59,084 nt of DNA from a virus. Positions within the stretch are counted from its first letter, which is position 1. Each line of letters begins with the position of its first letter. The translations under genes were made by a program, and so were the position numbers. Below, piece by piece: positions 1-59,084 of the stretch. The notes beneath the pieces are model-generated. The model did not search any database. It saw nothing but the letters and a program-made list of their open reading frames with translations, and was not told the DNA's origin. The stretch is from the IMG/VR virus record IMGVR_UViG_3300047552_000148, positions 1-59,084 of that record; one strand, given 5' to 3'.

Positions 1-13
1 TAGCTTTGCTCAT
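1..13 (-). CDS. Start of a truncated small gene (MSKA...)
   Basis: Only the start codon and three further codons (M-S-K-A) are present before the contig edge. The ATG overlaps the stop of the 29-residue gene upstream. The gene at 58707-58910 begins with the same four residues after the same upstream gene, so this is most likely the first codons of an allelic or duplicate copy of it. Confidence 0.4.
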
Positions 14-99
14 AGCATCCTCCCAGCAATCACGCCCATTGCGTACCCAATTGCAAACACAGTGACTGGGTGTGCCAGTGCGTCAATGAGTTTCTTCAT
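10..99 (-). CDS. 29-residue single-pass membrane peptide, copy 1
   Basis: A 29-residue ORF starting [12 protein letters not shown] and continuing as one hydrophobic Gly/Ala/Val helix ending in R-M-L. Its stop overlaps the ATG of the next gene, and its start lies inside the end of the gene upstream, so it is translationally coupled in the leftward operon. A second version at 58907-58996 has an identical N-terminus but a diverged C-terminal half. Function is unknown; a small inner-membrane peptide is the most that can be said. Confidence 0.6.
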   Translation of the reverse strand: MKKLIDALAHPVTVFAIGYAMGVIAGRML

Positions 100-187
100 T
101 GTCAATCTCCATAAAGTCTACACTCTCACTGTAATAGCCATTACTTGTACCATACCAACGAACATCAACATATCCCTTAGCTGTAGC
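61..187. repeat. 127-bp exact direct repeat, left copy
   Basis: Identical to 58958-59084 at the other contig end. The copy covers the C-terminal coding part of the 83-493 gene and the 5' part of the small membrane peptide gene. Base 60 differs from base 58957, and before that the two copies are only similar. An exact 127-base overlap at a contig end is what a de Bruijn assembler with k=127 leaves on a circular or permuted molecule. Confidence 0.95.
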
Positions 188-493
188 AAACTTATAGAAT
201 GTCCATGTGAAGCTGTCTTGATATTCAGGAACAACTACACCGTCTGGATTCACTTGCGTGTGGACAACTTCTTCAGCCAACAAAATTGGAGAGCCCACTA
301 GGTCGTCTAAGTCTCCAACAATGTCTTCAATGTAGACATCCTCGCAGCATTCTTGGCAGTGTGTCAGTACATACTGTTTACCGTTGTCTAGTGTGAACAG
401 CAAGTCTTGGTCTTTAATGACCTCTACAGCTTTCAATGTAGTGCCAAGCAGCATGGATAGTTTAGCTTCGTTGTTAAATATATATTTCATCAT
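83..493 (-). CDS. Conserved phage protein, DUF7448-like
   Basis: A 136-residue acidic soluble protein. It has a Cys-rich H-C-Q-E-C-C patch followed by YIEDIVGDLDDLVGSPIL and, near the C-terminus, [17 protein letters not shown] recognise this pattern as the phage/bacterial family catalogued as DUF7448, recalled rather than searched, which has no established function. Two ATGs are in tandem; the second (490) sits better behind the GGAG at about 496-499. The last 35 codons reappear at 58980-59084 through the terminal repeat. Confidence 0.75.
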   Translation of the reverse strand: MMKYIFNNEAKLSMLLGTTLKAVEVIKDQDLLFTLDNGKQYVLTHCQECCEDVYIEDIVGDLDDLVGSPILLAEEVVHTQVNPDGVVVPEYQDSFTWTFYKFATAKGYVDVRWYGTSNGYYSESVDFMEIDNEETH

Positions 494-499
494 AGCTCC

Positions 500-637
500 T
501 TAGCTTAACCACCAAAACAAAGACACTATCGCCGCCACCATTGCAACAATGCCTACAACAAAGAATATTGCCGCCATATCAGCAACCCAATCATCATCCG
601 CTACACCATAATTGTAGCCACCGTTATCGTTAAACAT
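500..637 (-). CDS. 45-residue membrane protein
   Basis: A short ORF with an Asn/Gly/Asp-rich N-terminus (about 20 residues) and one strongly hydrophobic segment (AAIFFVVGIVAMVAAIVSLF), ending W-W-L-S. Its ATG overlaps the stop of the DUF932 gene as TAATG, and a GGAG motif for the next gene follows its stop. Topology suggests a single-pass inner-membrane protein with the N-terminus outside the helix. No family recognised. Confidence 0.65.
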   Translation of the reverse strand: MFNDNGGYNYGVADDDWVADMAAIFFVVGIVAMVAAIVSLFWWLS

Positions 638-1494
638 TACGCAATCTCCGTGATGTATTCTGCAACGTCCCACAGTTGCTGATTAATTTCAATGGCTTTC
701 TTGACGCTGTTGATTGGCCGTGCCTTGCGCATTACGCCCTGCGGATGGGTCGCAGACACACTCCGCACCATGGCGTTACCTCTAATAACAGCTTCCTGCA
801 CACGCTGCAACACCTTCCACGCATCATATCCTTCGTCTTCTTTACGGGTAGGCAGCAATGCGTCTTTGGTAGTCTGTGCCACAGCGTAGCAGCCTGTCTT
901 TGCTACGTCTGGATTGTAAGAGTCCCAACGTGTTAGCACACCATTAGCAGCCAAAGAAAAGGCTTGGTCGTGTGTTAATGTTGTAGAACGCATACGCTCA
1001 ATCTTCTCCATCATCTTAGGCAGGTTGGCTACGGTGCTGCGCAGCATTTCTTCAAAGCCATAAATAGCAGAGCGATTGTGATAAACGACGGATGAGAAGC
1101 CATCACCAGCAATGATGCCGTTGGAGCAGATAAAGCGAAAGGCTCCAGCGTGCAGCTTCACAGCACCAGTGCCATCGTGGCTGTTGTACAACACAATTTC
1201 GCTGCGAAACTCTTTAGCATCAGCATCACAAATGTCAGAGCGATGGCTGAATGCAACTAGATGATGTGCATGCTCAGCACCTTCAGCCTTGCGGCTACGC
1301 TTCTGTGCTGCCTGCGTAGGGAAGTAGCCATAGTCTGCCATAACAGGCAACAAATCGGCTGTATGCAGAGCCACATAGCGGTCAGTCAAGTGGCCTGCTT
1401 TGCTATGTGCGAACACGGCAGGAGCGCGTGTTTGAATGTCAGCGTTGGAGAGAATGCCGTTGTTGGCTGCGCGGGAGAAGATTAGATGTGCCAT
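637..1494 (-). CDS. DUF932-family protein
   Basis: A 285-residue protein with the hallmarks of the plasmid/phage DUF932 family: the central ...KLHAGAFRFICSNGIIAG block and the helical C-terminal part with repeated basic and Thr residues. DUF932 members are common on plasmids and in phage early regions; their function is not established, although they are often near DNA metabolism genes. The start is supported by AAAGGAAAACAAA directly before the ATG, a leader also seen before the 3604-4467 gene. It is the largest gene of the leftward pre-early block. Confidence 0.8.
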   Translation of the reverse strand: MAHLIFSRAANNGILSNADIQTRAPAVFAHSKAGHLTDRYVALHTADLLPVMADYGYFPTQAAQKRSRKAEGAEHAHHLVAFSHRSDICDADAKEFRSEIVLYNSHDGTGAVKLHAGAFRFICSNGIIAGDGFSSVVYHNRSAIYGFEEMLRSTVANLPKMMEKIERMRSTTLTHDQAFSLAANGVLTRWDSYNPDVAKTGCYAVAQTTKDALLPTRKEDEGYDAWKVLQRVQEAVIRGNAMVRSVSATHPQGVMRKARPINSVKKAIEINQQLWDVAEYITEIA

Positions 1495-1560
1495 TTTGTT
1501 TTCCTTTAGGAAGTTGTTGAAGAGGTGTGTAGATTAACTGTTTTATTCTGCTTAGTCAAA

Positions 1561-1791
1561 TTATTTCTTTGATTGTTGTGTCTTAGCAACAAGAGGGTTC
1601 ACCCATGTGAATGCTGCTAAGTGGACAACATCACCGAACATGTTGAAACAAAGGCTGTACATGCCATCTATGTGCGAAAAAAAGAACACCTCTTTGGATG
1701 GTGTTGCTTGGATGTAGCTTTTGTTTGGCACTTTGTAGAGAGGTATAGTGTCTTGGATGTCGAAGTCTGCAATGTCAATAGCCTGTAGCAT
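1561..1791 (-). CDS. Hypothetical 76-residue early protein
   Basis: A soluble, aromatic-rich small protein (IPLYKVPNKSYI, FSHIDGMYSLCF). Its ATG follows the stop of the SleB-like gene without a gap, and the AAGGAG encoded in that gene's last codons serves as its ribosome binding site, so the two are coupled. No family recognised. Confidence 0.65.
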   Translation of the reverse strand: MLQAIDIADFDIQDTIPLYKVPNKSYIQATPSKEVFFFSHIDGMYSLCFNMFGDVVHLAAFTWVNPLVAKTQQSKK

Positions 1792-2238
1792 TTATAGCTC
1801 CTTATAAAAACGATGGTTAGAAATTGTCAAAGTTTGCTTCATCTTTTTAGCCCACACCGGACGACTCTTTCTATGATGATAGTGTGTAGCACCACCAGTG
1901 ATATCGTCAGCGCTCACAGCCAGTGCCACGGTGGAGAATAGCTGTTCTGTGTCTTCAGTCAATGGCTTAGCTTTGTCTTTGATGGTCCAGCTAAATTGCC
2001 GTGGCTTATAAACAACAGAACAAACATCTTCGCCAGACTTAGCAGCCCTGTTCAGCGTTACATGCACCACTGCTGTGACACCTGCTGCGCCTTCGCCTCT
2101 GGCTTCGTGGTAGGCGTTAGCAAGTAGGCACTGTAGCTGCTGTAGCGAGGATGTAGAAGGCACTGCTTCGACTGTCTCAGGCTGTTGATGCGTCAGCGCT
2201 GCCAGTAAAGCCAGTGCCACAACGGAGCGCTTAAGCAT
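1792..2238 (-). CDS. Exported SleB-like cell wall hydrolase
   Basis: A 148-residue protein. Residues 1-25 (MLKRSVVALALLAALTHQQP) look like a Sec signal or signal-anchor. The rest matches the hydrolase_2 (SleB) lytic-transglycosylase-like domain: L-L-A-N-A-Y-H-E-A-R-G-E-G with the catalytic Glu, A-V-V-H-V-T-L-N-R, and the C-terminal GATHYHH...R-P-V-W-A. I chose the ATG at 2238 because it places the signal at the N-terminus; it overlaps the upstream gene's stop by eight bases. The position is odd: a murein hydrolase in the early-looking leftward arm, far from the lysis cassette at 28.5-30 kb. It could be a second endolysin or act on the wall during infection. Confidence 0.8.
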   Translation of the reverse strand: MLKRSVVALALLAALTHQQPETVEAVPSTSSLQQLQCLLANAYHEARGEGAAGVTAVVHVTLNRAAKSGEDVCSVVYKPRQFSWTIKDKAKPLTEDTEQLFSTVALAVSADDITGGATHYHHRKSRPVWAKKMKQTLTISNHRFYKEL

Positions 2239-2518
2239 TAACAGGCTTACCTGTAACGTACACACGCTCACCATTGCAAGCCAGTGCCACAATGGAATTG
2301 ACATTAATCGAGCGATAGCCTTTAGCGTTTACATCGTAGGCAATGATGTATTGATCACGATTGACGGTACAGAGCCCACCCTTGAGCGCTTTAGTAACAC
2401 CAGTGCGACCAACTAGTTTGCGAAGGCTTCCGTCTTTTTTGATGAAGCTAACAGAAAAGAAACGTCCGTTGCTGTTGGCAATGGCGGTGGAAATAATGCT
2501 GCTAAGAGATGTTGACAT
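2231..2518 (-). CDS. Conserved small phage protein, 95 residues
   Basis: A small basic protein with the sequence feel of a beta-barrel: NGRFFSVSFIKKDGS...VGRTGV...YIIAYDV...GYRSINVNSI. This pattern is common in early regions of phages of Gram-negative bacteria, but I know no function for it. It overlaps the start of the SleB-like gene, and the next annotated gene upstream (2614) is about 95 bp away. Confidence 0.7.
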   Translation of the reverse strand: MSTSLSSIISTAIANSNGRFFSVSFIKKDGSLRKLVGRTGVTKALKGGLCTVNRDQYIIAYDVNAKGYRSINVNSIVALACNGERVYVTGKPVNA

Positions 2519-2613
2519 AAAAACTCCGTTGGTTGTTTAGCTTGATAGACTACTCTGCCCTATGCAAAACAGTCTAGCAAGCCCTGTGAAGGGCCTGTGC
2601 CACAAAGGGCTAG

Positions 2614-2895
2614 TTATAGGGGCGTTGTTGGCTTGAAGCTCTCATACGTACGTATGCGGCTTGGTTTGTTGGTGTGCTTATTAACCCATTTGATGCTGGT
2701 GCCCCAGCAATGTAACTCGGTGACTAATAAGTGCAAATCCTCATCCTCTTCTAAATAAACATAATCACCTCGTTGATATGAATACTCAGATATTAGATTT
2801 TCAATGTTGAGATTCTGCAACACTGACCGCTTAACCTTACCCCATGCGTGAGATGGGTCAATGTACAGGATGATGGTGAAGTGCTTATTATTCAT
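2614..2895 (-). CDS. Hypothetical 93-residue protein
   Basis: A mixed-charge soluble protein with an acidic YLEEDEDLHLL stretch and a basic C-terminus. It sits five bases after the stop of the 2901-3101 gene. The 95 bp downstream contains a GCCCT/AGGGC stem (about 2579-2593) that may be a weak transcription stop. No family recognised. Confidence 0.6.
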   Translation of the reverse strand: MNNKHFTIILYIDPSHAWGKVKRSVLQNLNIENLISEYSYQRGDYVYLEEDEDLHLLVTELHCWGTSIKWVNKHTNKPSRIRTYESFKPTTPL

Positions 2896-2900
2896 TTCAA

Positions 2901-3101
2901 TTAACCTTTAGCATAAGCATTAAACAAACTATCAAATTCAGCCTTATATCCAAGCTGTGCCAACTTACGACCCAGTGCCACAATGCTATCTCGCTGGTCT
3001 TGGCCTTTCCTGTAATAGCGGCTATCATCACTACGTTGATAATACCAGTCGTGGCCTTTAAGTTGGCGCTCTAGTTCGATTAATAGTTCGGTGTGAGACA
3101 T
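2901..3101 (-). CDS. Hypothetical 66-residue protein
   Basis: A highly charged helical protein (ELERQLKGHDWYYQRSDDSR). It carries one copy of the repeated decamer as Val-Ala-Leu codons. It lies between small genes in the same orientation with tight spacing. Function unknown. Confidence 0.6.
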   Translation of the reverse strand: MSHTELLIELERQLKGHDWYYQRSDDSRYYRKGQDQRDSIVALGRKLAQLGYKAEFDSLFNAYAKG

Positions 3102-3114
3102 AAAATATCCTTAT

Positions 3115-3351
3115 TTAAAATGGTGCGTCTTCAATTGGAGCGGGGTGCAGTGGCGGTGGTGTATTATCTCGTTTAGTCTGTGCCACAGCGGGGAAAGGCC
3201 AGTTATTCAACACATCAACCTGCTTCTGTGCGTCTGCTTTGTTGATAAAGTCACTTGCGCCAGTGCCACTTACCCACACAATGCGAGTTTCATAATAGCC
3301 TTTTACAATGAAATAGCGACCAGTGGCTTCGCTTTGTATAATGTGCCACAT
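3115..3351 (-). CDS. Hypothetical 78-residue protein
   Basis: The N-terminal part alternates hydrophobic and polar residues (YFIVKGYYETRIVWVSGTG), as in a small beta sheet. The C-terminal tail is Pro-rich (TPPPLHPAPIEDAPF). The decamer repeat here is read in a different frame from its neighbours. No family recognised. Confidence 0.6.
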   Translation of the reverse strand: MWHIIQSEATGRYFIVKGYYETRIVWVSGTGASDFINKADAQKQVDVLNNWPFPAVAQTKRDNTPPPLHPAPIEDAPF

Positions 3352-3357
3352 AATATA

Positions 3358-3510
3358 TCAAACCTTATGAAGTTGTGAAACCAGTGCCACAGCGTATTTA
3401 CGGGCAGCATTGTCGCCTAAGCCACGGCGTTTTGCGCGTTTATATTCGGAGAACACTGCCCATGCATATCCGTGGGTTTCGATGTTGCTTAGAATTCGGA
3501 ATGTGACCAT
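3358..3510 (-). CDS. Small basic protein, 50 residues
   Basis: An ORF beginning MVTFRILSNIETHGYAWAVF and ending in a helical basic stretch with KRAKRRGLGDNAARK. A strong AAGGAG lies ten bases before the ATG in the shared leader AAGGAGAAAACAAA. The stop is six bases before the next ATG. The basic composition would suit nucleic-acid binding, but this is inference. Confidence 0.6.
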   Translation of the reverse strand: MVTFRILSNIETHGYAWAVFSEYKRAKRRGLGDNAARKYAVALVSQLHKV

Positions 3511-3603
3511 TTTGTTTTCTCCTTAGAAAAGTTAGCTAAACTGAATAGACTTTGATTAAATCTATTCGGGTTAGCCAGTGCCACTAAGGGCACTAGCATG
3601 GGT

Positions 3604-4467
3604 TTAATGCATAGCAATGGCGATAGTGACGCCCTTAAGGCTTTGCAGTCCGCAGGCGTGACCTTTACCAGTGCAAGTGCCACATTTACCGGGGCAAGGA
3701 AACACTTTACATGTAACATTGTCGCGGATAGCCTTAGCATTAGCTACAGTGCCGTGTTCGGACGATTTTACTTTATGCCCTACATTGACAGCGATAAACT
3801 CGCCACGAGTGATAGGCAAAGCTTTAATGCGTTCTACTGTAGCATTTTCGCTATTGTGTCCGCCTGATATGTTCAAGACGTAATTAGGCGCAAGGGTATT
3901 ATTGGCAACACTGTTAGAATGCAGTATTTGCTTGAAGCTTTTAGAATACCCATAAGCTTTAATATCTGACCTAAATTGCAACAATTGATTCCAGAAATCA
4001 AAAGTGTCAGAGCTATCAAAGTCACCATCAACATAAAGACGCAAAGTAACATTTTCGGGCAGTGCCAAGAAAGCTTGCGACAATGCAATGCTATTAAAGC
4101 GCTGCAAATACGTGTTCTGCACTTGCCGGGCGAATGCGTCAGGATAGCACCATGCTGTAAAACTGTAGCAATAGAGCAAGCATTCACCAGCACCGGGGCA
4201 TGTAACGGCGGGTAGTACGCTATAGGAATAGAACGGAAGCTTGCTATTGCCCTTTGCAAAGATTTTGTATAAGGGCTTTTTAGTTGCAAATATATTTGCA
4301 AGCTTGGCGAAGCTTCGCCGCCATGCCACACCATTAAATGCTGGGTCACATTGTAGAGATAGCAATGCTTTAGATATTTCATTGTCGCCACATGTTGCAA
4401 CAATTACGGCGAAGTCTTGAAGCTTGGCAAATTTGATAGCTGTGGGCGCGAAGTTTTTAGTTTGCAT
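3604..4467 (-). CDS. Mycobacteriophage gp88-like Cys-rich protein
   Basis: A 287-residue protein. Residues about 75-105 (YSYSVLPAVTCPGAG, then C-L-L-Y-C-Y-S-F-T-A-W-C-Y) and the C-terminal cluster C-K-V-F-P-C-P-G-K-C-G-T-C-T-G-K carry regularly spaced cysteines. This layout matches the 'gene product 88' family of mycobacteriophages and other phages, as I recall it. The cysteines suggest bound metal or an Fe-S cluster; no activity is established. It is the first gene of the leftward arm, directly beside the control region, preceded by AAAGGAAAACAAA. It is therefore probably among the first proteins made. Confidence 0.7.
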   Translation of the reverse strand: MQTKNFAPTAIKFAKLQDFAVIVATCGDNEISKALLSLQCDPAFNGVAWRRSFAKLANIFATKKPLYKIFAKGNSKLPFYSYSVLPAVTCPGAGECLLYCYSFTAWCYPDAFARQVQNTYLQRFNSIALSQAFLALPENVTLRLYVDGDFDSSDTFDFWNQLLQFRSDIKAYGYSKSFKQILHSNSVANNTLAPNYVLNISGGHNSENATVERIKALPITRGEFIAVNVGHKVKSSEHGTVANAKAIRDNVTCKVFPCPGKCGTCTGKGHACGLQSLKGVTIAIAMH

Positions 4468-4773
4468 TTTGTTTTCCTTTGGAAATCTGCATCACGTTGT
4501 GTGCTGCATTGGGTTGAATTATGCACAATGTTTGCGACAATGCAAGACGTAAACGCGACCTATTCTTGCATATCTGCGACATGTTGCATAAATACAACAA
4601 GTGATGTTGCTTCGCTGTTGCTGGGTTGTCTATATAGCGACTCGGCGATGTAGGCGTTGTGTTTTGTTGTGGTGTATGGCTTGCAAGGCTTCTAAGCAAT
4701 GGGGAGTGGATTAGGTTGCAACATTGTCTTATATGCTTTTTGATATATTGAATATGATCTGTATAGTCTAAAG

Positions 4774-4802
4774 TGTATACCGCCTAGTCTTTTCTTGACC
4801 AA
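4774..4802 (-). promoter_or_regulatory. Candidate leftward sigma-70 promoter
   Basis: On the minus strand TTGGTC (4802-4797) and TATACA (4779-4774) are separated by 17 bases. The -35 hexamer lies inside a palindrome (4796-4809), so a bound protein would block it. It would drive the gp88-like gene and the leftward arm. The match is moderate. Confidence 0.45.
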
Positions 4803-4809
4803 ATGGTCA
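4796..4809. promoter_or_regulatory. Palindrome TGACCA-AA-TGGTCA, candidate operator
   Basis: A perfect 6-bp inverted repeat with a two-base spacer, overlapping the -35 box of the leftward promoter candidate. Its placement fits an operator for leftward transcription. Confidence 0.45.
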
Positions 4810-5393
4810 GGATTTATACAGGGCGTTTCAACATCCTATAAATATCAACTGTTTTTGAATCAGTTTTCTAGATTGTCGTAAGTGCTTGATTTTGCTAGTC
4901 TTTTTTGCTTTGCTAGTAAATCATACGCCTAGTATCTGATCTCACTTTACCCTGAATCAACCCCTTATCTGCCCTATATAGTGACATCGCGCCATCACTG
5001 GGGGCAGGTATGGGCCACCCCCCGGTAGCGCGTACGTTGTACATGGTGAAGCACACAGATCAGGAAAATGAAGTTGTTAACCACATCGTCAAATCTGCCT
5101 CTTTTTTAAGCAGATGTGTACGACCACACAGCGTTCCAGCAAGTGTGAGCGTTAACAATGCTGCACTGCGACATTTAAGTCTTTGTTGCAAATCTACAAC
5201 AGCATAGCTAACCCACCCATCTTCGCCTATACTGCGATGTTGATCTACAAAGCTATGCAGCCGTGATGTCCAATGTCACACCTGCTTTGTTCCCATCAGA
5301 GCAAATCTAAGCTGTTCCTTTAGCTTTGTAAGCGTTTCTGTTCTCATAAGAGCAAATATCTGCTATCTCATTTGTTGTAAAACGTCAACAACT

Positions 5394-5413
5394 TTGTTGT
5401 AGCGAAACAACAA
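5394..5413. repeat. Inverted repeat TTGTTGT/ACAACAA upstream of promoter
   Basis: A 7-bp perfect stem with loop AGCGAA. A second GTTGT/ACAAC inverted repeat lies just upstream at 5374-5392. Both sit within 60 bp upstream of the strong rightward promoter; they could be binding sites or stop leftward transcripts. Confidence 0.5.
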
Positions 5414-5429
5414 CATAGGGTTTTTATAT

Positions 5430-5458
5430 TTGACAAAATCACTTTTTTATGCTATACT
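5430..5458 (+). promoter_or_regulatory. Strong rightward sigma-70 promoter
   Basis: TTGACA (5430-5435), a 17-bp spacer and TATACT (5453-5458): consensus -35, near-consensus -10 and ideal spacing. The predicted start is near 5465, inside the palindrome GTCTATATAGAC. It reads toward the packaging and head genes. Confidence 0.8.
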
Positions 5459-5461
5459 TTA

Positions 5462-5473
5462 GTCTATATAGAC
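5462..5473. promoter_or_regulatory. Start-site palindrome GTCTATATAGAC, candidate operator
   Basis: A perfect 12-bp palindrome four bases downstream of the -10 box of the strong rightward promoter, so it covers the likely transcription start. It is the best-formed member of the CTATATAG family and is placed as a repressor operator would be. Confidence 0.55.
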
Positions 5474-5519
5474 GATGTAGACAAAGAAGTCTTCAACGTA
5501 ACAGGTAAGCTCTGTTACG

Positions 5520-5948
5520 CTAAGTTGTCTCTAAGCAGCCCTAGACCGGCTCCAACTTAGATTAAACAATAAGTTTAATAAATAGATAACTAAGTTGCTA
5601 ACGATGAACTAATTAGCTATATAGCTACCAAGCAATCTAAGTTGCTAAGAAGTATGTGGTAGTCTATATAGCCTACTTAGACATTAACAGATGTTGATGA
5701 AATATACAGAGAATATTTTGTTGTTATCTAAGTTGTTTCTAAGTAGTCTAATTAGCTATATAGTTCTATATTGAAAACAATGCGCATAAAAGATAAGACG
5801 TATTGAGCGATATAGACCTATATAGTGGAACGATTTAAACATTAACAGAAATAGCTATTGATTGTTTACTAAGAAGATAGCTTCTTTTGTTTCCTAAATT
5901 GAAACCTAAATGGTTTCTCTTTTGTTTATCTAAGTAGAAACTAAGTTG
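5520..5948. repeat. Iteron-like CTAAGTTG repeats
   Basis: Direct copies of CTAAGTTG begin at 5520, 5590, 5637, 5728 and 5941, with one inverted copy (CAACTTAG) at 5553-5560. They lie downstream of the rightward promoter and are interleaved with CTATATAG palindromes. Repeats of this kind mark initiator-binding sites in many plasmid and phage origins; that role is inferred here. Confidence 0.5.
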
Positions 5949-6388
5949 TTCAAACAATTGATATTGCTGTACAATTGGTGTACACTATCTGTACAGTCTA
6001 TATAGATCTTTCAAACATGCACATCATTTACCCGTTGTTGTTTCTCAACATCTTCTTTTCCTTCTTCTTTGTCTAATGAGCAAACGTAAGAGCTTCCCAC
6101 CATTGCTCTCAACAAGAGACGAAGTAGCTTCTTACGGCTTAGTTAATGTATGGCCTTACAACATCAACATAGAAGCCTATGTTGCTCTTCACAACGATAA
6201 GCTGGATAAGCTGCCTCACATTCCTCACAGCGCCGTCTTCTATGTTAGGAACTTGCTTGAGGCAGAGACGGGCTATTACTTCCCGCTAGACATGGTGGAG
6301 GCTGCTATGGTGGCTGAGGGATGGAGAGGGCGCTAGCGGCAATGTCGTAAGGCTGCAAGTAGCTTGCTACGACATCGACATTAACAGA
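5682..6388 (+). repeat. Three copies of CATTAACAGA
   Basis: Exact decamers at 5682-5691, 5840-5849 and 6379-6388, all on the plus strand and all in non-coding sequence. The third lies between the first and second rightward genes. Role unknown. Confidence 0.45.
6076..6336 (+). CDS. Hypothetical 86-residue protein, first rightward gene
   Basis: A soluble protein starting MSKRKSFPPLLSTRDEV. No clear ribosome binding site precedes the ATG, only a pyrimidine-rich run. It is the first gene after the strong rightward promoter, about 600 bp downstream of it, which would suit an early regulator or takeover protein, but no DNA-binding motif is seen. No family recognised. Confidence 0.6.
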   Translation: MSKRKSFPPLLSTRDEVASYGLVNVWPYNINIEAYVALHNDKLDKLPHIPHSAVFYVRNLLEAETGYYFPLDMVEAAMVAEGWRGR

Positions 6389-6518
6389 CATTGATTCACC
6401 ACCATCTCTCCCATAGTCCGCAAACTAAGGAATGTGTTGTTTGTTTGTTCTTTTCGTTTATAACATTGAAGACTATTCGTAACATTGACGTTGTTACATT
6501 TTTACTAAGGACATTTAT

Positions 6519-6884
6519 ATGGCTACCTCTGCTGAGAAAGTATCGAAATATCGTGAGCTTGCTAAAGACAAGTCTCTTCCGCAAGCTGTGCGTGATCAAT
6601 ACGACACTAAAGCCACAGCGCTGGAGCAGAAGGCTTATGAAGAAACTAAGGCAGGTAAGAGTGTTAGCAATGTTCCTGAAGGAATGAAACGTGAAGGCTT
6701 TGCTAAGGGTGGTGTTGTCGCAAAGGCTCCGGTTGGTCTAAATAAGAAGGCTACGCCTGCTGCTTCTAAGACACCGGCAGTTAAGACTAATGTAGCTGTG
6801 TCCAAAGTGTCTGCTCCCAAAGTTGCTCCTAAGAAGGTGATGTTGGCTAAGGGTGGCAGTGTTGCTAAGAAGGGGTGCAAATAA
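6519..6884 (+). CDS. Lys/Ala-rich small virion-type protein
   Basis: A 121-residue, very basic, low-complexity protein. The N-terminal third is helical (KVSKYRELAKDKS); the remainder is Lys/Ala/Pro/Val-rich and contains FAKGGVV and LAKGGSV. The A-K-G-G-x-V motif recurs at the C-terminus of the next gene and in the 13781-15085 protein, so the three may share a binding partner in the virion. AAGGAC precedes the start. Function unknown. Confidence 0.65.
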   Translation: MATSAEKVSKYRELAKDKSLPQAVRDQYDTKATALEQKAYEETKAGKSVSNVPEGMKREGFAKGGVVAKAPVGLNKKATPAASKTPAVKTNVAVSKVSAPKVAPKKVMLAKGGSVAKKGCK

Positions 6885-7591
6885 TGGCTACACGCAATGT
6901 TCGTCAAGGTCCAGTGTTTGGTGATGACCGTCCTGTTCAACGTAATAAAGAAACAACCAATCCAGACAAACCCAATCGTTCTCCCGGTGAAAGCAATGCT
7001 GCTCGGCGCATGCCTTCTGTTCGTGAAGACTTTGTTAAGTCTGCAAGCAAAGACATAGAACGTGTTGGTAAAGGACTAGAGCCAACAGGTAAGTCTGCTC
7101 TAACCCGCTCTGCACAACAGAACGCTGCTGGTCGTGCCATTTTGCGTACGGCTGGTCGTGTTGGTTATGGCGCTGCTGCGCTTGAAGTTGGTTATGCGGC
7201 TGGTCGAGAGATTGACAAGCACACAGGTGTTGGTAAAGAGATTGTTGAAGGCTCTGGTCTTGGTAAAGTAGTAGACCGTGCTGTGAATATGCGGGATAAG
7301 GTGGAGCTTACTAAGGAGGCTAAAGATCGCTTGGCTAAGAAGGACGAGCCTGAACAAGCCAGCTACAGCAATGAAGGTCGCCGTGTACGTGAACCTGCTG
7401 TAGAGAAGAAGGAAGAGACTAAGGCTGCTCCTAAGAAGGCTCCTTCAATGAAAGAAGAAGGCGTACGCGAAGGCTCCAACAAGAACATTGATGATGAAAC
7501 TCGTCAACGTGCTATGAAGGCTGCCGAGTTTGCTAAGGGTGGCTATGTTGGCGCTGCACATAATGTGTTTGCTAACAAGTTTAAGAAATAG
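6884..7591 (+). CDS. Putative virion-associated protein with AKGG motif
   Basis: A 235-residue charged protein starting MATRNVRQGPVFGDDRPVQ; its ATG overlaps the previous stop (TAATG). A central Ala/Gly segment (GRVGYGAAALEVGYAAGREI) separates two charged, probably disordered regions rich in Lys and Glu. It ends FAKGGYVGAAHNVFANKFKK. Its location before the terminase genes and the shared motif suggest a minor virion protein. Confidence 0.6.
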   Translation: MATRNVRQGPVFGDDRPVQRNKETTNPDKPNRSPGESNAARRMPSVREDFVKSASKDIERVGKGLEPTGKSALTRSAQQNAAGRAILRTAGRVGYGAAALEVGYAAGREIDKHTGVGKEIVEGSGLGKVVDRAVNMRDKVELTKEAKDRLAKKDEPEQASYSNEGRRVREPAVEKKEETKAAPKKAPSMKEEGVREGSNKNIDDETRQRAMKAAEFAKGGYVGAAHNVFANKFKK

Positions 7592-7593
7592 AA

Positions 7594-7947
7594 ATGCCCA
7601 ACGGCACAGCAAAACATCGCAGCGTAGGAACCAACCTAACAGCAGCGACTAGCAACACCATCTACACCTGTCCAGCCAATTACACATCCAAGGTTGAGTT
7701 GCTCCACGTTGTCAACAACACCAGTGGAGCTAAGAAGATTGATGTTGCTTGGTATGACGCTAGCGCTGGTGAGAGCTATCACATCACTGCTAGCTATTCC
7801 ATCAACAGCTATAGCTATTTCATGTTGGTGGACGGCTATCTTGTTATGAACGCTGGTGACTACATAACCTGTACACCAGAGGCAGGCGCAGACATGAGCG
7901 CCATTGTTTCTGCTGAAGAGAAATATGATCCAATGAGTAATAATTAA
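7594..7947 (+). CDS. Small beta-rich structural protein
   Basis: A 117-residue protein with alternating beta pattern: TIYTCPANYTSKVELLHVVN, then DGYLVMNAGDYI, ending in IVSAEEKYDP. Proteins of this type, with the G-Y-L-V-x-x-A-G-D motif, are frequent next to terminase or tail genes and are usually found as decoration or tail-associated proteins; I recall the pattern but cannot name a family. Confidence 0.65.
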   Translation: MPNGTAKHRSVGTNLTAATSNTIYTCPANYTSKVELLHVVNNTSGAKKIDVAWYDASAGESYHITASYSINSYSYFMLVDGYLVMNAGDYITCTPEAGADMSAIVSAEEKYDPMSNN

Positions 7948-7948
7948 T

Positions 7949-8311
7949 ATGGCAAAAGAACTAACAGAACAGCATCAGAAATTCTTGGAAGTGTTGTTTA
8001 ACGAAGCTGGTGGAAACATCACTCGTGCTAAGCAGCTTGCAGGGTTCAGCCCCGGCTACAGCACACGCTTGCTGACGAATTCACTCAAAGAAGAAATCAT
8101 TGAAGCTACCCAGCTATTCATTGCTATGAACGCTCCAAAGGCTGCTGTGGCTATGGTGAGTGGTATAGACGATCCTACTGAGTTGGGCATCAAAGAGAAG
8201 ATGAATGCTGCGAAGGACTTGCTGGATAGGGCTGGTCTGGTTAAGACAGATAAGGTGCAAGTGGAAGCAGTGAATGGTGTTATGATATTGCCTGCAAAGG
8301 AACAAAGCTAA
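7949..8311 (+). CDS. terS: Terminase small subunit
   Basis: A 120-residue protein with an N-terminal helix-turn-helix (NEAGGNITRAKQLAGFSPGY), a central helical segment (APKAAVAMVSGI) and the typical C-terminal K-x-N-A-A-K-D-L-L-D-R-A-G-L motif of phage small terminases. It recognises phage DNA and presents it to the large subunit. It is two genes upstream of terL in the usual order. The start follows the previous stop by one base. Confidence 0.8.
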   Translation: MAKELTEQHQKFLEVLFNEAGGNITRAKQLAGFSPGYSTRLLTNSLKEEIIEATQLFIAMNAPKAAVAMVSGIDDPTELGIKEKMNAAKDLLDRAGLVKTDKVQVEAVNGVMILPAKEQS

Positions 8312-8314
8312 GCA

Positions 8315-8815
8315 ATGACGGACAGCGAAGAAGATGTAGTTAATGTCGAAGTCGAAGAAAGCATTAAAGCATGGGACTTCGGCTTAGATGTTTACATTCT
8401 TCCTCAGCCTAAAGACGCCAAAGAATATCTGAAGATACCACGGCTTAGTCGTAGCTGTCCTTTTGGCTACACCATTGATGAAGCCGAGCCAGATTGGCTA
8501 CAGCCTGTTCCGCTTGAGCTTGCTGCTATGGAGAAAGCTCGTAAATACTTGAAGCAATATAGCTATAGGCAAGTAGCAGCATGGCTTACTAAGGTGACGG
8601 GACGGTATATGAGTCACGTTGGCTTGATGAAAAGGATAAAGAGTGAACAAACCATTGGAAGAAAATCGTCTACTTATCGAGAGCTTGCCAGAAGGTACGA
8701 AAAAGCGCTTAAAAAAGCGAAAGAGTACGAAGAACGCATCGGCAAAAGCTCAGACGACTTCTTCAATAGTGATCGTTACCGAGCCATCGAACAGTCTTTC
8801 AGCAACGACACCTGA
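8315..8815 (+). CDS. Helix-turn-helix protein overlapping terL
   Basis: A 166-residue protein. Residues about 70-110 (MEKARKYLKQYSYRQVAAWL, ending in a T-G-R-Y-M-S-H-V-G-L-M-K-R-I recognition-helix-like stretch) look like a helix-turn-helix; a basic coiled coil follows. The last 173 bp are also the 5' end of terL in another frame, an unusually long overlap. Context suggests a packaging or DNA-recognition role, perhaps an accessory terminase component. No specific family assigned. Confidence 0.7.
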   Translation: MTDSEEDVVNVEVEESIKAWDFGLDVYILPQPKDAKEYLKIPRLSRSCPFGYTIDEAEPDWLQPVPLELAAMEKARKYLKQYSYRQVAAWLTKVTGRYMSHVGLMKRIKSEQTIGRKSSTYRELARRYEKALKKAKEYEERIGKSSDDFFNSDRYRAIEQSFSNDT

Positions 8816-10802
8816 AACTGCTGTTGAAAACACAGCTACACCCGCAGAAACACCAGCGCCAGTAGAGCAAATCCACAAGAATGTGGTGTTTCGGCCTAAT
8901 CCGGGACCACAAACAGCCTTCTTAGCTGCTTCTGAGCGGGAAGTGCTCTATGGTGGGGCCTCGGGCGGAGGTAAAAGCTACGCTATTCTTGCTGATCCTA
9001 TGCGGTATATGCATCATCCGCAGTTTTCTGGGTTGATATTGCGTCACACAACAGAAGAATTGCGTGAACTTATCTGGAAAAGCCAAGAACTCTACCCCAA
9101 AATCTACCCCGGCATCAAATGGAGTGAGCGAAAGCTGCAATGGGAGACGCCGCAGGGTGGTAGATTGTGGATGTCGTACCTTGACAGGGACGAAGATGTG
9201 ATGCGGTATCAGGGCCTTAGCTTCTGCGTAGCTAAAGGCACACCTGTGAAGCTATCTGATGGCTCTTACAAGAACATTGAAGACATTTCTGTAGACGACA
9301 CTGTAGCAACACTGGAAGGCTCCGGCAAAGTTGTGTGGAAGTCTTCTGTTATGAAGAAGAAATGTGTTGTTGCTACTACATACACATCATCAGGCAAGCT
9401 AATTGGTACGCAGGTACACCCACTGGACCACTGCTTCTCTTTGTTGAGTGATAAAGCCATTCAAAACACAGACGAAGCCAGAAAGTTTGTTGCTGCTGAT
9501 ATTCAGTGGAAGTCTTATCTTGATGTGCCAGATGCGAATGGAATGTTTCCAGTTGCATTATCGTATAACGATGGGCTTAGTTACGAACAAACATCTTATG
9601 ATCATCCATACACAGGAGAACAGCGCCCTATTCAGGTATGGCTAAGCGTTGGTGTTGTTAGATTCACCAAGATTGATGACTTGTTTGTTGAAGTGTACGA
9701 TCTCACTGTAGATAAACACAACCACTACATTACAGGTAATGGTCTTATCAACAAAAACTGCTACATCGCATGGGACGAGCTAACCCAATGGCCTACCCCG
9801 TTCGCATACAACTATATGCGTTCGCGTTTGCGTACCACGGCACCTGATCTTCCGTTGTCTATTAGAGCTACAACGAATCCGGGTGGGCCGGGGATGGCTT
9901 GGGTTAAAAAGATGTTTGTTGACCCTGCGCCATTTAATACTCCGTTTTACGCTACAGATATTGAAACAGGTAAACCTCTGGTCTATCCAAAAGGACACAG
10001 TAAAGAAGGTGAATATCTTTTTAAGCGTAGGTTTATTCCTGCGAAGCTGTCAGATAATCCATCACTTGCTGCCTCTGGTGACTACGAGAGCATGTTACTA
10101 TCTCTACCAGAACAACAACGCAAACAGTTGTTAGAAGGAAATTGGGACATCGCTGAAGGTGCTGCCTTCTCTGAATTCAACAGGGCCATCCACGTTGTAG
10201 AGCCTTTCACAATACCGTCTAGCTGGCCTCGGTTTAGAGGATGTGATTATGGATACAGTAGTTTCAGTGCTGTGCTTTGGTTTGCTGTTGCACCTGATGA
10301 CCAGCTAGTCTGCTATCGTGAACTATATGTAACCAAGATGGTTGCAGAAGACTTAGCTGATGCGGTTATGGAAGCTGAGAAACATGAGAAGGTGCGGTAT
10401 GGTGTACTTGATAGTAGCTGCTGGCACAATCGAACTGGCGGAGGCCCTTCTATTGCTGAGCGTATGATTGTTAGAGGGTGTCGCTGGCGTCCTGCTGACC
10501 GTAGTGCTGGTAGCCGTGTTGCTGGTAAGAACGAAATACACCGAAGGCTACAAGTTGATCCTTACACGGAAAAGCCAAGACTTGTGTTTTTTAATAACTG
10601 TACACACATCATTGCTGATCTACCCACTCTTCCGTTAGATAAAACAAATACTGAAGATATTAATACAAAGGTTAAAAATGATCATGGGTACGATGCCCTA
10701 CGTTACTCTGTGATGAGTCGTCCCCGTAGTGGTATATTTGACTTTGATACTTCTTCACAACGCAGTGGGTTTATCCCTTCTGATCCTTACATGGGCTATT
10801 GA
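8643..10802 (+). CDS. terL: Terminase large subunit, intein-containing
   Basis: A 719-residue precursor. Residues 1-80 are a low-complexity Lys then Thr/Pro/Ala linker. The ATPase domain has Walker A G-G-A-S-G-G-G-K-S near 104-112 and Walker B Y-I-A-W-D-E after the intein; the C-terminal RNase H-like nuclease has RGCDYGYSS, GVLDSS and NDHGYDALRYS. A 178-residue intein (195-372) separates the two ATPase motifs; splicing would join G-L-S-F to C-Y-I-A-W-D-E-L and give about 541 residues. The GTG start at 8643 has AAGGA seven bases upstream. A downstream start would avoid the overlap with the HTH gene, but no good ATG exists before the conserved domain. The protein is the packaging motor and headful nuclease. 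Confidence 0.92.
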   Translation: MNKPLEENRLLIESLPEGTKKRLKKRKSTKNASAKAQTTSSIVIVTEPSNSLSATTPETAVENTATPAETPAPVEQIHKNVVFRPNPGPQTAFLAASEREVLYGGASGGGKSYAILADPMRYMHHPQFSGLILRHTTEELRELIWKSQELYPKIYPGIKWSERKLQWETPQGGRLWMSYLDRDEDVMRYQGLSFCVAKGTPVKLSDGSYKNIEDISVDDTVATLEGSGKVVWKSSVMKKKCVVATTYTSSGKLIGTQVHPLDHCFSLLSDKAIQNTDEARKFVAADIQWKSYLDVPDANGMFPVALSYNDGLSYEQTSYDHPYTGEQRPIQVWLSVGVVRFTKIDDLFVEVYDLTVDKHNHYITGNGLINKNCYIAWDELTQWPTPFAYNYMRSRLRTTAPDLPLSIRATTNPGGPGMAWVKKMFVDPAPFNTPFYATDIETGKPLVYPKGHSKEGEYLFKRRFIPAKLSDNPSLAASGDYESMLLSLPEQQRKQLLEGNWDIAEGAAFSEFNRAIHVVEPFTIPSSWPRFRGCDYGYSSFSAVLWFAVAPDDQLVCYRELYVTKMVAEDLADAVMEAEKHEKVRYGVLDSSCWHNRTGGGPSIAERMIVRGCRWRPADRSAGSRVAGKNEIHRRLQVDPYTEKPRLVFFNNCTHIIADLPTLPLDKTNTEDINTKVKNDHGYDALRYSVMSRPRSGIFDFDTSSQRSGFIPSDPYMGY
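9225..9758 (+). mobile_element. Mini-intein in TerL (178 residues)
   Basis: Starts with Cys (C-V-A-K-G-T-P-V-K-L-S-D-G, block A) and ends V-Y-D-L-T-V-D-K-H-N-H-Y (block F), then G-L-I-N-K-N before Cys of the extein (block G). No homing endonuclease domain is present. Two features are atypical: the penultimate His of block G is Lys, and block B reads H-P-L-D-H where T-x-x-H is usual. The insertion lies just before Walker B. Confidence 0.85.
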
Positions 10803-11464
10803 TGTTAGAAATAATCTCAAGAGATGAAGCTAAAGAAAAAGGGCTTACTCATTACTTTACTGGTGTACCTTGCTTTCGTAATCACCTAACTGTTCGTTAT
10901 GTTTCTACTCACCAGTGTTATGAATGCCATAAACTAAAAAGAACAAAGTATGTTCGTGTAGTTAAAGACAAACACGCTAGAGCTATAGCTAAAGAAAATA
11001 ACGAGCTTACTTATAAGTCTGATAAGCCATGTAAAAATAATCACGACAGTCTTCGCTATACATGTAACGGAATGTGCCTAGCCTGCCTAGATGCTATTGT
11101 TAGTACAGATACTTATAAAAGCAAAACAAAAGCAAGCCGTGAGCGCAACAAGGATAAAAAAGCAGCATACGACAAGCTGTTTGATGCTAGAAACAAAGAA
11201 TATCGTGACCGATTAAAAGCAGACAACAGAGCAAAGCGCCTGCACCGTAGGGTTAAATGGGAGCAAGAACTTACCGAGTTTGTACTTGAAGAAGCTTTTA
11301 ATCTTACGAAACTTAGAAGGGAAGCCACTGGAATAGACTGGCACATGGATCATGTAATTCCATTGTGCGGTGATAAAGTTTCTGGTCTGCATGTATGGAA
11401 CAACTTTGCTGTTATTCCTGCGAAGACTAATCTTCAAAAGAACAACAAGTATGAAGTTGTTTAA
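10802..11464 (+). CDS. HNH endonuclease, probable homing type
   Basis: A 220-residue protein. The N-terminal half has paired cysteines (C-Y-E-C, C-L-A-C) in zinc-finger-like pairs, followed by a Lys/Arg-rich helical linker. The C-terminal HNH core is W-H-M-D-H-V-I-P-L-C-G, then H-V-W-N-N-F-A-V-I-P-A-K-T-N-L-Q-K. The ATG overlaps the terL stop, so it rides on terL translation. Free-standing HNH genes beside terL are usually selfish, though some HNH proteins help packaging; the zinc pairs and intergenic position favour homing. Confidence 0.85.
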   Translation: MLEIISRDEAKEKGLTHYFTGVPCFRNHLTVRYVSTHQCYECHKLKRTKYVRVVKDKHARAIAKENNELTYKSDKPCKNNHDSLRYTCNGMCLACLDAIVSTDTYKSKTKASRERNKDKKAAYDKLFDARNKEYRDRLKADNRAKRLHRRVKWEQELTEFVLEEAFNLTKLRREATGIDWHMDHVIPLCGDKVSGLHVWNNFAVIPAKTNLQKNNKYEVV

Positions 11465-11500
11465 CCTACTTCTTCCAATTTAATTTATACCTACACAACT

Positions 11501-13588
11501 ATGGCCCTACTATCCAAACCATCCAACGACAAAACTATGGCGCTTGATGACGCCACAAAGCGTGAGCTTGACACTGGCACAGCCTTTTCTGGCAGCGGTC
11601 TAATCAACTTCATCCAACAGCGCTTCACACGGTCTGAGACATCTCGCCGTACAGACGAGCAACGCTGGCTCAAAGCATATCAGAACTATCGTGGCATCTA
11701 TGGAAGCGATGTTCAGTTTACTTCGACAGAGAAGTCGCGTGTATTCTTGAAAGTAACAAAGACTAAGACACTGGCAGCATACGGCCAGATCACTGATGTC
11801 TTGTTTGCCAACAACAAATTCCCCATCACCATTGATCCGTCTGTGTTGCCTGAAGGTGTTGCTGAAGCTGTTAGCTTTGATCCGAAGCAAGCTACACCGA
11901 CAACACCTGAAGCACCCGCTGAAGCTAAAGAGCCAACCTTTGAAGACTTCGACTTGGAGAAGCTAGAGGCTCGTCTTGGTGCTTTGTCTGATGACTTGAA
12001 AGATGTTAAAGGCTTAACCGAAGGCGAAGGCAAGACAGCCACATCTATCACCTTCTATCCTGCTATGGTGGCAGCTAAGAAGATGGAGAAGAAAATCCAT
12101 GACCAGCTAGACGAGAGTGGAGCTTCAAAGCATCTGCGCTCTACCGCCTTTGAGATGGCACTGTTTGGTACAGGTGTGATGAAGGGTCCGTTTGCTACCA
12201 ACAAAGAATATCCAGATTGGACTGAAGACGGAACATACAAGCCTGTCATCAAGACAGTACCAGAAGCATCACACGTTAGCATTTGGAACTTCTACTGGGA
12301 TCCAGACGCTAACAACACAGAAGAATGTCAGTATGTAATTGAGCGCCATAAGATGTCGCGTACGCAATTGCGTGCCCTTAAACGCCGTCCTCACTTCCGC
12401 GCTTCCGTCATTGATGAAATCGTTGCTGGCGGTGAAGGCTATGTTAAGAAGTATTGGGAAGACACGCTCAAAGACTACACCAACAGCACATCTGTTGAAC
12501 GCTTTGAAGTGTTGGAGTATTGGGGCAATGTTGACATTGACCTGCTCAAAGAGAACGACATCGACATCCCTGAAGAATACGAAGACGGCGCAGAGCTACA
12601 AGCAAACATTTGGTATTGCAACGGTAAGATACTGCGCTTGGTGTTGAACCCGTTCAAGCCATCTAACATCCCCTATTACGCTGTTCCATACGAACTCAAT
12701 CCCTACAGCCTTGCTGGTGTTGGTGTTGGTGAAAACATGGACGACACACAGACGTTGATGAACGGCTTTATGCGTATGGCTGTTGACAACGCTGTACTCT
12801 CTGGCAACTTGGTGTTTGAAGTTGATGAAACAAATTTGGTGCCCGGACAAGACTTGAGTGTATATCCCGGCAAAGTGTTTCGGCGTCAAGGTGGCGCTCC
12901 CGGTCAAGCTATCTTCGGCACTAAGTTTCCTAATGTGTCTCAGGAAAACCTACAACTGTTTGACAAAGCCCGTCAGCTTTCTGACGAGTCTACGGGTATG
13001 CCTTCGTTTGCACACGGTCAAACTGGTGTGAGTGGTGTTGGTCGTACAGCTAGTGGCATCTCTATGTTGATGAACGCTGCTGGTGGCTCCATCAAGACAG
13101 TGATTAAGAATTTGGACGACTACCTGCTTGCTCCGTTGGGCAAAGCATTCTTCAACTTCAACATGCAATTCGATTTCGATAAAGAAATCCGTGGCGACTT
13201 GGAAGTTAAAGCATGTGGCGTGTTGTCGTTGCAGCAAACGGAAGTGCGTAGTCAACGTCTCATGCAATTTCTACAGATTGCTTCACAGCCTACGCTGGCT
13301 CCCCATGCTAAGTTTCCGTACATCTTGCGTGAGATTGCAACTTCGCTGGGGCTTGATGCAGACAAGGTGACGAACGACTATGCAGAAGCTATGAAGCAAC
13401 AAGCGTTGATGACTGCTAACGCTCCTGCTGCACCTATGGGTGTTGCTGGCCCCGGCGCTGCTGGTGCTGGTCCGTTGCCAGTCTCTGACACTGCTGGTGG
13501 CGGTGGTGGAAACATTGGTGTAGGGGCTGCTCCTCCTCCGGGCGCTCCCGGCTTTAGCGCTGCTCCGCAACAAGGCTTGCCAGCATGA
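11501..13588 (+). CDS. Portal protein
   Basis: A 695-residue protein. The N-terminal R-R-T-D-E-Q-R-W-L-K-A-Y-Q-N-Y-R-G-I-Y-G, the central Y-W-G-N-V-D-I-D segment, G-V-G-V-G-E-N-M-D-D-T-Q and the Gly/Ala/Pro-rich C-terminus match large portals of podoviruses (P22-like size). It forms the dodecameric ring at the packaging vertex, binds TerL and later the tail. It follows terL apart from the inserted HNH gene, and overlaps the next gene by four bases. Confidence 0.85.
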   Translation: MALLSKPSNDKTMALDDATKRELDTGTAFSGSGLINFIQQRFTRSETSRRTDEQRWLKAYQNYRGIYGSDVQFTSTEKSRVFLKVTKTKTLAAYGQITDVLFANNKFPITIDPSVLPEGVAEAVSFDPKQATPTTPEAPAEAKEPTFEDFDLEKLEARLGALSDDLKDVKGLTEGEGKTATSITFYPAMVAAKKMEKKIHDQLDESGASKHLRSTAFEMALFGTGVMKGPFATNKEYPDWTEDGTYKPVIKTVPEASHVSIWNFYWDPDANNTEECQYVIERHKMSRTQLRALKRRPHFRASVIDEIVAGGEGYVKKYWEDTLKDYTNSTSVERFEVLEYWGNVDIDLLKENDIDIPEEYEDGAELQANIWYCNGKILRLVLNPFKPSNIPYYAVPYELNPYSLAGVGVGENMDDTQTLMNGFMRMAVDNAVLSGNLVFEVDETNLVPGQDLSVYPGKVFRRQGGAPGQAIFGTKFPNVSQENLQLFDKARQLSDESTGMPSFAHGQTGVSGVGRTASGISMLMNAAGGSIKTVIKNLDDYLLAPLGKAFFNFNMQFDFDKEIRGDLEVKACGVLSLQQTEVRSQRLMQFLQIASQPTLAPHAKFPYILREIATSLGLDADKVTNDYAEAMKQQALMTANAPAAPMGVAGPGAAGAGPLPVSDTAGGGGGNIGVGAAPPPGAPGFSAAPQQGLPA

Positions 13589-13794
13589 AGCCGTTCTTAT
13601 CCGCTTTGAAAGCGTTCGTCAACAACAAACGACAATGGGACGCTTTCAATGAAATGTTGGCATATCAGATTGAACAGCAACAGCGCAAGCTAGAGCAAAG
13701 CACAGAGATGTCTGATGTGTTTAAGGCGCAAGGCGCTATCGCTGTATTACGACAGCTTAAGTATTTGAGGGACGAAGCAAATGTTGAAAAATGA
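13585..13794 (+). CDS. Small coiled-coil protein after portal
   Basis: A 69-residue, almost wholly helical protein (MLAYQIEQQQRKLEQSTEMS, then VFKAQGAIAVLRQLKYLRDE). It overlaps the portal stop by four bases and the next gene by 14. Proteins of this kind follow the portal gene in many podoviruses; a minor head role is likely but not shown. Confidence 0.65.
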   Translation: MKPFLSALKAFVNNKRQWDAFNEMLAYQIEQQQRKLEQSTEMSDVFKAQGAIAVLRQLKYLRDEANVEK

Positions 13795-15085
13795 AATGGA
13801 TAGCTTGCTTGCCAAAGGCGGCATGAAAGACGAAGCTGGTGAAGTTGAAGAAGAGACAGGCAACGAAGTTCCTGCTGGGTCGTTGAAGGAAGAAGTTGCT
13901 GACACTGTAGATGCAAAGCTAAGTGTTGGTGAATTCGTTATTCCCGCTGATGTTGTTCGCTACATTGGCTTAGAGAAGCTGATGAAGATGCGTGACGCTG
14001 CTAAGGAAGGGCTGGCACGCATGGAAGAGATTGGTCAGGTTGGTAATGCTGATGAGGTTGACAATGCAGATGCATTACATAGCGCTAAGGCTGAAAGCGA
14101 AGACGAAGGTGGTGATAACAACTATGCCAGTGGCGGGTATGTAGGTGGAACAGCCAACGCAGAGAAATACAAACGCGCTCCCATCAAAGGCTTTGAAATG
14201 GTGCAGATGACGGACGACAAAGGCAACACCATCTACATCCCTTACGTCAACGGCAAGCCACAGCTTCAAGTACCTGTTGGATATAAGCCTGTTGTTAATG
14301 CTGCAACTACTCCGCAGGCTGCTGCTCCGACAACAACACCTACAGCGCCTGCCACACCAGCTTATGTTGAGCCTGTACGTGGCGGTGGGGGTGCTAAGAA
14401 TGGGCCTTCTACGCCTGCTGGCGGCGAAGGTGGATTAGGAAGTATTGGATCAGGCACTGGCTACAGTGTAGACAAGAACAACGTTGCTACCCCTAACGCA
14501 AGCATTAGCCCTAAAGTGGCTTCTACTATTGGTGGAATGGTGTTCGGACCTTTAGGGGCTATCGTTGGAGGGATCGGAGCTTCTGTTGTTGGACAAGGTG
14601 ATCAATGGGGAGCAGATCAGCACAACGCACAAGTGGCTGTTGGTAACGAACGGATGGATAAGGTTTATTCACCAGAGCAAGATCAGGCAGATCAAGACGC
14701 TTTAAGTAATGCTTCTAAGCCTGTAGCAGATGCTGCTGTTGAAGGTATCAATGCTGCTGTGGCTGAGGGACTGACAACACAGCAAGCAGAATCCGTATCT
14801 GATGCTGCCGCTGCCGCTGCCGCTAATAACAAAGATGTTAAGGCTGCTATCAGTGCTGCAATTGCTGCTGCTAAAGACGCTAATAGTGTTGACCGAGCTA
14901 CGATGGGTAGTATGTCTAGCCGTAATCCAATGGGTGAAACAGGCGGCGGTATTGCTGCCAATCCAATGGGTCGAGATCCTTCACAACGAAATGCACCAGA
15001 AGGCTTTGGTGGTGGTGGAGCAAACTCTGGTGGAACTAGGGCAGGTGGGTATGGTGGTGTAGGCCATGATCCCGGCGAAGGTTGA
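13781..15085 (+). CDS. Putative virion protein, Ala/Gly-rich
   Basis: A 434-residue protein. The N-terminal domain has K-L-S-V-G-E-F-V-I-P-A-D-V-V-R-Y-I-G-L-E, a motif I know from phage minor virion proteins encoded next to the portal. A linker contains Y-A-S-G-G-Y-V-G-G (the AKGG-like motif), a Thr/Pro run, a Gly-rich hydrophobic stretch (GGMVFGPLGAIVGGIGASVV) and a long Ala helix; the C-terminus is Gly/Asn-rich. The hydrophobic Gly segment could insert in a membrane. Exact role unknown. Confidence 0.65.
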   Translation: MLKNEMDSLLAKGGMKDEAGEVEEETGNEVPAGSLKEEVADTVDAKLSVGEFVIPADVVRYIGLEKLMKMRDAAKEGLARMEEIGQVGNADEVDNADALHSAKAESEDEGGDNNYASGGYVGGTANAEKYKRAPIKGFEMVQMTDDKGNTIYIPYVNGKPQLQVPVGYKPVVNAATTPQAAAPTTTPTAPATPAYVEPVRGGGGAKNGPSTPAGGEGGLGSIGSGTGYSVDKNNVATPNASISPKVASTIGGMVFGPLGAIVGGIGASVVGQGDQWGADQHNAQVAVGNERMDKVYSPEQDQADQDALSNASKPVADAAVEGINAAVAEGLTTQQAESVSDAAAAAAANNKDVKAAISAAIAAAKDANSVDRATMGSMSSRNPMGETGGGIAANPMGRDPSQRNAPEGFGGGGANSGGTRAGGYGGVGHDPGEG

Positions 15086-15232
15086 TTAATATAATGAGCA
15101 AACCCAGCTATATTGTTCAATATATTTAACATATAATACAGCATACTAACAGCAGAGGTGGGCTGCTTAGTATCAAATCTTTCCCACCATTCTTGGCTAC
15201 CTAACCATGTTAGCCCCAACTTAAAGGCATTT

Positions 15233-16096
15233 ATGACAACCATTGTTGAAAAAGTAGAAACTAAAAGCGTAACACCTTCTATGGGTGGACGCAAAAGCAA
15301 CCGAGAGCGTATTGAACGTGAGGAAGCTGAGATTGAACAACTTCTGAATAAGAACAATAAGGAAGACAAAGACGAGGAAGAAGTAGCTGTAGCAGACAAC
15401 GCTTCACCAGAAGAGAAGACATTTGCTAAACGCTATGGCGACCTACGCCGTCACAGCCAACAACAACAAGCTGCCTTGCAAAAGCAAATTGACGAGTTGA
15501 AAGAACAGCTTACCAAGTCTACTGAGCAACAAATCAAACTGCCGAAGAGCGAAGAAGAGCTTGCAGAATGGGCAGCAACCTATCCTGATGTAGCTAAGAT
15601 TGTTGAAACCATTGCTATGAAGAAAGCCAAAGAAGCTGCTGAAGCAATGCAAGAACGTCTCAACAAACTAGACGAGCGCGAGAAGCTGACTGCCCGAGAG
15701 AAGGCTGAGCTTGAGTTGATGAAGATTCATCCCGACTTCGATAAAATCCGAGACACTGACGACTTCCACAACTGGGCTGAAGAGCAGCCTGAATGGGTGC
15801 AGAAGGCTTTGTATGAGAACGATACAGATGCCCGCTCCGCTGCCCGTGCTATTGACCTGTACAAGATTGATCGCAACATTGCTAAGAAGAAACCTGCTGC
15901 TGATACCAGCGCTGCCAATAGTGTTAGTACACGCTCGGGGCGTACTACCCCGGTTGATGTAGATAAAGAAGGTGTGTTTCTTGAGAGCGAGATTGCTAAG
16001 ATGTCTGTGCGGCAGTACGAGAAAATGGAAGAGCAGATTTTGAAGGCTCGTCTTGCTGGTAAGATTGTCTACGATATTAGCGCTGGCGCACGATGA
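15233..16096 (+). CDS. Capsid scaffolding protein
   Basis: A 287-residue, highly charged, helical protein (RIEREEAEIEQLLNKNNKED, then Gln-rich LRRHSQQQQAALQKQIDELK). It sits directly before the coat gene, as scaffolds do in T7- and P22-type phages. The ATG at 15233 follows AAAGG; an in-frame TTG at 15158 is less likely. The 147 bp upstream is non-coding and holds TATAAT at 15132-15137 with a weak -35, a possible head-gene promoter. Confidence 0.8.
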   Translation: MTTIVEKVETKSVTPSMGGRKSNRERIEREEAEIEQLLNKNNKEDKDEEEVAVADNASPEEKTFAKRYGDLRRHSQQQQAALQKQIDELKEQLTKSTEQQIKLPKSEEELAEWAATYPDVAKIVETIAMKKAKEAAEAMQERLNKLDEREKLTAREKAELELMKIHPDFDKIRDTDDFHNWAEEQPEWVQKALYENDTDARSAARAIDLYKIDRNIAKKKPAADTSAANSVSTRSGRTTPVDVDKEGVFLESEIAKMSVRQYEKMEEQILKARLAGKIVYDISAGAR

Positions 16097-16102
16097 TATT
16101 TG

Positions 16103-16133
16103 ACACTATTGAAAAAATAGTGTTATAACTTTT
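16103..16133 (+). terminator. Hairpin after scaffold gene
   Basis: ACACTATT (16103-16110), loop GAAAA, AATAGTGT (16116-16123), followed by TATAACTTTT. An 8-bp AT-rich stem with a partial U tract, between the scaffold stop and the inserted HNH gene. It may lower read-through into the HNH gene; efficiency is doubtful because the stem is AT-rich. Confidence 0.5.
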
Positions 16134-16208
16134 AACAGAGCGAAAACGACGACGGTCGCTGATAGTGCCAACTCACTGTCTAGCTCTTTAATCTAGTTGG
16201 AGATTGAA

Positions 16209-16766
16209 ATGGAAGTAAAAACCTGTACCTCTTGTGGGGAAACGAAGGCGTTATCTGAGTTTGGCACATCAGGAAGACATGATGGTAAACACAAACCAAA
16301 GTGCTTAGTATGTTGTGCAAAGTTGTTACGTGAATATAGACTAGCAAATCCCGAACGTGTTAGGGAACGGGATCGTAAACAATACATCAAAGACAGAGAA
16401 AAGATTCGTATCAAGAACTTGCGCAGAAGTCACGGTATAACAATGGAGAAGAAGTTTTCTTTGTTGTTGAATACAGCGATTAAACGCAAGGAAAAACGAG
16501 GACAGAAGATAGAGGTTTTTATTTCTCTTCAAGACATCAAAGATGTTTATGAGAAACAAGAAGGTCGATGTGCTTATACAAAGCTGCCTCTCACAAGTGA
16601 GCCGCACCAGCTTAATACAATAAGTCTCGACAGGATAGATAGCAACAAACACTATACTGTTGATAACATTCAACTTGTGGGTATTGCTATAAATAGGATG
16701 AAGCTAGATCATACTGAAGAACAGTTTATTCAGCTTTGTCGGTTAGTAGCAGAGAACAGTAAGTAG
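16209..16766 (+). CDS. HNH endonuclease between scaffold and coat genes
   Basis: A 185-residue protein with an N-terminal zinc ribbon (C-T-S-C-G-E-T-K and C-L-V-C-C), a basic middle, and a C-terminal HNH-like core (C-A-Y-T, then ISLDRIDSNKHYTVDNIQLV) of the kind seen in phage homing endonucleases. It splits the usual scaffold-coat pair. Its GGAG is partly hidden in a stem formed by CCAACT (about 16168) and AGTTGG (about 16195-16200), suggesting translation is held down in long transcripts. About 135 bp of structured non-coding DNA follows before the coat gene. Confidence 0.85.
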   Translation: MEVKTCTSCGETKALSEFGTSGRHDGKHKPKCLVCCAKLLREYRLANPERVRERDRKQYIKDREKIRIKNLRRSHGITMEKKFSLLLNTAIKRKEKRGQKIEVFISLQDIKDVYEKQEGRCAYTKLPLTSEPHQLNTISLDRIDSNKHYTVDNIQLVGIAINRMKLDHTEEQFIQLCRLVAENSK

Positions 16767-16900
16767 ACAGACAACCCTGTTGGACTTAGCCATTACTCTT
16801 TAGGCCATCTAGAAACTTAAAGAGTGATCACCTGAGACGAAGGCCCTGTAGACAAATGTTTGAAGCATTTTGTTTACGCCATTTCTTAAGGAGATTTTAC

Positions 16901-17971
16901 ATGGCTTTTCCTAGCGCACCATCTTATGGAAACTTGCCCACGGGCGGGTTTTCACCTACCATCTATAGCAAGAAAGTTCAAGTAGCTTTCCGCAAGTCTT
17001 CTGTAGTTGAAGACATCACTAACAGCGATTACTTCGGTGAAATCGCCACCATCGGGGACTCAGTCCGAATTTTGCGAGAGCCCGAGGTCAGTGTTCAGTC
17101 GTACGCTCGTGGTACTCAGATCACTGCACAAGACTTGAATGACACCGATTTCACTCTGGTTGTCGATCAAGCAAACTATTACGCATTCAAGTTGGACGAC
17201 ATTGAAGCTGCTCACAGCCACGTTGATTGGCTGCAAATGGCTTCGGATCGTGCTGCTTATCGTCTGCGCGATAACTACGATCAAGACGTTCTCGGTTATC
17301 TGACAGGCTACGAGCAAGCTGCTAAGCACGCTAACGCTTCTGTTGCCCGCACTACCGCTCCCGGTACTAAGGCTGTTGCTTCTGCTGGTGCTGACGAACT
17401 GTTGTCGTCCATGAAGCTGAAGAAGGGTGACTTCACCAACATTACCACTGGTAGTGCTGGCGACCACTCCATTCCGTTGGCTCCCCGTCTGCCCGGTGCA
17501 ACTGCTCTGCCTACTGCTACAGCTTCCCCGCTGATGGTGTTGGCCCGTATGAGCCGTTTGCTGGATCAACAGTTTGTTGACACCGCTGGTCGTTGGCTCG
17601 TGGTTGACCCTGTGTTTGTTGAAATGTTGAAAGACGAAGACAGCCGTTTGCTCAATAGCGACTTCGGTGGCTCTGGCTTGCAGAATGGTTTGATCATCAA
17701 CAACCTGCACGGCTTCCGTGTGTATGTGTCTAACAACCTCGCCAAGATTGGTACTGGTCCGTCTACCGCTGGTACGGCTAACCAGAACACCAACTTCGGT
17801 GTTATCGTTGCTGGTCACGACTCTGCCGTTGCAACTGCTCAACAGTTGACCAAGACTGAAACCTACCGCGATCCCGACAGCTTTGCTGACATCGTGCGTG
17901 GTATGCATGTCTACGGACGTAAAATTCTCCGTAGCGAAGCTATCGTTACTGCGAAGTACAACGTTGCGTAG
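16901..17971 (+). CDS. Major capsid protein
   Basis: A 356-residue protein following the scaffold module. It starts MAFPSAPSYGNLPTGGFSPT with a strong AAGGAG ten bases upstream. Features such as Y-F-G-E-I-A-T-I-G-D-S-V-R-I, Q-D-L-N-D-T-D-F-T-L-V-V-D-Q, and R-W-L-V-V-D-P-V-F-V-E-M-L are typical of HK97-fold coat proteins of P22/T7-like phages. Codon use is cleaner and more biased than in neighbouring genes, as expected for the most abundant protein. Confidence 0.88.
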   Translation: MAFPSAPSYGNLPTGGFSPTIYSKKVQVAFRKSSVVEDITNSDYFGEIATIGDSVRILREPEVSVQSYARGTQITAQDLNDTDFTLVVDQANYYAFKLDDIEAAHSHVDWLQMASDRAAYRLRDNYDQDVLGYLTGYEQAAKHANASVARTTAPGTKAVASAGADELLSSMKLKKGDFTNITTGSAGDHSIPLAPRLPGATALPTATASPLMVLARMSRLLDQQFVDTAGRWLVVDPVFVEMLKDEDSRLLNSDFGGSGLQNGLIINNLHGFRVYVSNNLAKIGTGPSTAGTANQNTNFGVIVAGHDSAVATAQQLTKTETYRDPDSFADIVRGMHVYGRKILRSEAIVTAKYNVA

Positions 17972-17985
17972 TTTTTATCATATCA

Positions 17986-18408
17986 ATGTTTCCTAACCTC
18001 TCACCCACTCATTCTGTGTACAAAGATCGTACATGTCTTGAGTGTGGTGAGTACAAAAGATATACAGAGTTCTCGTTTAGTAAGCACCCTAGAGCGCCGG
18101 AAGGATATGCTTCTGTACCAAGATGCAAACCTTGTCATGCGATATGGAAAAACAAAATCCATATTAAAAGAACATACGGACTTGAATGGGAAGATTATGT
18201 AAATCTGATGGATAAACAAGAAGGTAAGTGTTATCTCTGTGGATCATCTGGTAGTGGCAAAGATCAAAGACTTGTTGTTGATCATAGCCATACTACCGGA
18301 GAAGTTAGGGGACTTCTTTGCTGGAGTTGCAATGTTGGTATCGGACTGTTTAAGGAAGATACTGACTTGCTACGAAAAGTGATTAAGTACATTGATCGTG
18401 ATTTGTAA
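17986..18408 (+). CDS. Endonuclease VII-like homing endonuclease
   Basis: A 140-residue protein: N-terminal zinc ribbon (C-L-E-C-G and C-K-P-C) and a recombination endonuclease VII core (C-Y-L-C-G, V-D-H-S-H-T-T-G-E-V-R-G-L-L-C-W-S-C-N, G-I-G-L-F-K-E-D). It sits 14 bp after the coat gene and before the decoration gene. It could be a resolvase for branched DNA, but the position among late structural genes, and a second homologue at 47373, point to a selfish element. Confidence 0.85.
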   Translation: MFPNLSPTHSVYKDRTCLECGEYKRYTEFSFSKHPRAPEGYASVPRCKPCHAIWKNKIHIKRTYGLEWEDYVNLMDKQEGKCYLCGSSGSGKDQRLVVDHSHTTGEVRGLLCWSCNVGIGLFKEDTDLLRKVIKYIDRDL

Positions 18409-18436
18409 ACAATTTCAAACTTAAAGGATATTTATT

Positions 18437-18844
18437 ATGGCTCTCTCTCAAACCGTTGCTAAGCTGGCCCGCGTTGTCGAAGCAGATGTTACTCTGCCCA
18501 CATCGTCTGGCACGGCCACTGGTATTTCGTTGCCTGCAAACTGCCTCGTGCTGGCTGCTGGTATGGTGGTGACTACTGCTGTTGCTGGATCTACTGGCTA
18601 CACTGCTGACCTGAGCGTTGACTCCACTGATGTTATCTCTGCTGTGACGCTGCAAGGCGCTGCTGTAGGCGACATTGTTACTGAAGCTGCCGTGCCTGTT
18701 GGCGTGGTTGCTGCTAACACTCTGGACGTTGTAGCTACCGTTACTGGTACTGCCACTGCTGGTGCTGTTCGCGTGTGGGCTTTGGTGCTGGACATGGCTG
18801 CTCCCATCGTTGCTGCTGACGCTGACCGCGATCAACTGGCCTAA
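18437..18844 (+). CDS. Putative head decoration protein
   Basis: A 135-residue Ala/Val/Thr-rich beta protein (VVEADVTLPTSSGTATGISL, VGDIVTEAAVPVGVV). AAAGGA precedes the start. It follows coat, has the same biased codon use, and is directly followed by a strong terminator, so coat and this gene form the most highly expressed block. Size and composition fit a capsid decoration or stabilising protein. Confidence 0.65.
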   Translation: MALSQTVAKLARVVEADVTLPTSSGTATGISLPANCLVLAAGMVVTTAVAGSTGYTADLSVDSTDVISAVTLQGAAVGDIVTEAAVPVGVVAANTLDVVATVTGTATAGAVRVWALVLDMAAPIVAADADRDQLA

Positions 18845-18861
18845 TAGCTAAGTTGTAAACT

Positions 18862-18895
18862 AGGGAGTGTCGGGGTTTCCTGATGCTCCCTTTTT
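18862..18895 (+). terminator. Rho-independent terminator after decoration gene
   Basis: AGGGAG (18862-18867) pairs with CTCCCT (18886-18891); the interior can extend with wobble pairs around loop GTTT. TTTTT (18891-18895) follows. It ends the coat/decoration transcript 20 bp after the stop codon. Confidence 0.8.
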
Positions 18896-18917
18896 GTTGT
18901 TTATACCGAAAGCATAT

Positions 18918-19361
18918 ATGGCAATTACAACCGCCTTGTGTTCGTCTTTCAAGAAAGAGCTTCTTGAACGCAAGCACGACTTCAACGCCACTAGCGGGCA
19001 CACATTCAAACTAGCGCTGTACACATCGGCTGCAACGCTTGACGCTTCCACCACAGACTACACCTCCACCAACGAAGTTGTTGGTACAGGATATACCGCT
19101 GGTGGTGTCACTCTCACCAACATCGACCCAGCGTTGTCTGGCACTACAGCGTTTGTAGACTTTGTTGATGCTTTGTGGACAAGCGCCACCATCACCGCTG
19201 CTGGTGGTCTGATTTATAACACCACCACTGATGGTGGCTCTGGTACAACCAATGCTGTTGCTACCCTTTCGTTTGGTGGAGACAAGACTTCAACTAACGG
19301 AGATTTTGTTGTGCAGATGCCTGCGGCAGATGCTTCTAACGCCATTGTGCGTATTGCTTAA
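18918..19361 (+). CDS. Structural protein, 147 residues
   Basis: A Thr/Ala/Gly-rich beta protein (THE N-terminal SSFKKELLERKHDF helix, then TFKLALYTSAATLDAST and ALWTSATITAAGGLIYN). This pattern recurs in phage head-tail regions as a small structural protein of unknown position. The ATG at 18918 is preferred; upstream sequence is occupied by the terminator. Confidence 0.65.
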   Translation: MAITTALCSSFKKELLERKHDFNATSGHTFKLALYTSAATLDASTTDYTSTNEVVGTGYTAGGVTLTNIDPALSGTTAFVDFVDALWTSATITAAGGLIYNTTTDGGSGTTNAVATLSFGGDKTSTNGDFVVQMPAADASNAIVRIA

Positions 19362-19373
19362 AAGGAAAATATC

Positions 19374-19748
19374 ATGGCTGTTACATACACCACTGCTGTA
19401 AAGAATGCTCGTTTGGACGCCGTAACAACGGCTATTGGCTCTACAGGTGTGCTGGAGATTGGCACAACTGGTATGGCTTCTGTGCTGGCTACCATTGCTC
19501 TTGGCAACCCAGCCGCTGCTGCTGCGTCTGGTGCTGTGCTTACGTTGTCTGGCTTTCCTCGCTCTGACACTTCTGCTGATGCTACAGGCACTGCTGCTGC
19601 TGCACGTATTCGTACAGCGTCTGGCGGTACAGACATCATCACTGGGTTGACAGTGGGCTTGTCTGGTAGCGATATCAATCTGGATAGCCTCTCCATCACT
19701 ACTGGTCAGACGGTCACTATTAATTCTGCCACTCTGACACATGCGTAA
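19374..19748 (+). CDS. Small structural protein, Ala/Thr-rich
   Basis: A 124-residue beta-type protein (TTAIGSTGVLEIGTTGMASV, GGTDIITGLTVGLSGSDINL). AAAGGAAAAT precedes the start. It resembles its two upstream neighbours in composition; a role in the head or tail interface is inferred from position. Confidence 0.6.
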   Translation: MAVTYTTAVKNARLDAVTTAIGSTGVLEIGTTGMASVLATIALGNPAAAAASGAVLTLSGFPRSDTSADATGTAAAARIRTASGGTDIITGLTVGLSGSDINLDSLSITTGQTVTINSATLTHA

Positions 19749-19750
19749 TT

Positions 19751-20383
19751 ATGGCAATCATTACCCGCAATGGTAAAGGCTCTGAGCTAACGTATACAGA
19801 GCTTGATGGTAATTTCACTCAGCTTGATACACGCACTATTGATTTAGGATGGCGTGATCTTATTATGGGCGTTGATGTTAAGAACACTGGTGCTAACATC
19901 CCCACTCTTCAGAACTTCAGAGACGGAATATTTCTATGGGGTTTTGATCCTGACTCAAATCAGGAAGTGTATTGTCAAGCTCACATAGACCACGACTACG
20001 CTATGGGTACAGTAATGTATCCACACGTACACTTCTCCGTCAACGTAACCAACACAGGCACTGTACGTTGGGGCATTGAATATACGTTGGCACGTAGGCA
20101 CGACAGCACAGGGCAGACACACTTCCCTGCTTCAACAACTGTATATGTTGAACATGATGTTGATGGTGATCCGTATGCACATTACGTTGCTGAAGTTTCT
20201 TTAGCTAACACCATTCCTGCTACACATTTAGAAGTTGATACGGTTATACTGTTCCGTGTGTTTAGGGATGCTTCACATGTTAATGATACGTTTCCCGGCA
20301 CAGCCTACCTTATAACAACAGATATTCATTATCAAGTTGATAGGTATGCAACGCTAAATAAGGCTCCTAATTTTTATGCATGA
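19751..20383 (+). CDS. Jelly-roll-like structural or tail protein
   Basis: A 210-residue protein with the recurrent phage motif H-I-D-H-D-Y-A-M-G-T, P-H-V-H-F-S-V-N-V, V-R-W-G-I-E-Y-T-L and a C-terminal D-I-H-Y-Q-V-D-R-Y-A-T-L-N-K-A-P-N-F. Proteins with this pattern are widespread in podoviruses and are often annotated as tail or fibre proteins. I infer a beta-sandwich structural protein. Confidence 0.65.
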   Translation: MAIITRNGKGSELTYTELDGNFTQLDTRTIDLGWRDLIMGVDVKNTGANIPTLQNFRDGIFLWGFDPDSNQEVYCQAHIDHDYAMGTVMYPHVHFSVNVTNTGTVRWGIEYTLARRHDSTGQTHFPASTTVYVEHDVDGDPYAHYVAEVSLANTIPATHLEVDTVILFRVFRDASHVNDTFPGTAYLITTDIHYQVDRYATLNKAPNFYA

Positions 20384-20555
20384 AATAATCTTTGACCACG
20401 AAGAAGGCAACGATGCTGTCTTCAAATGCATTAAATGTAACGCTCCTATTGGCTTCAACAAAGAAGGAATTGGCGATCCTTCTGCTAAGTTTGTTGATGG
20501 CGTATGGGTTGCTCCTGAAAACTACAATGATTGGATGTCTCCATGCGAAGCCTAA
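20376..20555 (+). CDS. 59-residue protein with CxxC motif
   Basis: The ORF starts inside the last codons of the previous gene and overlaps the next by 13 bases. It has one C-I-K-C pair (KCIKCNAPIGF) and a single C-terminal Cys, and an acidic, aromatic-rich rest. A small metal-binding fold is possible. The tight overlaps on both sides support it as a real, coupled gene. Confidence 0.6.
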   Translation: MHEIIFDHEEGNDAVFKCIKCNAPIGFNKEGIGDPSAKFVDGVWVAPENYNDWMSPCEA

Positions 20556-21757
20556 GTAAGTCTACACATTCTGATAAGCTAGAGCGCTGGCTTGGTAAAG
20601 AGACTGTTGAGTCTGTTTCTAAGTCGATGGAGAAGTTTTACTATCCCATTGCCTTACACGGTGTTCCCGGTAAGGTGTATGCAATGCCGGGAGGCGGCTT
20701 TGCTGGTGAGATTGAAGTTGGCTCTTACATGTCTAAGCACGATGCTGCTGCTGTCACACTTCGCAAGCTGCGTAACAAGCTAGATGCACAGGCTCGTCAG
20801 CATAAAGCTGCTGGTGTGCTTGCTGACATCATCCGCGCTGAAGGTAAGGAGATGCATTCTCTTAGCGCCTTTGCCTCCATTGATGCTGTTGTTGCTGCCT
20901 ACACTGGTGGTAAAGGTCAGGTGATGCCTTTCCAAAAGACAGGTGCTGCCTCTAATGCTATTGGTAACAGCAACGACTTGTGGACTCGTGGTGGCTTCCC
21001 CGGTGCTGGTGCTGCTGGTGCTGCTGCTCCGGGTGGTACAGTTCCTACGAGTGCTACGACAGGTGCGTTGAAATATCTCAACGGCGCTTCTACTAATTCC
21101 AATCACTATCTAAACTGGGCATTGTCTGCTTCAGTCATTAACAACTCTTTGTTGATGTATGACCGTCTGTTCTCTGTTGCTATCAACATGAACAGCACAG
21201 CTACGCAGGCAGTTACAGGTGTACCTACTCGTTATCAAAGTACAACCACCACTGCTGTTGATTACATTGGTGGCAACTTCATCTTTGAAAGTAATCCAAC
21301 AACTGTGCTAGCTGCCACTGCTCACAACGTTACAGCAGCCTCTACAGCGGTGTGGACATACACCAACCAAGCAAACACTACGGGTAAAAACTTGAACCAC
21401 AACGGTACAGCGATTCAGACGCTTGCTGGTGTTTCTGCTTGTGTTGTTGGTGGTGTAAATCTTGCTGTAGGAAATTGGTTTATTCCGTTAGCTGCTGGCG
21501 ATAGCGGTATTAAAAACCTTACACAGATGCAGCATAGCGCTGCTGTAGCTACTGGTACTATGGATGCTGTTATAGGCCATCCTATAGCTATCAATGCCTG
21601 CCCTATTGCCAACCTTTCTTGTCTTGATGACGGTTTGTACACAGCGTTAAACCTGACACCAATCATGGACAACGCTTGTATTTCTTTCTTGGAACTCACT
21701 AAACCCGCAACAACAGCCGCCAACTATTCTGGTTTGATTCGTATCGTATCGGAGTAA
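20543..21757 (+). CDS. Structural protein, 404 residues
   Basis: Residues 1-130 are helical and charged (KETVESVSKSMEKFYYPIAL, TLRKLRNKLDAQARQHKA); a Gly/Ala/Pro linker (GGFPGAGAAGAAAPGG) leads to a beta-rich C-terminal domain of about 250 residues. I chose the ATG at 20543. The two-part layout, in the region between head and tail-tube genes, suggests a virion protein; no family recognised. Confidence 0.65.
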   Translation: MRSLSKSTHSDKLERWLGKETVESVSKSMEKFYYPIALHGVPGKVYAMPGGGFAGEIEVGSYMSKHDAAAVTLRKLRNKLDAQARQHKAAGVLADIIRAEGKEMHSLSAFASIDAVVAAYTGGKGQVMPFQKTGAASNAIGNSNDLWTRGGFPGAGAAGAAAPGGTVPTSATTGALKYLNGASTNSNHYLNWALSASVINNSLLMYDRLFSVAINMNSTATQAVTGVPTRYQSTTTTAVDYIGGNFIFESNPTTVLAATAHNVTAASTAVWTYTNQANTTGKNLNHNGTAIQTLAGVSACVVGGVNLAVGNWFIPLAAGDSGIKNLTQMQHSAAVATGTMDAVIGHPIAINACPIANLSCLDDGLYTALNLTPIMDNACISFLELTKPATTAANYSGLIRIVSE

Positions 21758-21760
21758 GCG

Positions 21761-23656
21761 ATGGCGTCCAGCAACACGCTAAGGGGCAACACGCTAAGGG
21801 GCAAGACGCTAAGGGGCAAGACGCTCGTCTTGGCTGCGCCCGGAGACTCGCTCTATCCAGCGGTTATTCCCTACAAAGCTGTTGCTTCTTTTCCTGCCAT
21901 TACAGGCACCTTTGCTGCAACAGAGACAGGCGGTGATGTATTTGCTGCAACAGGCACGGTAGGCTCCACAGCCATCACAGGAACGTTAGCAGCTATAGAG
22001 AGTGGTAGTGATGTCTTTGCTAGCGCTGGTGATGTTATTGTTAAAGGTTCCTTATCTGCTACAGAGACAGGCACCGACACCTTTGCTGCTACAGGCACAG
22101 TAGCTTCCGCAGCCATCACAGGCACCTTAGCTGCCACAGAGACAGGCAGCGATACCTTTGCTGGCGCAGGCGATGTTATTGTCAAAGGCTCATTAGCAGC
22201 ATCCGAAACAGGCACTGACACCTTTACCTCTTCTGGTGACGTTGTTGTCAAAGGAACACTTTCTGTTACAGAAACAACAACTGACACCTTTGCTGGTACA
22301 GGCGATGTATTCGTAAAAGGAACACTGACAACAACCGAAGCAGGTACTGACACAGTTGCTGCTACTGGTGATGTTATTGTCAAAGGAACATTGTCTGTTG
22401 CTGAAGTAGGCTCCGACACTGCTGTATTCACTGGAGGCACTGTTGCTACTGGTGACTTCGCTGCTACAGAAATAGGTGCAGACACCTTTGCTGGTGCTGG
22501 TGGTGTTGTAGCTACAGGAACATTGTCTGTTGCTGAAACAGGCTCTGACACCTTCGCCTCTGCTGGTGATGTTATTGTTGCTGGCCCTTTGTCTGTTTCC
22601 GAATCAGCCGTTGACACATTCCAATCTAGCGGTGCTGTTATTGTTACTGGTTCATTTGATATTCAAGAATCTGGAACAGAAACATTCGCCTCTAACGGAA
22701 CCCTATCTGTTACAGGAATCGTAACGGCTAACGAAGCAACACCAGATGTTTTCACTGCTGATGGTGCTGTATCTGCTCCAACTACGCTGGGAACACTGGC
22801 CGCAACAGAAGTTGGTGATGATGCTGCTACTGCTTCTGGCAAAATCATTGTTACAGCAATCGTAACGGCAAGCGAAACAGGCACCGACACATTAGCTGCT
22901 TCTGGCTACCTATCTACAGCAGGAACATTCGCTGCTACAGAAGCTGCTGACTACATTAGTGGCTACGTCACAGAAGGCTATGTAACCTCTGGATATGCCA
23001 AAGGTGGCATTGAAGGCAACGTATTGGTACAGGGTGCAGCAGCGGCTACAGAGGCCGGTGCAGACACTATGCTGGCCTTTACAGGCGATACCTACATCAC
23101 TGGGTCTGTGTACGGACAAGGTGTGTACGGAGTGGCTGTGTATGGACAGCACGGCATCATCTACATACCCCCATCGGTATCGGCTAACGCCTCCGTTGGT
23201 GTTGTTTCTGTTGTTGCTAAAGCCAACGTAAACGCCATTGGTGCAGCAGCTACAGGGTTGGCTGGTAATGTATCCATCGTTGGTGATGCCAACTTCGTTG
23301 CTCCGTCTGTTCAAGCCACAGCTAGTGTTGGTGTTGCTACAACTCGTACAAACAACTACATTCAAGTTGATGGCGTATCTGCTACAGGCTATGTTGGTAA
23401 TGTATCCGTCACCAATACATCGTTTAATTATGCTGCAACACTAGGTCAATATAATAAGGTGCGGACAGTGTATGTTGCTGGTATAACTGGCAGCAAAGAC
23501 CGCACTGTCAACATTGCTGCACAAAGCAGACTTGTATATGTTGATAAGTTGTCCACTCAATATACACGTACAGCAAACGTGTCTCAAATACCACGTAAAG
23601 CGTACACGTTAGCCAAGCCTTCATCGTCTGATAGGGCGGTGATGGTGTCAATATAG
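21761..23656 (+). CDS. Repeat-rich fibrous virion protein
   Basis: A 631-residue protein. The N-terminus has four pentad repeats (NTLRG, NTLRG, KTLRG, KTL) encoded by 15-bp direct repeats at about 21773-21825. From about residue 47 to 400 there are about 16 repeats of mostly 22 residues with pattern G-x-L-x-x-x-E-x-G-x-D-x-F-x-x-x-G-x-V-x-V; strict alternation of buried and polar positions indicates beta strands stacked as a fibre. The C-terminal part has other beta repeats (SVYGQGVYGVAVYGQ). It could be an adhesin or tail-associated fibre. Confidence 0.7.
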   Translation: MASSNTLRGNTLRGKTLRGKTLVLAAPGDSLYPAVIPYKAVASFPAITGTFAATETGGDVFAATGTVGSTAITGTLAAIESGSDVFASAGDVIVKGSLSATETGTDTFAATGTVASAAITGTLAATETGSDTFAGAGDVIVKGSLAASETGTDTFTSSGDVVVKGTLSVTETTTDTFAGTGDVFVKGTLTTTEAGTDTVAATGDVIVKGTLSVAEVGSDTAVFTGGTVATGDFAATEIGADTFAGAGGVVATGTLSVAETGSDTFASAGDVIVAGPLSVSESAVDTFQSSGAVIVTGSFDIQESGTETFASNGTLSVTGIVTANEATPDVFTADGAVSAPTTLGTLAATEVGDDAATASGKIIVTAIVTASETGTDTLAASGYLSTAGTFAATEAADYISGYVTEGYVTSGYAKGGIEGNVLVQGAAAATEAGADTMLAFTGDTYITGSVYGQGVYGVAVYGQHGIIYIPPSVSANASVGVVSVVAKANVNAIGAAATGLAGNVSIVGDANFVAPSVQATASVGVATTRTNNYIQVDGVSATGYVGNVSVTNTSFNYAATLGQYNKVRTVYVAGITGSKDRTVNIAAQSRLVYVDKLSTQYTRTANVSQIPRKAYTLAKPSSSDRAVMVSI

Positions 23657-23665
23657 GAAACACAA

Positions 23666-23983
23666 ATGTCGTTCAAATGGCCTCCCAAAGACCCTGATGA
23701 AATCTTAGACTATTCAATTGATTGGAGTAGGTACTTAGATGGTAAAACTATTTCTGCATGTACATGGTATGTTGATGATGCTGATGGCGTTAAGACAGCC
23801 ATTGGCAATGGTGTTGTTGTCTACGGTATTCAGAACGTAACGTCCACAATCTCTAACGGCATCACCACAATCAATCTTGGCTTAGGCACAAACAACATTG
23901 ACTACAAATTCACTTGCTCCATCACTGACAGCAATGGCAACGTAACAGAACGTGTTGTGCGTTTGAAGGTGAAGGATCAATAA
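23666..23983 (+). CDS. Small beta-sandwich protein
   Basis: A 105-residue protein starting MSFKWPPKDPDEILDYSIDW. The phage signature K-W-P-P-K-D-P-D-E followed by Y-S-I-D-W and an Ig-like end (KFTCSITDSNGNVTERVVRL) is one I recognise from short structural proteins near tail genes in many phages. Exact position in the virion is unknown. Confidence 0.7.
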   Translation: MSFKWPPKDPDEILDYSIDWSRYLDGKTISACTWYVDDADGVKTAIGNGVVVYGIQNVTSTISNGITTINLGLGTNNIDYKFTCSITDSNGNVTERVVRLKVKDQ

Positions 23984-23984
23984 T

Positions 23985-24710
23985 ATGGCATACAACTACC
24001 TTGATTTAACCAATGAAGTTAATCGGCGTCTTAACGAAGTTGAACTAACGTCTAGCAATTTCACCACTGCTAAAGGCTTTCACTCTCAAGTTAAAGACTC
24101 TATTAACGCTGCTCTGCGTGACATCAATCAGACAACATACGAATGGCCTTTCAACCACATTGCTGCTGAAGACACTCTCACTGCTGGTGTTACCCGCTAT
24201 GCGTTTCCGTCTGATGCTAACAGCATTGACTTCGACAGCTTTCGCATTAAAGAAGACGCTACGTTTGGCAATAGCACAACTAAGCTGTCTGTTATCAGCT
24301 ATGAAGACTACCTCAATCGTTTTGTTGAGCAAGAATACAAGACTGACACCAGCAACTGCACCATTCCAATGTATGTCTTCCAAGCTCCGTCTATGGAATA
24401 CGGTGTTGTGCCAGCACCTGATCAGGCGTATGAGATTGTCTATGAATACTATCGTATCCCTGTAGACTTAGAAAGCTACACAGATGTTCCGTCTGTACCT
24501 GAGCGTTTTCGTAGTGTCATCATTGATGGTGCTATGTATCATGCGTACATGTTCCGTAGCAACGAACAAGCTGCCAACATTGCCAAGAATAAATATGAAG
24601 AAGGCATGAAGCGTATGCGTACCATCTTGGTAAATCGCTACGAATACATGCGCTCTACAGCCATCTCTACGTCCAACTTCTTTGGCTCCTTTGGTGATCG
24701 GGTGAACTAA
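23985..24710 (+). CDS. Tail-tube adaptor, T7 gp11/P22 gp4-like
   Basis: A 241-residue protein: N-terminal helical part (YLDLTNEVNRRLNEVELTSS, SQVKDSINAALRDIN), a beta middle, and a C-terminal helix-rich part with RFRSVIIDGAMYHAYMFRSN. Layout and position, immediately before a 658-residue nozzle-like gene, match the head-tail adaptor ring (tail tubular protein A) of short-tailed phages. Confidence 0.72.
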   Translation: MAYNYLDLTNEVNRRLNEVELTSSNFTTAKGFHSQVKDSINAALRDINQTTYEWPFNHIAAEDTLTAGVTRYAFPSDANSIDFDSFRIKEDATFGNSTTKLSVISYEDYLNRFVEQEYKTDTSNCTIPMYVFQAPSMEYGVVPAPDQAYEIVYEYYRIPVDLESYTDVPSVPERFRSVIIDGAMYHAYMFRSNEQAANIAKNKYEEGMKRMRTILVNRYEYMRSTAISTSNFFGSFGDRVN

Positions 24711-24711
24711 G

Positions 24712-26688
24712 ATGGCTGACGGATGGCAAACAGCAGTTGTTGAATTCAAGGGTGGCTTAGTTACTAACCTGTCTCCTTTGCAGCAAGGCGTCAACGCTCC
24801 CGGTAGCGCACGTATATTGAAGAACTTTGAGCCTTCTGTTGATGGTGGTTATCGCCGTATTGAAGGCTTTAGCAAATACGACAGCGCTATTGTGCCTGCA
24901 TACGGAGAGGCTGTTGTTCAAGGCTCTGGACAAACTGGCACCACGTTAGTGCTTTCTAACATCTTTGCTGCTCCTGCTGTTGGTGATACGTTCACTATTG
25001 CAGGCGTCACTGGTACGTACACCATTGCTACATCAGGTGTTAGCTACAACTCAACTTATAAACAAGTAACACTTACGCTGACAACAGCATTGGCTTCTTC
25101 TCCTGCTGATCAAGCTGCTGTTACGTTTGGTGTTGGTGTTGGTTTAATGAAAGGTATTGTTGCTTGGAATGAACATGTCATTGTCCAACGCAACGCTGAT
25201 CTTTATACAACCACTGGCGTAGGCTACACCAAAATCAATAAGCCAACTTATGGAACAGTGCTGGTAGATGGTGCTGGTCAGACAGGTGCTACTCTGGCTG
25301 TAGACGGGCTGACAAGCGCTCCGCAGATTGGTGATACGTTTGTTGTTGCTGGTATTGAGAAGGTTTATACAGTGTTGGCTGTTCCTACTGTTACGACAAC
25401 AGCAGCAACAATATCAATCTATCCGTCATTAGCTTCTTCACCCGCAGACAATGCTGCTGTTACATGGAAGTCTGTGTCTCGCTCTGGTGGGGATAAGCTG
25501 CGTGTAGCTAAATATACATTAAACAACATAGAGAAACTTGTTGGTGTTGATGGCTACAACAAGCCGTTTACATGGGATGGTACAACCTTCACTGTTATGA
25601 CTGAAGCGCCTGTAGACGTTACTGGCTCTTCTTTTGTTGTATCTCATAAGAATCAAACATTCTTTGCTAAAGGTGAGACGCTTGTATTCACAGCACCTTA
25701 CACTGACAACGACTTCACTGCTGCTGCTGGTAGCGGAATCATCAATGTTGGCGGTGTCATCACTGGTCTTATTGTCTTCCGTGAAACTCTAATCATATTC
25801 ACTGAGAAAACGATTAGTCAGCTATCTGGCAACACATTACAAGACTTTACATTACAGCCCATTACACGCCGAGTAGGTTGTGTAGCTACAGACACTATTC
25901 AAGAACTTGGTGGAGACATCATCTTCTTAGGTGCTGACGGATTGCGCTTGCTTGGCGCTACAGATCGTGTTGGGGACTTCAACTTAGGACTTGTGTCTAA
26001 ACCCATTCAATCTGAAATGACAGCGCTCATTGCGTCTGCCAACTACTTCGCTAGTTGCTTGATTAAGCAGAAGAGTCAATATCGTTTGTTTGCATACAAC
26101 GATAGTGTTAGCTCACGTAACGCTAAAGGCATCTTAGGTACGCAGCTAACCGCAGATAACACAGCAGCCATCTCATGGGCAGAGCTAACTGGCATTAGAG
26201 CCTACGTTGCTGACAGCGACTATTACAACCAAACTGAAACCATTGTATTTGCGCACAGTGATGGCTACGTCTATCAAATGGAAGATGGGAATAGCTTTGA
26301 TGGATTGACAATACCTGCTTCGTTTGCTACGCCTTACATGCACATCAACGATCCACGTATTCGTAAGACGTTCTACAAGATGGTGTTGTACACAGACCCA
26401 CAAGGCAGTATGTCTATATCAGCAAACTTGAAGCTAGACTTTGACACGTATGGGTCTATTCAGCCTGACACCATTGCGTTGTCAAACGACACCAACACTG
26501 TAGGCATTTACGGCTCCACTGCTACATACGGCACAGCCACATACGGAAACAAACTAGTGAAGCAATTTGAAACACAGCTTGTTGGCTCTGGGCTTTCAAT
26601 GTCGCTCCAATTTGTTTCAGACAGCATTGATCCACCTTACTCATTGGATGCCGTCACTGTTGAATATGCGTCCCACGATAGACGCTAG
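24712..26688 (+). CDS. Tail nozzle, T7 gp12-like
   Basis: A 658-residue, beta-propeller-like protein. It opens F-K-G-G-L-V-T-N-L-S-P-L-Q-Q-G, G-S-A-R-I-L-K-N-F-E-P-S-V-D-G-G-Y-R-R-I-E-G-F, the usual start of podovirus tail tubular protein B/stabilisation proteins, and contains R-E-T-L-I-I-F-T-E-K-T-I. It starts one base after the adaptor gene. It builds the tube tip through which DNA leaves the head. Confidence 0.8.
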   Translation: MADGWQTAVVEFKGGLVTNLSPLQQGVNAPGSARILKNFEPSVDGGYRRIEGFSKYDSAIVPAYGEAVVQGSGQTGTTLVLSNIFAAPAVGDTFTIAGVTGTYTIATSGVSYNSTYKQVTLTLTTALASSPADQAAVTFGVGVGLMKGIVAWNEHVIVQRNADLYTTTGVGYTKINKPTYGTVLVDGAGQTGATLAVDGLTSAPQIGDTFVVAGIEKVYTVLAVPTVTTTAATISIYPSLASSPADNAAVTWKSVSRSGGDKLRVAKYTLNNIEKLVGVDGYNKPFTWDGTTFTVMTEAPVDVTGSSFVVSHKNQTFFAKGETLVFTAPYTDNDFTAAAGSGIINVGGVITGLIVFRETLIIFTEKTISQLSGNTLQDFTLQPITRRVGCVATDTIQELGGDIIFLGADGLRLLGATDRVGDFNLGLVSKPIQSEMTALIASANYFASCLIKQKSQYRLFAYNDSVSSRNAKGILGTQLTADNTAAISWAELTGIRAYVADSDYYNQTETIVFAHSDGYVYQMEDGNSFDGLTIPASFATPYMHINDPRIRKTFYKMVLYTDPQGSMSISANLKLDFDTYGSIQPDTIALSNDTNTVGIYGSTATYGTATYGNKLVKQFETQLVGSGLSMSLQFVSDSIDPPYSLDAVTVEYASHDRR

Positions 26689-26721
26689 TTTGTTATAACC
26701 ACCCGATAAAGGAATCTCTAT

Positions 26722-28494
26722 ATGACCGGATATGTACGCAAAGACACAACGAATAATATTGCTGATGGCAATGTGATTAATGCTGCTGACTTAGACAATG
26801 AATTTGATGGTTTGCAAGACGCTTTCAACGCTTCCACTGGACACAACCACGATGGAACCACTGGAGAAGGCGCTCCCATTCTAGCTGTTGGACCTGCACA
26901 GGATGTTGTGTTTGGTGCTTCAGCGTTCACACCTAAGACAACCAACACTGTTGATGTTGGCTCTACATCCCTGCGTTTCAAAGATGTGTACATGGCAGGC
27001 TTGCTTAATGGTACGTTGACGTTGCCTACTGCAACAGACACGTTGGTTGGTAAAGCTACGACAGACACCCTCACCAACAAAACCATCAACCTGACCAGCA
27101 ACACCTTGTCAGGCACAACGGCTCAGTTCAACACGGCCTTGTCCGATGGTGACTTTGCTACGTTGGCTGGCAGTGAGACACTGACAAACAAAACCCTTAC
27201 CTCTCCCGCAATTACCGGCGGCACGATCAACAACGCCTCTGTGGGCGCAACGACGCCGAGCACGGGTGCGTTTACTACGCTGAGTGCGAGTGGTGCTGTA
27301 ACGCTTGGTTCTATATCTACCATCTCTACAAGTGGTGCTGATAACAGCATCACGTTTACACAGTCTGGCCCGTTCAAGGTTTCTTCTGCGACTTACACTC
27401 TTGGCAGCATTTCTACCTTTTTTTCCAACGGTGCAACCAACGGTTTAGAAATCAACCAAGCTGGCCCAACGCTTATCAAAGTCGGTGGATCAACTATCAC
27501 TACCACCAGCAGCACAGGCCTTGCAGTGACAGGCGCTCTGAGTGCTACGAACCCCGTAACCGTTCGCCCAGCAACAAATACACCACAGCTTGTATTGCAG
27601 CAGGACAACGACTCGACAAGCTACTCTACTATTCACAGAGATTCGTCAACGGGCAATCTTGTATTTGGTAACTTAACCGCACCTCTGGCTTATTTATCCA
27701 CATCCGGCAACTGGGGCTTGGGAGTTACGCCGAGTGCTTGGGCAGCGAGTCAAACAGCAATTGATGTTGGTGGCGCTTTTGGTCTTAACGCATCTGCTGG
27801 TAGCAATACGGCATCCTTCTCATTATCCCAAAACGCTTACTACAACGGCACCAATTGGATATACAAAGGAAACAATCCTGCCGCACGATATGATCAAGTA
27901 AGCGGTGTTCATACTTGGTCAACCGCCGCAACAGGGCTTGGTGGGAACACCATCACGTTCACGCAGGCGATGACGCTGGATGCCAGTGGTAATTTGCTTA
28001 TTGGCACTTCTAGCATTGGTTCGTGGGACACAAAGCTAACCCTTTCGTCAGACAGCGGAACGACAAAGTGGAGCGTTGGCCCATACTCAACTGCAACAAA
28101 CTTTGTAATCTCTGCAAGCGGTTCTTTCGGTGTGTACCTTGCCGGAACCTCTGCGACAGCGTGGTCATCGGTTTCTGATGAACGCGAAAAGACAGACTTG
28201 CTTCCGATTGAAAACGCAGTGCAAAAAGTTGGCACACTTCGCGCTGTAACTGGTCGCTACGTCAAAGACGAAACAAACACCCGCAAGTCGTTCCTAATCG
28301 CGCAAGACGTTCAAGCTGTTTTGCCTGAAGCGGTCAGCGTACAGGACGATGAGCAGGGAACCCTTGGCCTCGCGTACTCTGATGTGATTCCATTGCTGGT
28401 TGCAGCAATCAAAGAACAGCAAGCCCAACTGAATCAAGGCTACCAAATGATTCAGGCGTTAGAGGTACGCCTTGCAGCCTTGGAGGCCAAGTGA
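26722..28494 (+). CDS. Tail fibre with S74 self-cleaving chaperone
   Basis: A 590-residue protein. The N-terminal domain (YVRKDTTNNIADGNVINAAD, LDNEFDGLQDAF) is typical for virion-bound fibre ends. The shaft has Thr/Ser/Gly repeats (TLTNKTI, ETLTNKTLTSPAITGG). The C-terminus carries the peptidase S74 intramolecular chaperone: cleavage motif S-D-E-R-E-K, then F-L-I-A-Q-D-V-Q-A-V-L-P-E-A-V and a terminal coiled coil. The chaperone trimerises the fibre and cuts itself off before the catalytic Ser. This is the likely receptor-binding protein. Confidence 0.88.
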   Translation: MTGYVRKDTTNNIADGNVINAADLDNEFDGLQDAFNASTGHNHDGTTGEGAPILAVGPAQDVVFGASAFTPKTTNTVDVGSTSLRFKDVYMAGLLNGTLTLPTATDTLVGKATTDTLTNKTINLTSNTLSGTTAQFNTALSDGDFATLAGSETLTNKTLTSPAITGGTINNASVGATTPSTGAFTTLSASGAVTLGSISTISTSGADNSITFTQSGPFKVSSATYTLGSISTFFSNGATNGLEINQAGPTLIKVGGSTITTTSSTGLAVTGALSATNPVTVRPATNTPQLVLQQDNDSTSYSTIHRDSSTGNLVFGNLTAPLAYLSTSGNWGLGVTPSAWAASQTAIDVGGAFGLNASAGSNTASFSLSQNAYYNGTNWIYKGNNPAARYDQVSGVHTWSTAATGLGGNTITFTQAMTLDASGNLLIGTSSIGSWDTKLTLSSDSGTTKWSVGPYSTATNFVISASGSFGVYLAGTSATAWSSVSDEREKTDLLPIENAVQKVGTLRAVTGRYVKDETNTRKSFLIAQDVQAVLPEAVSVQDDEQGTLGLAYSDVIPLLVAAIKEQQAQLNQGYQMIQALEVRLAALEAK

Positions 28495-28727
28495 TGTTCC
28501 GCTTGCTACTATGGCTAGACGTAACCGTCTTTCAAATCATCACATTCGGGATGGCGAAGAAGGGCGAAACCATCAGCAGCGCGGCCTATCGCGGTGAACA
28601 GCAGGGCCGTCTCATCGGGCGCATTGCTAGGCCGTGCATTGATTTTTTGCTGTGCTGGATTGGGCCACAGCCGCATTGCAAGCAGGCTTATGAATGGCAA
28701 CGACATATATACGGAGACGAGGAATGA
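28494..28727 (+). CDS. Small lysis-region protein
   Basis: A 77-residue protein. An N-terminal hydrophobic stretch (MFRLLLWLDVTVFQIITFGM) precedes E-T-I-S-S-A-A-Y-R and a C-terminal F-L-L-C-W-I-G-P-Q-P-H-C. I recognise this pattern from small genes in lysis regions of phages of Proteobacteria; it has no assigned activity. ATG overlaps the fibre stop (GTGATG), and it overlaps the next gene by four bases. Confidence 0.65.
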   Translation: MFRLLLWLDVTVFQIITFGMAKKGETISSAAYRGEQQGRLIGRIARPCIDFLLCWIGPQPHCKQAYEWQRHIYGDEE

Positions 28728-29155
28728 ACAGCGAAGTATTTGACATACTTAAGGAGCTACTATCATGGGCATCAGGTGTTGCATTAGCTTTGGTGGCATG
28801 GGCGTGGAAGACCAACGCCGAAGAGCATAAGATGTTACATGCTCAGATAAAAGAGGCTGCTGATAAAACCGCTGACGTTAAACAACGCACTAGCGATGGT
28901 TATTCAACATTGAATGATCGTATTATGGAACACATGGATGCACAGCAACGTGAAATGCGTGCGTTTGTTATGACGGAAGATGCTAAGTTGCTTGCAGAAA
29001 CAACAATCAATCGCAGCCACATTGCCAAAATCTTTGATAAAATAGAAGCTCAAGCACAGCGTAGTGAAGACAGGCATGTTGAAACACTACAGGCTATACA
29101 TACATTGGCAACAACAATGCACACAGCATTGGCAACAAAGGCAGATAAACAATGA
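28724..29155 (+). CDS. Membrane coiled-coil protein, possible holin/spanin
   Basis: A 143-residue protein with one N-terminal transmembrane helix (LLSWASGVALALVAWAW, residues about 12-29) and a long charged coiled coil. One helix with a periplasmic coil is the i-spanin layout, though an antiholin or holin is possible. It sits directly before the endolysin gene (ATGA overlap). The assignment rests on topology and position. Confidence 0.65.
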   Translation: MNSEVFDILKELLSWASGVALALVAWAWKTNAEEHKMLHAQIKEAADKTADVKQRTSDGYSTLNDRIMEHMDAQQREMRAFVMTEDAKLLAETTINRSHIAKIFDKIEAQAQRSEDRHVETLQAIHTLATTMHTALATKADKQ

Positions 29156-29580
29156 TTTCATTGAGCGCACACTTTTCACTTGAAGAAGCTACAGCGTCAC
29201 AGACAGCAGCACGGCTCGGTATTATGAATGTTCCGTCTGATGCTGTTCTTGCTAACATGAAGAAGGCTGCGTTGCAGCTAGAGCTAGTACGTATGGAGCT
29301 TAATAGCAACGCCATACACATTAGCTCTTGGTATCGCAGCCCTGCTTTGAATGCTGCTGTTGGTAGCAAGCCTACGTCTGCACACATCACAGGCTGGGCT
29401 ATCGACTTCACATGTCCTACGTTTGGCAAGCCTGATCGAATCATTCAACGTATTCTTGCTTCCAAAGTAGACTTCGATCAGGTGATAAACGAGTATGACT
29501 CTTGGGTACATATCAGCTTTGATGGTAATCGTAAGCAGGCTTTGGTGATTGATCGTAATGGAACGAGAGCGTTTGTATGA
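29152..29580 (+). CDS. Endolysin, M15-type peptidase
   Basis: A 142-residue protein of the peptidase M15_3 (VanY-like) type. Zinc and catalytic residues are visible: ISSWYRSPALNAAVG, S-A-H-I-T-G-W-A-I-D-F (His and Asp ligands), and W-V-H-I-S-F (third His). It cuts peptide cross-links in murein. No signal peptide, so it needs the holin encoded next to it. Confidence 0.85.
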   Translation: MISLSAHFSLEEATASQTAARLGIMNVPSDAVLANMKKAALQLELVRMELNSNAIHISSWYRSPALNAAVGSKPTSAHITGWAIDFTCPTFGKPDRIIQRILASKVDFDQVINEYDSWVHISFDGNRKQALVIDRNGTRAFV

Positions 29581-29975
29581 GCGACATTACAGGCATCGGT
29601 GCTGTAGCCGACTTAGTAAACACAGCCATTAATAAGATATGGCCTGACAAGTCTGAGCAAGAGAAGCAGGCTTTAGCTGCTGCTGTGATGGTGGTGCAGG
29701 GTCAGATTGACATTAACAAAGAAGAGGCTAAGTCTCCGAGTATATTTGTTTCTGGAGCAAGGCCGTTCATTCTTTGGACATGTGGTGCTGGTTGTGCTTG
29801 GAACTGGGTTGGGCTGCCTGTAGCAAAGTTTGCTCTGCTTATGGCAGGCATCAGTGTACAAATATCTCCTGCTGATCTCTCTGAAATGATGCCCTTGTTG
29901 TTAGGTATGTTAGGCTTGGGCGGGCTTCGTACAGTTGAGAAACTAAACGGTGTTGCAGCAGTAACACATAAATAA
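29577..29975 (+). CDS. Holin, three-helix GTA-type
   Basis: A 132-residue protein. The SGARPFILWTCGAGCAWNWV motif, then two hydrophobic stretches (LPVAKFALLMAGISV, MMPLLLGMLGLGGL) match the 3TM holin family found in gene transfer agents and many phages. It overlaps the endolysin stop by four bases, so the two are coupled. It would permeabilise the inner membrane at lysis. Confidence 0.78.
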   Translation: MSDITGIGAVADLVNTAINKIWPDKSEQEKQALAAAVMVVQGQIDINKEEAKSPSIFVSGARPFILWTCGAGCAWNWVGLPVAKFALLMAGISVQISPADLSEMMPLLLGMLGLGGLRTVEKLNGVAAVTHK

Positions 29976-29986
29976 GGAAAACAAAT

Positions 29987-32900
29987 ATGGCATGGTCAGA
30001 AGTACAGATTGCAGGGATGAATGATAGCTGGAATAAATATAAAGATAATCCTGCATATCTCCGACAACTTATGGAGACGTATGGTGTTGGTGTTCAGGAT
30101 ATGCAGCAAGCAACTGGACTGCCCCTAATCACTATTGCGTCAGCTTTGAATTCTGACGGGGGCGCCACAAACTGGGGAGGCTTGCACTTCAACAACCAAG
30201 GTCAGCTATATGGCACCGATTGGCTGGGTATGCTTAACGACTACCAAGTGCAGAGTCAACCTGTTGTTGGTCCGACATCTACCCCTGTAGCCACACCAGC
30301 ACCTACATCTGCTCCGTCTAGCTTTACCAATGTTACTACGCCAGCAACAACACCCCCTCCGACAACATATCGTCCCGGTGAAAACTCTGGTAGTAATTAC
30401 AACCCTGACACCATAACATACGGACCTTCTTCTGTGTATCCTTCAACAACAGCACCACCTCCTGACCAGCCTACAATGGATGATGTTACTAACATGACAG
30501 CTTCACAGACAGACACAACTAAGCTGGGAGCTTCTGTTGGTGGTCTTGATAAGACAGCTTCTACAGCAAGCCTAACATCAACAGGGCCTGCCTCACAAGT
30601 GTCTACGCCTACAACAGTTAATACAACTACGGCTACAACAACCGACACAACACAAGCCCTTAAAGATGCTCAGTCTACACAGACTCCGGCAACCGGCACT
30701 GTGTCGCCACAGGCTACAACAACCGCAGCACAAGGAACATTGTCGCAAGGCGCATTAGCTACGGCACCTACAGCCCCTCCTGCTGTGCAAGTAGCACCTA
30801 CGCCATATTTGCAAGCCACACCTGATCAGCTTGCTAAAGCAGCCACTGTTGCTGATGTTGGTGGACCTGTTACGTCTACGGCTGCTCAGTCTGGTGGAGT
30901 GCAGCAAGCAACAGCAGCACGGCTAGATGGCACACCACAGGCTGTTGCAGAAAGTTCATACAATCTTGGTGAAGCTAAATACGCCACCACTACAGAAACT
31001 GCTGTGCAAGCAGCAGCTAAGGCTGGTGTTATTCCCCAAGCGCTTGTTGAACAAACTGTTGCAACGTCTAATGCTGTAGCTGCTCAACGTGATGTTACAC
31101 AGCAGGAACTTGTAGATGTTGCTCGTCAGAACTTGCAGCTTACAGAGCCTGTGCAAGCTGTTGCTGCAACAATGGAGAAGCTCAACAGCGCTGCTGTTGC
31201 CATTGCACAGCAGGGTAGCTTTAGCCAAGCGCTAGCAACGGCACAGACAGGCAGCGTTGAAGCTGCTGCTACAGTGGCTGGACAGCTTGAGAAGCTGATG
31301 CAACAGTTTAACAATGGCACTCCTGCATGGGCTGCTGGTGCTATTCGTCAAGCAAATGCTGCTATGGCTTCGCGTGGGCTTGGCGCTAGTAGCATGGCTG
31401 GTGCTGCTGTTGTGCAGGCTGCTATGGAATCTGCCTTACCAATTGCTGCTAAAGATGCTGAGACGTTTGCTCAAATGTCTTTGACCAATTTGAACAATCG
31501 ACAGCAGGTGGCGCTGGCTAATGCTGCTGCTGCTCAAAACCTTGAACTGGCAAACTTAAGCGCTCGCCAACAGACAGCTTTGCAGAATAGCGCTAATGAG
31601 TTTCAGCTTCAGGGAATGAACTTGTCTAACCAACAAGCTGTTGTGTTGGCTAATGCACAGCTTCGTGCTGCCTTCCAAGAGAAGAACTTGGACGTTCGTA
31701 CACAGGTTGCTATTACTAATGCTGCTCGTTATGCTGAAGTTAATAACATCAACCTAAGCAATGTACAGCAGGCTAACTTGCAACGCTCTGCTGAGAATGT
31801 TCAGATTGATTTGGCTAATCTGTCTAGTCGCCAACAAACAGCTTTGGCTAACTTGCAAGTAAGAGCAGCCATTGCTGGCCAAGAACTAAGCAATGAACAG
31901 CAAGTGGCCATGCTTCGTAGCACTCAAGCGTTTGAGGCTTCTCAACTTGAAGCTACAAATAAGCAACAGGCGTTTATGCAAGACTTCCAAGCTCGTGCTG
32001 CTTTGGAAGGACAGGTGTTGTCTAACAAACAACAGACTGCGTTATTTAATGTTTCTTCCATCTTGCAAGAGCGTAAGATTAATCTGGATAATGAACAGCA
32101 AACTCGTCTGTTTAATACTCAGAATGCTATGCAAATTGAAGTGGCTAATCTGTCTAACCGTCAGCAAACAGCTTTGGCTAATGCGCAGATTGAAGCTGCT
32201 TTGAAGGGGCAAGAGCTTACGAATAAACAACAAACTAACATTGTTAATGCTGCTCGTATTTCTGAGATTGCTAATATCAATTTCAACGCTGATCAACAGA
32301 ACGCTTTGGCTAATGCCAACTTCTTGCAGCAGATCAATATCAAGGACTTGGATAACAAACAAGCTGCCGCTATTGCTAATGCGGCCACCATTGCTACAAT
32401 GGACATGGCTAATCTGAACAACCGTCAACAAGCTGCTGTGTTGAATGCTAAAGCGTTCCTCGACATGGACATGAAGAACATGGACAATAAGCAGCAGATG
32501 GCTGTGTTGAAGAGTCAGCAAATTGCACAGAGCATTCTCAGTGATGCTGCTGCTAAGAATGCTGCTTCGCTCACCAATGCTACCAACGCCATTGAAGTTG
32601 ACAAGATTAACGCTACATTGAAGCTGACAGCAGATCAATATAACGCTACAGAGAAGAACAAGCTGGCTCTGGCTAATGCTGATGCTGCTAATACGCTGGC
32701 TCGTTTCAACGCTACAGAAGCTAATGACAGGGCTGAGTTTAATACACGTATGGCTGCTGAAATAAGCGTTGCTAATGCTAAGATACTGGCTGATGTTTCT
32801 GTTGCTAACACAGCGGCCATCAACGCTGCTAATGCGCTGAATGCTAAGAATGCTGTTGATATGTCTATACAGGAATATACACAGCAGATGACTACGTATC

Positions 32901-33133
32901 GAGACTTGTTGTCGATGTCTTGGAAGACAGGTGAGAATGTTGACGATAGGTTGCAAGCGTTAGCTGTAGCCATCATGCAGCGTGATGCTACAACACAAGC
33001 GGCTAACACGGCTGCTGAAGCGTCTGGTTGGCAGTTACTAGGTAACAGTTTTGCTAGGATTGGCGCGGCAGTTGCTGATTCTAAAGAAGGAATAGAACTA
33101 ATCTCTGGAATCTTTGGCGTTAAAAAGGGATAA
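29987..33133 (+). CDS. Internal virion protein with 22-residue repeats
   Basis: A 1048-residue protein. Residues 1-85 form a compact domain; 85-300 are Thr/Pro/Ala-rich and probably disordered. From residue 501 an uninterrupted series of 22-residue units runs for at least 16 copies (nucleotides 31487-32542, N-L-S-N-R-Q-Q-T-A-L-A-N-A as core) and about five degenerate copies beyond. Twenty-two is twice eleven, the hendecad of a nearly straight coiled coil. Position after lysis genes and before two other large proteins fits the ejection proteins of P22/T7. No murein hydrolase motif is seen. Confidence 0.72.
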   Translation: MAWSEVQIAGMNDSWNKYKDNPAYLRQLMETYGVGVQDMQQATGLPLITIASALNSDGGATNWGGLHFNNQGQLYGTDWLGMLNDYQVQSQPVVGPTSTPVATPAPTSAPSSFTNVTTPATTPPPTTYRPGENSGSNYNPDTITYGPSSVYPSTTAPPPDQPTMDDVTNMTASQTDTTKLGASVGGLDKTASTASLTSTGPASQVSTPTTVNTTTATTTDTTQALKDAQSTQTPATGTVSPQATTTAAQGTLSQGALATAPTAPPAVQVAPTPYLQATPDQLAKAATVADVGGPVTSTAAQSGGVQQATAARLDGTPQAVAESSYNLGEAKYATTTETAVQAAAKAGVIPQALVEQTVATSNAVAAQRDVTQQELVDVARQNLQLTEPVQAVAATMEKLNSAAVAIAQQGSFSQALATAQTGSVEAAATVAGQLEKLMQQFNNGTPAWAAGAIRQANAAMASRGLGASSMAGAAVVQAAMESALPIAAKDAETFAQMSLTNLNNRQQVALANAAAAQNLELANLSARQQTALQNSANEFQLQGMNLSNQQAVVLANAQLRAAFQEKNLDVRTQVAITNAARYAEVNNINLSNVQQANLQRSAENVQIDLANLSSRQQTALANLQVRAAIAGQELSNEQQVAMLRSTQAFEASQLEATNKQQAFMQDFQARAALEGQVLSNKQQTALFNVSSILQERKINLDNEQQTRLFNTQNAMQIEVANLSNRQQTALANAQIEAALKGQELTNKQQTNIVNAARISEIANINFNADQQNALANANFLQQINIKDLDNKQAAAIANAATIATMDMANLNNRQQAAVLNAKAFLDMDMKNMDNKQQMAVLKSQQIAQSILSDAAAKNAASLTNATNAIEVDKINATLKLTADQYNATEKNKLALANADAANTLARFNATEANDRAEFNTRMAAEISVANAKILADVSVANTAAINAANALNAKNAVDMSIQEYTQQMTTYRDLLSMSWKTGENVDDRLQALAVAIMQRDATTQAANTAAEASGWQLLGNSFARIGAAVADSKEGIELISGIFGVKKG

Positions 33134-33135
33134 CA

Positions 33136-33339
33136 ATGAATCAAATTCAAAAGTACATGAACAAAGTCGAAGACGTTATTGCTTCGTCTTCTAAGAAGAA
33201 AGCTCCCAAAGGCGCTGGTTTGTTGACATCAAAGAAACAAGAGGAGCCTATGAAAGCTTCTTCTGACATTGAAGTGATTGCTGCCTTTGTTAGTGGCATC
33301 CGCAAAGCTAAAGAGGAAATGCTAAATGGCAACGCTTAA
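33136..33339 (+). CDS. Small Lys-rich protein, 67 residues
   Basis: A short basic protein (SSSKKKAPKGAGLLTSKKQE) with a helical C-terminus (IEVIAAFVSGIRKAKEEML). It lies among ejection-protein genes and overlaps the next by 14 bases. No family recognised. Confidence 0.6.
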   Translation: MNQIQKYMNKVEDVIASSSKKKAPKGAGLLTSKKQEEPMKASSDIEVIAAFVSGIRKAKEEMLNGNA

Positions 33340-33811
33340 AGAAACATCGTTCATGTCTATACCTGCTGGTGTGTCGTTGACTGACGAGCCGAAGAGTCGT
33401 GCTTGGCTACGTCCTCCAAAGGCTGTCAATGTGTCTGAGGTTGCTCAGATGTACATTGATAAGCTAAGCTCTGAATCTACACTGAATGACCTGCTTGATG
33501 TTGTTGAGTCTGGTGTGCCTTTGGCTACAGCAGCAGAGGCGCTGATGATGACACATGTGCATCAAGGTGAACACACCATTGACGCTGGTATTATGGTGAT
33601 GCCTGTCATCATTGAGATGCTGGTAACTATTGCAGACATCCACGGTGCGGAGTATGTCGTCTTTGGTACAAAGCCTGAGAAGACACCAGATCGGATTATC
33701 CGTGCAGCTATTAAGCAGGCAAGATCACCTGAAGCCCCTGAAGAAGCTGCTAAAGAAAAAGCACCAAAGGTTTCATTGTCTGGTTTGATGGCACGTAAAG
33801 GAGAACAATAA
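33326..33811 (+). CDS. Hypothetical virion-region protein, 161 residues
   Basis: Mostly helical, with S-R-A-W-L-R-P-P-K near the start, TLNDLLDVVESGVPLATAAE in the middle, and a hydrophobic GIMVMPVIIEMLVTIADI segment that may be buried or membrane-associated. Proteins like this recur between ejection proteins in related genomes, as far as I recall. It overlaps the next gene by one base. Confidence 0.62.
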   Translation: MATLKETSFMSIPAGVSLTDEPKSRAWLRPPKAVNVSEVAQMYIDKLSSESTLNDLLDVVESGVPLATAAEALMMTHVHQGEHTIDAGIMVMPVIIEMLVTIADIHGAEYVVFGTKPEKTPDRIIRAAIKQARSPEAPEEAAKEKAPKVSLSGLMARKGEQ

Positions 33812-35262
33812 TGGGATTTAATTTGCTTGCTGCTGCTGCGGGTGCTGCTAGTGCTGTTGCTGATAAGCTAGACGAAGATCGGAAGTATGCACAACTACGC
33901 GGCACTGAAGCTGCTAAAGGTTTGTATGCTCGTTACACTAAGGTGATGGAAGAGAATAGGAAGAAACAAGACGAGACTGCTGAACGTGTTAGCCTTCTTA
34001 GTGCTGCTTTCCCTGACGCTTCTGATGCTGAGATTCAAACACTAGCAGCAAAGCCTGCTGTCTTTGATCTTGTAGCAACCCAAATCAAAGAAGGAACATT
34101 CGACAAGTCTATCAAACTGCCAACACTCACTGGTCTTGCTACTAACAACGTAGAGACAACTGCTGTTGATCGTCTCAAGGAAATGCCCGATCTTCTTAAT
34201 CAAGTCAGAGAAAAGTATGCACCAGCTACACCGTCTGTTGAAAAACAAACAGAAGAAGGCTTCTTTGCTAAGAATCGCCGCCGTGGATATGAGACAGGGT
34301 TGATGGAAACGGCACAGGCTCTTGGTGTTTCTGTTGAAGAGTTACAGAAGACTAAGGCGTGGCAACCTAAGTATGCTGATAACAAGGCTGACTATTCTGG
34401 GTTTATTCAAAAGAAACAAGACACCTTCACAGGTATTGAAAACAAGGCTAAGACAGAACGTGTCAACGAACTCGTTTCTGGTGGTATGTCTAAACCAGCA
34501 GCTTTCCAGAAAGTTAATGAAGAATTTAAGGCTAAGGAAAAAGAAGACTACGCTTCTGCTACTTTCACTTTGATTAAAGACATCACTGCGCTTAAACAAC
34601 AAGGTAAGAAAGATGAAGCCGCTAAGCTCCAGTTTGTGTTGGACGAGTATAAACGACAGCATTCCACAAAAGACGGTAAAGAAGACGGAGCAGCTAAAGC
34701 AGCTTCTAACAATCTAATCTCTTCTGCAATCAACCGGACGTACTTGAACGCAATCTCTGCTGCTCTTCCTGTAGGTACAGTGACTATTGTTGACGGCAGT
34801 CCACAGATTAGTTCAATGGTGTCTGATGAAAAGAAACAAGACGCAATCACTAAGATTCGTAAAGCGCTGTATCAGGCTAACACGACCAATGGTGTTCCTA
34901 AATCTGAAGGACATCTTCTGGGGTTGTCTCAAGCTGGCATCCTGTTTGATACACAAGGTAAACTTCTTACGAAAGGTATTGTTGATGATGAAGCACCTAG
35001 TGCTACTACGTCAACAGGTTTAGGTGCTCGTCCGGCGTCAACAGCAGGCTTGTACGACCCACAGAATAAACTTACCAGCCCTAAAGAAACTAAACAGCCT
35101 GCGACTCAAACAACTACCCCCGCACCTGCTAAATCGTTTGAAGATCAAGCAGCTAATGCTTTAAAAGGTGGAGCATCTTTAAAGGCAGTTAAAGACCTGT
35201 ACAAAAGGAAGACAGGTAAAGAACTACCCTCTACCATTGCGCAGCTTTCAACTACTGAATAA
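33811..35262 (+). CDS. Putative ejection protein, 483 residues
   Basis: An N-terminal Ala-rich helix (MGFNLLAAAAGAASAVADKL) followed by a long charged helical domain and a Pro/Thr-rich C-terminal linker. Size, helical composition and position match the second of the internal virion proteins in short-tailed phages. No enzymatic motif seen. Confidence 0.65.
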   Translation: MGFNLLAAAAGAASAVADKLDEDRKYAQLRGTEAAKGLYARYTKVMEENRKKQDETAERVSLLSAAFPDASDAEIQTLAAKPAVFDLVATQIKEGTFDKSIKLPTLTGLATNNVETTAVDRLKEMPDLLNQVREKYAPATPSVEKQTEEGFFAKNRRRGYETGLMETAQALGVSVEELQKTKAWQPKYADNKADYSGFIQKKQDTFTGIENKAKTERVNELVSGGMSKPAAFQKVNEEFKAKEKEDYASATFTLIKDITALKQQGKKDEAAKLQFVLDEYKRQHSTKDGKEDGAAKAASNNLISSAINRTYLNAISAALPVGTVTIVDGSPQISSMVSDEKKQDAITKIRKALYQANTTNGVPKSEGHLLGLSQAGILFDTQGKLLTKGIVDDEAPSATTSTGLGARPASTAGLYDPQNKLTSPKETKQPATQTTTPAPAKSFEDQAANALKGGASLKAVKDLYKRKTGKELPSTIAQLSTTE

Positions 35263-35264
35263 AC

Positions 35265-38200
35265 ATGGCAACAAATGATGATGAGTTTGCAGCACTAATT
35301 CCTGCTAAGCAACAACAAGCTAAACAACCTGCTTTGGTTGACGATGAGTTTGCTGCGCTTGTCCCGAGCAAGCAACCTGCTACACCACAAGGGGCCTTCA
35401 ACACTCCTACTCGTCCAATGGAACACAGCAGAGTAAAGTCTGTTCTTCCCAAAGAAGAAGACATTCCTGTTGCTGATGTTGCAAAGCGTGAAGACTTGTT
35501 CAACGTTGTTCAAGACTACATGACTGCTCGTGTTGGTAAAGCAGGAGCAATGAAGAAAGACGAGACTAAGGAAGAGTACGTCAATCGGTTCATGTCTCAG
35601 ATGCGTACGGGTGCTAAGTCTGGCAACGAACTATCGTTGGCTGCTGAACTGTCGTACTTGAATAAAGCAAGTGACGAAGATCGTATCAAAGCACAGAAGG
35701 CTTATCAGCTATTTGACAACACAGCTAGTTACTTTAGCAGTAAAGGTCAGAAAGGTATTGCACCTGTACTAGATGTAGCTAAATCTATTGCTACAGCACC
35801 ATCAACTTACATCGGACTTGGTGTAGGTAAACTGGCTACAACAGCAGCAACAAAGGCAGCAGCTAAGGTTGCGTTGGGTGAAATGACAAAGACGCAGGCT
35901 GCTAAGTCTATTGCTGGTAAGACGCTGGCTGTGCCTGCTACAGAGGCTGCGTTTGGTGCTACGTCTAATGTTTACGAACAAAAGATTGATCTTACAGCAA
36001 CAGAGGCTACAGCAAAGAAGTTGGAGCAAGAGATTGCTAAGATGGACGACCCTGCTGATAAGGCCCACTATACGGCTCAGCTTAAGATGCTGCAAGACAA
36101 GGTTAAAGCAGGCGTCAAAGGTAGTGATGTAGCGTTGTCTGCGTTGCTTGGGGCAGCACTTGGTAGCCTTGAGTCTGTTGGTACTGTTGTTGGTGCAACT
36201 AAAGCTGCTAAGAAACTCGGACTTACCCCTAAGTCTTTTGATGAAAAGATGGCTGCTTCTAAAGCTAAGCAAGCCGCTGCTACTCCCTCCACACCTGCAC
36301 CAGCAGCGCCGCCTGTTACGCCTACGTCCAAGGTCAACACTCCGTTGGAAAACATAGAGTTTGATATGTTTGAAGGGCGTCAACTGCTTAATAAAGAGGC
36401 AGACGAAACAGACTTGGCTCGTATGTCGGTCAGAACAGACATGAACAAGAAGGCAATGGAGATTGCTAAGAATGTATGGGAGCGTGTTCCTGACTTGCAG
36501 CCTCGCCCTGATGAGAAAGTTAGTGACAGTGTTATGCGTGTGTTTAAGAACATCAGCGACATTGAAGACGTAGCCTTGAATGATGCTATGCAACAAGCTG
36601 GCGTTAGTCCTGAGCAGTTTGCGCAGATGATGCGTGTGTCTGTTGGTGACGGTGCTCGTTTGATGCAGCAATATTCTGTGATGAAAAAAGCAGCAGATAA
36701 GATGAAGCAGATTGATCCTGCTGCTGCTAAAGAGATTGATGCAATGTATGGTGAACGCAGCAAGATTGTTGGCAGCTTCACTTCATTGTGGGACGGTGTG
36801 TTATCTGTTGATAGAAACCTAAAAGGCATTATGGTTTCGCAGCTTGCTACAACTATTCGTAACGGATACAGCTTAGGTATCAACGTAACAATGGGGGCAG
36901 CTACTGAGGCTTTAGAGTCTACGCTATATCGTGTAGGTAAGACCGCTGCTGAAGTGAGTACAGGAAAGCCAATTACCGGATCGTTCAAAGACGGATTGAA
37001 AGGCGTTATTCGTGATGCTACACGTACAGCTTACTATCTATCAAACCCAGAACTAGCATCAGACGTTACTAAAGCGATAACAAGCAGCAACCCGTTCCTG
37101 TACCAGAAGCTTGTTAGGAGTAGTGCCGGTGAAGCCAGTACATCCGGCTTGTGGAAGCCTGTTGAGATATTGAACACCTTGAACGTGGCACAGGATGCGT
37201 TTGCTCGTAATGCGTTGTTTGCTGCCAATGTTGATAAACAACTTAGTCGTGTTGGTGTAGATATGTATGATGTGCTGGCTAACAAGAAACAGATTCCATT
37301 TGATGTTTTGAACAACGCAACAGACTCAGCGTTGGAAGCTACGTTCAGTAAAATGCCTAAGCAGGGTGTTATGTTTCACGCCATTAAAACTGCTGAGCAA
37401 CTAGGTCCCATTGCTTCTGTTGTTGTTCCTTTCCCTCGCTATATGGCTAATGCAATGGAGTGGACATTCAAACATTCCGGTGGTGGTCTTCTTACTGGCG
37501 CAGTGGATATGGCTAACGGTTCCGCTATGCTACGCAAAGGAGACGAGAAAGGGATGCGCTATATCACACGAGGACTTGAGAACGCTTCTAAGAGCGCTGT
37601 AGGCTTAGGTACGATGTACGCTCTATACAAGTACAGGGAAGAGAACCAGCACACTCCTTGGAACGAAGCAACAACAGAGAGTGGTTCTTCCACAGACGTA
37701 CGAGCAATGGGTCCGTTTGCTGTGTTGTTGGCTGCTGCTGATTATTCTGTTAAGCTTGAGAAAGGTAAGATAGAAGACTTCAAATTCAAAGAGTTTGCTG
37801 AAGCTGTTCTTGGGCTGAAGATTCCCGCTGGGTCCGCCGCTGTTATTGTAGACAGGATCGCCGCTGGCTTTTCCGCTGGTGATGTTCTTGCTCAGAAGAA
37901 ATGGGAAGCCACAGTGGGTGAGGTTGTCGGTGAGTATATCGGTAGAGCTACGATTCCGCTGAATCAACTGAGTGCTATTGTTGGCGCTATTGATCGCGAT
38001 GAAGCCCTACCACGAGACAGCTTTAACATATTACGTGGTGAAGAAGGCTTTATGAAATCTGCTCAGGAAAAGATTGAGTCTAAGCTACCTGTTCTCAAAC
38101 AGAATCAACCAGTGTCTCAACAGCCTTTGCAGTCTGGTCCTACCCGTAACGAATCTAACTTGGCAACAATGCTGACAGGTATTAACGTCAAAGGAAAACC

Positions 38201-38675
38201 TACTCCCATCGAAGAAGAGATAAATCGACTACACATTCCATATCAAAGTGTGTACACTTCTACGGGTGATAAAGTTATTGACGCTGAGGCCAAGAAGAAA
38301 GTGCTGCCTATCTTGAACATGTTCTATGAAGGAATGCAGAGTGTGTATAAGACTGAGCCAGAAGATGGACAGAAACTTAGGTTGATGTCTGCTCTAGGTG
38401 AAGCACAAAGGCTTGCAAAAGAGATCGCTATCAATGAAGATATTGTAGCTAAAGCTGCTGTAGGTAAGCAGATGAAAGACTTAGGTATGGCTGGTGACGA
38501 AGTTGAACAGTCTCGTATCTTTGAAGTACAGTTTGGTAAGAACTCGCCTGCTGTGCGTAGGCTTGCTACACAGATGTACGAAAAGCAATCAGGTAAACCT
38601 TTGGATAAAACTAAAGACTACATGATTGCGAATGAGTTTGCTAAGGCTGTGAAGGAAATCTACAGCATTAAATAG
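35265..38675 (+). CDS. Largest internal virion/ejection protein
   Basis: A 1136-residue protein. The N-terminus has two copies of D-D-E-F-A-A-L-(I/V)-P within 35 residues, a short docking-type motif. The rest is helical, with Gly/Ala-rich hydrophobic segments (near 195-220 and 285-310) that could enter a membrane. It resembles the giant ejection proteins (T7 gp16 or equivalents) in size and gene order. I saw no lytic transglycosylase Glu motif, so wall-degrading activity may be absent. It is the last gene of the rightward arm. Confidence 0.7.
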   Translation: MATNDDEFAALIPAKQQQAKQPALVDDEFAALVPSKQPATPQGAFNTPTRPMEHSRVKSVLPKEEDIPVADVAKREDLFNVVQDYMTARVGKAGAMKKDETKEEYVNRFMSQMRTGAKSGNELSLAAELSYLNKASDEDRIKAQKAYQLFDNTASYFSSKGQKGIAPVLDVAKSIATAPSTYIGLGVGKLATTAATKAAAKVALGEMTKTQAAKSIAGKTLAVPATEAAFGATSNVYEQKIDLTATEATAKKLEQEIAKMDDPADKAHYTAQLKMLQDKVKAGVKGSDVALSALLGAALGSLESVGTVVGATKAAKKLGLTPKSFDEKMAASKAKQAAATPSTPAPAAPPVTPTSKVNTPLENIEFDMFEGRQLLNKEADETDLARMSVRTDMNKKAMEIAKNVWERVPDLQPRPDEKVSDSVMRVFKNISDIEDVALNDAMQQAGVSPEQFAQMMRVSVGDGARLMQQYSVMKKAADKMKQIDPAAAKEIDAMYGERSKIVGSFTSLWDGVLSVDRNLKGIMVSQLATTIRNGYSLGINVTMGAATEALESTLYRVGKTAAEVSTGKPITGSFKDGLKGVIRDATRTAYYLSNPELASDVTKAITSSNPFLYQKLVRSSAGEASTSGLWKPVEILNTLNVAQDAFARNALFAANVDKQLSRVGVDMYDVLANKKQIPFDVLNNATDSALEATFSKMPKQGVMFHAIKTAEQLGPIASVVVPFPRYMANAMEWTFKHSGGGLLTGAVDMANGSAMLRKGDEKGMRYITRGLENASKSAVGLGTMYALYKYREENQHTPWNEATTESGSSTDVRAMGPFAVLLAAADYSVKLEKGKIEDFKFKEFAEAVLGLKIPAGSAAVIVDRIAAGFSAGDVLAQKKWEATVGEVVGEYIGRATIPLNQLSAIVGAIDRDEALPRDSFNILRGEEGFMKSAQEKIESKLPVLKQNQPVSQQPLQSGPTRNESNLATMLTGINVKGKPTPIEEEINRLHIPYQSVYTSTGDKVIDAEAKKKVLPILNMFYEGMQSVYKTEPEDGQKLRLMSALGEAQRLAKEIAINEDIVAKAAVGKQMKDLGMAGDEVEQSRIFEVQFGKNSPAVRRLATQMYEKQSGKPLDKTKDYMIANEFAKAVKEIYSIK

Positions 38676-38704
38676 CAGCCTTATTCGCTGCACAGCAAAT
38701 AAAC

Positions 38705-38727
38705 AAGGGAGCTTCATCGGCTCCCTT
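38705..38727. terminator. Convergent terminator between the two arms
   Basis: AAGGGAGC (38705-38712), seven-base loop, GCTCCCTT (38720-38727), followed by TGTCTTTGTT on the plus strand and by a T-rich run on the minus strand too. It lies 30 bp after the last rightward gene and just before the end of the last leftward gene, so it should stop both. Confidence 0.82.
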
Positions 38728-38735
38728 TGTCTTTG

Positions 38736-39227
38736 TTAGAACAGCTTCTTCACTTCCTCAAATGTTATTGGCGTGTAACTTGTTTGCTCAACACTAACAC
38801 ATCTATACCGTTTGTCTGCAATGGACTTGTTGTGAAGATGCCCATGAATGTTTCCGTTAAACCTACTCATACTATCTGGATGGATAGGGATGTGGCTAAG
38901 CAAAAACATATCAAGTACATGATAGGCTCTGACATCTTTGAAGTATTGGAGATATTCATCAATGCGGAAGATGTCGTGATTACCCTTAATCAAAATCTTC
39001 TCACCATTAAGACGCTGTAATGTAGGAAGAGCTTTTCTATTAATCACTACATCACCAAGATGATAGACTTTATCTTTAGGACGTACAGAATTATTCCAAT
39101 TCGCAATAAGAGCTTCATCCATTTCTTCAACAGAATCCCAAGGACGCAGCTTAGAGCCATCGTCCCTGAGAAACTGAGTCACTCCAACATGCCCAAAGTG
39201 GGTGTCGCTAGTGAGGAAGATGTTCAT
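38736..39227 (-). CDS. Calcineurin-like metallophosphoesterase
   Basis: A 163-residue protein with the complete metal-site series: D-T-H-F-G-H, Y-H-L-G-D-V-V, I-K-G-N-H-D, L-S-H-I-P-I-H and H-G-H-L-H. Such phage enzymes cleave phosphodiesters or phosphomonoesters, with substrate unknown here; nucleic acid or cyclic nucleotide hydrolysis is plausible. It is the last gene of the leftward arm and overlaps the one upstream by four bases. Confidence 0.85.
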   Translation of the reverse strand: MNIFLTSDTHFGHVGVTQFLRDDGSKLRPWDSVEEMDEALIANWNNSVRPKDKVYHLGDVVINRKALPTLQRLNGEKILIKGNHDIFRIDEYLQYFKDVRAYHVLDMFLLSHIPIHPDSMSRFNGNIHGHLHNKSIADKRYRCVSVEQTSYTPITFEEVKKLF

Positions 39228-39427
39228 TGCTTTACTTGCTTTGAATATTGCATACGAACAAGATTGTCAAAGTAGGCTTGGTTAAACCCACGCAGCCATT
39301 CCTTACCTGCCATGCTGTCTGGATGATAGCGGTTGTCTAGCCAGCCTTTGCTGAAGGCATAGTAACCACTTTCAAACTGAATGCGCAGAGGAGGCTGACG
39401 CTCTTGCTTGATGTTGTTGACGTTCAT
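39224..39427 (-). CDS. Small aromatic-rich protein
   Basis: A 67-residue protein with F-E-S-G-Y-Y-A-F-S-K-G-W-L-D-N and K-E-W-L-R-G-F-N-Q-A-Y-F-D-N. The spacing of Gly, Trp and Arg is loosely like ribosome modulation factor (G-Y-x-A-G..., W-L-x-G-W), a resemblance I judge weak. Overlaps both neighbours. Confidence 0.6.
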   Translation of the reverse strand: MNVNNIKQERQPPLRIQFESGYYAFSKGWLDNRYHPDSMAGKEWLRGFNQAYFDNLVRMQYSKQVKQ

Positions 39428-39900
39428 ATTGTTTCCTTTAATGCTGATATGGGGAGATTAAAGCAGCTTGATTTTACGACATACCCGTTAGATTCATCTA
39501 CAGTTCCTTTCTCAAGAAACGTAGCATCAACAAAGTATTGTTGTTTTTCGTACACACCAAGCCACCACGCTACAGAGAAATCGTTCTTCACTCGTACGAA
39601 TGCGTAGTAGTTGCAGTCTTGCTTTGTATTAAGCTGAGCAACACTGCAAGCATAGTGAGGCAGCGGCACAGAACTTGTGAGTTTAGTCTTTACGTCTACA
39701 GTGGCACCATTAGGCAGCACTAAGTCGTAGTCGTAAGTGTTAGCTATTTCACCGCCTAATACTTGTTGTGCTACAGCCTCACCAACAAAGCCAGCCATGT
39801 TCCCTGCACCACTGGTGATGCTATTACGTAGCTGACCCATTGCTGCTGCTTTGTCTCTAGCTTCAACTAACATTGATGGTGTGATTACTACCTCAATCAT
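39424..39900 (-). CDS. PD-(D/E)XK-type nuclease
   Basis: A 158-residue protein. Candidate active-site residues: Glu in G-F-V-G-E-A-V-A-Q-Q-V-L-G-G, Asp in Y-D-Y-D-L-V-L-P-N-G, and V-D-V-K-T-K. This order (E...D-x(n)-D-x-K) defines the restriction-endonuclease-like fold. It might act in host DNA breakdown or recombination. Overlaps the HNH gene upstream by four bases. Confidence 0.7.
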   Translation of the reverse strand: MIEVVITPSMLVEARDKAAAMGQLRNSITSGAGNMAGFVGEAVAQQVLGGEIANTYDYDLVLPNGATVDVKTKLTSSVPLPHYACSVAQLNTKQDCNYYAFVRVKNDFSVAWWLGVYEKQQYFVDATFLEKGTVDESNGYVVKSSCFNLPISALKETI

Positions 39901-40403
39901 TGATGTTCCTCGCGCAGAGACTTAGGTGCAAACTCACCATGATATTGTTTACGAATCTCGTCTGCCCTATCACATGCTTCCTTAAAGTCTGCGTAGTAGC
40001 CAAAGCGTTTTACTTTACCGTTGACACCAACACGCACTCCACATTTGCCTCTACGCTTATCAAAACTAACTCCGGGTTTACCTGACGTGTTGTTTCTATT
40101 CTTTCCTCTGTTCATACTATTTTGAGAAGTCGTTGCTTCTCGTAAATTTTCGATTCTATTGTTATCACATATACGATTGATGTGGTCAATCACCTTAGGA
40201 AGATATCCGTGGTGATACAGGAAGACTAAACGATGCTCGTACCACAGCTTATTAAACACAGACCCTCTTCTATACCCTGTAGCTTTATCAACACTCCCAA
40301 ATCTATCCCCTACATGTACACTCCTAGCTGTCCTAACCTTCCAATATAGACCTCCGTTCTTATACTCAAAAAGTTCTTTAGCCTTTCCTTGTGTTAGAGT
40401 CAT
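39897..40403 (-). CDS. HNH homing endonuclease with AP2-like domain
   Basis: A 168-residue protein. HNH core Y-E-H-R-L-V-F-L-Y-H-H-G then V-I-D-H-I-N-R-I-C-D-N-N-R-I-E-N-L-R; the C-terminal R-G-K-C-G-V-R-V...F-G-Y-Y-A-D-F-K-E-A is an AP2-type DNA-binding unit. GGAGG lies seven bases before the chosen ATG at 40403, which overlaps the phoH stop. Typical free-standing homing endonuclease architecture. Confidence 0.88.
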   Translation of the reverse strand: MTLTQGKAKELFEYKNGGLYWKVRTARSVHVGDRFGSVDKATGYRRGSVFNKLWYEHRLVFLYHHGYLPKVIDHINRICDNNRIENLREATTSQNSMNRGKNRNNTSGKPGVSFDKRRGKCGVRVGVNGKVKRFGYYADFKEACDRADEIRKQYHGEFAPKSLREEHQ

Positions 40404-41170
40404 TGTCTGTCCTCCCACTTAAGCTTCGCTAAAATATAGTTTTTAACCAAACTACTTCGCACAATATCATCAATACCAAACTCTACGTGAGTGAAGTCTT
40501 TCATGGTAGAGATAATGTCGAGGAAAGGCAACAGACCAGACTTGTCTTCCTTCTTACGCAAGTCAGCTTGTCGATAGTCTCCACAGATAATGAACTTGCT
40601 AGTATGTCCAACACGAGTGATGATGGTGTCTAGTTCATGGAAGTTGCAATTCTGTGCTTCGTCTAAAAGCAAGATGGCGTTGTTGAATGTTGTGCCGCGA
40701 ATGAAACTGGTGCTGATGAATTCAATGTGACCTTGCTCCACCAGCCTATCCCATGCGTCCTTGCGACCAAACAAGTCAGCAGCAATTTGCTTATACGGCT
40801 CAATGAACATAGACATCTTCTCGTCTACGCTCCCCGGCAAATGCCCCATTTCACGACCCTGTACAGAGCTACGTACAATGACGAGCTTGTCGTAAGGAGT
40901 AGACTTGTCTAGCACATCTTCCAACGCCTTATACATAGCGCAATAGGTCTTGCCTGTACCAGCCACGCCGTGCAGCGAAACAAAATAATGACCACTTCGA
41001 TATGCATCAAAGAAGTCTTTTTGTTTATCTGTCTTAGCCTGAATAGTCTTCATGTCGTCAAGACGAATGCGAAGGCTGTTGGTAGCTTTACGTTGTGCGA
41101 AAGGCTCTAGCACCTTATCAGGTGCTGTCTCATTGAACAAAGCAGGTGCTTGTCGTTTCTTAGTTGCCAT
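40400..41170 (-). CDS. phoH: PhoH-like ATPase
   Basis: A 256-residue P-loop protein: T-D-K-Q-K-D-F-F-D-A-Y near the start, Walker A G-V-A-G-T-G-K-T, Walker B I-L-L-L-D-E-A-Q-N, and I-I-C-G-D-Y-R-Q-A-D. The sequence is close to the phage PhoH family, common in aquatic phages; a nucleotide-driven helicase/RNA-processing role is proposed for the family but not settled. A hairpin terminator lies upstream, so it may have its own promoter. Confidence 0.9.
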   Translation of the reverse strand: MATKKRQAPALFNETAPDKVLEPFAQRKATNSLRIRLDDMKTIQAKTDKQKDFFDAYRSGHYFVSLHGVAGTGKTYCAMYKALEDVLDKSTPYDKLVIVRSSVQGREMGHLPGSVDEKMSMFIEPYKQIAADLFGRKDAWDRLVEQGHIEFISTSFIRGTTFNNAILLLDEAQNCNFHELDTIITRVGHTSKFIICGDYRQADLRKKEDKSGLLPFLDIISTMKDFTHVEFGIDDIVRSSLVKNYILAKLKWEDRQ

Positions 41171-41198
41171 AGATTTCCTATGTGTTGTGTTAATGAAA

Positions 41199-41228
41199 AC
41201 GCCACCAAGCGTTGCTGCTCAGTGGCGT
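41199..41228 (-). terminator. Terminator after the nrdJ-glutaredoxin pair
   Basis: ACGCCAC and GTGGCGT (41199-41205 and 41222-41228) form a 7-bp GC-rich stem with a 16-base loop; on the minus strand it is followed by TTTTC. It lies 20 bp past the glutaredoxin stop. Confidence 0.6.
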
Positions 41229-41248
41229 GTAAATGATAGCACTAAAGG

Positions 41249-41434
41249 CTATGCTGTTTCTTCTTCGTCAACGACAAAAGGAACAGACCTCACTGTAGGG
41301 TGCTGCTTCATAAAGTCTTCACGGCTAATGTCAAAGCCGATAAGAACTTCCTTGAATTCAACACCGTCATTCCTAAGCTGCTGCTTCAAAGCTACACAGG
41401 CTGGGCAGTTGAGTTTGCTATATACGGTTTTCAT
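41249..41434 (-). CDS. NrdH-like glutaredoxin
   Basis: A 61-residue protein starting MKTVYSKLNCPAC with the C-P-A-C redox pair, and T-V-R-S-V-P-F-V-V as the cis-Pro loop. The ATG overlaps the reductase stop (ATATGA). Small size and coupling to the reductase gene suggest it recycles the reductase's C-terminal cysteines. Confidence 0.85.
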   Translation of the reverse strand: MKTVYSKLNCPACVALKQQLRNDGVEFKEVLIGFDISREDFMKQHPTVRSVPFVVDEEETA

Positions 41435-43722
41435 ATTTCGCATCCTCCAGCAGCACACGAAAGAGTCTGAACACCTTCAACATTATCTGTATTCTCAATG
41501 AAGGCTTCCCAATTGATTGTTGCCGGTGTAATCTTCAACATCTCTTCGTACTCAGCCTTAGTAATTTCTTCATAAGGACTTTGGCGATACGTACCTCCAT
41601 CTTGCGGCAGAAAGCTAACACCAGTGATCTGGTCAAAGTTGTTCCACACCCAAGCACCAACATCGGGCCATTCATGTTCCTTCACCGATATCGTCACAGA
41701 AGGCTTATGCTCTGTGTAGTGTTGCTGATACAGCAGCCACAGACGTAGATGCTTGATAGCGTCCAAGTCGTCACGCAACAAAGCTCCTTCCTTCACAGCA
41801 ACAGGGAAACTAAACACTGTTGTTGTATCTGGCTTCATCACACAAGGCTCAGCAGGAAAGCCTGAGTCTTTCAAGAACTTAGTCAGTGGGTCTTTGTTGT
41901 CTCCACGTACACGGCGAATGTAATATTGACTGTGCTGTGGATGAATGCCACTGGCTGTGCCTGTAAGCTGAGACACAGTGCCTTCAGGCTTGATGGCTGT
42001 GGTGGCTACAGAGGCGTTGATGCCAATAGCAGCAGCAAGATCAACATTAGTAGCAACAACCGTCTCACGCAAAGAATTAAGTAGGATAGGTAGGGATTCA
42101 TTGTCGGGATTGTTCAGCAAAGCATTGTCCAAGATGCCGGTCATAGACACACCGAGCAAACGCTCTTCTTCTGTGTTGCTCTGCCATATCTTACGCAGAT
42201 AAGGGAAGTGTGTCAGAGTGCTTTGGAATGTACCAAGCATAGACGCCATTGCCATCTTCTCATGCAGGGTATCTTCATCGTCATCAGCACGGACGATGAC
42301 GCTGGAGAGGTTACAGAATTGATATGGGCGTAGGATGATTTCGCTGTTGTGTACAACAACACCTTCAACAACACCCCAATGTGTGTCGGGTTCGGTGAAG
42401 TCAAACACTTCTTCTTCGCCCAAGTCCATAGTTACAGCTACAACCTTTCCGGTGTAGCCAGAAAGCTCCATCTGAACTTCTTTACCATTAAGATATTGAG
42501 CCTCTTCTTCTTGTCCATTTGACAACATGAAGCGATGATCAGGTGTGCAGAAGATTTTAATAGGCCGTTGACGATATCCCTGATTAATCTCAACAGAGCA
42601 GATTTTTTTAACACCAGACGACCACACCTTACCAACAGTGGTCTTACCTTTATAGTTGATGATGTTTACAGTCTCGCGCTTAGCCAACTCTGACAGTTCA
42701 ACATATCCTTCATCCGTCAACAGACGCATATCGCCAGTAAAGCAGCACGGATTAGTTCCGAAGTCTTTGTGATGCTTGCGGCGTCCATACTTCACCGCCT
42801 GATTCTCGCTAGCATATCTATTGAAGATGCCTCGCTCACCGCTATGGCTTTCATAGATGCTAGACCACTCACGCATAAACTGCCCCACTGAAGGCTTCAC
42901 ATCATAGACAGCGCTGTTGTTTGCCAACGCACGTTGTCCATTACCTTCCCACCAATTACCTGCCTTAGCATGGGCCATACGGTCGTCTGTCAAATCAGAC
43001 AAGCTAATCATTGCAGACCTACGCACACCACCTACAACAACAACCTCGCCAATCTTACACATAATGTCGTGGCATTCCAGCGATGTCAGCTTCCTACCAA
43101 CAGCACCTTTGAACTTGGCAATGACGTAGCGAAACAGATCAACCAACGGCTCTGGTCCACTGGCACGACCGCCAAAGGTTTTAAGACGCGCACCAGCAGG
43201 GCGTACATGCGACACATCCCACTTAGGAATCTCACCAGCATATAGCAGGGTGATGATTTGACGCAGCGCCTTAGCCCAGCCTTCTTTGGAGTCTTTAACG
43301 AATACAGAAGTGTTACTGTCGAAGAGCTTGTCTGGTACTTCTGGAAGATGTTTAATGTATTTTGTTTCAACGCTGAAACCTACACCTACACCGCAAAGAA
43401 GTACATACATAGCTTCATCAAAGCTCTTGATGTCATCTAGTGTAATCATGCTACAGTTGTATGAAGCTACGTTCTGCCGTTCCAATGCCTCACCAGCAGT
43501 CATAATAGCCCGCATAGAAGGCATCACTTCGCTGTTCTCCACAGCCATTTGCAGCTTGTTACGCACAGACGCTGGCAACTGATAGCCGTGCTTGTCGTTC
43601 AAGTGTTTTTGCATGAAGCTGAAGTAGCGTTCTACAGTTTCATCCCAGTGTTCGCGGCGTCCTTTGTCGTCAAGGAAACGAGCATAGCGCGATTTAGCAA
43701 TGTAAGTTTGGAAGGGTGTCAT
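41431..43722 (-). CDS. nrdJ: Adenosylcobalamin-type ribonucleotide reductase, intein-containing
   Basis: A 763-residue precursor. Y-N-C-S-M-I carries the first active-site Cys (residue 90), followed by L-L-C-G-V-G-V-G-F-S-V-E. The thiyl-radical Cys is in T-N-P-C (326), the intein occupies 327-459, and the sequence resumes S-E-I-I-L-R-P-Y-Q-F-C-N-L with the second redox Cys. The C-terminal C-A-A-G-G-C-E-I is the shuttle pair. No small (NrdB) or activase gene is nearby, and motifs fit the class II, B12-dependent family. It makes deoxynucleotides for phage replication and needs host cobalamin. Spliced length is about 630 residues. Confidence 0.92.
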   Translation of the reverse strand: MTPFQTYIAKSRYARFLDDKGRREHWDETVERYFSFMQKHLNDKHGYQLPASVRNKLQMAVENSEVMPSMRAIMTAGEALERQNVASYNCSMITLDDIKSFDEAMYVLLCGVGVGFSVETKYIKHLPEVPDKLFDSNTSVFVKDSKEGWAKALRQIITLLYAGEIPKWDVSHVRPAGARLKTFGGRASGPEPLVDLFRYVIAKFKGAVGRKLTSLECHDIMCKIGEVVVVGGVRRSAMISLSDLTDDRMAHAKAGNWWEGNGQRALANNSAVYDVKPSVGQFMREWSSIYESHSGERGIFNRYASENQAVKYGRRKHHKDFGTNPCCFTGDMRLLTDEGYVELSELAKRETVNIINYKGKTTVGKVWSSGVKKICSVEINQGYRQRPIKIFCTPDHRFMLSNGQEEEAQYLNGKEVQMELSGYTGKVVAVTMDLGEEEVFDFTEPDTHWGVVEGVVVHNSEIILRPYQFCNLSSVIVRADDDEDTLHEKMAMASMLGTFQSTLTHFPYLRKIWQSNTEEERLLGVSMTGILDNALLNNPDNESLPILLNSLRETVVATNVDLAAAIGINASVATTAIKPEGTVSQLTGTASGIHPQHSQYYIRRVRGDNKDPLTKFLKDSGFPAEPCVMKPDTTTVFSFPVAVKEGALLRDDLDAIKHLRLWLLYQQHYTEHKPSVTISVKEHEWPDVGAWVWNNFDQITGVSFLPQDGGTYRQSPYEEITKAEYEEMLKITPATINWEAFIENTDNVEGVQTLSCAAGGCEI
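42346..42744 (-). mobile_element. Mini-intein in ribonucleotide reductase (133 residues)
   Basis: Begins C-F-T-G-D-M-R-L-L-T-D-E-G (block A) and ends G-V-V-V-H-N before Ser of the extein (block G). I-F-C-T-P-D-H-R-F-M-L gives block B with T-x-x-H. No endonuclease domain. The insertion directly follows the catalytic thiyl Cys, so unspliced protein must be inactive. All key splicing residues look intact. Confidence 0.92.
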
Positions 43723-43738
43723 ATATATTCTCTCTGTT

Positions 43739-43760
43739 AAAAAAAGGAGCCGTAGCTCCT
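43739..43760 (-). terminator. Rho-independent terminator upstream of nrdJ
   Basis: On the minus strand AGGAGC-TACG-GCTCCT is followed by seven T. It ends transcripts coming from the MazG side, 30 bp after that stop and 17 bp before the reductase ATG, so it sits in the leader of the reductase gene and could also act as an attenuator. Confidence 0.8.
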
Positions 43761-43788
43761 GAAGGGGTAGGAGGTATAGCTCAGCGCT

Positions 43789-44106
43789 TCATCGTTCGTC
43801 TCCCGAGCCAGCAACAACCCCACGAAGGGATCGGCTTTGCAGCTTCATCAAGTTGCCTGCACAAATGTCAGACATGCTCAAATAATTATCACTAGCAATA
43901 CCAGCCACCATCCACATAACATCACCAAGCTCCTTCTTAATAGCATCACGATAGGCATTGACATCGCCACCATCACGGCGCAGCTTAGCAGCCTTGCCTA
44001 CCACCTCACCTGCTTCCGCTGCAAGATTGAGCAGGCAGTATGTTTCATCTGCTGTAGGCAAGCGATACTTCATTGCCTCTGTTTGATAAATGTTAATGTC
44101 GTTCAT
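43789..44106 (-). CDS. MazG-like nucleotide pyrophosphohydrolase
   Basis: A 105-residue all-helical protein with the metal-binding pattern of the MazG superfamily: L-A-A-E-A-G-E-V-V-G-K and K-K-E-L-G-D-V-M-W-M-V. Phage MazG-like enzymes hydrolyse (d)NTPs to monophosphates and may alter host nucleotide signalling. The start at 44106 overlaps the stop of the membrane protein upstream. Confidence 0.85.
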   Translation of the reverse strand: MNDINIYQTEAMKYRLPTADETYCLLNLAAEAGEVVGKAAKLRRDGGDVNAYRDAIKKELGDVMWMVAGIASDNYLSMSDICAGNLMKLQSRSLRGVVAGSGDER

Positions 44107-44273
44107 AGATAGCGATCTGTCTTTATGCCGGAAAAGAGTACGCCTGCAAGAATAAGAAACACGATTGCGATTGAAGCAATTGATGGTGCAAACACAACCC
44201 ACCAAGACCAATCAATGTAGTTAAATATCTTTGCACCAACGAAGATGAGTGTGAGAGTGTGGAAGTAGTTCAT
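44103..44273 (-). CDS. 56-residue membrane protein
   Basis: An ORF starting MNYFHTLTLIFVGAKIF with two hydrophobic segments, the second (FAPSIASIAIVFLILAGVLF) clearly transmembrane, and a short charged tail. Overlaps both neighbours by four bases (ATGA junctions), so coupled expression with the MazG gene is expected. Function unknown. Confidence 0.65.
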   Translation of the reverse strand: MNYFHTLTLIFVGAKIFNYIDWSWWVVFAPSIASIAIVFLILAGVLFSGIKTDRYL

Positions 44274-44431
44274 TTCCAATCGTCCTCATCCTTAGCTGTA
44301 TCTACAATGCTTTCCTTTACCAAAGCAGAGATGCCTTTGTCTAACAAGAATTGCACCGTCTCAACATCACATTGCAGCAGCAGCACAAGACTGCCATCTT
44401 CTGTTTCCTGCACATCTAATACGTCTAGCAT
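44270..44431 (-). CDS. Acidic 53-residue protein
   Basis: MLDVLDVQETEDGSLV followed by LLLQCDVETVQFLLDKGI and a Lys/Asp tail ending D-E-D-D-W-K. Its ATG shares a base with the RNA ligase stop (TGATG), and its stop overlaps the next ATG. The pattern is like small phage proteins encoded with RNA ligases; no function known. Confidence 0.65.
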   Translation of the reverse strand: MLDVLDVQETEDGSLVLLLQCDVETVQFLLDKGISALVKESIVDTAKDEDDWK

Positions 44432-45327
44432 CAGAATAGTTCCTTCTTAAGTTGTTTAACTTTCACGGTTGTGTATGTCGCTAGTGTTTTGAAGTTGATG
44501 GTGGGGTTCTTGTTTTCTCTAACAATGTTCCACATCTCTTCTCGCACTAGGTCGTAGAACACAGTGTGTAGTAGCTGAGGAATAAACTGAGAAGTCCAGC
44601 CATCACGGGCTAGAACAATCTTTGCGTACACCTTATCTACCAACGCCTGTGTTACATACTTGTCTACGATTTTCTCTTCAACGACTTCACAGCCAACAAC
44701 AGGCGCACCCATTGTCTTGATGTGATTGTCTTTGAATTCGTTGCTTACAATTTTAGCCCAGCATTGTCTGCCGTACTTATTCTTGTACGCATAGTTCTTA
44801 ATTACAACACCTTCAGCTACACCAGCACCATCTTTGATTAGGAAGTTGGCGTTGTCAATACACTTCACAAACATTTCGTATGTGCCGTTCTTGACAATGG
44901 CTACTGGTGCGATGAAGTGTAAGCCTGCTTCTGTCAACATACCAGCATAGTCTTCGTAAGGAACAAAGCATTCGTTCTTAGTATCGTAGACATCAAAGAC
45001 ATAAAACTTACGCCATGCATCATCGTTGTAATACTTTACTGTGTGTGGAACAAGCCATTCACCGTACAGCGTAAGCCACGGATAAGCATTGGTAAAGGCT
45101 TGGATGTTGAAGTCGTTCACCATAGCAGCCATGAAGCCAGCGTTGTCTGCGTCTAAGCTAAGTTGTCGGTTACGACTACCGCAGCAAAGCACACCACCTG
45201 CTTCTTCTTTCCACACAGAAGCGTTAGTTCCATCAATCTTTGGAAAGACATAGGACAGACCAACTTCAATGCCTTCTACTTCGGTGTTACCGAAGCGTTC
45301 AAGGTGCATGTATTTAATAAAGCTCAT
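44431..45327 (-). CDS. RNA ligase, Rnl2-like
   Basis: A 298-residue nucleotidyltransferase. Motif I F-P-K-I-D-G-T-N carries the Lys that accepts AMP; other motifs: G-S-R-N-R, L-Y-G-E-W-L (III), E-G-V-V-I-K (IV), and C-W-A-K-I-V-S (V). This fits the RNA_ligase family (T4 Rnl2 type). Such phage enzymes repair tRNA or other RNAs cleaved by host defence; no kinase or tRNA gene is visible here. Overlaps the HNH gene upstream by four bases. Confidence 0.85.
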   Translation of the reverse strand: MSFIKYMHLERFGNTEVEGIEVGLSYVFPKIDGTNASVWKEEAGGVLCCGSRNRQLSLDADNAGFMAAMVNDFNIQAFTNAYPWLTLYGEWLVPHTVKYYNDDAWRKFYVFDVYDTKNECFVPYEDYAGMLTEAGLHFIAPVAIVKNGTYEMFVKCIDNANFLIKDGAGVAEGVVIKNYAYKNKYGRQCWAKIVSNEFKDNHIKTMGAPVVGCEVVEEKIVDKYVTQALVDKVYAKIVLARDGWTSQFIPQLLHTVFYDLVREEMWNIVRENKNPTINFKTLATYTTVKVKQLKKELF

Positions 45328-45716
45328 TTACGTTTCCTTTCTTGTTTCTCTTGATCAGACTTCACCTTATGGCATGAGGTACAGAGAATTTGGTAATTGT
45401 CTAGCTCACAAAACATTCTGTCAATGTAAACATCCCAGCTTACGAAGCCTTGTTGTGTGTCAACAACAGGTTGTATGTGATCGACTTGCACATCAGCAGC
45501 AACAAAGACATTGGCACAGCTAGCACAGCGATAGTGCATAGCCATCTTCCCTGTCTTTGCATTCACTTGCCTACCAACAAAGGCTGTCTTCAACGCCTTA
45601 AACTTCACAGGCCAACGCCGTGAGGCAGCACGAAGAGCAGACGTAACAAAGCTCTTAAACCTTGCTTCCGTCCACTCCCCGCCGTTGCGTTGCTTAGGCT
45701 TAGAGGATTTCGCCAT
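45324..45716 (-). CDS. HNH endonuclease
   Basis: A 130-residue protein with C-A-S-C, V-Q-V-D-H-I-Q-P-V and C-E-L-D-N-Y-Q-I-L-C-T-S-C-H: a zinc-bound HNH core. N-terminal region is basic. The simple single-domain structure is shared by phage replication-region HNH proteins; whether it is selfish or serves the phage is unclear. It overlaps both neighbours. Confidence 0.82.
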   Translation of the reverse strand: MAKSSKPKQRNGGEWTEARFKSFVTSALRAASRRWPVKFKALKTAFVGRQVNAKTGKMAMHYRCASCANVFVAADVQVDHIQPVVDTQQGFVSWDVYIDRMFCELDNYQILCTSCHKVKSDQEKQERKRK

Positions 45717-45903
45717 CTGCCAAGTGTGTTAGGTCAACCCTGCTATTGCGATCTTCTTCAAGCTCAAGCAACAAGTCTTTAGCTGTATCCACAGCATCGT
45801 CTAGTGTGACAGCAATGAAGTGACTCTCAAGCTGATTGCCTTCATAGTCAATGGTGTAGACAACAACAACCCAACCATTCTCAACACGGTTAATTGATAC
45901 CAT
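45700..45903 (-). CDS. Small beta-alpha protein, 67 residues
   Basis: Starts MVSINRVENGWVVVVYTIDY, then a helix (TLDDAVDTAKDLLLELEED). I chose 45903, where the ATG overlaps the end of the upstream gene, because the longer frame would be buried in that gene. Function unknown. Confidence 0.65.
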   Translation of the reverse strand: MVSINRVENGWVVVVYTIDYEGNQLESHFIAVTLDDAVDTAKDLLLELEEDRNSRVDLTHLADGEIL

Positions 45904-46351
45904 TGTCTTTGTCCTCTCCAAGTTCAAATGCCAACAAGAAAAGTAGGCAGCACATTGCGTGGGCGAGGTGACTGATACCTGTTTCGCTGTCATTCTTTTC
46001 ACCAGCACAGTAGGCGGCGAAGTGTCGTCCTGCCGCATCAATGTAACGGGTTCTAGCATTGGGAACCTTTCGCCAGTTATTTGGTGAATATTTTTTAGCA
46101 CCGTATGTCAGCACCTTCACCACTTCTGTCAGAGCTTTCCATTGCATCAACGACCACTGCGGCTTACCAGCATCAAACTTAACGCCTTCGCCAGATAGGT
46201 TGATACGTTGCCCAGCGTTAGATGGCATCACTCGCTCTGCTGCTGGTGCTGTAACACGAGCGTCTACGAAGTTGCTGAAGTCTACGCAAGTATTACAAGG
46301 CGCGTGTGTTGAGGATTGTTCAGCGTAAAAGCAGTCACGACAAATACCCAT
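45890..46351 (-). CDS. dATP/dGTP diphosphohydrolase-like protein
   Basis: A 153-residue protein. An N-terminal zinc-finger-like pair (C-R-D-C and C-N-T-C) precedes the conserved V-K-F-D-A-G-K-P-Q-W-S-L-M-Q-W, V-L-T-Y-G-A-K-K-Y-S-P-N-N-W-R-K-V, R-Y-I-D-A-A-G-R-H and S-H-L-A-H-A-M-C-C-L-L-F-L-L-A-F. This matches the domain catalogued in phages as dATP/dGTP diphosphohydrolase N-terminal (MazG-like fold). The ATG at 46351 has AGGA nine bases upstream. Together with ThyX, reductase and MazG it controls the dNTP pool. Confidence 0.8.
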   Translation of the reverse strand: MGICRDCFYAEQSSTHAPCNTCVDFSNFVDARVTAPAAERVMPSNAGQRINLSGEGVKFDAGKPQWSLMQWKALTEVVKVLTYGAKKYSPNNWRKVPNARTRYIDAAGRHFAAYCAGEKNDSETGISHLAHAMCCLLFLLAFELGEDKDNGIN

Positions 46352-46352
46352 A

Positions 46353-46688
46353 TCAGCACATCCTTCCGTATGTTGGTGTGTCTTCATCAAGCACAATGTC
46401 TTTAGAAGTTTCATTCATGGCTGCAACTTCTTCCTCACCATAGATTTCTTGACAGCGTTCATGTACACGGTTGGTTAGCTCTTCATCTTCTTCCATCAAC
46501 GAAATGGTAGCGGCCATCATTGTAGCAACCATCACCATATGATGTACTTCTTCGTCCTTCATTGTGAACGGGCCATACCCACCAATCACAATTTCAAAAT
46601 CACCATCCCATTCTTTACCTTCAACAATAGCGGGACGCAAAATGATGGCTACATCATTAGGCTTTATCTGTTTACTGGAGGTTGCCAT
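46353..46688 (-). CDS. Acidic hypothetical protein, 111 residues
   Basis: Opens MATSSKQIKPNDVAIILRPA, then a Met-rich hydrophobic helix (HHMVMVATMMAATISLMEED) and an acidic tail. Overlaps the exonuclease gene by 25 bases. Many phages carry a similar-size acidic protein after the exonuclease; I cannot name a family. Confidence 0.65.
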   Translation of the reverse strand: MATSSKQIKPNDVAIILRPAIVEGKEWDGDFEIVIGGYGPFTMKDEEVHHMVMVATMMAATISLMEEDEELTNRVHERCQEIYGEEEVAAMNETSKDIVLDEDTPTYGRMC

Positions 46689-47376
46689 ATTTCATCCTTG
46701 TGTCTACGCAGGTACAACAACCTAGCGTTTTCAATTACACGTTCTTCATTACCATCGTAAGCGTCTATACAACGTAGATACATATCCACTTCATCAACAC
46801 TCTCTTCCAGTATCTTCGCAGCCTTAGCTGGTCCAACACGATAGAGTCCTTTGATGTTGTCAGCATCATCGCCTGTTAGTATCTGCATGTATAGGCTTTC
46901 AAGACCTTCCTCTTCAGTGACGTAGTAGCCTTCCTTCTTAACGAAGTTGTAATGCCAGCCTTGCACTTGCTTAAAGTCTTTGTCTACACTAACAATGATG
47001 CTTTTGTTTAAGGCTGCTGTAGCCTCAATAGCAATAACATCATCGGCTTCTTCTCCGTCTGATACGTTAGCACCCCACTGTTCAATGAGGTGCATACGCA
47101 GATAGGGAAGGTGTTCAGGTTTTGCAGATCGGTTGCCCTTGTAAGGCGCAGTCTTTGCAATGTTATGCCTGAAGTTGTTCTCCCCTGTAAGGAAGAGTTT
47201 CCACTTATCTACGTAGCACCCATTGAAGGTGTTGTCTACTTCGCATACAAGGATGTCAGCAATATAGTTGTCCATACGATGGCAAGCTATCTTCACTGGT
47301 TCATCCTTGCAGGCGAAGGCTACTCTGTACGTTATCAGATCAGCTAAGCGTCTACGAGTGCAACCATATGCTTCAT
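46664..47376 (-). CDS. 5'-3' exonuclease (flap endonuclease), frame-broken at N-terminus
   Basis: T7 gp6-like exonuclease. The main frame has T-A-P-Y-K-G-N-R, G-E-E-A-D-D-V-I-A-I-E-A, V-S-V-D-K-D-F-K-Q-V and I-L-T-G-D-D-A-D-N-I-K-G-L then G-P-A-K-A-A-K-I-L (H3TH), all as expected. Its first family residues are D-L-I-T-Y-R-V-A-F-A-C. The preceding consensus L-V-D-A with the metal-binding Asp is in another frame: AGGAGG then ATG at 47376 gives MKHMVALVDA and a UAG stop. Skipping five bases (47346-47342) joins them perfectly to about 235 residues. An in-frame ATG at 47407 exists but has no ribosome site and lacks the motif. Processive 5'-3' digestion removes RNA primers and host DNA. Confidence 0.85.
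47342..47349 (-). other. Candidate 5-nt translational bypass or indel site
   Basis: Minus strand reads GAC-GCT-TA-GCT-GAT. The first GCT (47349-47347) is the last sense codon before UAG; the second GCT (47344-47342) starts the frame that continues the exonuclease. Matching take-off and landing codons with a stop right after take-off is the geometry of T4 gene 60 bypassing. A 5-bp insertion or sequencing error would look the same. Confidence 0.5.
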
Positions 47377-48050
47377 AGACCAGTACCCTCCTTCTGATTA
47401 CCATCATCAGTATGGGCTGCTAAATATTTAGATGCCTTCATTAAAAGTTCCTCGCTATCTTGAAAAAATCCTAATCCTCTATTACAGTTTGTACATAGAA
47501 ATTTACGAAGCATTCCTGTATCGTGATTATGATCTAAGTGTGTTAAGTGCCCGTGCATTGGAAGATGATTAGAACAAATTGCACAAGAGTTGTTTTGTTG
47601 CCTTAATCTTTCTTCATATTCCTCTAAAGATATTTTATGTCTAACTAGAACATATGCTGCCTTTTTATATCGCTTGTATTTTGGATTACTTTTATTAACA
47701 TGATGAAAGGCTATTGATTTTTTACTAGCACATTCTTTGCAATAGTAAGCTAATCCTTTTCCTTTTTTATTGTTCTTATCTTTATGAAACTCATCGTGTA
47801 ATTTAAGTTCTCTACAGAAAGAACAAGTCTTGTGTGTGTCTGTAACATATTGAACTTTAACCTTTTTTTCTACATTGCTTCTACTTTTAGCCAGCGTTTC
47901 TGACGAACATTTTCTACAAGAGTGAGACAAATAGTTTCCATGCTTGTTTCTTTTATCGTTTGTAAACTCGCTAAACAGTTTAAGTTGTCTACATGTAGAA
48001 CACTTTTTATGGGTCTCATTAAAGAACTGTGGTTCTCTTTTATTAGACAT
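47373..48050 (-). CDS. Endonuclease VII-like protein with duplicated zinc ribbon
   Basis: A 225-residue protein. Two tandem zinc ribbons (T-H-K-K-C-S-T-C-R-Q-L-K-L-F-S-E-F...C-R-K-C and T-H-K-T-C-S-F-C-R-E-L-K-L-H-D-E-F...C-K-E-C) precede the EndoVII core C-A-I-C, L-D-H-N-H-D-T-G-M-L-R-K-F-L-C-T-N-C-N-R-G. It has its own consensus sigma-70 promoter at 48082-48110, unlike its neighbours. Its stop overlaps the exonuclease ATG and its last codons encode the exonuclease's AGGAGG. Probably a homing endonuclease that inserted just 5' of the exonuclease; a Holliday-junction role is less likely but possible. Confidence 0.85.
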   Translation of the reverse strand: MSNKREPQFFNETHKKCSTCRQLKLFSEFTNDKRNKHGNYLSHSCRKCSSETLAKSRSNVEKKVKVQYVTDTHKTCSFCRELKLHDEFHKDKNNKKGKGLAYYCKECASKKSIAFHHVNKSNPKYKRYKKAAYVLVRHKISLEEYEERLRQQNNSCAICSNHLPMHGHLTHLDHNHDTGMLRKFLCTNCNRGLGFFQDSEELLMKASKYLAAHTDDGNQKEGTGL

Positions 48051-48081
48051 AGCAAATCCTTTCTATATACTTTGCTAGAAA

Positions 48082-48110
48082 GGTATACCGAAGCAGATTC
48101 GCTATGTCAA
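48082..48110 (-). promoter_or_regulatory. Sigma-70 promoter of the EndoVII-like gene
   Basis: Minus strand TTGACA (48110-48105), 17-base spacer, TATACC (48087-48082). The predicted start is about 25 bases before the EndoVII ATG. It is the only strong internal promoter I found in the replication arm. Confidence 0.72.
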
Positions 48111-48143
48111 TCACAAAAGAGTTAATAAAGCCAGCAAGCTACA

Positions 48144-48347
48144 TCACTCAGGTTGTGCAAGAGGAAGCTCTGGCTGTTCAGGAACAACTTGCTTCTCTTT
48201 AGCAGCCTGCTCTGCTGCTTGTACTTGTGGTGTAGCTTGCTGATGAATGATGTTGATGTGTTGAGCAACAGCCTCGTAAGGCAGCTTACCCAGCCCAGCA
48301 AGGCAGGCATTCACTGTTTCAATGTGGAGGTCAAGTTTAATATTCAT
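48144..48347 (-). CDS. Small conserved phage protein, 67 residues
   Basis: D-L-H-I-E-T-V-N-A-C-L-A-G-L-G-K-L-P-Y-E-A-V, then Q-H-I-N-I-I-H-Q-Q-A and a Gln/Pro tail. The 'L-x-K-L-P-Y-E-x-V' pattern is common in small proteins of many phages, usually next to replication genes. Function unknown. It starts at the stop of the SSB gene. Confidence 0.7.
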   Translation of the reverse strand: MNIKLDLHIETVNACLAGLGKLPYEAVAQHINIIHQQATPQVQAAEQAAKEKQVVPEQPELPLAQPE

Positions 48348-48760
48348 TACAGTACATCCTCATCTTCAGCAGACATAGGCGCACTTGCTGCATACGCCAC
48401 CAAGTCAGTTACAGTGATCTTCACAATGGAAGGACTGACACCAGACTTGTTCTTGTACTTCCAATCATATGTGCTAATCAAAGCTACAGCCTTGGAGCCG
48501 TTGCCAATCTCTTCAAAGATTTCATCACCATCTGTATCGAACAGCTTCATGGGCTTGCTGCTCTTGCAAGTGATGTAAGAGCCTTGGTCAGCCTTCTTAT
48601 CTTCACCCACCTTCACTTCAATGCCCATACCTTCCAAAGCCTCAACAGCTTTCTCAGACAAGTTGCAGAGGTCCATCTGGTATTTACCAGACATCTCATT
48701 CACTTTGTTGTTCTGACACCAGAAGATGGTGGCTTTAATCTTTGCACGTTCGTTGCTCAT
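48347..48760 (-). CDS. Single-stranded DNA-binding protein, gp2.5-like
   Basis: A 137-residue protein starting MSNERAKIKATIFWCQNN. Recognisable parts: K-Y-Q-M-D-L-C-N-L-S-E-K-A-V-E-A-L, Y-I-T-C-K-S, I-G-N-G-S-K-A, K-N-K-S-G-V-S-P-S-I-V-K, and an acidic tail (MSAEDEDVL), as in T7-type SSBs, whose C-terminal acids bind polymerase and helicase. It lies between polymerase and exonuclease genes. AAGGAAAC precedes the chosen ATG. Confidence 0.75.
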   Translation of the reverse strand: MSNERAKIKATIFWCQNNKVNEMSGKYQMDLCNLSEKAVEALEGMGIEVKVGEDKKADQGSYITCKSSKPMKLFDTDGDEIFEEIGNGSKAVALISTYDWKYKNKSGVSPSIVKITVTDLVAYAASAPMSAEDEDVL

Positions 48761-48794
48761 AAAAGTTTCCTTAAGGTTGTTGCCTACCAATGTT

Positions 48795-50882
48795 TCAGAG
48801 GGTAGGCTTCTCTGTTATCACCAACTTGTTAGCTTCACTAATGTAGTAGTCGAAGTTTAAGTCGTCTCTATTATAGTCGCTAATGTTGTTGCAAATCTTA
48901 ACATCCCAATCGGTATCAATGCCAAGTCGTCTGTCTTCTCCACCAACAACAAGAGGTGGCATAATCTTTACAAGTTTACCACCACTATTGCTAATGTAAT
49001 AGCGGCAGATGTTCTGTTGTTCAATGTCAGTGTTGTCTTTTACCAACACCAGCTTGCTGCTGCGTGGTACTTTGGTGCGCAAGAGGAAGTCGTATTTGTT
49101 TTGATGGTTGCTTATAAATTGAGCAACGTCTTCACCACGTAGCATAGCTGCCTCTGCTGCCATCGGTATCACTAAGCCACCTTGGTTTTGATGCCAACCT
49201 AAACTCTCGTATTGATACTGCCCCTTGCGTTTCACTTTCCCGTTTGTGTACACAGCAATGTAGTTGTTGACATCGCGGATGTACATAGCGGAATAGAAAG
49301 CAAACTCAAGCTGTAGCCCGACCTGCTTCTGCCAAGCTGTACACACATCGTCATAACGCTGACGTTGATTACGTGGTAGCTTCACAGTTACACCGTCAGT
49401 GTTGACCTGTATCAATGTCAACCCTTCAATGGATAGCAATTGCTCAGCCAACAGGCACAGACTAAGCTGCCCATTCACCGTGATGGTCATGGTGTATTTG
49501 GGGTCGTAGAACGGGCTGTATTGGTTGTTGCTGTCTCCGTACACACCGTTCAACGCCAGCTTCAGCATAGCGTTCTCAGCGCTTCCTTTAGGTGTGTTCT
49601 TACGTTGTTGATACAGGTCTTCGTAGATGTTGCAAAACTCTTCACCTAAGTGTTCGGGGTAGACACGATTGGCAATGGCAATGTTGGGATACATTGAACT
49701 AACATCTGCGTCCACAATCTCATACTCTTCGTCTTCCTTCACAGCCTGCGAAGAAATGCTACCGTGAATACCACCAGTACCGAAGTCGAAACGGAATCCG
49801 TCAACAACAACATTCAAGTTCTCAGCTTCGTTCCATGTCTTCCAATAAGAGTATTGCGCTTCACCTTTCTTCTTAGCCTTCAGTTCCACCTTCTCTACCC
49901 AGCCTTCTGGATATTCTTGTTTGAAAGCAGCAACGTCTTCCGGTGTTGGTTCACCCTTGAACTTCTTACGCATCTTCTCCATGTGTGCAAACATCGACAC
50001 CTTACCTAACAAGTGTTCAGGCAAGTCAGAGAATACACCTTTAGTTTCAGAGATAGTTTGTTTAGCGAACCATTCAAAGACAGTGTTGAATTCAGGACGA
50101 GTGAAGTTGTAATAGTTGAATAAGCAATCGCCAATGTTAATTGTTGGTCGCTTAGTCTGATTCATTACACGCTTACCATTGTCATCAATCTTGTAGCAAG
50201 AATGTGGCAGAGCTTTCTCAAGCTGCATAATGAAATAGTCTTTACCAATCTTTGTATCGTTGTGGTTTAGAAAGTTACGGCGATACTTCTTAGTAAGCTG
50301 TTCACGAAAGCCAATCATTTCCTTTGACACGTTGTAGAACTGGAGCGTTTCTGTAACATCGTGAGCGTTGTATTTCAACAGCACATCCATCTGATCTTCC
50401 GTTAGCTCAGTACCAACAGGGAAGGGCAGGTCTTCGATGGTGTCAGACTTCATGTTAAATTGAAGCATCTTCAGCGAGGTTGCTCTGGCTTTGTTGTCGA
50501 AGTGCCATATCTTGTACAGATCAATCTGCTTCACGTACGTATCAGCTAAGCTAATCGTTTTAGCGAAGTCATCTTGACCTGTCTTGATCTGTTCCATTGC
50601 CAACTTGTACGCCTTAATGGCAACAGCTTTACCGGATACACCAGTGGCTTTTTTACGCACCTCTAACAATCCATGCACAACAGGATAGTCAAAGCTGATG
50701 TTGTTGTATCCAACGAGTCTGTCCTTAGACGCACGTAAGACATCAAGGAAGGCGTACACTTCCCCGATCTGATTCTTGCGAGTAGAGCATTCAAACAACT
50801 TCAGATCAGTACCGTCTTCTTTGATGGCACAGAAGCTGAAGATGTTAGGGAAAGTCTCTATATCGTACACCCAATCAGCCAT
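48795..50882 (-). CDS. DNA polymerase, family B
   Basis: A 695-residue polymerase. Exonuclease motif I is W-V-Y-D-I-E-T-F-P-N at the N-terminus, with L-V-G-Y-N-N-I-S-F-D-Y for Exo II and Y-N-A-H-D-V for Exo III. Polymerase motifs: D-A-D-V-S-S-M-Y-P-N (A), L-A-L-N-G-V-Y-G-D (B), Q-V-N-T-D-G-V (C, where D-T-D-S is usual). It replicates the genome together with the primase-helicase and SSB. No protein-priming insertions are obvious. Start overlaps the small gene upstream. Confidence 0.9.
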   Translation of the reverse strand: MADWVYDIETFPNIFSFCAIKEDGTDLKLFECSTRKNQIGEVYAFLDVLRASKDRLVGYNNISFDYPVVHGLLEVRKKATGVSGKAVAIKAYKLAMEQIKTGQDDFAKTISLADTYVKQIDLYKIWHFDNKARATSLKMLQFNMKSDTIEDLPFPVGTELTEDQMDVLLKYNAHDVTETLQFYNVSKEMIGFREQLTKKYRRNFLNHNDTKIGKDYFIMQLEKALPHSCYKIDDNGKRVMNQTKRPTINIGDCLFNYYNFTRPEFNTVFEWFAKQTISETKGVFSDLPEHLLGKVSMFAHMEKMRKKFKGEPTPEDVAAFKQEYPEGWVEKVELKAKKKGEAQYSYWKTWNEAENLNVVVDGFRFDFGTGGIHGSISSQAVKEDEEYEIVDADVSSMYPNIAIANRVYPEHLGEEFCNIYEDLYQQRKNTPKGSAENAMLKLALNGVYGDSNNQYSPFYDPKYTMTITVNGQLSLCLLAEQLLSIEGLTLIQVNTDGVTVKLPRNQRQRYDDVCTAWQKQVGLQLEFAFYSAMYIRDVNNYIAVYTNGKVKRKGQYQYESLGWHQNQGGLVIPMAAEAAMLRGEDVAQFISNHQNKYDFLLRTKVPRSSKLVLVKDNTDIEQQNICRYYISNSGGKLVKIMPPLVVGGEDRRLGIDTDWDVKICNNISDYNRDDLNFDYYISEANKLVITEKPTL

Positions 50883-51021
50883 AGCGATTCAGCACCTGTA
50901 ACATTTCGTTAATACTTTGCAACACCCTTATCTGATCCATCGGCTCCAGCTTATTCCACGTAGGAACATTACCGCCCCACTTAGCTCTGATGGCTTCCCA
51001 ATACTTCTCAACATCACTCAT
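50875..51021 (-). CDS. 48-residue protein upstream of polymerase
   Basis: MSDVEKYWEAIRAKWGGNVP then TWNKLEPMDQIRVLQSINEM. It begins eight bases inside the end of the gene before it and ends eight bases inside polymerase, so translation is coupled. Helical; function unknown. Confidence 0.65.
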   Translation of the reverse strand: MSDVEKYWEAIRAKWGGNVPTWNKLEPMDQIRVLQSINEMLQVLNRYG

Positions 51022-51181
51022 TATCTTTCTCCGTTGTCGTGTCCTTGAATGTCTCAGCCAGCTTCACTAGCTCTTCCTTCTTAGGCTCGTCTTTGTTAAA
51101 GATAGCTGCCCAACGCTCTGCCCATTCTTCGTCAGCAATGGAGCGAGGGCGCTGTGTACTTCCCTTGCCTCCATCGCTCAT
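51014..51181 (-). CDS. Charged 55-residue protein
   Basis: MSDGGKGSTQRPRSIADEEW, then AERWAAIFNKDEPKKEELVK. The Arg-rich start with Ile-Ala-Asp-Glu-Glu-Trp followed by a helix is typical of tiny proteins in phage replication operons. Four- to eight-base overlaps on both sides. Function unknown. Confidence 0.65.
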   Translation of the reverse strand: MSDGGKGSTQRPRSIADEEWAERWAAIFNKDEPKKEELVKLAETFKDTTTEKDNE

Positions 51182-51393
51182 AGCTTTGCTCCATAGTGTT
51201 CAGCCACCAGCCTTACAGCCTTGCGCAGCTTCTTTGTTTGTTGAGCTTCCTCGTCTGGGTCAAAGCTAAAGCGTGGTACGCCTGCTGGCTCAGACAAGTC
51301 GTTATACAAATCGCGTAGCTCACCAACAACAACTTCATCAACGAGGTCGTGCAATGCGCTGTTGATGGCGGCGTTCTTGTGGAATACGGTCAT
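51178..51393 (-). CDS. 71-residue protein
   Basis: An acidic then basic helical protein (VDEVVVGELRDLYNDLSEPA, KKLRKAVRLVAEHYGAKL). Overlaps the primase-helicase stop and the next start by four bases. No family recognised. Confidence 0.65.
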   Translation of the reverse strand: MTVFHKNAAINSALHDLVDEVVVGELRDLYNDLSEPAGVPRFSFDPDEEAQQTKKLRKAVRLVAEHYGAKL

Positions 51394-53000
51394 AGCAGTT
51401 CTCCTTCTGGTTCGTCTTCAATTTCAAACATTCTACCTGTCTCTTTATTGTAAAGGAGGTTGCAAGCAGGTCCGGTGGTCCCGCTCCAGCGGTTCTTTAA
51501 AACCCTTACCTTTGTTGTATTTCTGACAACAAGGTCTTCAGCTTGCCCGTTGCGCTCAAGTCCAATCACCATATCGCTAAGCTGCGCAATGGATGCACTA
51601 CCACGTAGCTGAGCCAGCGATGTAGCTGCGCCTTCTTCATGGCCTTTGTCGCTTGGTCGTTTCAAATGCGACACAACGATGAGAGCAATGTTTGTTTCCT
51701 GCACCAACGTACGCAGCTTCGTCATAATTTCATCAATGGCTTTGCGTTCATCCCCGTTCTCTTGCGAAGAGATAATGATACTAAGGTGGTCGAGGAAAAT
51801 GTATTTAGTTCCCAATGCCTTAGCCATGTAGCGCACACGGTTGATGATATTCTCAATTGAACTGGAGCCGAAGTGGTTGAATAGATACATGCGACCTGTG
51901 CCCAACGTCTTCTCGAAAGCGTCTTTGCGCTCTACATCAGACACTGATACATCAGGTAAATGCAAGGGCACATTAGCAGCCAATGACATCAACGACAACG
52001 CAGTCTTACGCACACTCTCTTCCATAAACATCAAGCCAATGTTGTCGTTTGTTTCTTGCAGCAGATGCCAAATGATTTCACGCAGCACTTGGCTTTTACC
52101 TAAGCCGCTGCCTGCTGTGACGGTTACGAGTTCACCTTGCCTAATACCGTAGGTGAGTTCGTTCAAGCCCTTCCACGGATACATACAGTCTGCTGGGGCC
52201 ATAGGCTTGCACACTTCATCCCACAGCGTAGAGCCAGACACTATGCCATCAGGTACATACACCTCAGCCTGCCACCAACGATTGACATAGGCTGCTTCCT
52301 TGCCTGCTACGAGCCAATCGTTAGCATCTTTCAAGTCTGGCACTGGCTTAAATATCTTGCACTTGCTACCAAACAACTCAGCCACTTCCTTCGCAGCCTT
52401 CTGCCCCGGAGCATCACCGTCAAAGTTGATGATGATGTTCTCAAAGCTGTTGAGATATTCGTACTGTGCCTTGCAATCTTTTAATGCTGATGCTGCACCG
52501 TTGCGGATAGATACAACAGGCCACTTGCTGCCTGTCATTTGGTAGATTGAAAGGCAATCAATTTCGCCTTCACAAGCCGTTATGTATTTACCTCCTGATG
52601 GAAACAGTTGTTGTCCAAACAGCGTGCCTTTGCTCCAGCTACCTTCAGCACTAAACTGCTTATCCTTAAGACTACGCACCTTCATAGCAACAAGCTGTGA
52701 GTCTTTGTCGTAATAAGGAAAGTAGATGTTGTCTTTGTGTTGAACAACACCAAACCTCTCCAGTGTGCTTTTGTTTAGTTTACGTTCTGTCCATGTAATG
52801 CTACTACCCTCGTTGTATTTTGCATGGAAGGAGCGATCAATCTTGTCGTCTGTTGTGTCTATCGTTGTCATATCTATATCGTCTGTCGGTGGTGAATAGG
52901 TGTTGCAAACAAAGCAGTAGGTGCTGTAGTCATCATTCATAGATGCGCCATCACTACTACCACATTGTTCACATGCGATGTGTGTGCGAATGAACGTCAT
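51390..53000 (-). CDS. Primase-helicase, T7 gp4-like
   Basis: A 536-residue protein. The zinc-binding domain has C-E-Q-C and C-F-V-C. The TOPRIM part has I-T-A-C-E-G-E-I-D-C and I-I-N-F-D-G-D-A-P-G-Q-K. The DnaB-type helicase has Walker A T-A-G-S-G-L-G-K-S, Walker B Y-I-F-L-D-H-L, and R-N-T-T-K-V-R-V-L-K-N-R near the end. It unwinds DNA and makes primers at the fork. The polymerase gene follows after three tiny genes. Confidence 0.93.
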   Translation of the reverse strand: MTFIRTHIACEQCGSSDGASMNDDYSTYCFVCNTYSPPTDDIDMTTIDTTDDKIDRSFHAKYNEGSSITWTERKLNKSTLERFGVVQHKDNIYFPYYDKDSQLVAMKVRSLKDKQFSAEGSWSKGTLFGQQLFPSGGKYITACEGEIDCLSIYQMTGSKWPVVSIRNGAASALKDCKAQYEYLNSFENIIINFDGDAPGQKAAKEVAELFGSKCKIFKPVPDLKDANDWLVAGKEAAYVNRWWQAEVYVPDGIVSGSTLWDEVCKPMAPADCMYPWKGLNELTYGIRQGELVTVTAGSGLGKSQVLREIIWHLLQETNDNIGLMFMEESVRKTALSLMSLAANVPLHLPDVSVSDVERKDAFEKTLGTGRMYLFNHFGSSSIENIINRVRYMAKALGTKYIFLDHLSIIISSQENGDERKAIDEIMTKLRTLVQETNIALIVVSHLKRPSDKGHEEGAATSLAQLRGSASIAQLSDMVIGLERNGQAEDLVVRNTTKVRVLKNRWSGTTGPACNLLYNKETGRMFEIEDEPEGELL

Positions 53001-53320
53001 TGTTCTTTCTTCTTAGCTGCTCTGGCTTTGCTGTATACATGAAAGCGCTTGGTTGCTAGCAACGCTGCGTCTCTGTCTTTGCTCAAGCCGTAGATGGTTC
53101 CGTGAGTTTCGTTCTCTTCACGCTTACGCTTAACAACCTCTGTCATTATCTCAGAAGCTGTGCGCTTACCTACTGCTTTGGCTTTGAAATAGTCGTCTGT
53201 TGCAAACACGGTAGGCTCACCAGTGTTCCAATCGAAGACGCTCTTAGGCTTTGTTGGTGGCATATATATAAATCTTTGTTTGATGTGGCAGTATTTAATC
53301 AAGTCTGACAATGAAGACAT
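52997..53320 (-). CDS. Basic hypothetical protein, 107 residues
   Basis: Starts MSSLSDLIKYCHIKQRFIYM; the ATG at 53320 overlaps the thyX stop (TAATG) with AGGAGA eight bases upstream. A second ATG at 53263 (MPPTKPK) is also possible. The C-terminus is strongly basic (KRFHVYSKARAAKKKEQ), suggesting nucleic-acid contact. Overlaps primase-helicase by four bases. Confidence 0.65.
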   Translation of the reverse strand: MSSLSDLIKYCHIKQRFIYMPPTKPKSVFDWNTGEPTVFATDDYFKAKAVGKRTASEIMTEVVKRKREENETHGTIYGLSKDRDAALLATKRFHVYSKARAAKKKEQ

Positions 53321-54000
53321 TAAACTTCTCCTACTAAAGCCGACCAAGAATGTGGGAAGAGTGGCTTAATTATCTCAGCCATTGGCTCTGCTAGTTCTCG
53401 CACTTCCACCTGTGCGTGTGGGTCAAGACGTAGTTTGCAAGCACGAGCAAATGCAGCCAAGCTACCTGTCTCAATCCACTCAGTCATCATGCTCTGAGGC
53501 AGCACCATACGTGCCTGCTCTGGAGCAACGCCATCTTCTAGCAGATGTTGATAGACCTGTGCCGAGCTTCTGTTGTAGCTGGCAATAACCTCGTTGATGA
53601 TGTGAGCGTGATCTACCTCTTCGTTCTTGCTGCCTTGCTTAACATTGTCTGCACGTTTACGCCACATTGCAGGCATGTAGAAGGTTGGTTCTTCATCAAC
53701 ATATCTGCGGCTAGTCTCGTTACGTGTTATCCCTATCATGTGCTTGAACCATTGACGAGCAACGAAGATGGGAGCGCTGATACGAAAGCTCAGTTGTGGA
53801 TGCGAGAAGGGCGACCAATGGTTATGTTTAGCAAGGTATTGAATAAGTTTAATATCACGATCAGCTAATATACCTAAGTCTTGTTTACGAAATCCCGCTT
53901 TAACTTCCCACTCACTTTCCTTAGCCATTGAAACCCTTGCCGCATTGCAGATCGTCAAGTCAGTTCCTAAAACATCAATAAGTTGTACATTAATTTTCAT
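53320..54000 (-). CDS. thyX: Flavin-dependent thymidylate synthase
   Basis: A 226-residue ThyX. The signature appears as A-R-Q-W-F-K-H-M-I-G-I-T-R-N-E-T-S-R-R-Y-V-D, with Q-S-M-M-T-E-W near residue 165 and L-R-L-D-P-H-A-Q-V-E-V-R. It methylates dUMP with FAD/NADPH and folate. Partner of the ribonucleotide reductase in building dTTP for phage DNA. Confidence 0.92.
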   Translation of the reverse strand: MKINVQLIDVLGTDLTICNAARVSMAKESEWEVKAGFRKQDLGILADRDIKLIQYLAKHNHWSPFSHPQLSFRISAPIFVARQWFKHMIGITRNETSRRYVDEEPTFYMPAMWRKRADNVKQGSKNEEVDHAHIINEVIASYNRSSAQVYQHLLEDGVAPEQARMVLPQSMMTEWIETGSLAAFARACKLRLDPHAQVEVRELAEPMAEIIKPLFPHSWSALVGEV

Positions 54001-54233
54001 AGAATAGAATAAACAATAAAGCCAAAGATAGAAACAGCAGCGATGATGACGATGATGGCATCAGGCAAGAAGATGTCGGGCTGCTGTACTACCTGTGTGA
54101 TAGGATGTAGTATAGCGTTGCGCCTAGCTCTACGACATTCCTTACACACACTATAGAGCTTGTCTTTCTTTGTTGCGTCTTTATGAAAACCGCTAGTGTC
54201 TTTAACGGCTCCGCAACTGGGGCATAGTTTCAT
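53997..54233 (-). CDS. Zinc-ribbon membrane protein
   Basis: A 78-residue protein. The N-terminal ribbon (L-C-P-S-C-G-A-V-K-D-T-S-G-F-H-K-D, C-K-E-C-R-R-A-R-R) is the same type as that found in the EndoVII-like genes here, but instead of a nuclease it carries a C-terminal transmembrane helix (AIIVIIAAVSIFGFIVYSIL). It may be a domesticated ribbon anchored in the membrane. Function unknown. Confidence 0.68.
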   Translation of the reverse strand: MKLCPSCGAVKDTSGFHKDATKKDKLYSVCKECRRARRNAILHPITQVVQQPDIFLPDAIIVIIAAVSIFGFIVYSIL

Positions 54234-54384
54234 TGTGAAGTTCCTTATCTATTGAGGGTTGAAGAAGATGTTGAGTGAGTAGGATAGCAACATATAAGTA
54301 GTAATTGTGTATGCCTTTGTGAATCATATGTTGCTCACGCAACAACTGTATACAATCAGCAACACCACGTTGATAGCTGTTCAT
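54202..54384 (-). CDS. 60-residue protein after integrase
   Basis: Starts MNSYQRGVADCIQLLREQHM with ATG overlapping the integrase stop. A Tyr/Ile/Leu-rich middle follows. It overlaps the next gene by 32 bases. Supported mainly by coupling; function unknown. Confidence 0.55.
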   Translation of the reverse strand: MNSYQRGVADCIQLLREQHMIHKGIHNYYLYVAILLTQHLLQPSIDKELHNETMPQLRSR

Positions 54385-55466
54385 GCTTGACCTCTCATAT
54401 CAAACGCCACTGTAGCAGATTTTAAGCTGTGTCGCAGGTAAGGCGTCAAGGAATGTGCTGTAGCGTGGCCTGAAACAGACATCACGTTAGTGACAGGCAC
54501 ACCCACCTCAAGCAACTCCGTGATGGCAGTGCGGCGTAGATCGCGTAGCTGTAGCTCAGGTGGCAGCTTGGCTGCTTCCATTATATCGTTAGCTATCTTA
54601 GACAAGGCAGTGAGCGTGTAAGGCACTGGCTTGCTGCTACGTTTCACATTAGGCACAATGTATGGCTGCCAGCCTAGCTCTTTATGTTGCTGCTTCAACA
54701 TAGCCTGCAACGATGCAGGTGTAGGCAGTGTCACTTTAGCACGGCGCTTACTCTGTGTCAGTGTTAGTACACCAGTGTCTACGTTGTAGCAAGACCATGT
54801 GAGCATACGCATGTCACCTAGACGCTGCGCCCATGAGTAGGCCATGTAAGCAAGCAAGCCTATGTTGCGCCATTCATATTTGGTGAAGGCTGTGTCCATG
54901 AAAGCCTTAACGTGTTCCTTCTCCCACGTTACACGGCGTGGCTTGTCTGTTTGCTTCACTACATCAGTGAAGACGTTATATTTAGTATACCCATTACGGA
55001 TGGCATAGCTCATAAGCAAACGATAGACAGCTAAGCTGTGGTTGGATAGGCTAACAGACTTTGAAGAGTGCATGTCGTATATTCTTTGAGCAGCAGGTGT
55101 AGACAAGTCACACAGTCGTGTCTTTGCCAGTGTTGTGCCTGCTGTCTTGCTGCCTAGCCAATACGACAAGTAGTAGGCGTAGTCTTGCTTAGTCTTTGGT
55201 TGTAGCTTGATGTATTCGTTAGACTGCTTGTATGCAGCAACAACGTCACCAACATTAGACTTCTCTGATAGCTGCTTCAATCTACTACGCTCATTGCGCC
55301 ATTCGTCAAGTAGAAGATTTTGCTCTTCGCAAAACTTCAGCGCTTCATCGTAGTTGTCGGTGAGGGTACAACGCTTCACTATGCCAGCTTCAACAGCGTC
55401 TGCTGGAGGAACATAGCGGTAGTTGCCGTTGGGGCTGTCTTGCATGTAACGTGAATATGTTTTCAT
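54381..55466 (-). CDS. Tyrosine recombinase (integrase)
   Basis: A 361-residue phage integrase. An Arm/core-binding N-terminal half (KLQPKTKQDYAYYLSYWLGS) is followed by the catalytic domain: Q-R-L-G-D-M-R-M-L (first Arg), T-Q-S-K-R-R-A-K-V (Lys of the beta hairpin), L-R-D-L-R-R-T-A (second Arg; the usual preceding His is Arg), S-G-H-A-T-A-H and T-P-Y-L-R-H-S with the nucleophile Tyr. I start at 55466 (MKTYSRYMQD). No excisionase or CI-type repressor is recognised, so use for lysogeny is uncertain; resolving concatemers or dimers is an alternative. Confidence 0.88.
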   Translation of the reverse strand: MKTYSRYMQDSPNGNYRYVPPADAVEAGIVKRCTLTDNYDEALKFCEEQNLLLDEWRNERSRLKQLSEKSNVGDVVAAYKQSNEYIKLQPKTKQDYAYYLSYWLGSKTAGTTLAKTRLCDLSTPAAQRIYDMHSSKSVSLSNHSLAVYRLLMSYAIRNGYTKYNVFTDVVKQTDKPRRVTWEKEHVKAFMDTAFTKYEWRNIGLLAYMAYSWAQRLGDMRMLTWSCYNVDTGVLTLTQSKRRAKVTLPTPASLQAMLKQQHKELGWQPYIVPNVKRSSKPVPYTLTALSKIANDIMEAAKLPPELQLRDLRRTAITELLEVGVPVTNVMSVSGHATAHSLTPYLRHSLKSATVAFDMRGQA

Positions 55467-55541
55467 GGCTGTGAAGTTTAGTTGCTGGAGCAGAGTTGTC
55501 AATCTTATCTGTTGTTGTCGCACAACAGCAAGCGTTATTAG

Positions 55542-55736
55542 CTAAGCATTGTCTGTTTGTAAAGCATTGTTTTCAACAGCGGCTTCTTCCTTAAGACGTT
55601 GCATTGCATGTTTGATGCAGCTTATGCACATATAGCGTGTCTTGTCTGGATTGACCAGTGCAAGCTGCCCTGTCTTTACTTCAGCTTTGCAGAAGCTGCA
55701 TAGCTGCTTTGGTTTGATGAAGGGTATTGTTGTCAT
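55542..55736 (-). CDS. Stand-alone ClpX-type zinc finger protein
   Basis: A 64-residue protein whose L-C-S-F-C-K-A-E, then R-Y-M-C-I-S-C-I-K-H-A-M-Q-R-L-K-E-E, matches the N-terminal zinc-binding domain of ClpX (C-S-F-C-G-K...I-C-D-E-C-V-x-L-C), with about 19 residues between the pairs. There is no AAA+ part. In ClpX this domain dimerises and binds substrates and adaptors, so a phage copy could poison or redirect ClpXP. This is inference; it could be just another treble-clef finger. Confidence 0.7.
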   Translation of the reverse strand: MTTIPFIKPKQLCSFCKAEVKTGQLALVNPDKTRYMCISCIKHAMQRLKEEAAVENNALQTDNA

Positions 55737-55990
55737 TTTGTTTTTTTCATTGTATTAATACAATCGTTCCAACCTCTGTTGTATTCGCCTTGCCATCCGT
55801 AGTCAGCACCACCAACTGGGAAGCGTTTCTCCACCGGCTTTTCTTGCAGTGCCTCCCACTTCGCATTCACTGCGGCTTCGATTGCTCTGGCAAACTTTGT
55901 GGCTTCTGTGAATCCGACTTCATGTTTCCAATCATCTCCATCAGGAATGATTTCTTTGATTTCTTCATCCGTCAACGGTGTCGGTTTCAT
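55733..55990 (-). CDS. Early accessory protein, 85 residues
   Basis: Starts MKPTPLTDEEIKEIIPDGDD, contains FARAIEAAVNAKWEALQEKP and a C-terminal R-G-W-N-D-C-I-N. The 'L-T-D-E-E-I...F-A-R-A-I-E' pattern is common in small phage proteins of beta- and gammaproteobacterial phages. Function unknown. Confidence 0.65.
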   Translation of the reverse strand: MKPTPLTDEEIKEIIPDGDDWKHEVGFTEATKFARAIEAAVNAKWEALQEKPVEKRFPVGGADYGWQGEYNRGWNDCINTMKKTK

Positions 55991-56303
55991 ACATCCCCTT
56001 CAGTGCTTTATCACGCAGTCGCACAAACTCGCACTGTCCACAACGACACTGAGCGCCGTATGCCAGTGTGTGTTCACTGTGCGTAGATTGCCCCAACGCC
56101 TCCCGCAACCGCTGGTTATGCGCCTTCAACGCCTCACGCTCATCAGCCATAATCTGTAAGTGCTTGCAGTCCATACGCAGCTGGTTGTTCGCTGCTTCTA
56201 ACTCGCGGATGCGCTTCGTCAACCAAATGTCTGGTACAGGCAATGGATCGCCAAGCACAACATCTTGGAAGCGGCTCGGGTCTTTCATGTGGTCGTAAGT
56301 CAT
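55965..56303 (-). CDS. Coiled-coil protein with Cys cluster
   Basis: A 112-residue protein: R-I-R-E-L-E-A-A-N-N-Q-L-R coiled coil followed by C-R-C-G-Q-C and a short helix. Overlaps its neighbours by 26 and four bases. The coil-plus-metal-site design may support dimerisation. Function unknown. Confidence 0.62.
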   Translation of the reverse strand: MTYDHMKDPSRFQDVVLGDPLPVPDIWLTKRIRELEAANNQLRMDCKHLQIMADEREALKAHNQRLREALGQSTHSEHTLAYGAQCRCGQCEFVRLRDKALKGMYETDTVDG

Positions 56304-56518
56304 ACATCCCCCTTCAGTGCCTTCTCAGCAGCGTCATAAATATCAGTTGGGCAGTCTGCCCGTAGTGTGCAAGCCATCATGCCGACAAGAGCGTTGCGGT
56401 AACGTGCAGCGTTTGCATGTGCTTCAGCGAGTTGGGTGCGTAGTGCATCACGTTCGTTGCGGTACTCAACCATCTTGGCGACAACCTCATCCCAAGTCAT
56501 TCGTCTTTCAGTAGTCAT
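56300..56518 (-). CDS. Short coiled-coil protein, 72 residues
   Basis: MTTERRMTWDEVVAKMVEYR, then a charged coil (NERDALRTQLAEAHANAARY) and a helical end with YDAAEKALKG. The last motif is shared with the small genes at 58501-58910 (AIDAAKGVL), hinting at common descent. Confidence 0.62.
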   Translation of the reverse strand: MTTERRMTWDEVVAKMVEYRNERDALRTQLAEAHANAARYRNALVGMMACTLRADCPTDIYDAAEKALKGDV

Positions 56519-57234
56519 GTCTTGCCCCCTTGCGCTAAGTTGTCGCGTTCATTGCATACACGCTCATAGTGACCCCGCACATCTTGCAGCGTGTCTTTCA
56601 GCCTCTCATTCTCTGCCTGTAGTGCTGTGAGTGCTGAGGCGGGGTAGAGTGCCGTTGCCTCATCTAATGGTTTCTCACAAGACATGAAGCAGTCATCAGG
56701 CCAATACTGTCCGGTCAGCCAACTGTCCAGCATCACATACGCCACAGGTTCAACCTTGGTCAGCGCAGCGTCCAAATGTCGAAAGTGCGCTTCTAACTCC
56801 GGAGGAACCACATCTACCTTGGTCAGTCGCTCGACTTCTGCCTTAAGTCGCTCAATCTCACGTTCTGCCTTGCCTTCGTCCTGCGACAGTGCTGCCCACT
56901 CGCCTGTGATACGCTCTACTTCTGCCTGTGCTTCAGCGTACTTTTCAAGCACCTTTTCAGAAGTCTGGGTGCTGAAATCGACAAGCCTAGACATCTCAAG
57001 CAGCTTTGCTTTTTCTTCAGCGAGTTGGGTGCGTAGTTCAATGCCCTCACGTTGGCTTGCTGCAAGCTGCTCATAAAGCTGATCACGTTCTTGGCGTAGT
57101 GCTGCGAGTGTGGAGGCGGGGTAGAGTGGTTGCCACACTTTTGCAAATGGTGGTGCTGATTCGACAGCAATGCAGAACTGCCCGGCCTTTGGAATCCAAT
57201 ACGCCACCGGCTCCACCTTGTTTGTGTCAATCAT
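56515..57234 (-). CDS. Coiled-coil protein with duplicated domain
   Basis: A 239-residue protein. Two copies of a 40-50 residue unit, N-K-V-E-P-V-A-Y-W...P-L-Y-P-A-S-T-L-A-A-L at the N-terminus and T-K-V-E-P-V-A-Y-V...A-L-Y-P-A-S-A-L-T-A-L near the C-terminus, each followed by a coil, flank a long central coiled coil. The duplication is internal. The 'E-P-V-A-Y...L-Y' unit is widespread in phage accessory proteins. The ATG at 57234 overlaps the gene upstream. Confidence 0.68.
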   Translation of the reverse strand: MIDTNKVEPVAYWIPKAGQFCIAVESAPPFAKVWQPLYPASTLAALRQERDQLYEQLAASQREGIELRTQLAEEKAKLLEMSRLVDFSTQTSEKVLEKYAEAQAEVERITGEWAALSQDEGKAEREIERLKAEVERLTKVDVVPPELEAHFRHLDAALTKVEPVAYVMLDSWLTGQYWPDDCFMSCEKPLDEATALYPASALTALQAENERLKDTLQDVRGHYERVCNERDNLAQGGKT

Positions 57235-57659
57235 TTCTTCAACTCCCTCATAACATTTTGTTGCCAACGTCCATCCTCACGCATCACACGCAACTGGCCT
57301 AGACTTTCAATAGCAGCATCAATCGCAGCGTTCCACTCTTTACGCAGCATTTCCTGCATCATCTCTTCCATTGCAGCCAGCACCAGCTTTGCTGTCTCAG
57401 TGACTTCGACTTCAGGGTCTACCCAGATACGATCACGCTCAATACGCATGACAGGCTCTGGGTTGCCACTGTGGAAGCTAATGGACGGAGGTGGCGGGTC
57501 AGGGTTGTAAACTTTTAACCCCATAGGCTCAGACGCTGCTGGGATGCTCCACGAATCCGTATAGAGTTTCTCTGCACCACAATCGCAATGTGCAGGTCGT
57601 GGGGGATCACACAGCAGAAGCTGTGTCACGCTGGCGCAGTCGGATTTGTGTTCAATCAT
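57231..57659 (-). CDS. Accessory protein, 142 residues
   Basis: The N-terminal part has several Cys/His (H-K-S-D-C, C-D-P, H-C-D-C-G) that could bind metal; a Pro-rich middle follows and the C-terminus is helical (VTETAKLVLAAMEEMMQEML). Overlaps both neighbours by four bases. Function unknown. Confidence 0.62.
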   Translation of the reverse strand: MIEHKSDCASVTQLLLCDPPRPAHCDCGAEKLYTDSWSIPAASEPMGLKVYNPDPPPPSISFHSGNPEPVMRIERDRIWVDPEVEVTETAKLVLAAMEEMMQEMLRKEWNAAIDAAIESLGQLRVMREDGRWQQNVMRELKK

Positions 57660-57838
57660 TTCGCATCCTTCAGTTCCTTAAGGCGATCTTGCAGGTACTT
57701 AATCTCCGCACGTTTGTATGCTTCTGCGGCATGTTCGCGGATCAAGTCTTGTGCTTTATGGTAGGCAACGCCTTGGGCTTCTGTGCGAAAGCCAGCATTG
57801 ACAATGCAAAGAGCATCAATTAGTTCGCGGTCAGTCAT
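57656..57838 (-). CDS. Helical 60-residue accessory protein
   Basis: MTDRELIDALCIVNAGFRTE, then AEAYKRAEIKYLQDRLKELK. The ATG at 57838 overlaps the stop of the gene before it. All-helical; function unknown. Confidence 0.62.
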   Translation of the reverse strand: MTDRELIDALCIVNAGFRTEAQGVAYHKAQDLIREHAAEAYKRAEIKYLQDRLKELKDAK

Positions 57839-58020
57839 TTGCTTTCCTTCACAACAGGCACATCGCGCCATTCGTACTTTGCACAGCGGGGCTCTGCTAA
57901 GGCCTCAAGGTCGTTCTGTATCCACTTCTGCTGCAAGACTTGGACAATCTCTTTGTAGGAGTAGCCCCCGTTGTCATCAGTTTCGCGCTCAACAAAGCGC
58001 AATTCATTTGTCGGTGTCAA
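57835..58020 (-). CDS. 61-residue accessory protein
   Basis: MTPTNELRFVERETDDNGGY, then IVQVLQQKWIQNDLEALAEP and K-Y-E-W-R-D-V-P-V-V. The last pattern (E-W-R-D-V-P) resembles ends of small phage proteins seen in accessory operons. Function unknown. Confidence 0.62.
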   Translation of the reverse strand: MTPTNELRFVERETDDNGGYSYKEIVQVLQQKWIQNDLEALAEPRCAKYEWRDVPVVKESK

Positions 58021-58196
58021 TTTGCTTGCTCCTTCAACAATTCAATCTCTTTCCTGAAATAGCCATCGTTTTCTAATCGTGGTGTAAATTGCAGAGCAAG
58101 TTCAACAGCATCCTCCAGCCCTTGCCGGTACATAGCTTTCATCTGGGATTCGGTGTACTCATACAGGCCATCAGGTTGTCGGTCAGGTAGTTTCAT
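58017..58196 (-). CDS. 59-residue accessory protein
   Basis: MKLPDRQPDGLYEYTESQMK, then AMYRQGLEDAVELALQF and a charged coil. Four-base overlaps on both sides show it is part of the coupled chain. GGAG lies before the ATG. Function unknown. Confidence 0.62.
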   Translation of the reverse strand: MKLPDRQPDGLYEYTESQMKAMYRQGLEDAVELALQFTPRLENDGYFRKEIELLKEQAN

Positions 58197-58504
58197 TTCT
58201 TCGCTCCTTCAATAACCGCCAAGGCAATGGCTTTCTGTGGAGTGTCTGCGTGAATCCAGCGAATAGAGTCTGAACACCATGCGCCATCAAAACGAATAGG
58301 AAAGCATTTGTACTTCTCTGCTATCGGGCCAATGACGTTCCAATCTCGGTAGTCGAATGAGCGCCCGTAATTAAGTCCTTCCACTAGCACATTGATAAAT
58401 TCCATCTCACTGTTACCGATACCAAATGTGTGATGCACGATCTGTTCAGGCTTCCAACCAATAGCCAGTGCCAAGGCTTTGGAGATTTCTAGGTCAGATT
58501 TCAC
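58193..58504 (-). CDS. Phage ABA-sandwich-like protein
   Basis: A 103-residue protein with D-Y-R-D-W-N-V-I-G-P-I-A-E-K-Y, F-P-I-R-F-D-G-A-W and H-A-D-T-P-Q-K-A-I-A-L-A-V-I-E. I recognise this as the phage ABA sandwich domain pattern (DUF2591-like relatives), recalled not searched. These proteins are common accessory genes without known activity. Confidence 0.68.
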   Translation of the reverse strand: MKSDLEISKALALAIGWKPEQIVHHTFGIGNSEMEFINVLVEGLNYGRSFDYRDWNVIGPIAEKYKCFPIRFDGAWCSDSIRWIHADTPQKAIALAVIEGAKK

Positions 58505-58710
58505 AGTACCCCCTTCGCCGCATCAATAGCAGAACCCATCTTGTCTTCGTAATCAGCAAGCATCCATCCGTGCTTGTTGCAATGCTCCAGTACATCAAGC
58601 ATTTGCCTGATCACAGCTTCTTGCTGGCGCAACAGGCCAGCGGCTTCGTATCGTGTCGATACGAATGGGGTGAGCAGTAGCTCATCAGCAATCCCAATAG
58701 CGCGGCTCAT
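58501..58710 (-). CDS. Small helical accessory protein, paralogue A
   Basis: A 69-residue protein starting MSRAIGIADELLLTPFVSTR with A-A-G-L-L-R-Q-Q-E-A and a final A-I-D-A-A-K-G-V-L. Clearly homologous to the adjacent 58707-58910 product (MSKATDMAD..., A-A-D-L-L-R-Q-Q-E-A, AALAAAKECL), so the two arose by tandem duplication. Function unknown. Confidence 0.65.
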   Translation of the reverse strand: MSRAIGIADELLLTPFVSTRYEAAGLLRQQEAVIRQMLDVLEHCNKHGWMLADYEDKMGSAIDAAKGVL

Positions 58711-58910
58711 TTCAAGCACTCCTTCGCCGCTGCTAGTGCGGCATCTACTGGTGTGTACCAACGTAACGCTACGGATTTGTGAGGCTCCAGTGCTTCAACA
58801 CACAGCTTTAATGCAGCTTCTTGCTGGCGTAGTAAATCAGCGGCGTACTCAGGAACATAGGTCTTTCCCCGTGTTGTCATGCGGTCAGCCATGTCGGTAG
58901 CTTTACTCAT
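58707..58910 (-). CDS. Small helical accessory protein, paralogue B
   Basis: A 67-residue protein, [20 protein letters not shown] then A-A-D-L-L-R-Q-Q-E-A-A-L-K and W-Y-T-P-V-D-A-A-L-A-A-A-K. Tandem paralogue of 58501-58710. Its ATG overlaps the stop of the membrane peptide upstream. The fragment at 1-13 starts with the same M-S-K-A. Confidence 0.65.
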   Translation of the reverse strand: MSKATDMADRMTTRGKTYVPEYAADLLRQQEAALKLCVEALEPHKSVALRWYTPVDAALAAAKECLK

Positions 58911-58996
58911 ACCATCCTCCCGACAACAACGCCCATCGTGTAGCCAACGCAGAAGATAGTGACTGGGTGTGCCAGTGCGTCAATGAGTTTCTTCAT
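58907..58996 (-). CDS. 29-residue membrane peptide, copy 2
   Basis: Same first 13 residues as 10-99 ([13 protein letters not shown]) and then [16 protein letters not shown], against V-F-A-I-G-Y-A-M-G-V-I-A-G-R-M-L. Length and topology are identical. The copies differ only outside the exact 127-bp repeat. Confidence 0.6.
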
Positions 58997-59084
58997 TGTC
59001 AATCTCCATAAAGTCTACACTCTCACTGTAATAGCCATTACTTGTACCATACCAACGAACATCAACATATCCCTTAGCTGTAGC
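58958..59084. repeat. 127-bp exact direct repeat, right copy
   Basis: Identical to 61-187. The end of the contig coincides with the end of the repeat, whereas the left copy is preceded by 60 bases similar but not identical to 58898-58957. Confidence 0.95.
58980..59084 (-). CDS. C-terminal part of the DUF7448-like gene
   Basis: The last 34 codons and stop of the same gene as 83-493, cut by the contig end. Belongs to the terminal repeat; not a separate gene if the molecule is circular. Confidence 0.85.

Follow-up and report, generated by a model that had tools for sequence, protein, structure and literature searches.

Until now bypassing has been known from T4 gene 60 and from yeast mitochondria, and a 2010 review considered it apparently unique to T4 gene 60 (PMC3014915). 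In that gene, forward sliding of the ribosome is promoted by a 5′ stem-loop that forms behind it (PMC11194080). Synthetic stop hops of +5 and +6 between matched codons have been described in E. coli (Weiss et al. 1987, as far as that work is presented in PMC5009743), and the same review knows of no natural in-frame stop hop. In the Corndog/Firecracker phages an HNH gene is inserted before the tape-measure gene, which is still translated non-canonically, and bypass was considered by the authors (PMC4351075). The window analysed here, the whole stretch from position 1 to 59,084 (59,084 nt) of IMG/VR virus record IMGVR_UViG_3300047552_000148, carries an exonuclease locus on its minus strand whose reading frame is broken, and comparative sequence analysis makes a +5 stop hop within a mobile cassette the best, and a probable, explanation of the break. 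The elements at the break are these:

47387..47393, minus strand: Shine-Dalgarno sequence AAGGAGG for the replacement exonuclease start, read in the sequence and kept in most hop loci
47347..47376, minus strand: replacement 5′ coding segment MKHMVALVDA, 10 codons, with its ATG at 47376-47374; fits the family consensus ..LVD[AS]D
47349-47347, minus strand: take-off codon GCT, the end of the MKHMVALVDA segment, from the sequence
47342..47346, minus strand: five-base insert TAGCT; a further 15 contigs have TAGNN at this position
46664..47341, minus strand: rest of the 5′-3′ exonuclease, 225 codons after the hop (DLITYR...); the joined protein matches PF02739 with its motifs intact

The UAG stop of the insert (47346-47344) overlaps the landing codon GCT (47344-47342), and the exonuclease frame reopens with GAT from 47341 and runs to 46664. 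Upstream, the TGA stop of an endonuclease ORF (47375-47373) lies within the exonuclease start as an ATGA overlap. A preliminary description of this DNA had proposed MKHMVALVDA followed by UAG with the frame returning as DLITYR five bases on, a GCT-TA-GCT arrangement at the break, and an endonuclease end meeting the exonuclease start, and the window reads in exactly this way. Its expectation that joining yields the family consensus L-V-D-A-D agrees with the [LVI]D[AS]D of native relatives, in which the LVD Asp and the D-x-D spacing are both invariant. By FEN-family membership this Asp would be a metal ligand, the best structure-match alignments having begun further in. The joined protein matches PF02739 in Pfam (E 4.7e-9) and has the motifs GxEADD, DKD and GDxxDN intact, as they are throughout the hop set, so that it carries both the domain and the acidic motif residues of a 5′-3′ exonuclease of the FEN family.

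The same break recurs across IMG/VR. TAG followed by any two bases occupies the exact exonuclease position in 15 further contigs, every one of the 15 pattern matches being an intact 5′-3′ exonuclease gene, and the 16 contigs represent 15 distinct hop loci including the window, as L131 and L134 encode an identical exonuclease from two metagenomes. All are metagenomic in origin, and exonuclease identity among them falls as low as about 28%. The relaxed pattern demanded TAG, an Asp codon on either side and C or G at the second take-off base; being limited to TAG, it under-samples inserts with other stops and may miss further variants. TAG directly follows the take-off codon in all 15 loci, as the pattern prescribed, and a search with endonuclease profiles, which did not prescribe the insert, returned six insert-bearing loci, all TAGNN, together with three kinds with a normal exonuclease start (L098, L101, L105/L106). 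Among the first 80 IMG/VR exonuclease relatives, 78 have the normal start, one (L029, which lies on the contig of L090) has TAGCT inserted at the exact site, and one (L059) is truncated by the end of its contig; a second, overlapping set of 80 is normal throughout (80/80) and free of the insert. Aligned with related exonuclease genes with and without the endonuclease, as had been envisaged, the insert recurs in 15 loci and the natives read through. What is found is two out-of-frame halves of one conserved protein with a noncoding gap between them, as in bypassing. Searches with blastn and tblastn using the junction, the exonuclease and the endonucleases found no cultured phage with the insert, phages QDWS535, ctOsX528 and ICBM2 having normal exonuclease starts, and the TAGNN pattern gave only chance matches (three) in bacterial genome contigs. 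Matches L088, in a tail-fibre-like gene, and L092-L094 were also set aside as chance.

In the hop loci a replacement N-terminus of 7-16 residues ends in LVD, LID, LLD or IVD plus A, G or S and is followed by TAGNN and then D. This Shine-Dalgarno-led LVD-A/G/S segment is kept at every hop locus, and in every locus examined an upstream ORF, usually a homing endonuclease, ends at the ATGA. The take-off and landing codons pair as follows:

GGT/GGT: L130, L131, L132, L135, L136, L139
GGT/GGA: L137
GCT/GCT: window, L091
GCT/GCC: L140
TCC/GCC: L129, L133
TCC/GCT: L089
TCT/GCT: L090
GCC/GTT: L138

The second base agrees in 13 of the 14 distinct junctions (shuffle mean 6.6, permutation fraction 0.0003), all three bases in 7 of 14 (shuffle mean 3.2, fraction 0.011), fractions that serve as guides rather than strict p-values because the loci are related. 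Matching codons, as first described for the window (GCT/GCT), are not universal in the set, and the limit of exact identity to 7 of 14 junctions counts against a +5 hop. Ser take-off codons could not match GNN at the first base in any case. L138 (1650-1715) is an outlier, GCC and GTT agreeing at the first base only, a further point against the hop, and its hairpin loop is 31 nt long. The matched codons could be partly a by-product of cassette insertion. The UAG itself arises automatically because a UA spacer precedes a G-starting codon, an origin that may reflect insertion of the cassette beside a native codon.

Upstream of the break the window holds the remainder of the putative cassette:

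47373..48050, minus strand: homing-endonuclease-like gene of the Endonuclease_7 family, 225 aa (Pfam PF02945, E 1.4e-17, above cut-off)
48082..48110, minus strand: sigma-70-like cassette promoter, TTGACA at 48110-48105, a 17-nt spacer and TATACC at 48087-48082
48129..48144, minus strand: remnant, now decayed, of the native start of the exonuclease (ATG.TAGCTT.GCTGG.C), resembling the relatives' native ATGATAGCTTTGCTGGAC and displaced by the cassette

The preliminary description had assigned the endonuclease gene a promoter of its own, for which this sigma-70-like sequence is the candidate, and a similar TTGACA...TATAMC precedes endonuclease genes in L090, L091 and L101. The window endonuclease is also a PHROG endonuclease VII and has relatives occupying the same site. 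It has a duplicated N-terminal CxxC...CxxC module (47376-48050) and is 225 aa long against 168-171 aa in relatives. At least two endonuclease families are involved: by Pfam the window enzyme is an Endonuclease_7 and those of L135 and L137 are HNH_3, the family at other loci being assigned by homology or by-eye motifs. Clear native-start remnants lie in the same place in L140, L089, L090, L129, L131, L135 and L137; in L140, L089 and L090 the native 5′ end precedes the endonuclease. In L129, L131, L135 and L137 the native exonuclease N-terminus is fused in frame to the endonuclease (MIALIDGDI..., MSKTLLIDGDI...), which seems to borrow its start from the host gene.

The near-isogenic pair L007 (empty) and L090 (occupied) places the insertion precisely: the flanks align at 85.5% and 83.4%, and between the two Asp codons L090 is longer by approximately 609 bp. 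Endonuclease gene and gap are present together and absent together in this pair, and the insert is missing from all 80 natives of the second set. On the exonuclease tree the insert requires 8 changes, at least 4 of them forced by well-supported branches, a pattern that suggests repeated gain or loss. The insert also persists when the endonuclease does not: L132, L136 and L138 retain insert and hairpin with only remnants of the endonuclease, and so does L133 despite an unrelated upstream ORF. That ORF in L133 (upstream of 3709, reverse complement) is coiled-coil-like, replaces the endonuclease and likewise ends at ATGA. In L098, L101 and L105/L106 the same endonuclease family occupies the same site, with the exonuclease re-supplied with a normal start and no stop; these loci are an alternative solution and a natural control, and by eye L098, L101 and L105 have neither insert nor hairpin. 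Elsewhere in the window an RNA ligase-like gene (44431-45327) lies near the exonuclease, and a second HNH endonuclease gene (45324-45716) overlaps the start of that gene.

Codon substitution patterns indicate that the interrupted exonuclease is under purifying selection, also where the endonuclease is deleted. For the downstream half, dN/dS is 0.133 for L090/L007, 0.145 for L091/L153 and 0.265 for L132/L135, in which both members carry the insert, compared with 0.11-0.13 for native pairs. Since both halves are under selection they should be joined, and recoding as the means of joining them is strongly inferred from the sequences.

A hairpin abuts the take-off codon:

47350..47380, minus strand: stem-loop with 5′ arm GTCTATGA (47380-47373) and 3′ arm TCGTAGAC (47357-47350)

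The 5′ arm contains the endonuclease stop and the exonuclease AUG, the 3′ arm ends at the take-off codon, and the predicted energy is -13.1 kcal/mol (z -3.5 against shuffled sequences); folding energies across the hop loci are likewise below those of shuffled sequences, with z from -1.6 to -7.7. The stem is 8-9 bp and ends exactly at the last sense codon, an arm GTCYATGA(G) spanning the AUG pairing with (C)TCRTRGAC in the codons immediately before take-off. Every hop locus has 7-9 of 9 hairpin positions paired, compared with 3-6 of 9 in 40 distinct native starts, and 92% of hairpin cells are paired, falling to 27-49% once the arms are slid. Compensatory changes are seen at two pairs: nine sequences have U-A and five C-G at the first, and the second is G-C apart from a single A-U. 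Given the protein, synonymous codon choice leans towards pairing in all hop loci, and the pairing explains RTA/RTG codons that natives scarcely use. The loop ranges from 4 to 31 nt, and at any length the 3′ arm adjoins the take-off codon. Folding places small apical helices in most hop loci; a conserved 3′ stem-loop sought in wide folds was not general, with suggestive 3′ stems in L130, L132 and L135.

Recurrence, position, hairpin covariation, mobility and selection on both halves are read from sequence, and from them we infer the joining of the halves, the +5 hop as the means of joining, a role for the hairpin and immunity. In the proposed mechanism, a cassette comprising a homing-endonuclease gene and a replacement 5′ end for its target gene would insert where the exonuclease gene encodes its first metal-binding motif, LVD-A/G/S-D. 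The new 5′ end would supply an AUG overlapping the endonuclease stop, 7-16 residues, and then NNN-UA-GNN-GAY. The ribosome would read to NNN and encounter UAG, whereupon the peptidyl-tRNA would release, shift five bases and re-pair with GNN, and reading would restart at GAY to give a protein of consensus length with LVD-A/G/S-D. The upstream stem-loop is probably an aid, closing progressively in the wake of the ribosome, a process that the small apical helices could start, and because its 3′ arm lies against the take-off codon the stem would close only as mRNA leaves the ribosome. That the insert immunises against the endonuclease is plausible, as it may destroy the enzyme's own target in the manner proposed for T4 gene 60/mobA. 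The earlier suggestion of a short bypass element travelling with the endonuclease gains support from the recurrence, the empty-site pair, the tree, the covarying hairpin and the purifying selection.

The hairpin also permits another reading, in which it hides the AUG and couples exonuclease initiation to translation of the upstream ORF, the hop proceeding unaided. The AUG does lie within the 5′ arm, and an ATGA-ending ORF precedes it at every locus examined, even after endonuclease loss; against this, endonuclease genes without the insert have no hairpin beside them, and the 3′ arm stays against the take-off codon whatever the loop length. We consider this reading possible but doubtful; it concerns the role of the hairpin only and is compatible with a +5 hop. 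As it surrounds the AUG, the hairpin may just as well act in initiation, and the stem-loop may couple initiation to the upstream ORF in addition to aiding the hop. A different route to a continuous protein would be a -1 or +2 shift near the stop, joining the frames at the cost of two added residues or one (VDA-LA-DLI or VDA-A-DLI). In net terms the frame does change by -1, and YTA-G[CGT]N read in the -1 frame gives Leu and then a small residue in all loci. This is nonetheless unlikely, as a slippery heptamer is absent, a P-site tRNA on GCU or GGU could re-pair neither after one step back (CGC, CGG) nor after two steps ahead (UUA), native relatives have an invariant D-x-D spacing, and the landing codon covaries with the take-off codon. 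The +5 hop fits best because it gives the consensus length exactly, accounts for the covarying landing codon, places the stop in the A site and has synthetic precedent.

Initiation in the exonuclease's own frame, upstream or just past the junction and without the VDA segment, had been raised at the outset as a route to the functional protein. The window frame is open from ATG 47407, and an upstream ATG likewise exists in L090, L091, L129 and L140, yet in 8 of the 15 loci that frame offers no start ahead of the junction and 47407 was rejected as a general route; L090 and L129 have none within the first 50 codons past the junction. Proteins from such starts would lose the LVD Asp that is invariant in natives, and the Shine-Dalgarno-led LVD-A/G/S segment is kept at every locus. 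No conventional start codon accounts for all hop loci, and we regard alternative initiation as very unlikely. A slightly smaller probability attaches to the view that the cassette knocks out the exonuclease and leaves dead alleles: the frame is broken on paper, but low dN/dS and intact catalytic motifs speak against it, as do the outlasting of the endonuclease by the insert and the maintenance of 0-frame coding and hairpin. Removal at the RNA level, with the insert inside an intron and a 5′ exon formed by the native 5′ end that precedes the endonuclease, would suit the native 5′ remnants seen in many loci. It is highly improbable, however: the remnant is decayed in the window and in L091, the roughly 100 nt outside the endonuclease ORF are too little for a group I core, and the insert adjoins a distinct 5′ coding segment that has a Shine-Dalgarno of its own; an intron was rejected for want of room and on the decayed remnants. 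The break itself is real and not an error. The contigs are metagenomic, but a five-base insert of the same kind stands in 16 of them, drawn from different assemblies, two metagenomes yielded one and the same exonuclease (L131 and L134), and this recurrence across 15 loci excludes the simple indel, mixed population or assembly error named as alternatives in the preliminary description, making assembly error, sequencing error or a minority variant a negligible prospect.

Several known systems come close to a +5 stop hop of this kind. Like the synthetic stop hops, as they are presented in PMC5009743, it has matched codons flanking a stop and a peptidyl-tRNA that would hop a few bases forward; those hops are artificial, whereas the exonuclease arrangement is natural, conserved and equipped with a covarying hairpin, and unlike the in-frame stop hop of that review it changes frame. 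The byp elements of Magnusiomyces capitatus mitochondria are likewise bypassed inserts with codon matches that are sometimes imperfect (PMC5009743). Their inserts are longer than those described here and are met by mitochondrial ribosomes. We know of no nuclease gene linked to them. In Firecracker (L227, about 500-540) the tape-measure gene behind the HNH gene has no usual start codon (PMC4351075); the signature of AUG, stop and hairpin was looked for there and not found, and the gene may be another HNH-linked non-canonical start. If the hop is true, a compact, portable element in many phages would show the ribosome's minimal hopping needs, the constructs for testing it in E. coli are short, and homing endonucleases and recoding would be tied together in a repeated evolutionary pattern; gene finders will miscall exonucleases that bear the hop.

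The likeness to T4 gene 60/mobA is extensive: a stop right after the take-off codon with halves out of frame (PMC3014915, PMC5009743, PMC11194080), an upstream stem-loop, an HNH-type homing endonuclease just upstream, and an insert that is missing from relatives and possibly protects from the nuclease. The gap is 5 nt here (2 nt between codons) in contrast to 50 in T4 gene 60, stems that might serve as an A-site hairpin are suggestive in a few loci and not general, and the landing match is often partial. A T4-type nascent-peptide signal is also lacking, as only 7-16 residues precede the site, without a shared basic motif, and such a signal is impossible within that length. The target gene differs, and many phages and two endonuclease families are involved here against one phage for T4 gene 60. 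What emerges is probably a natural and widespread family of mobile stop-hop cassettes, carried by at least two unrelated endonuclease families and outliving them. Their +5 hops would be efficient, lie early in an important phage gene and use UA between codons that nearly match, together with a hairpin in the first codons; judged from its sequences, this seems to be the first family of such very short hops to come from nature.
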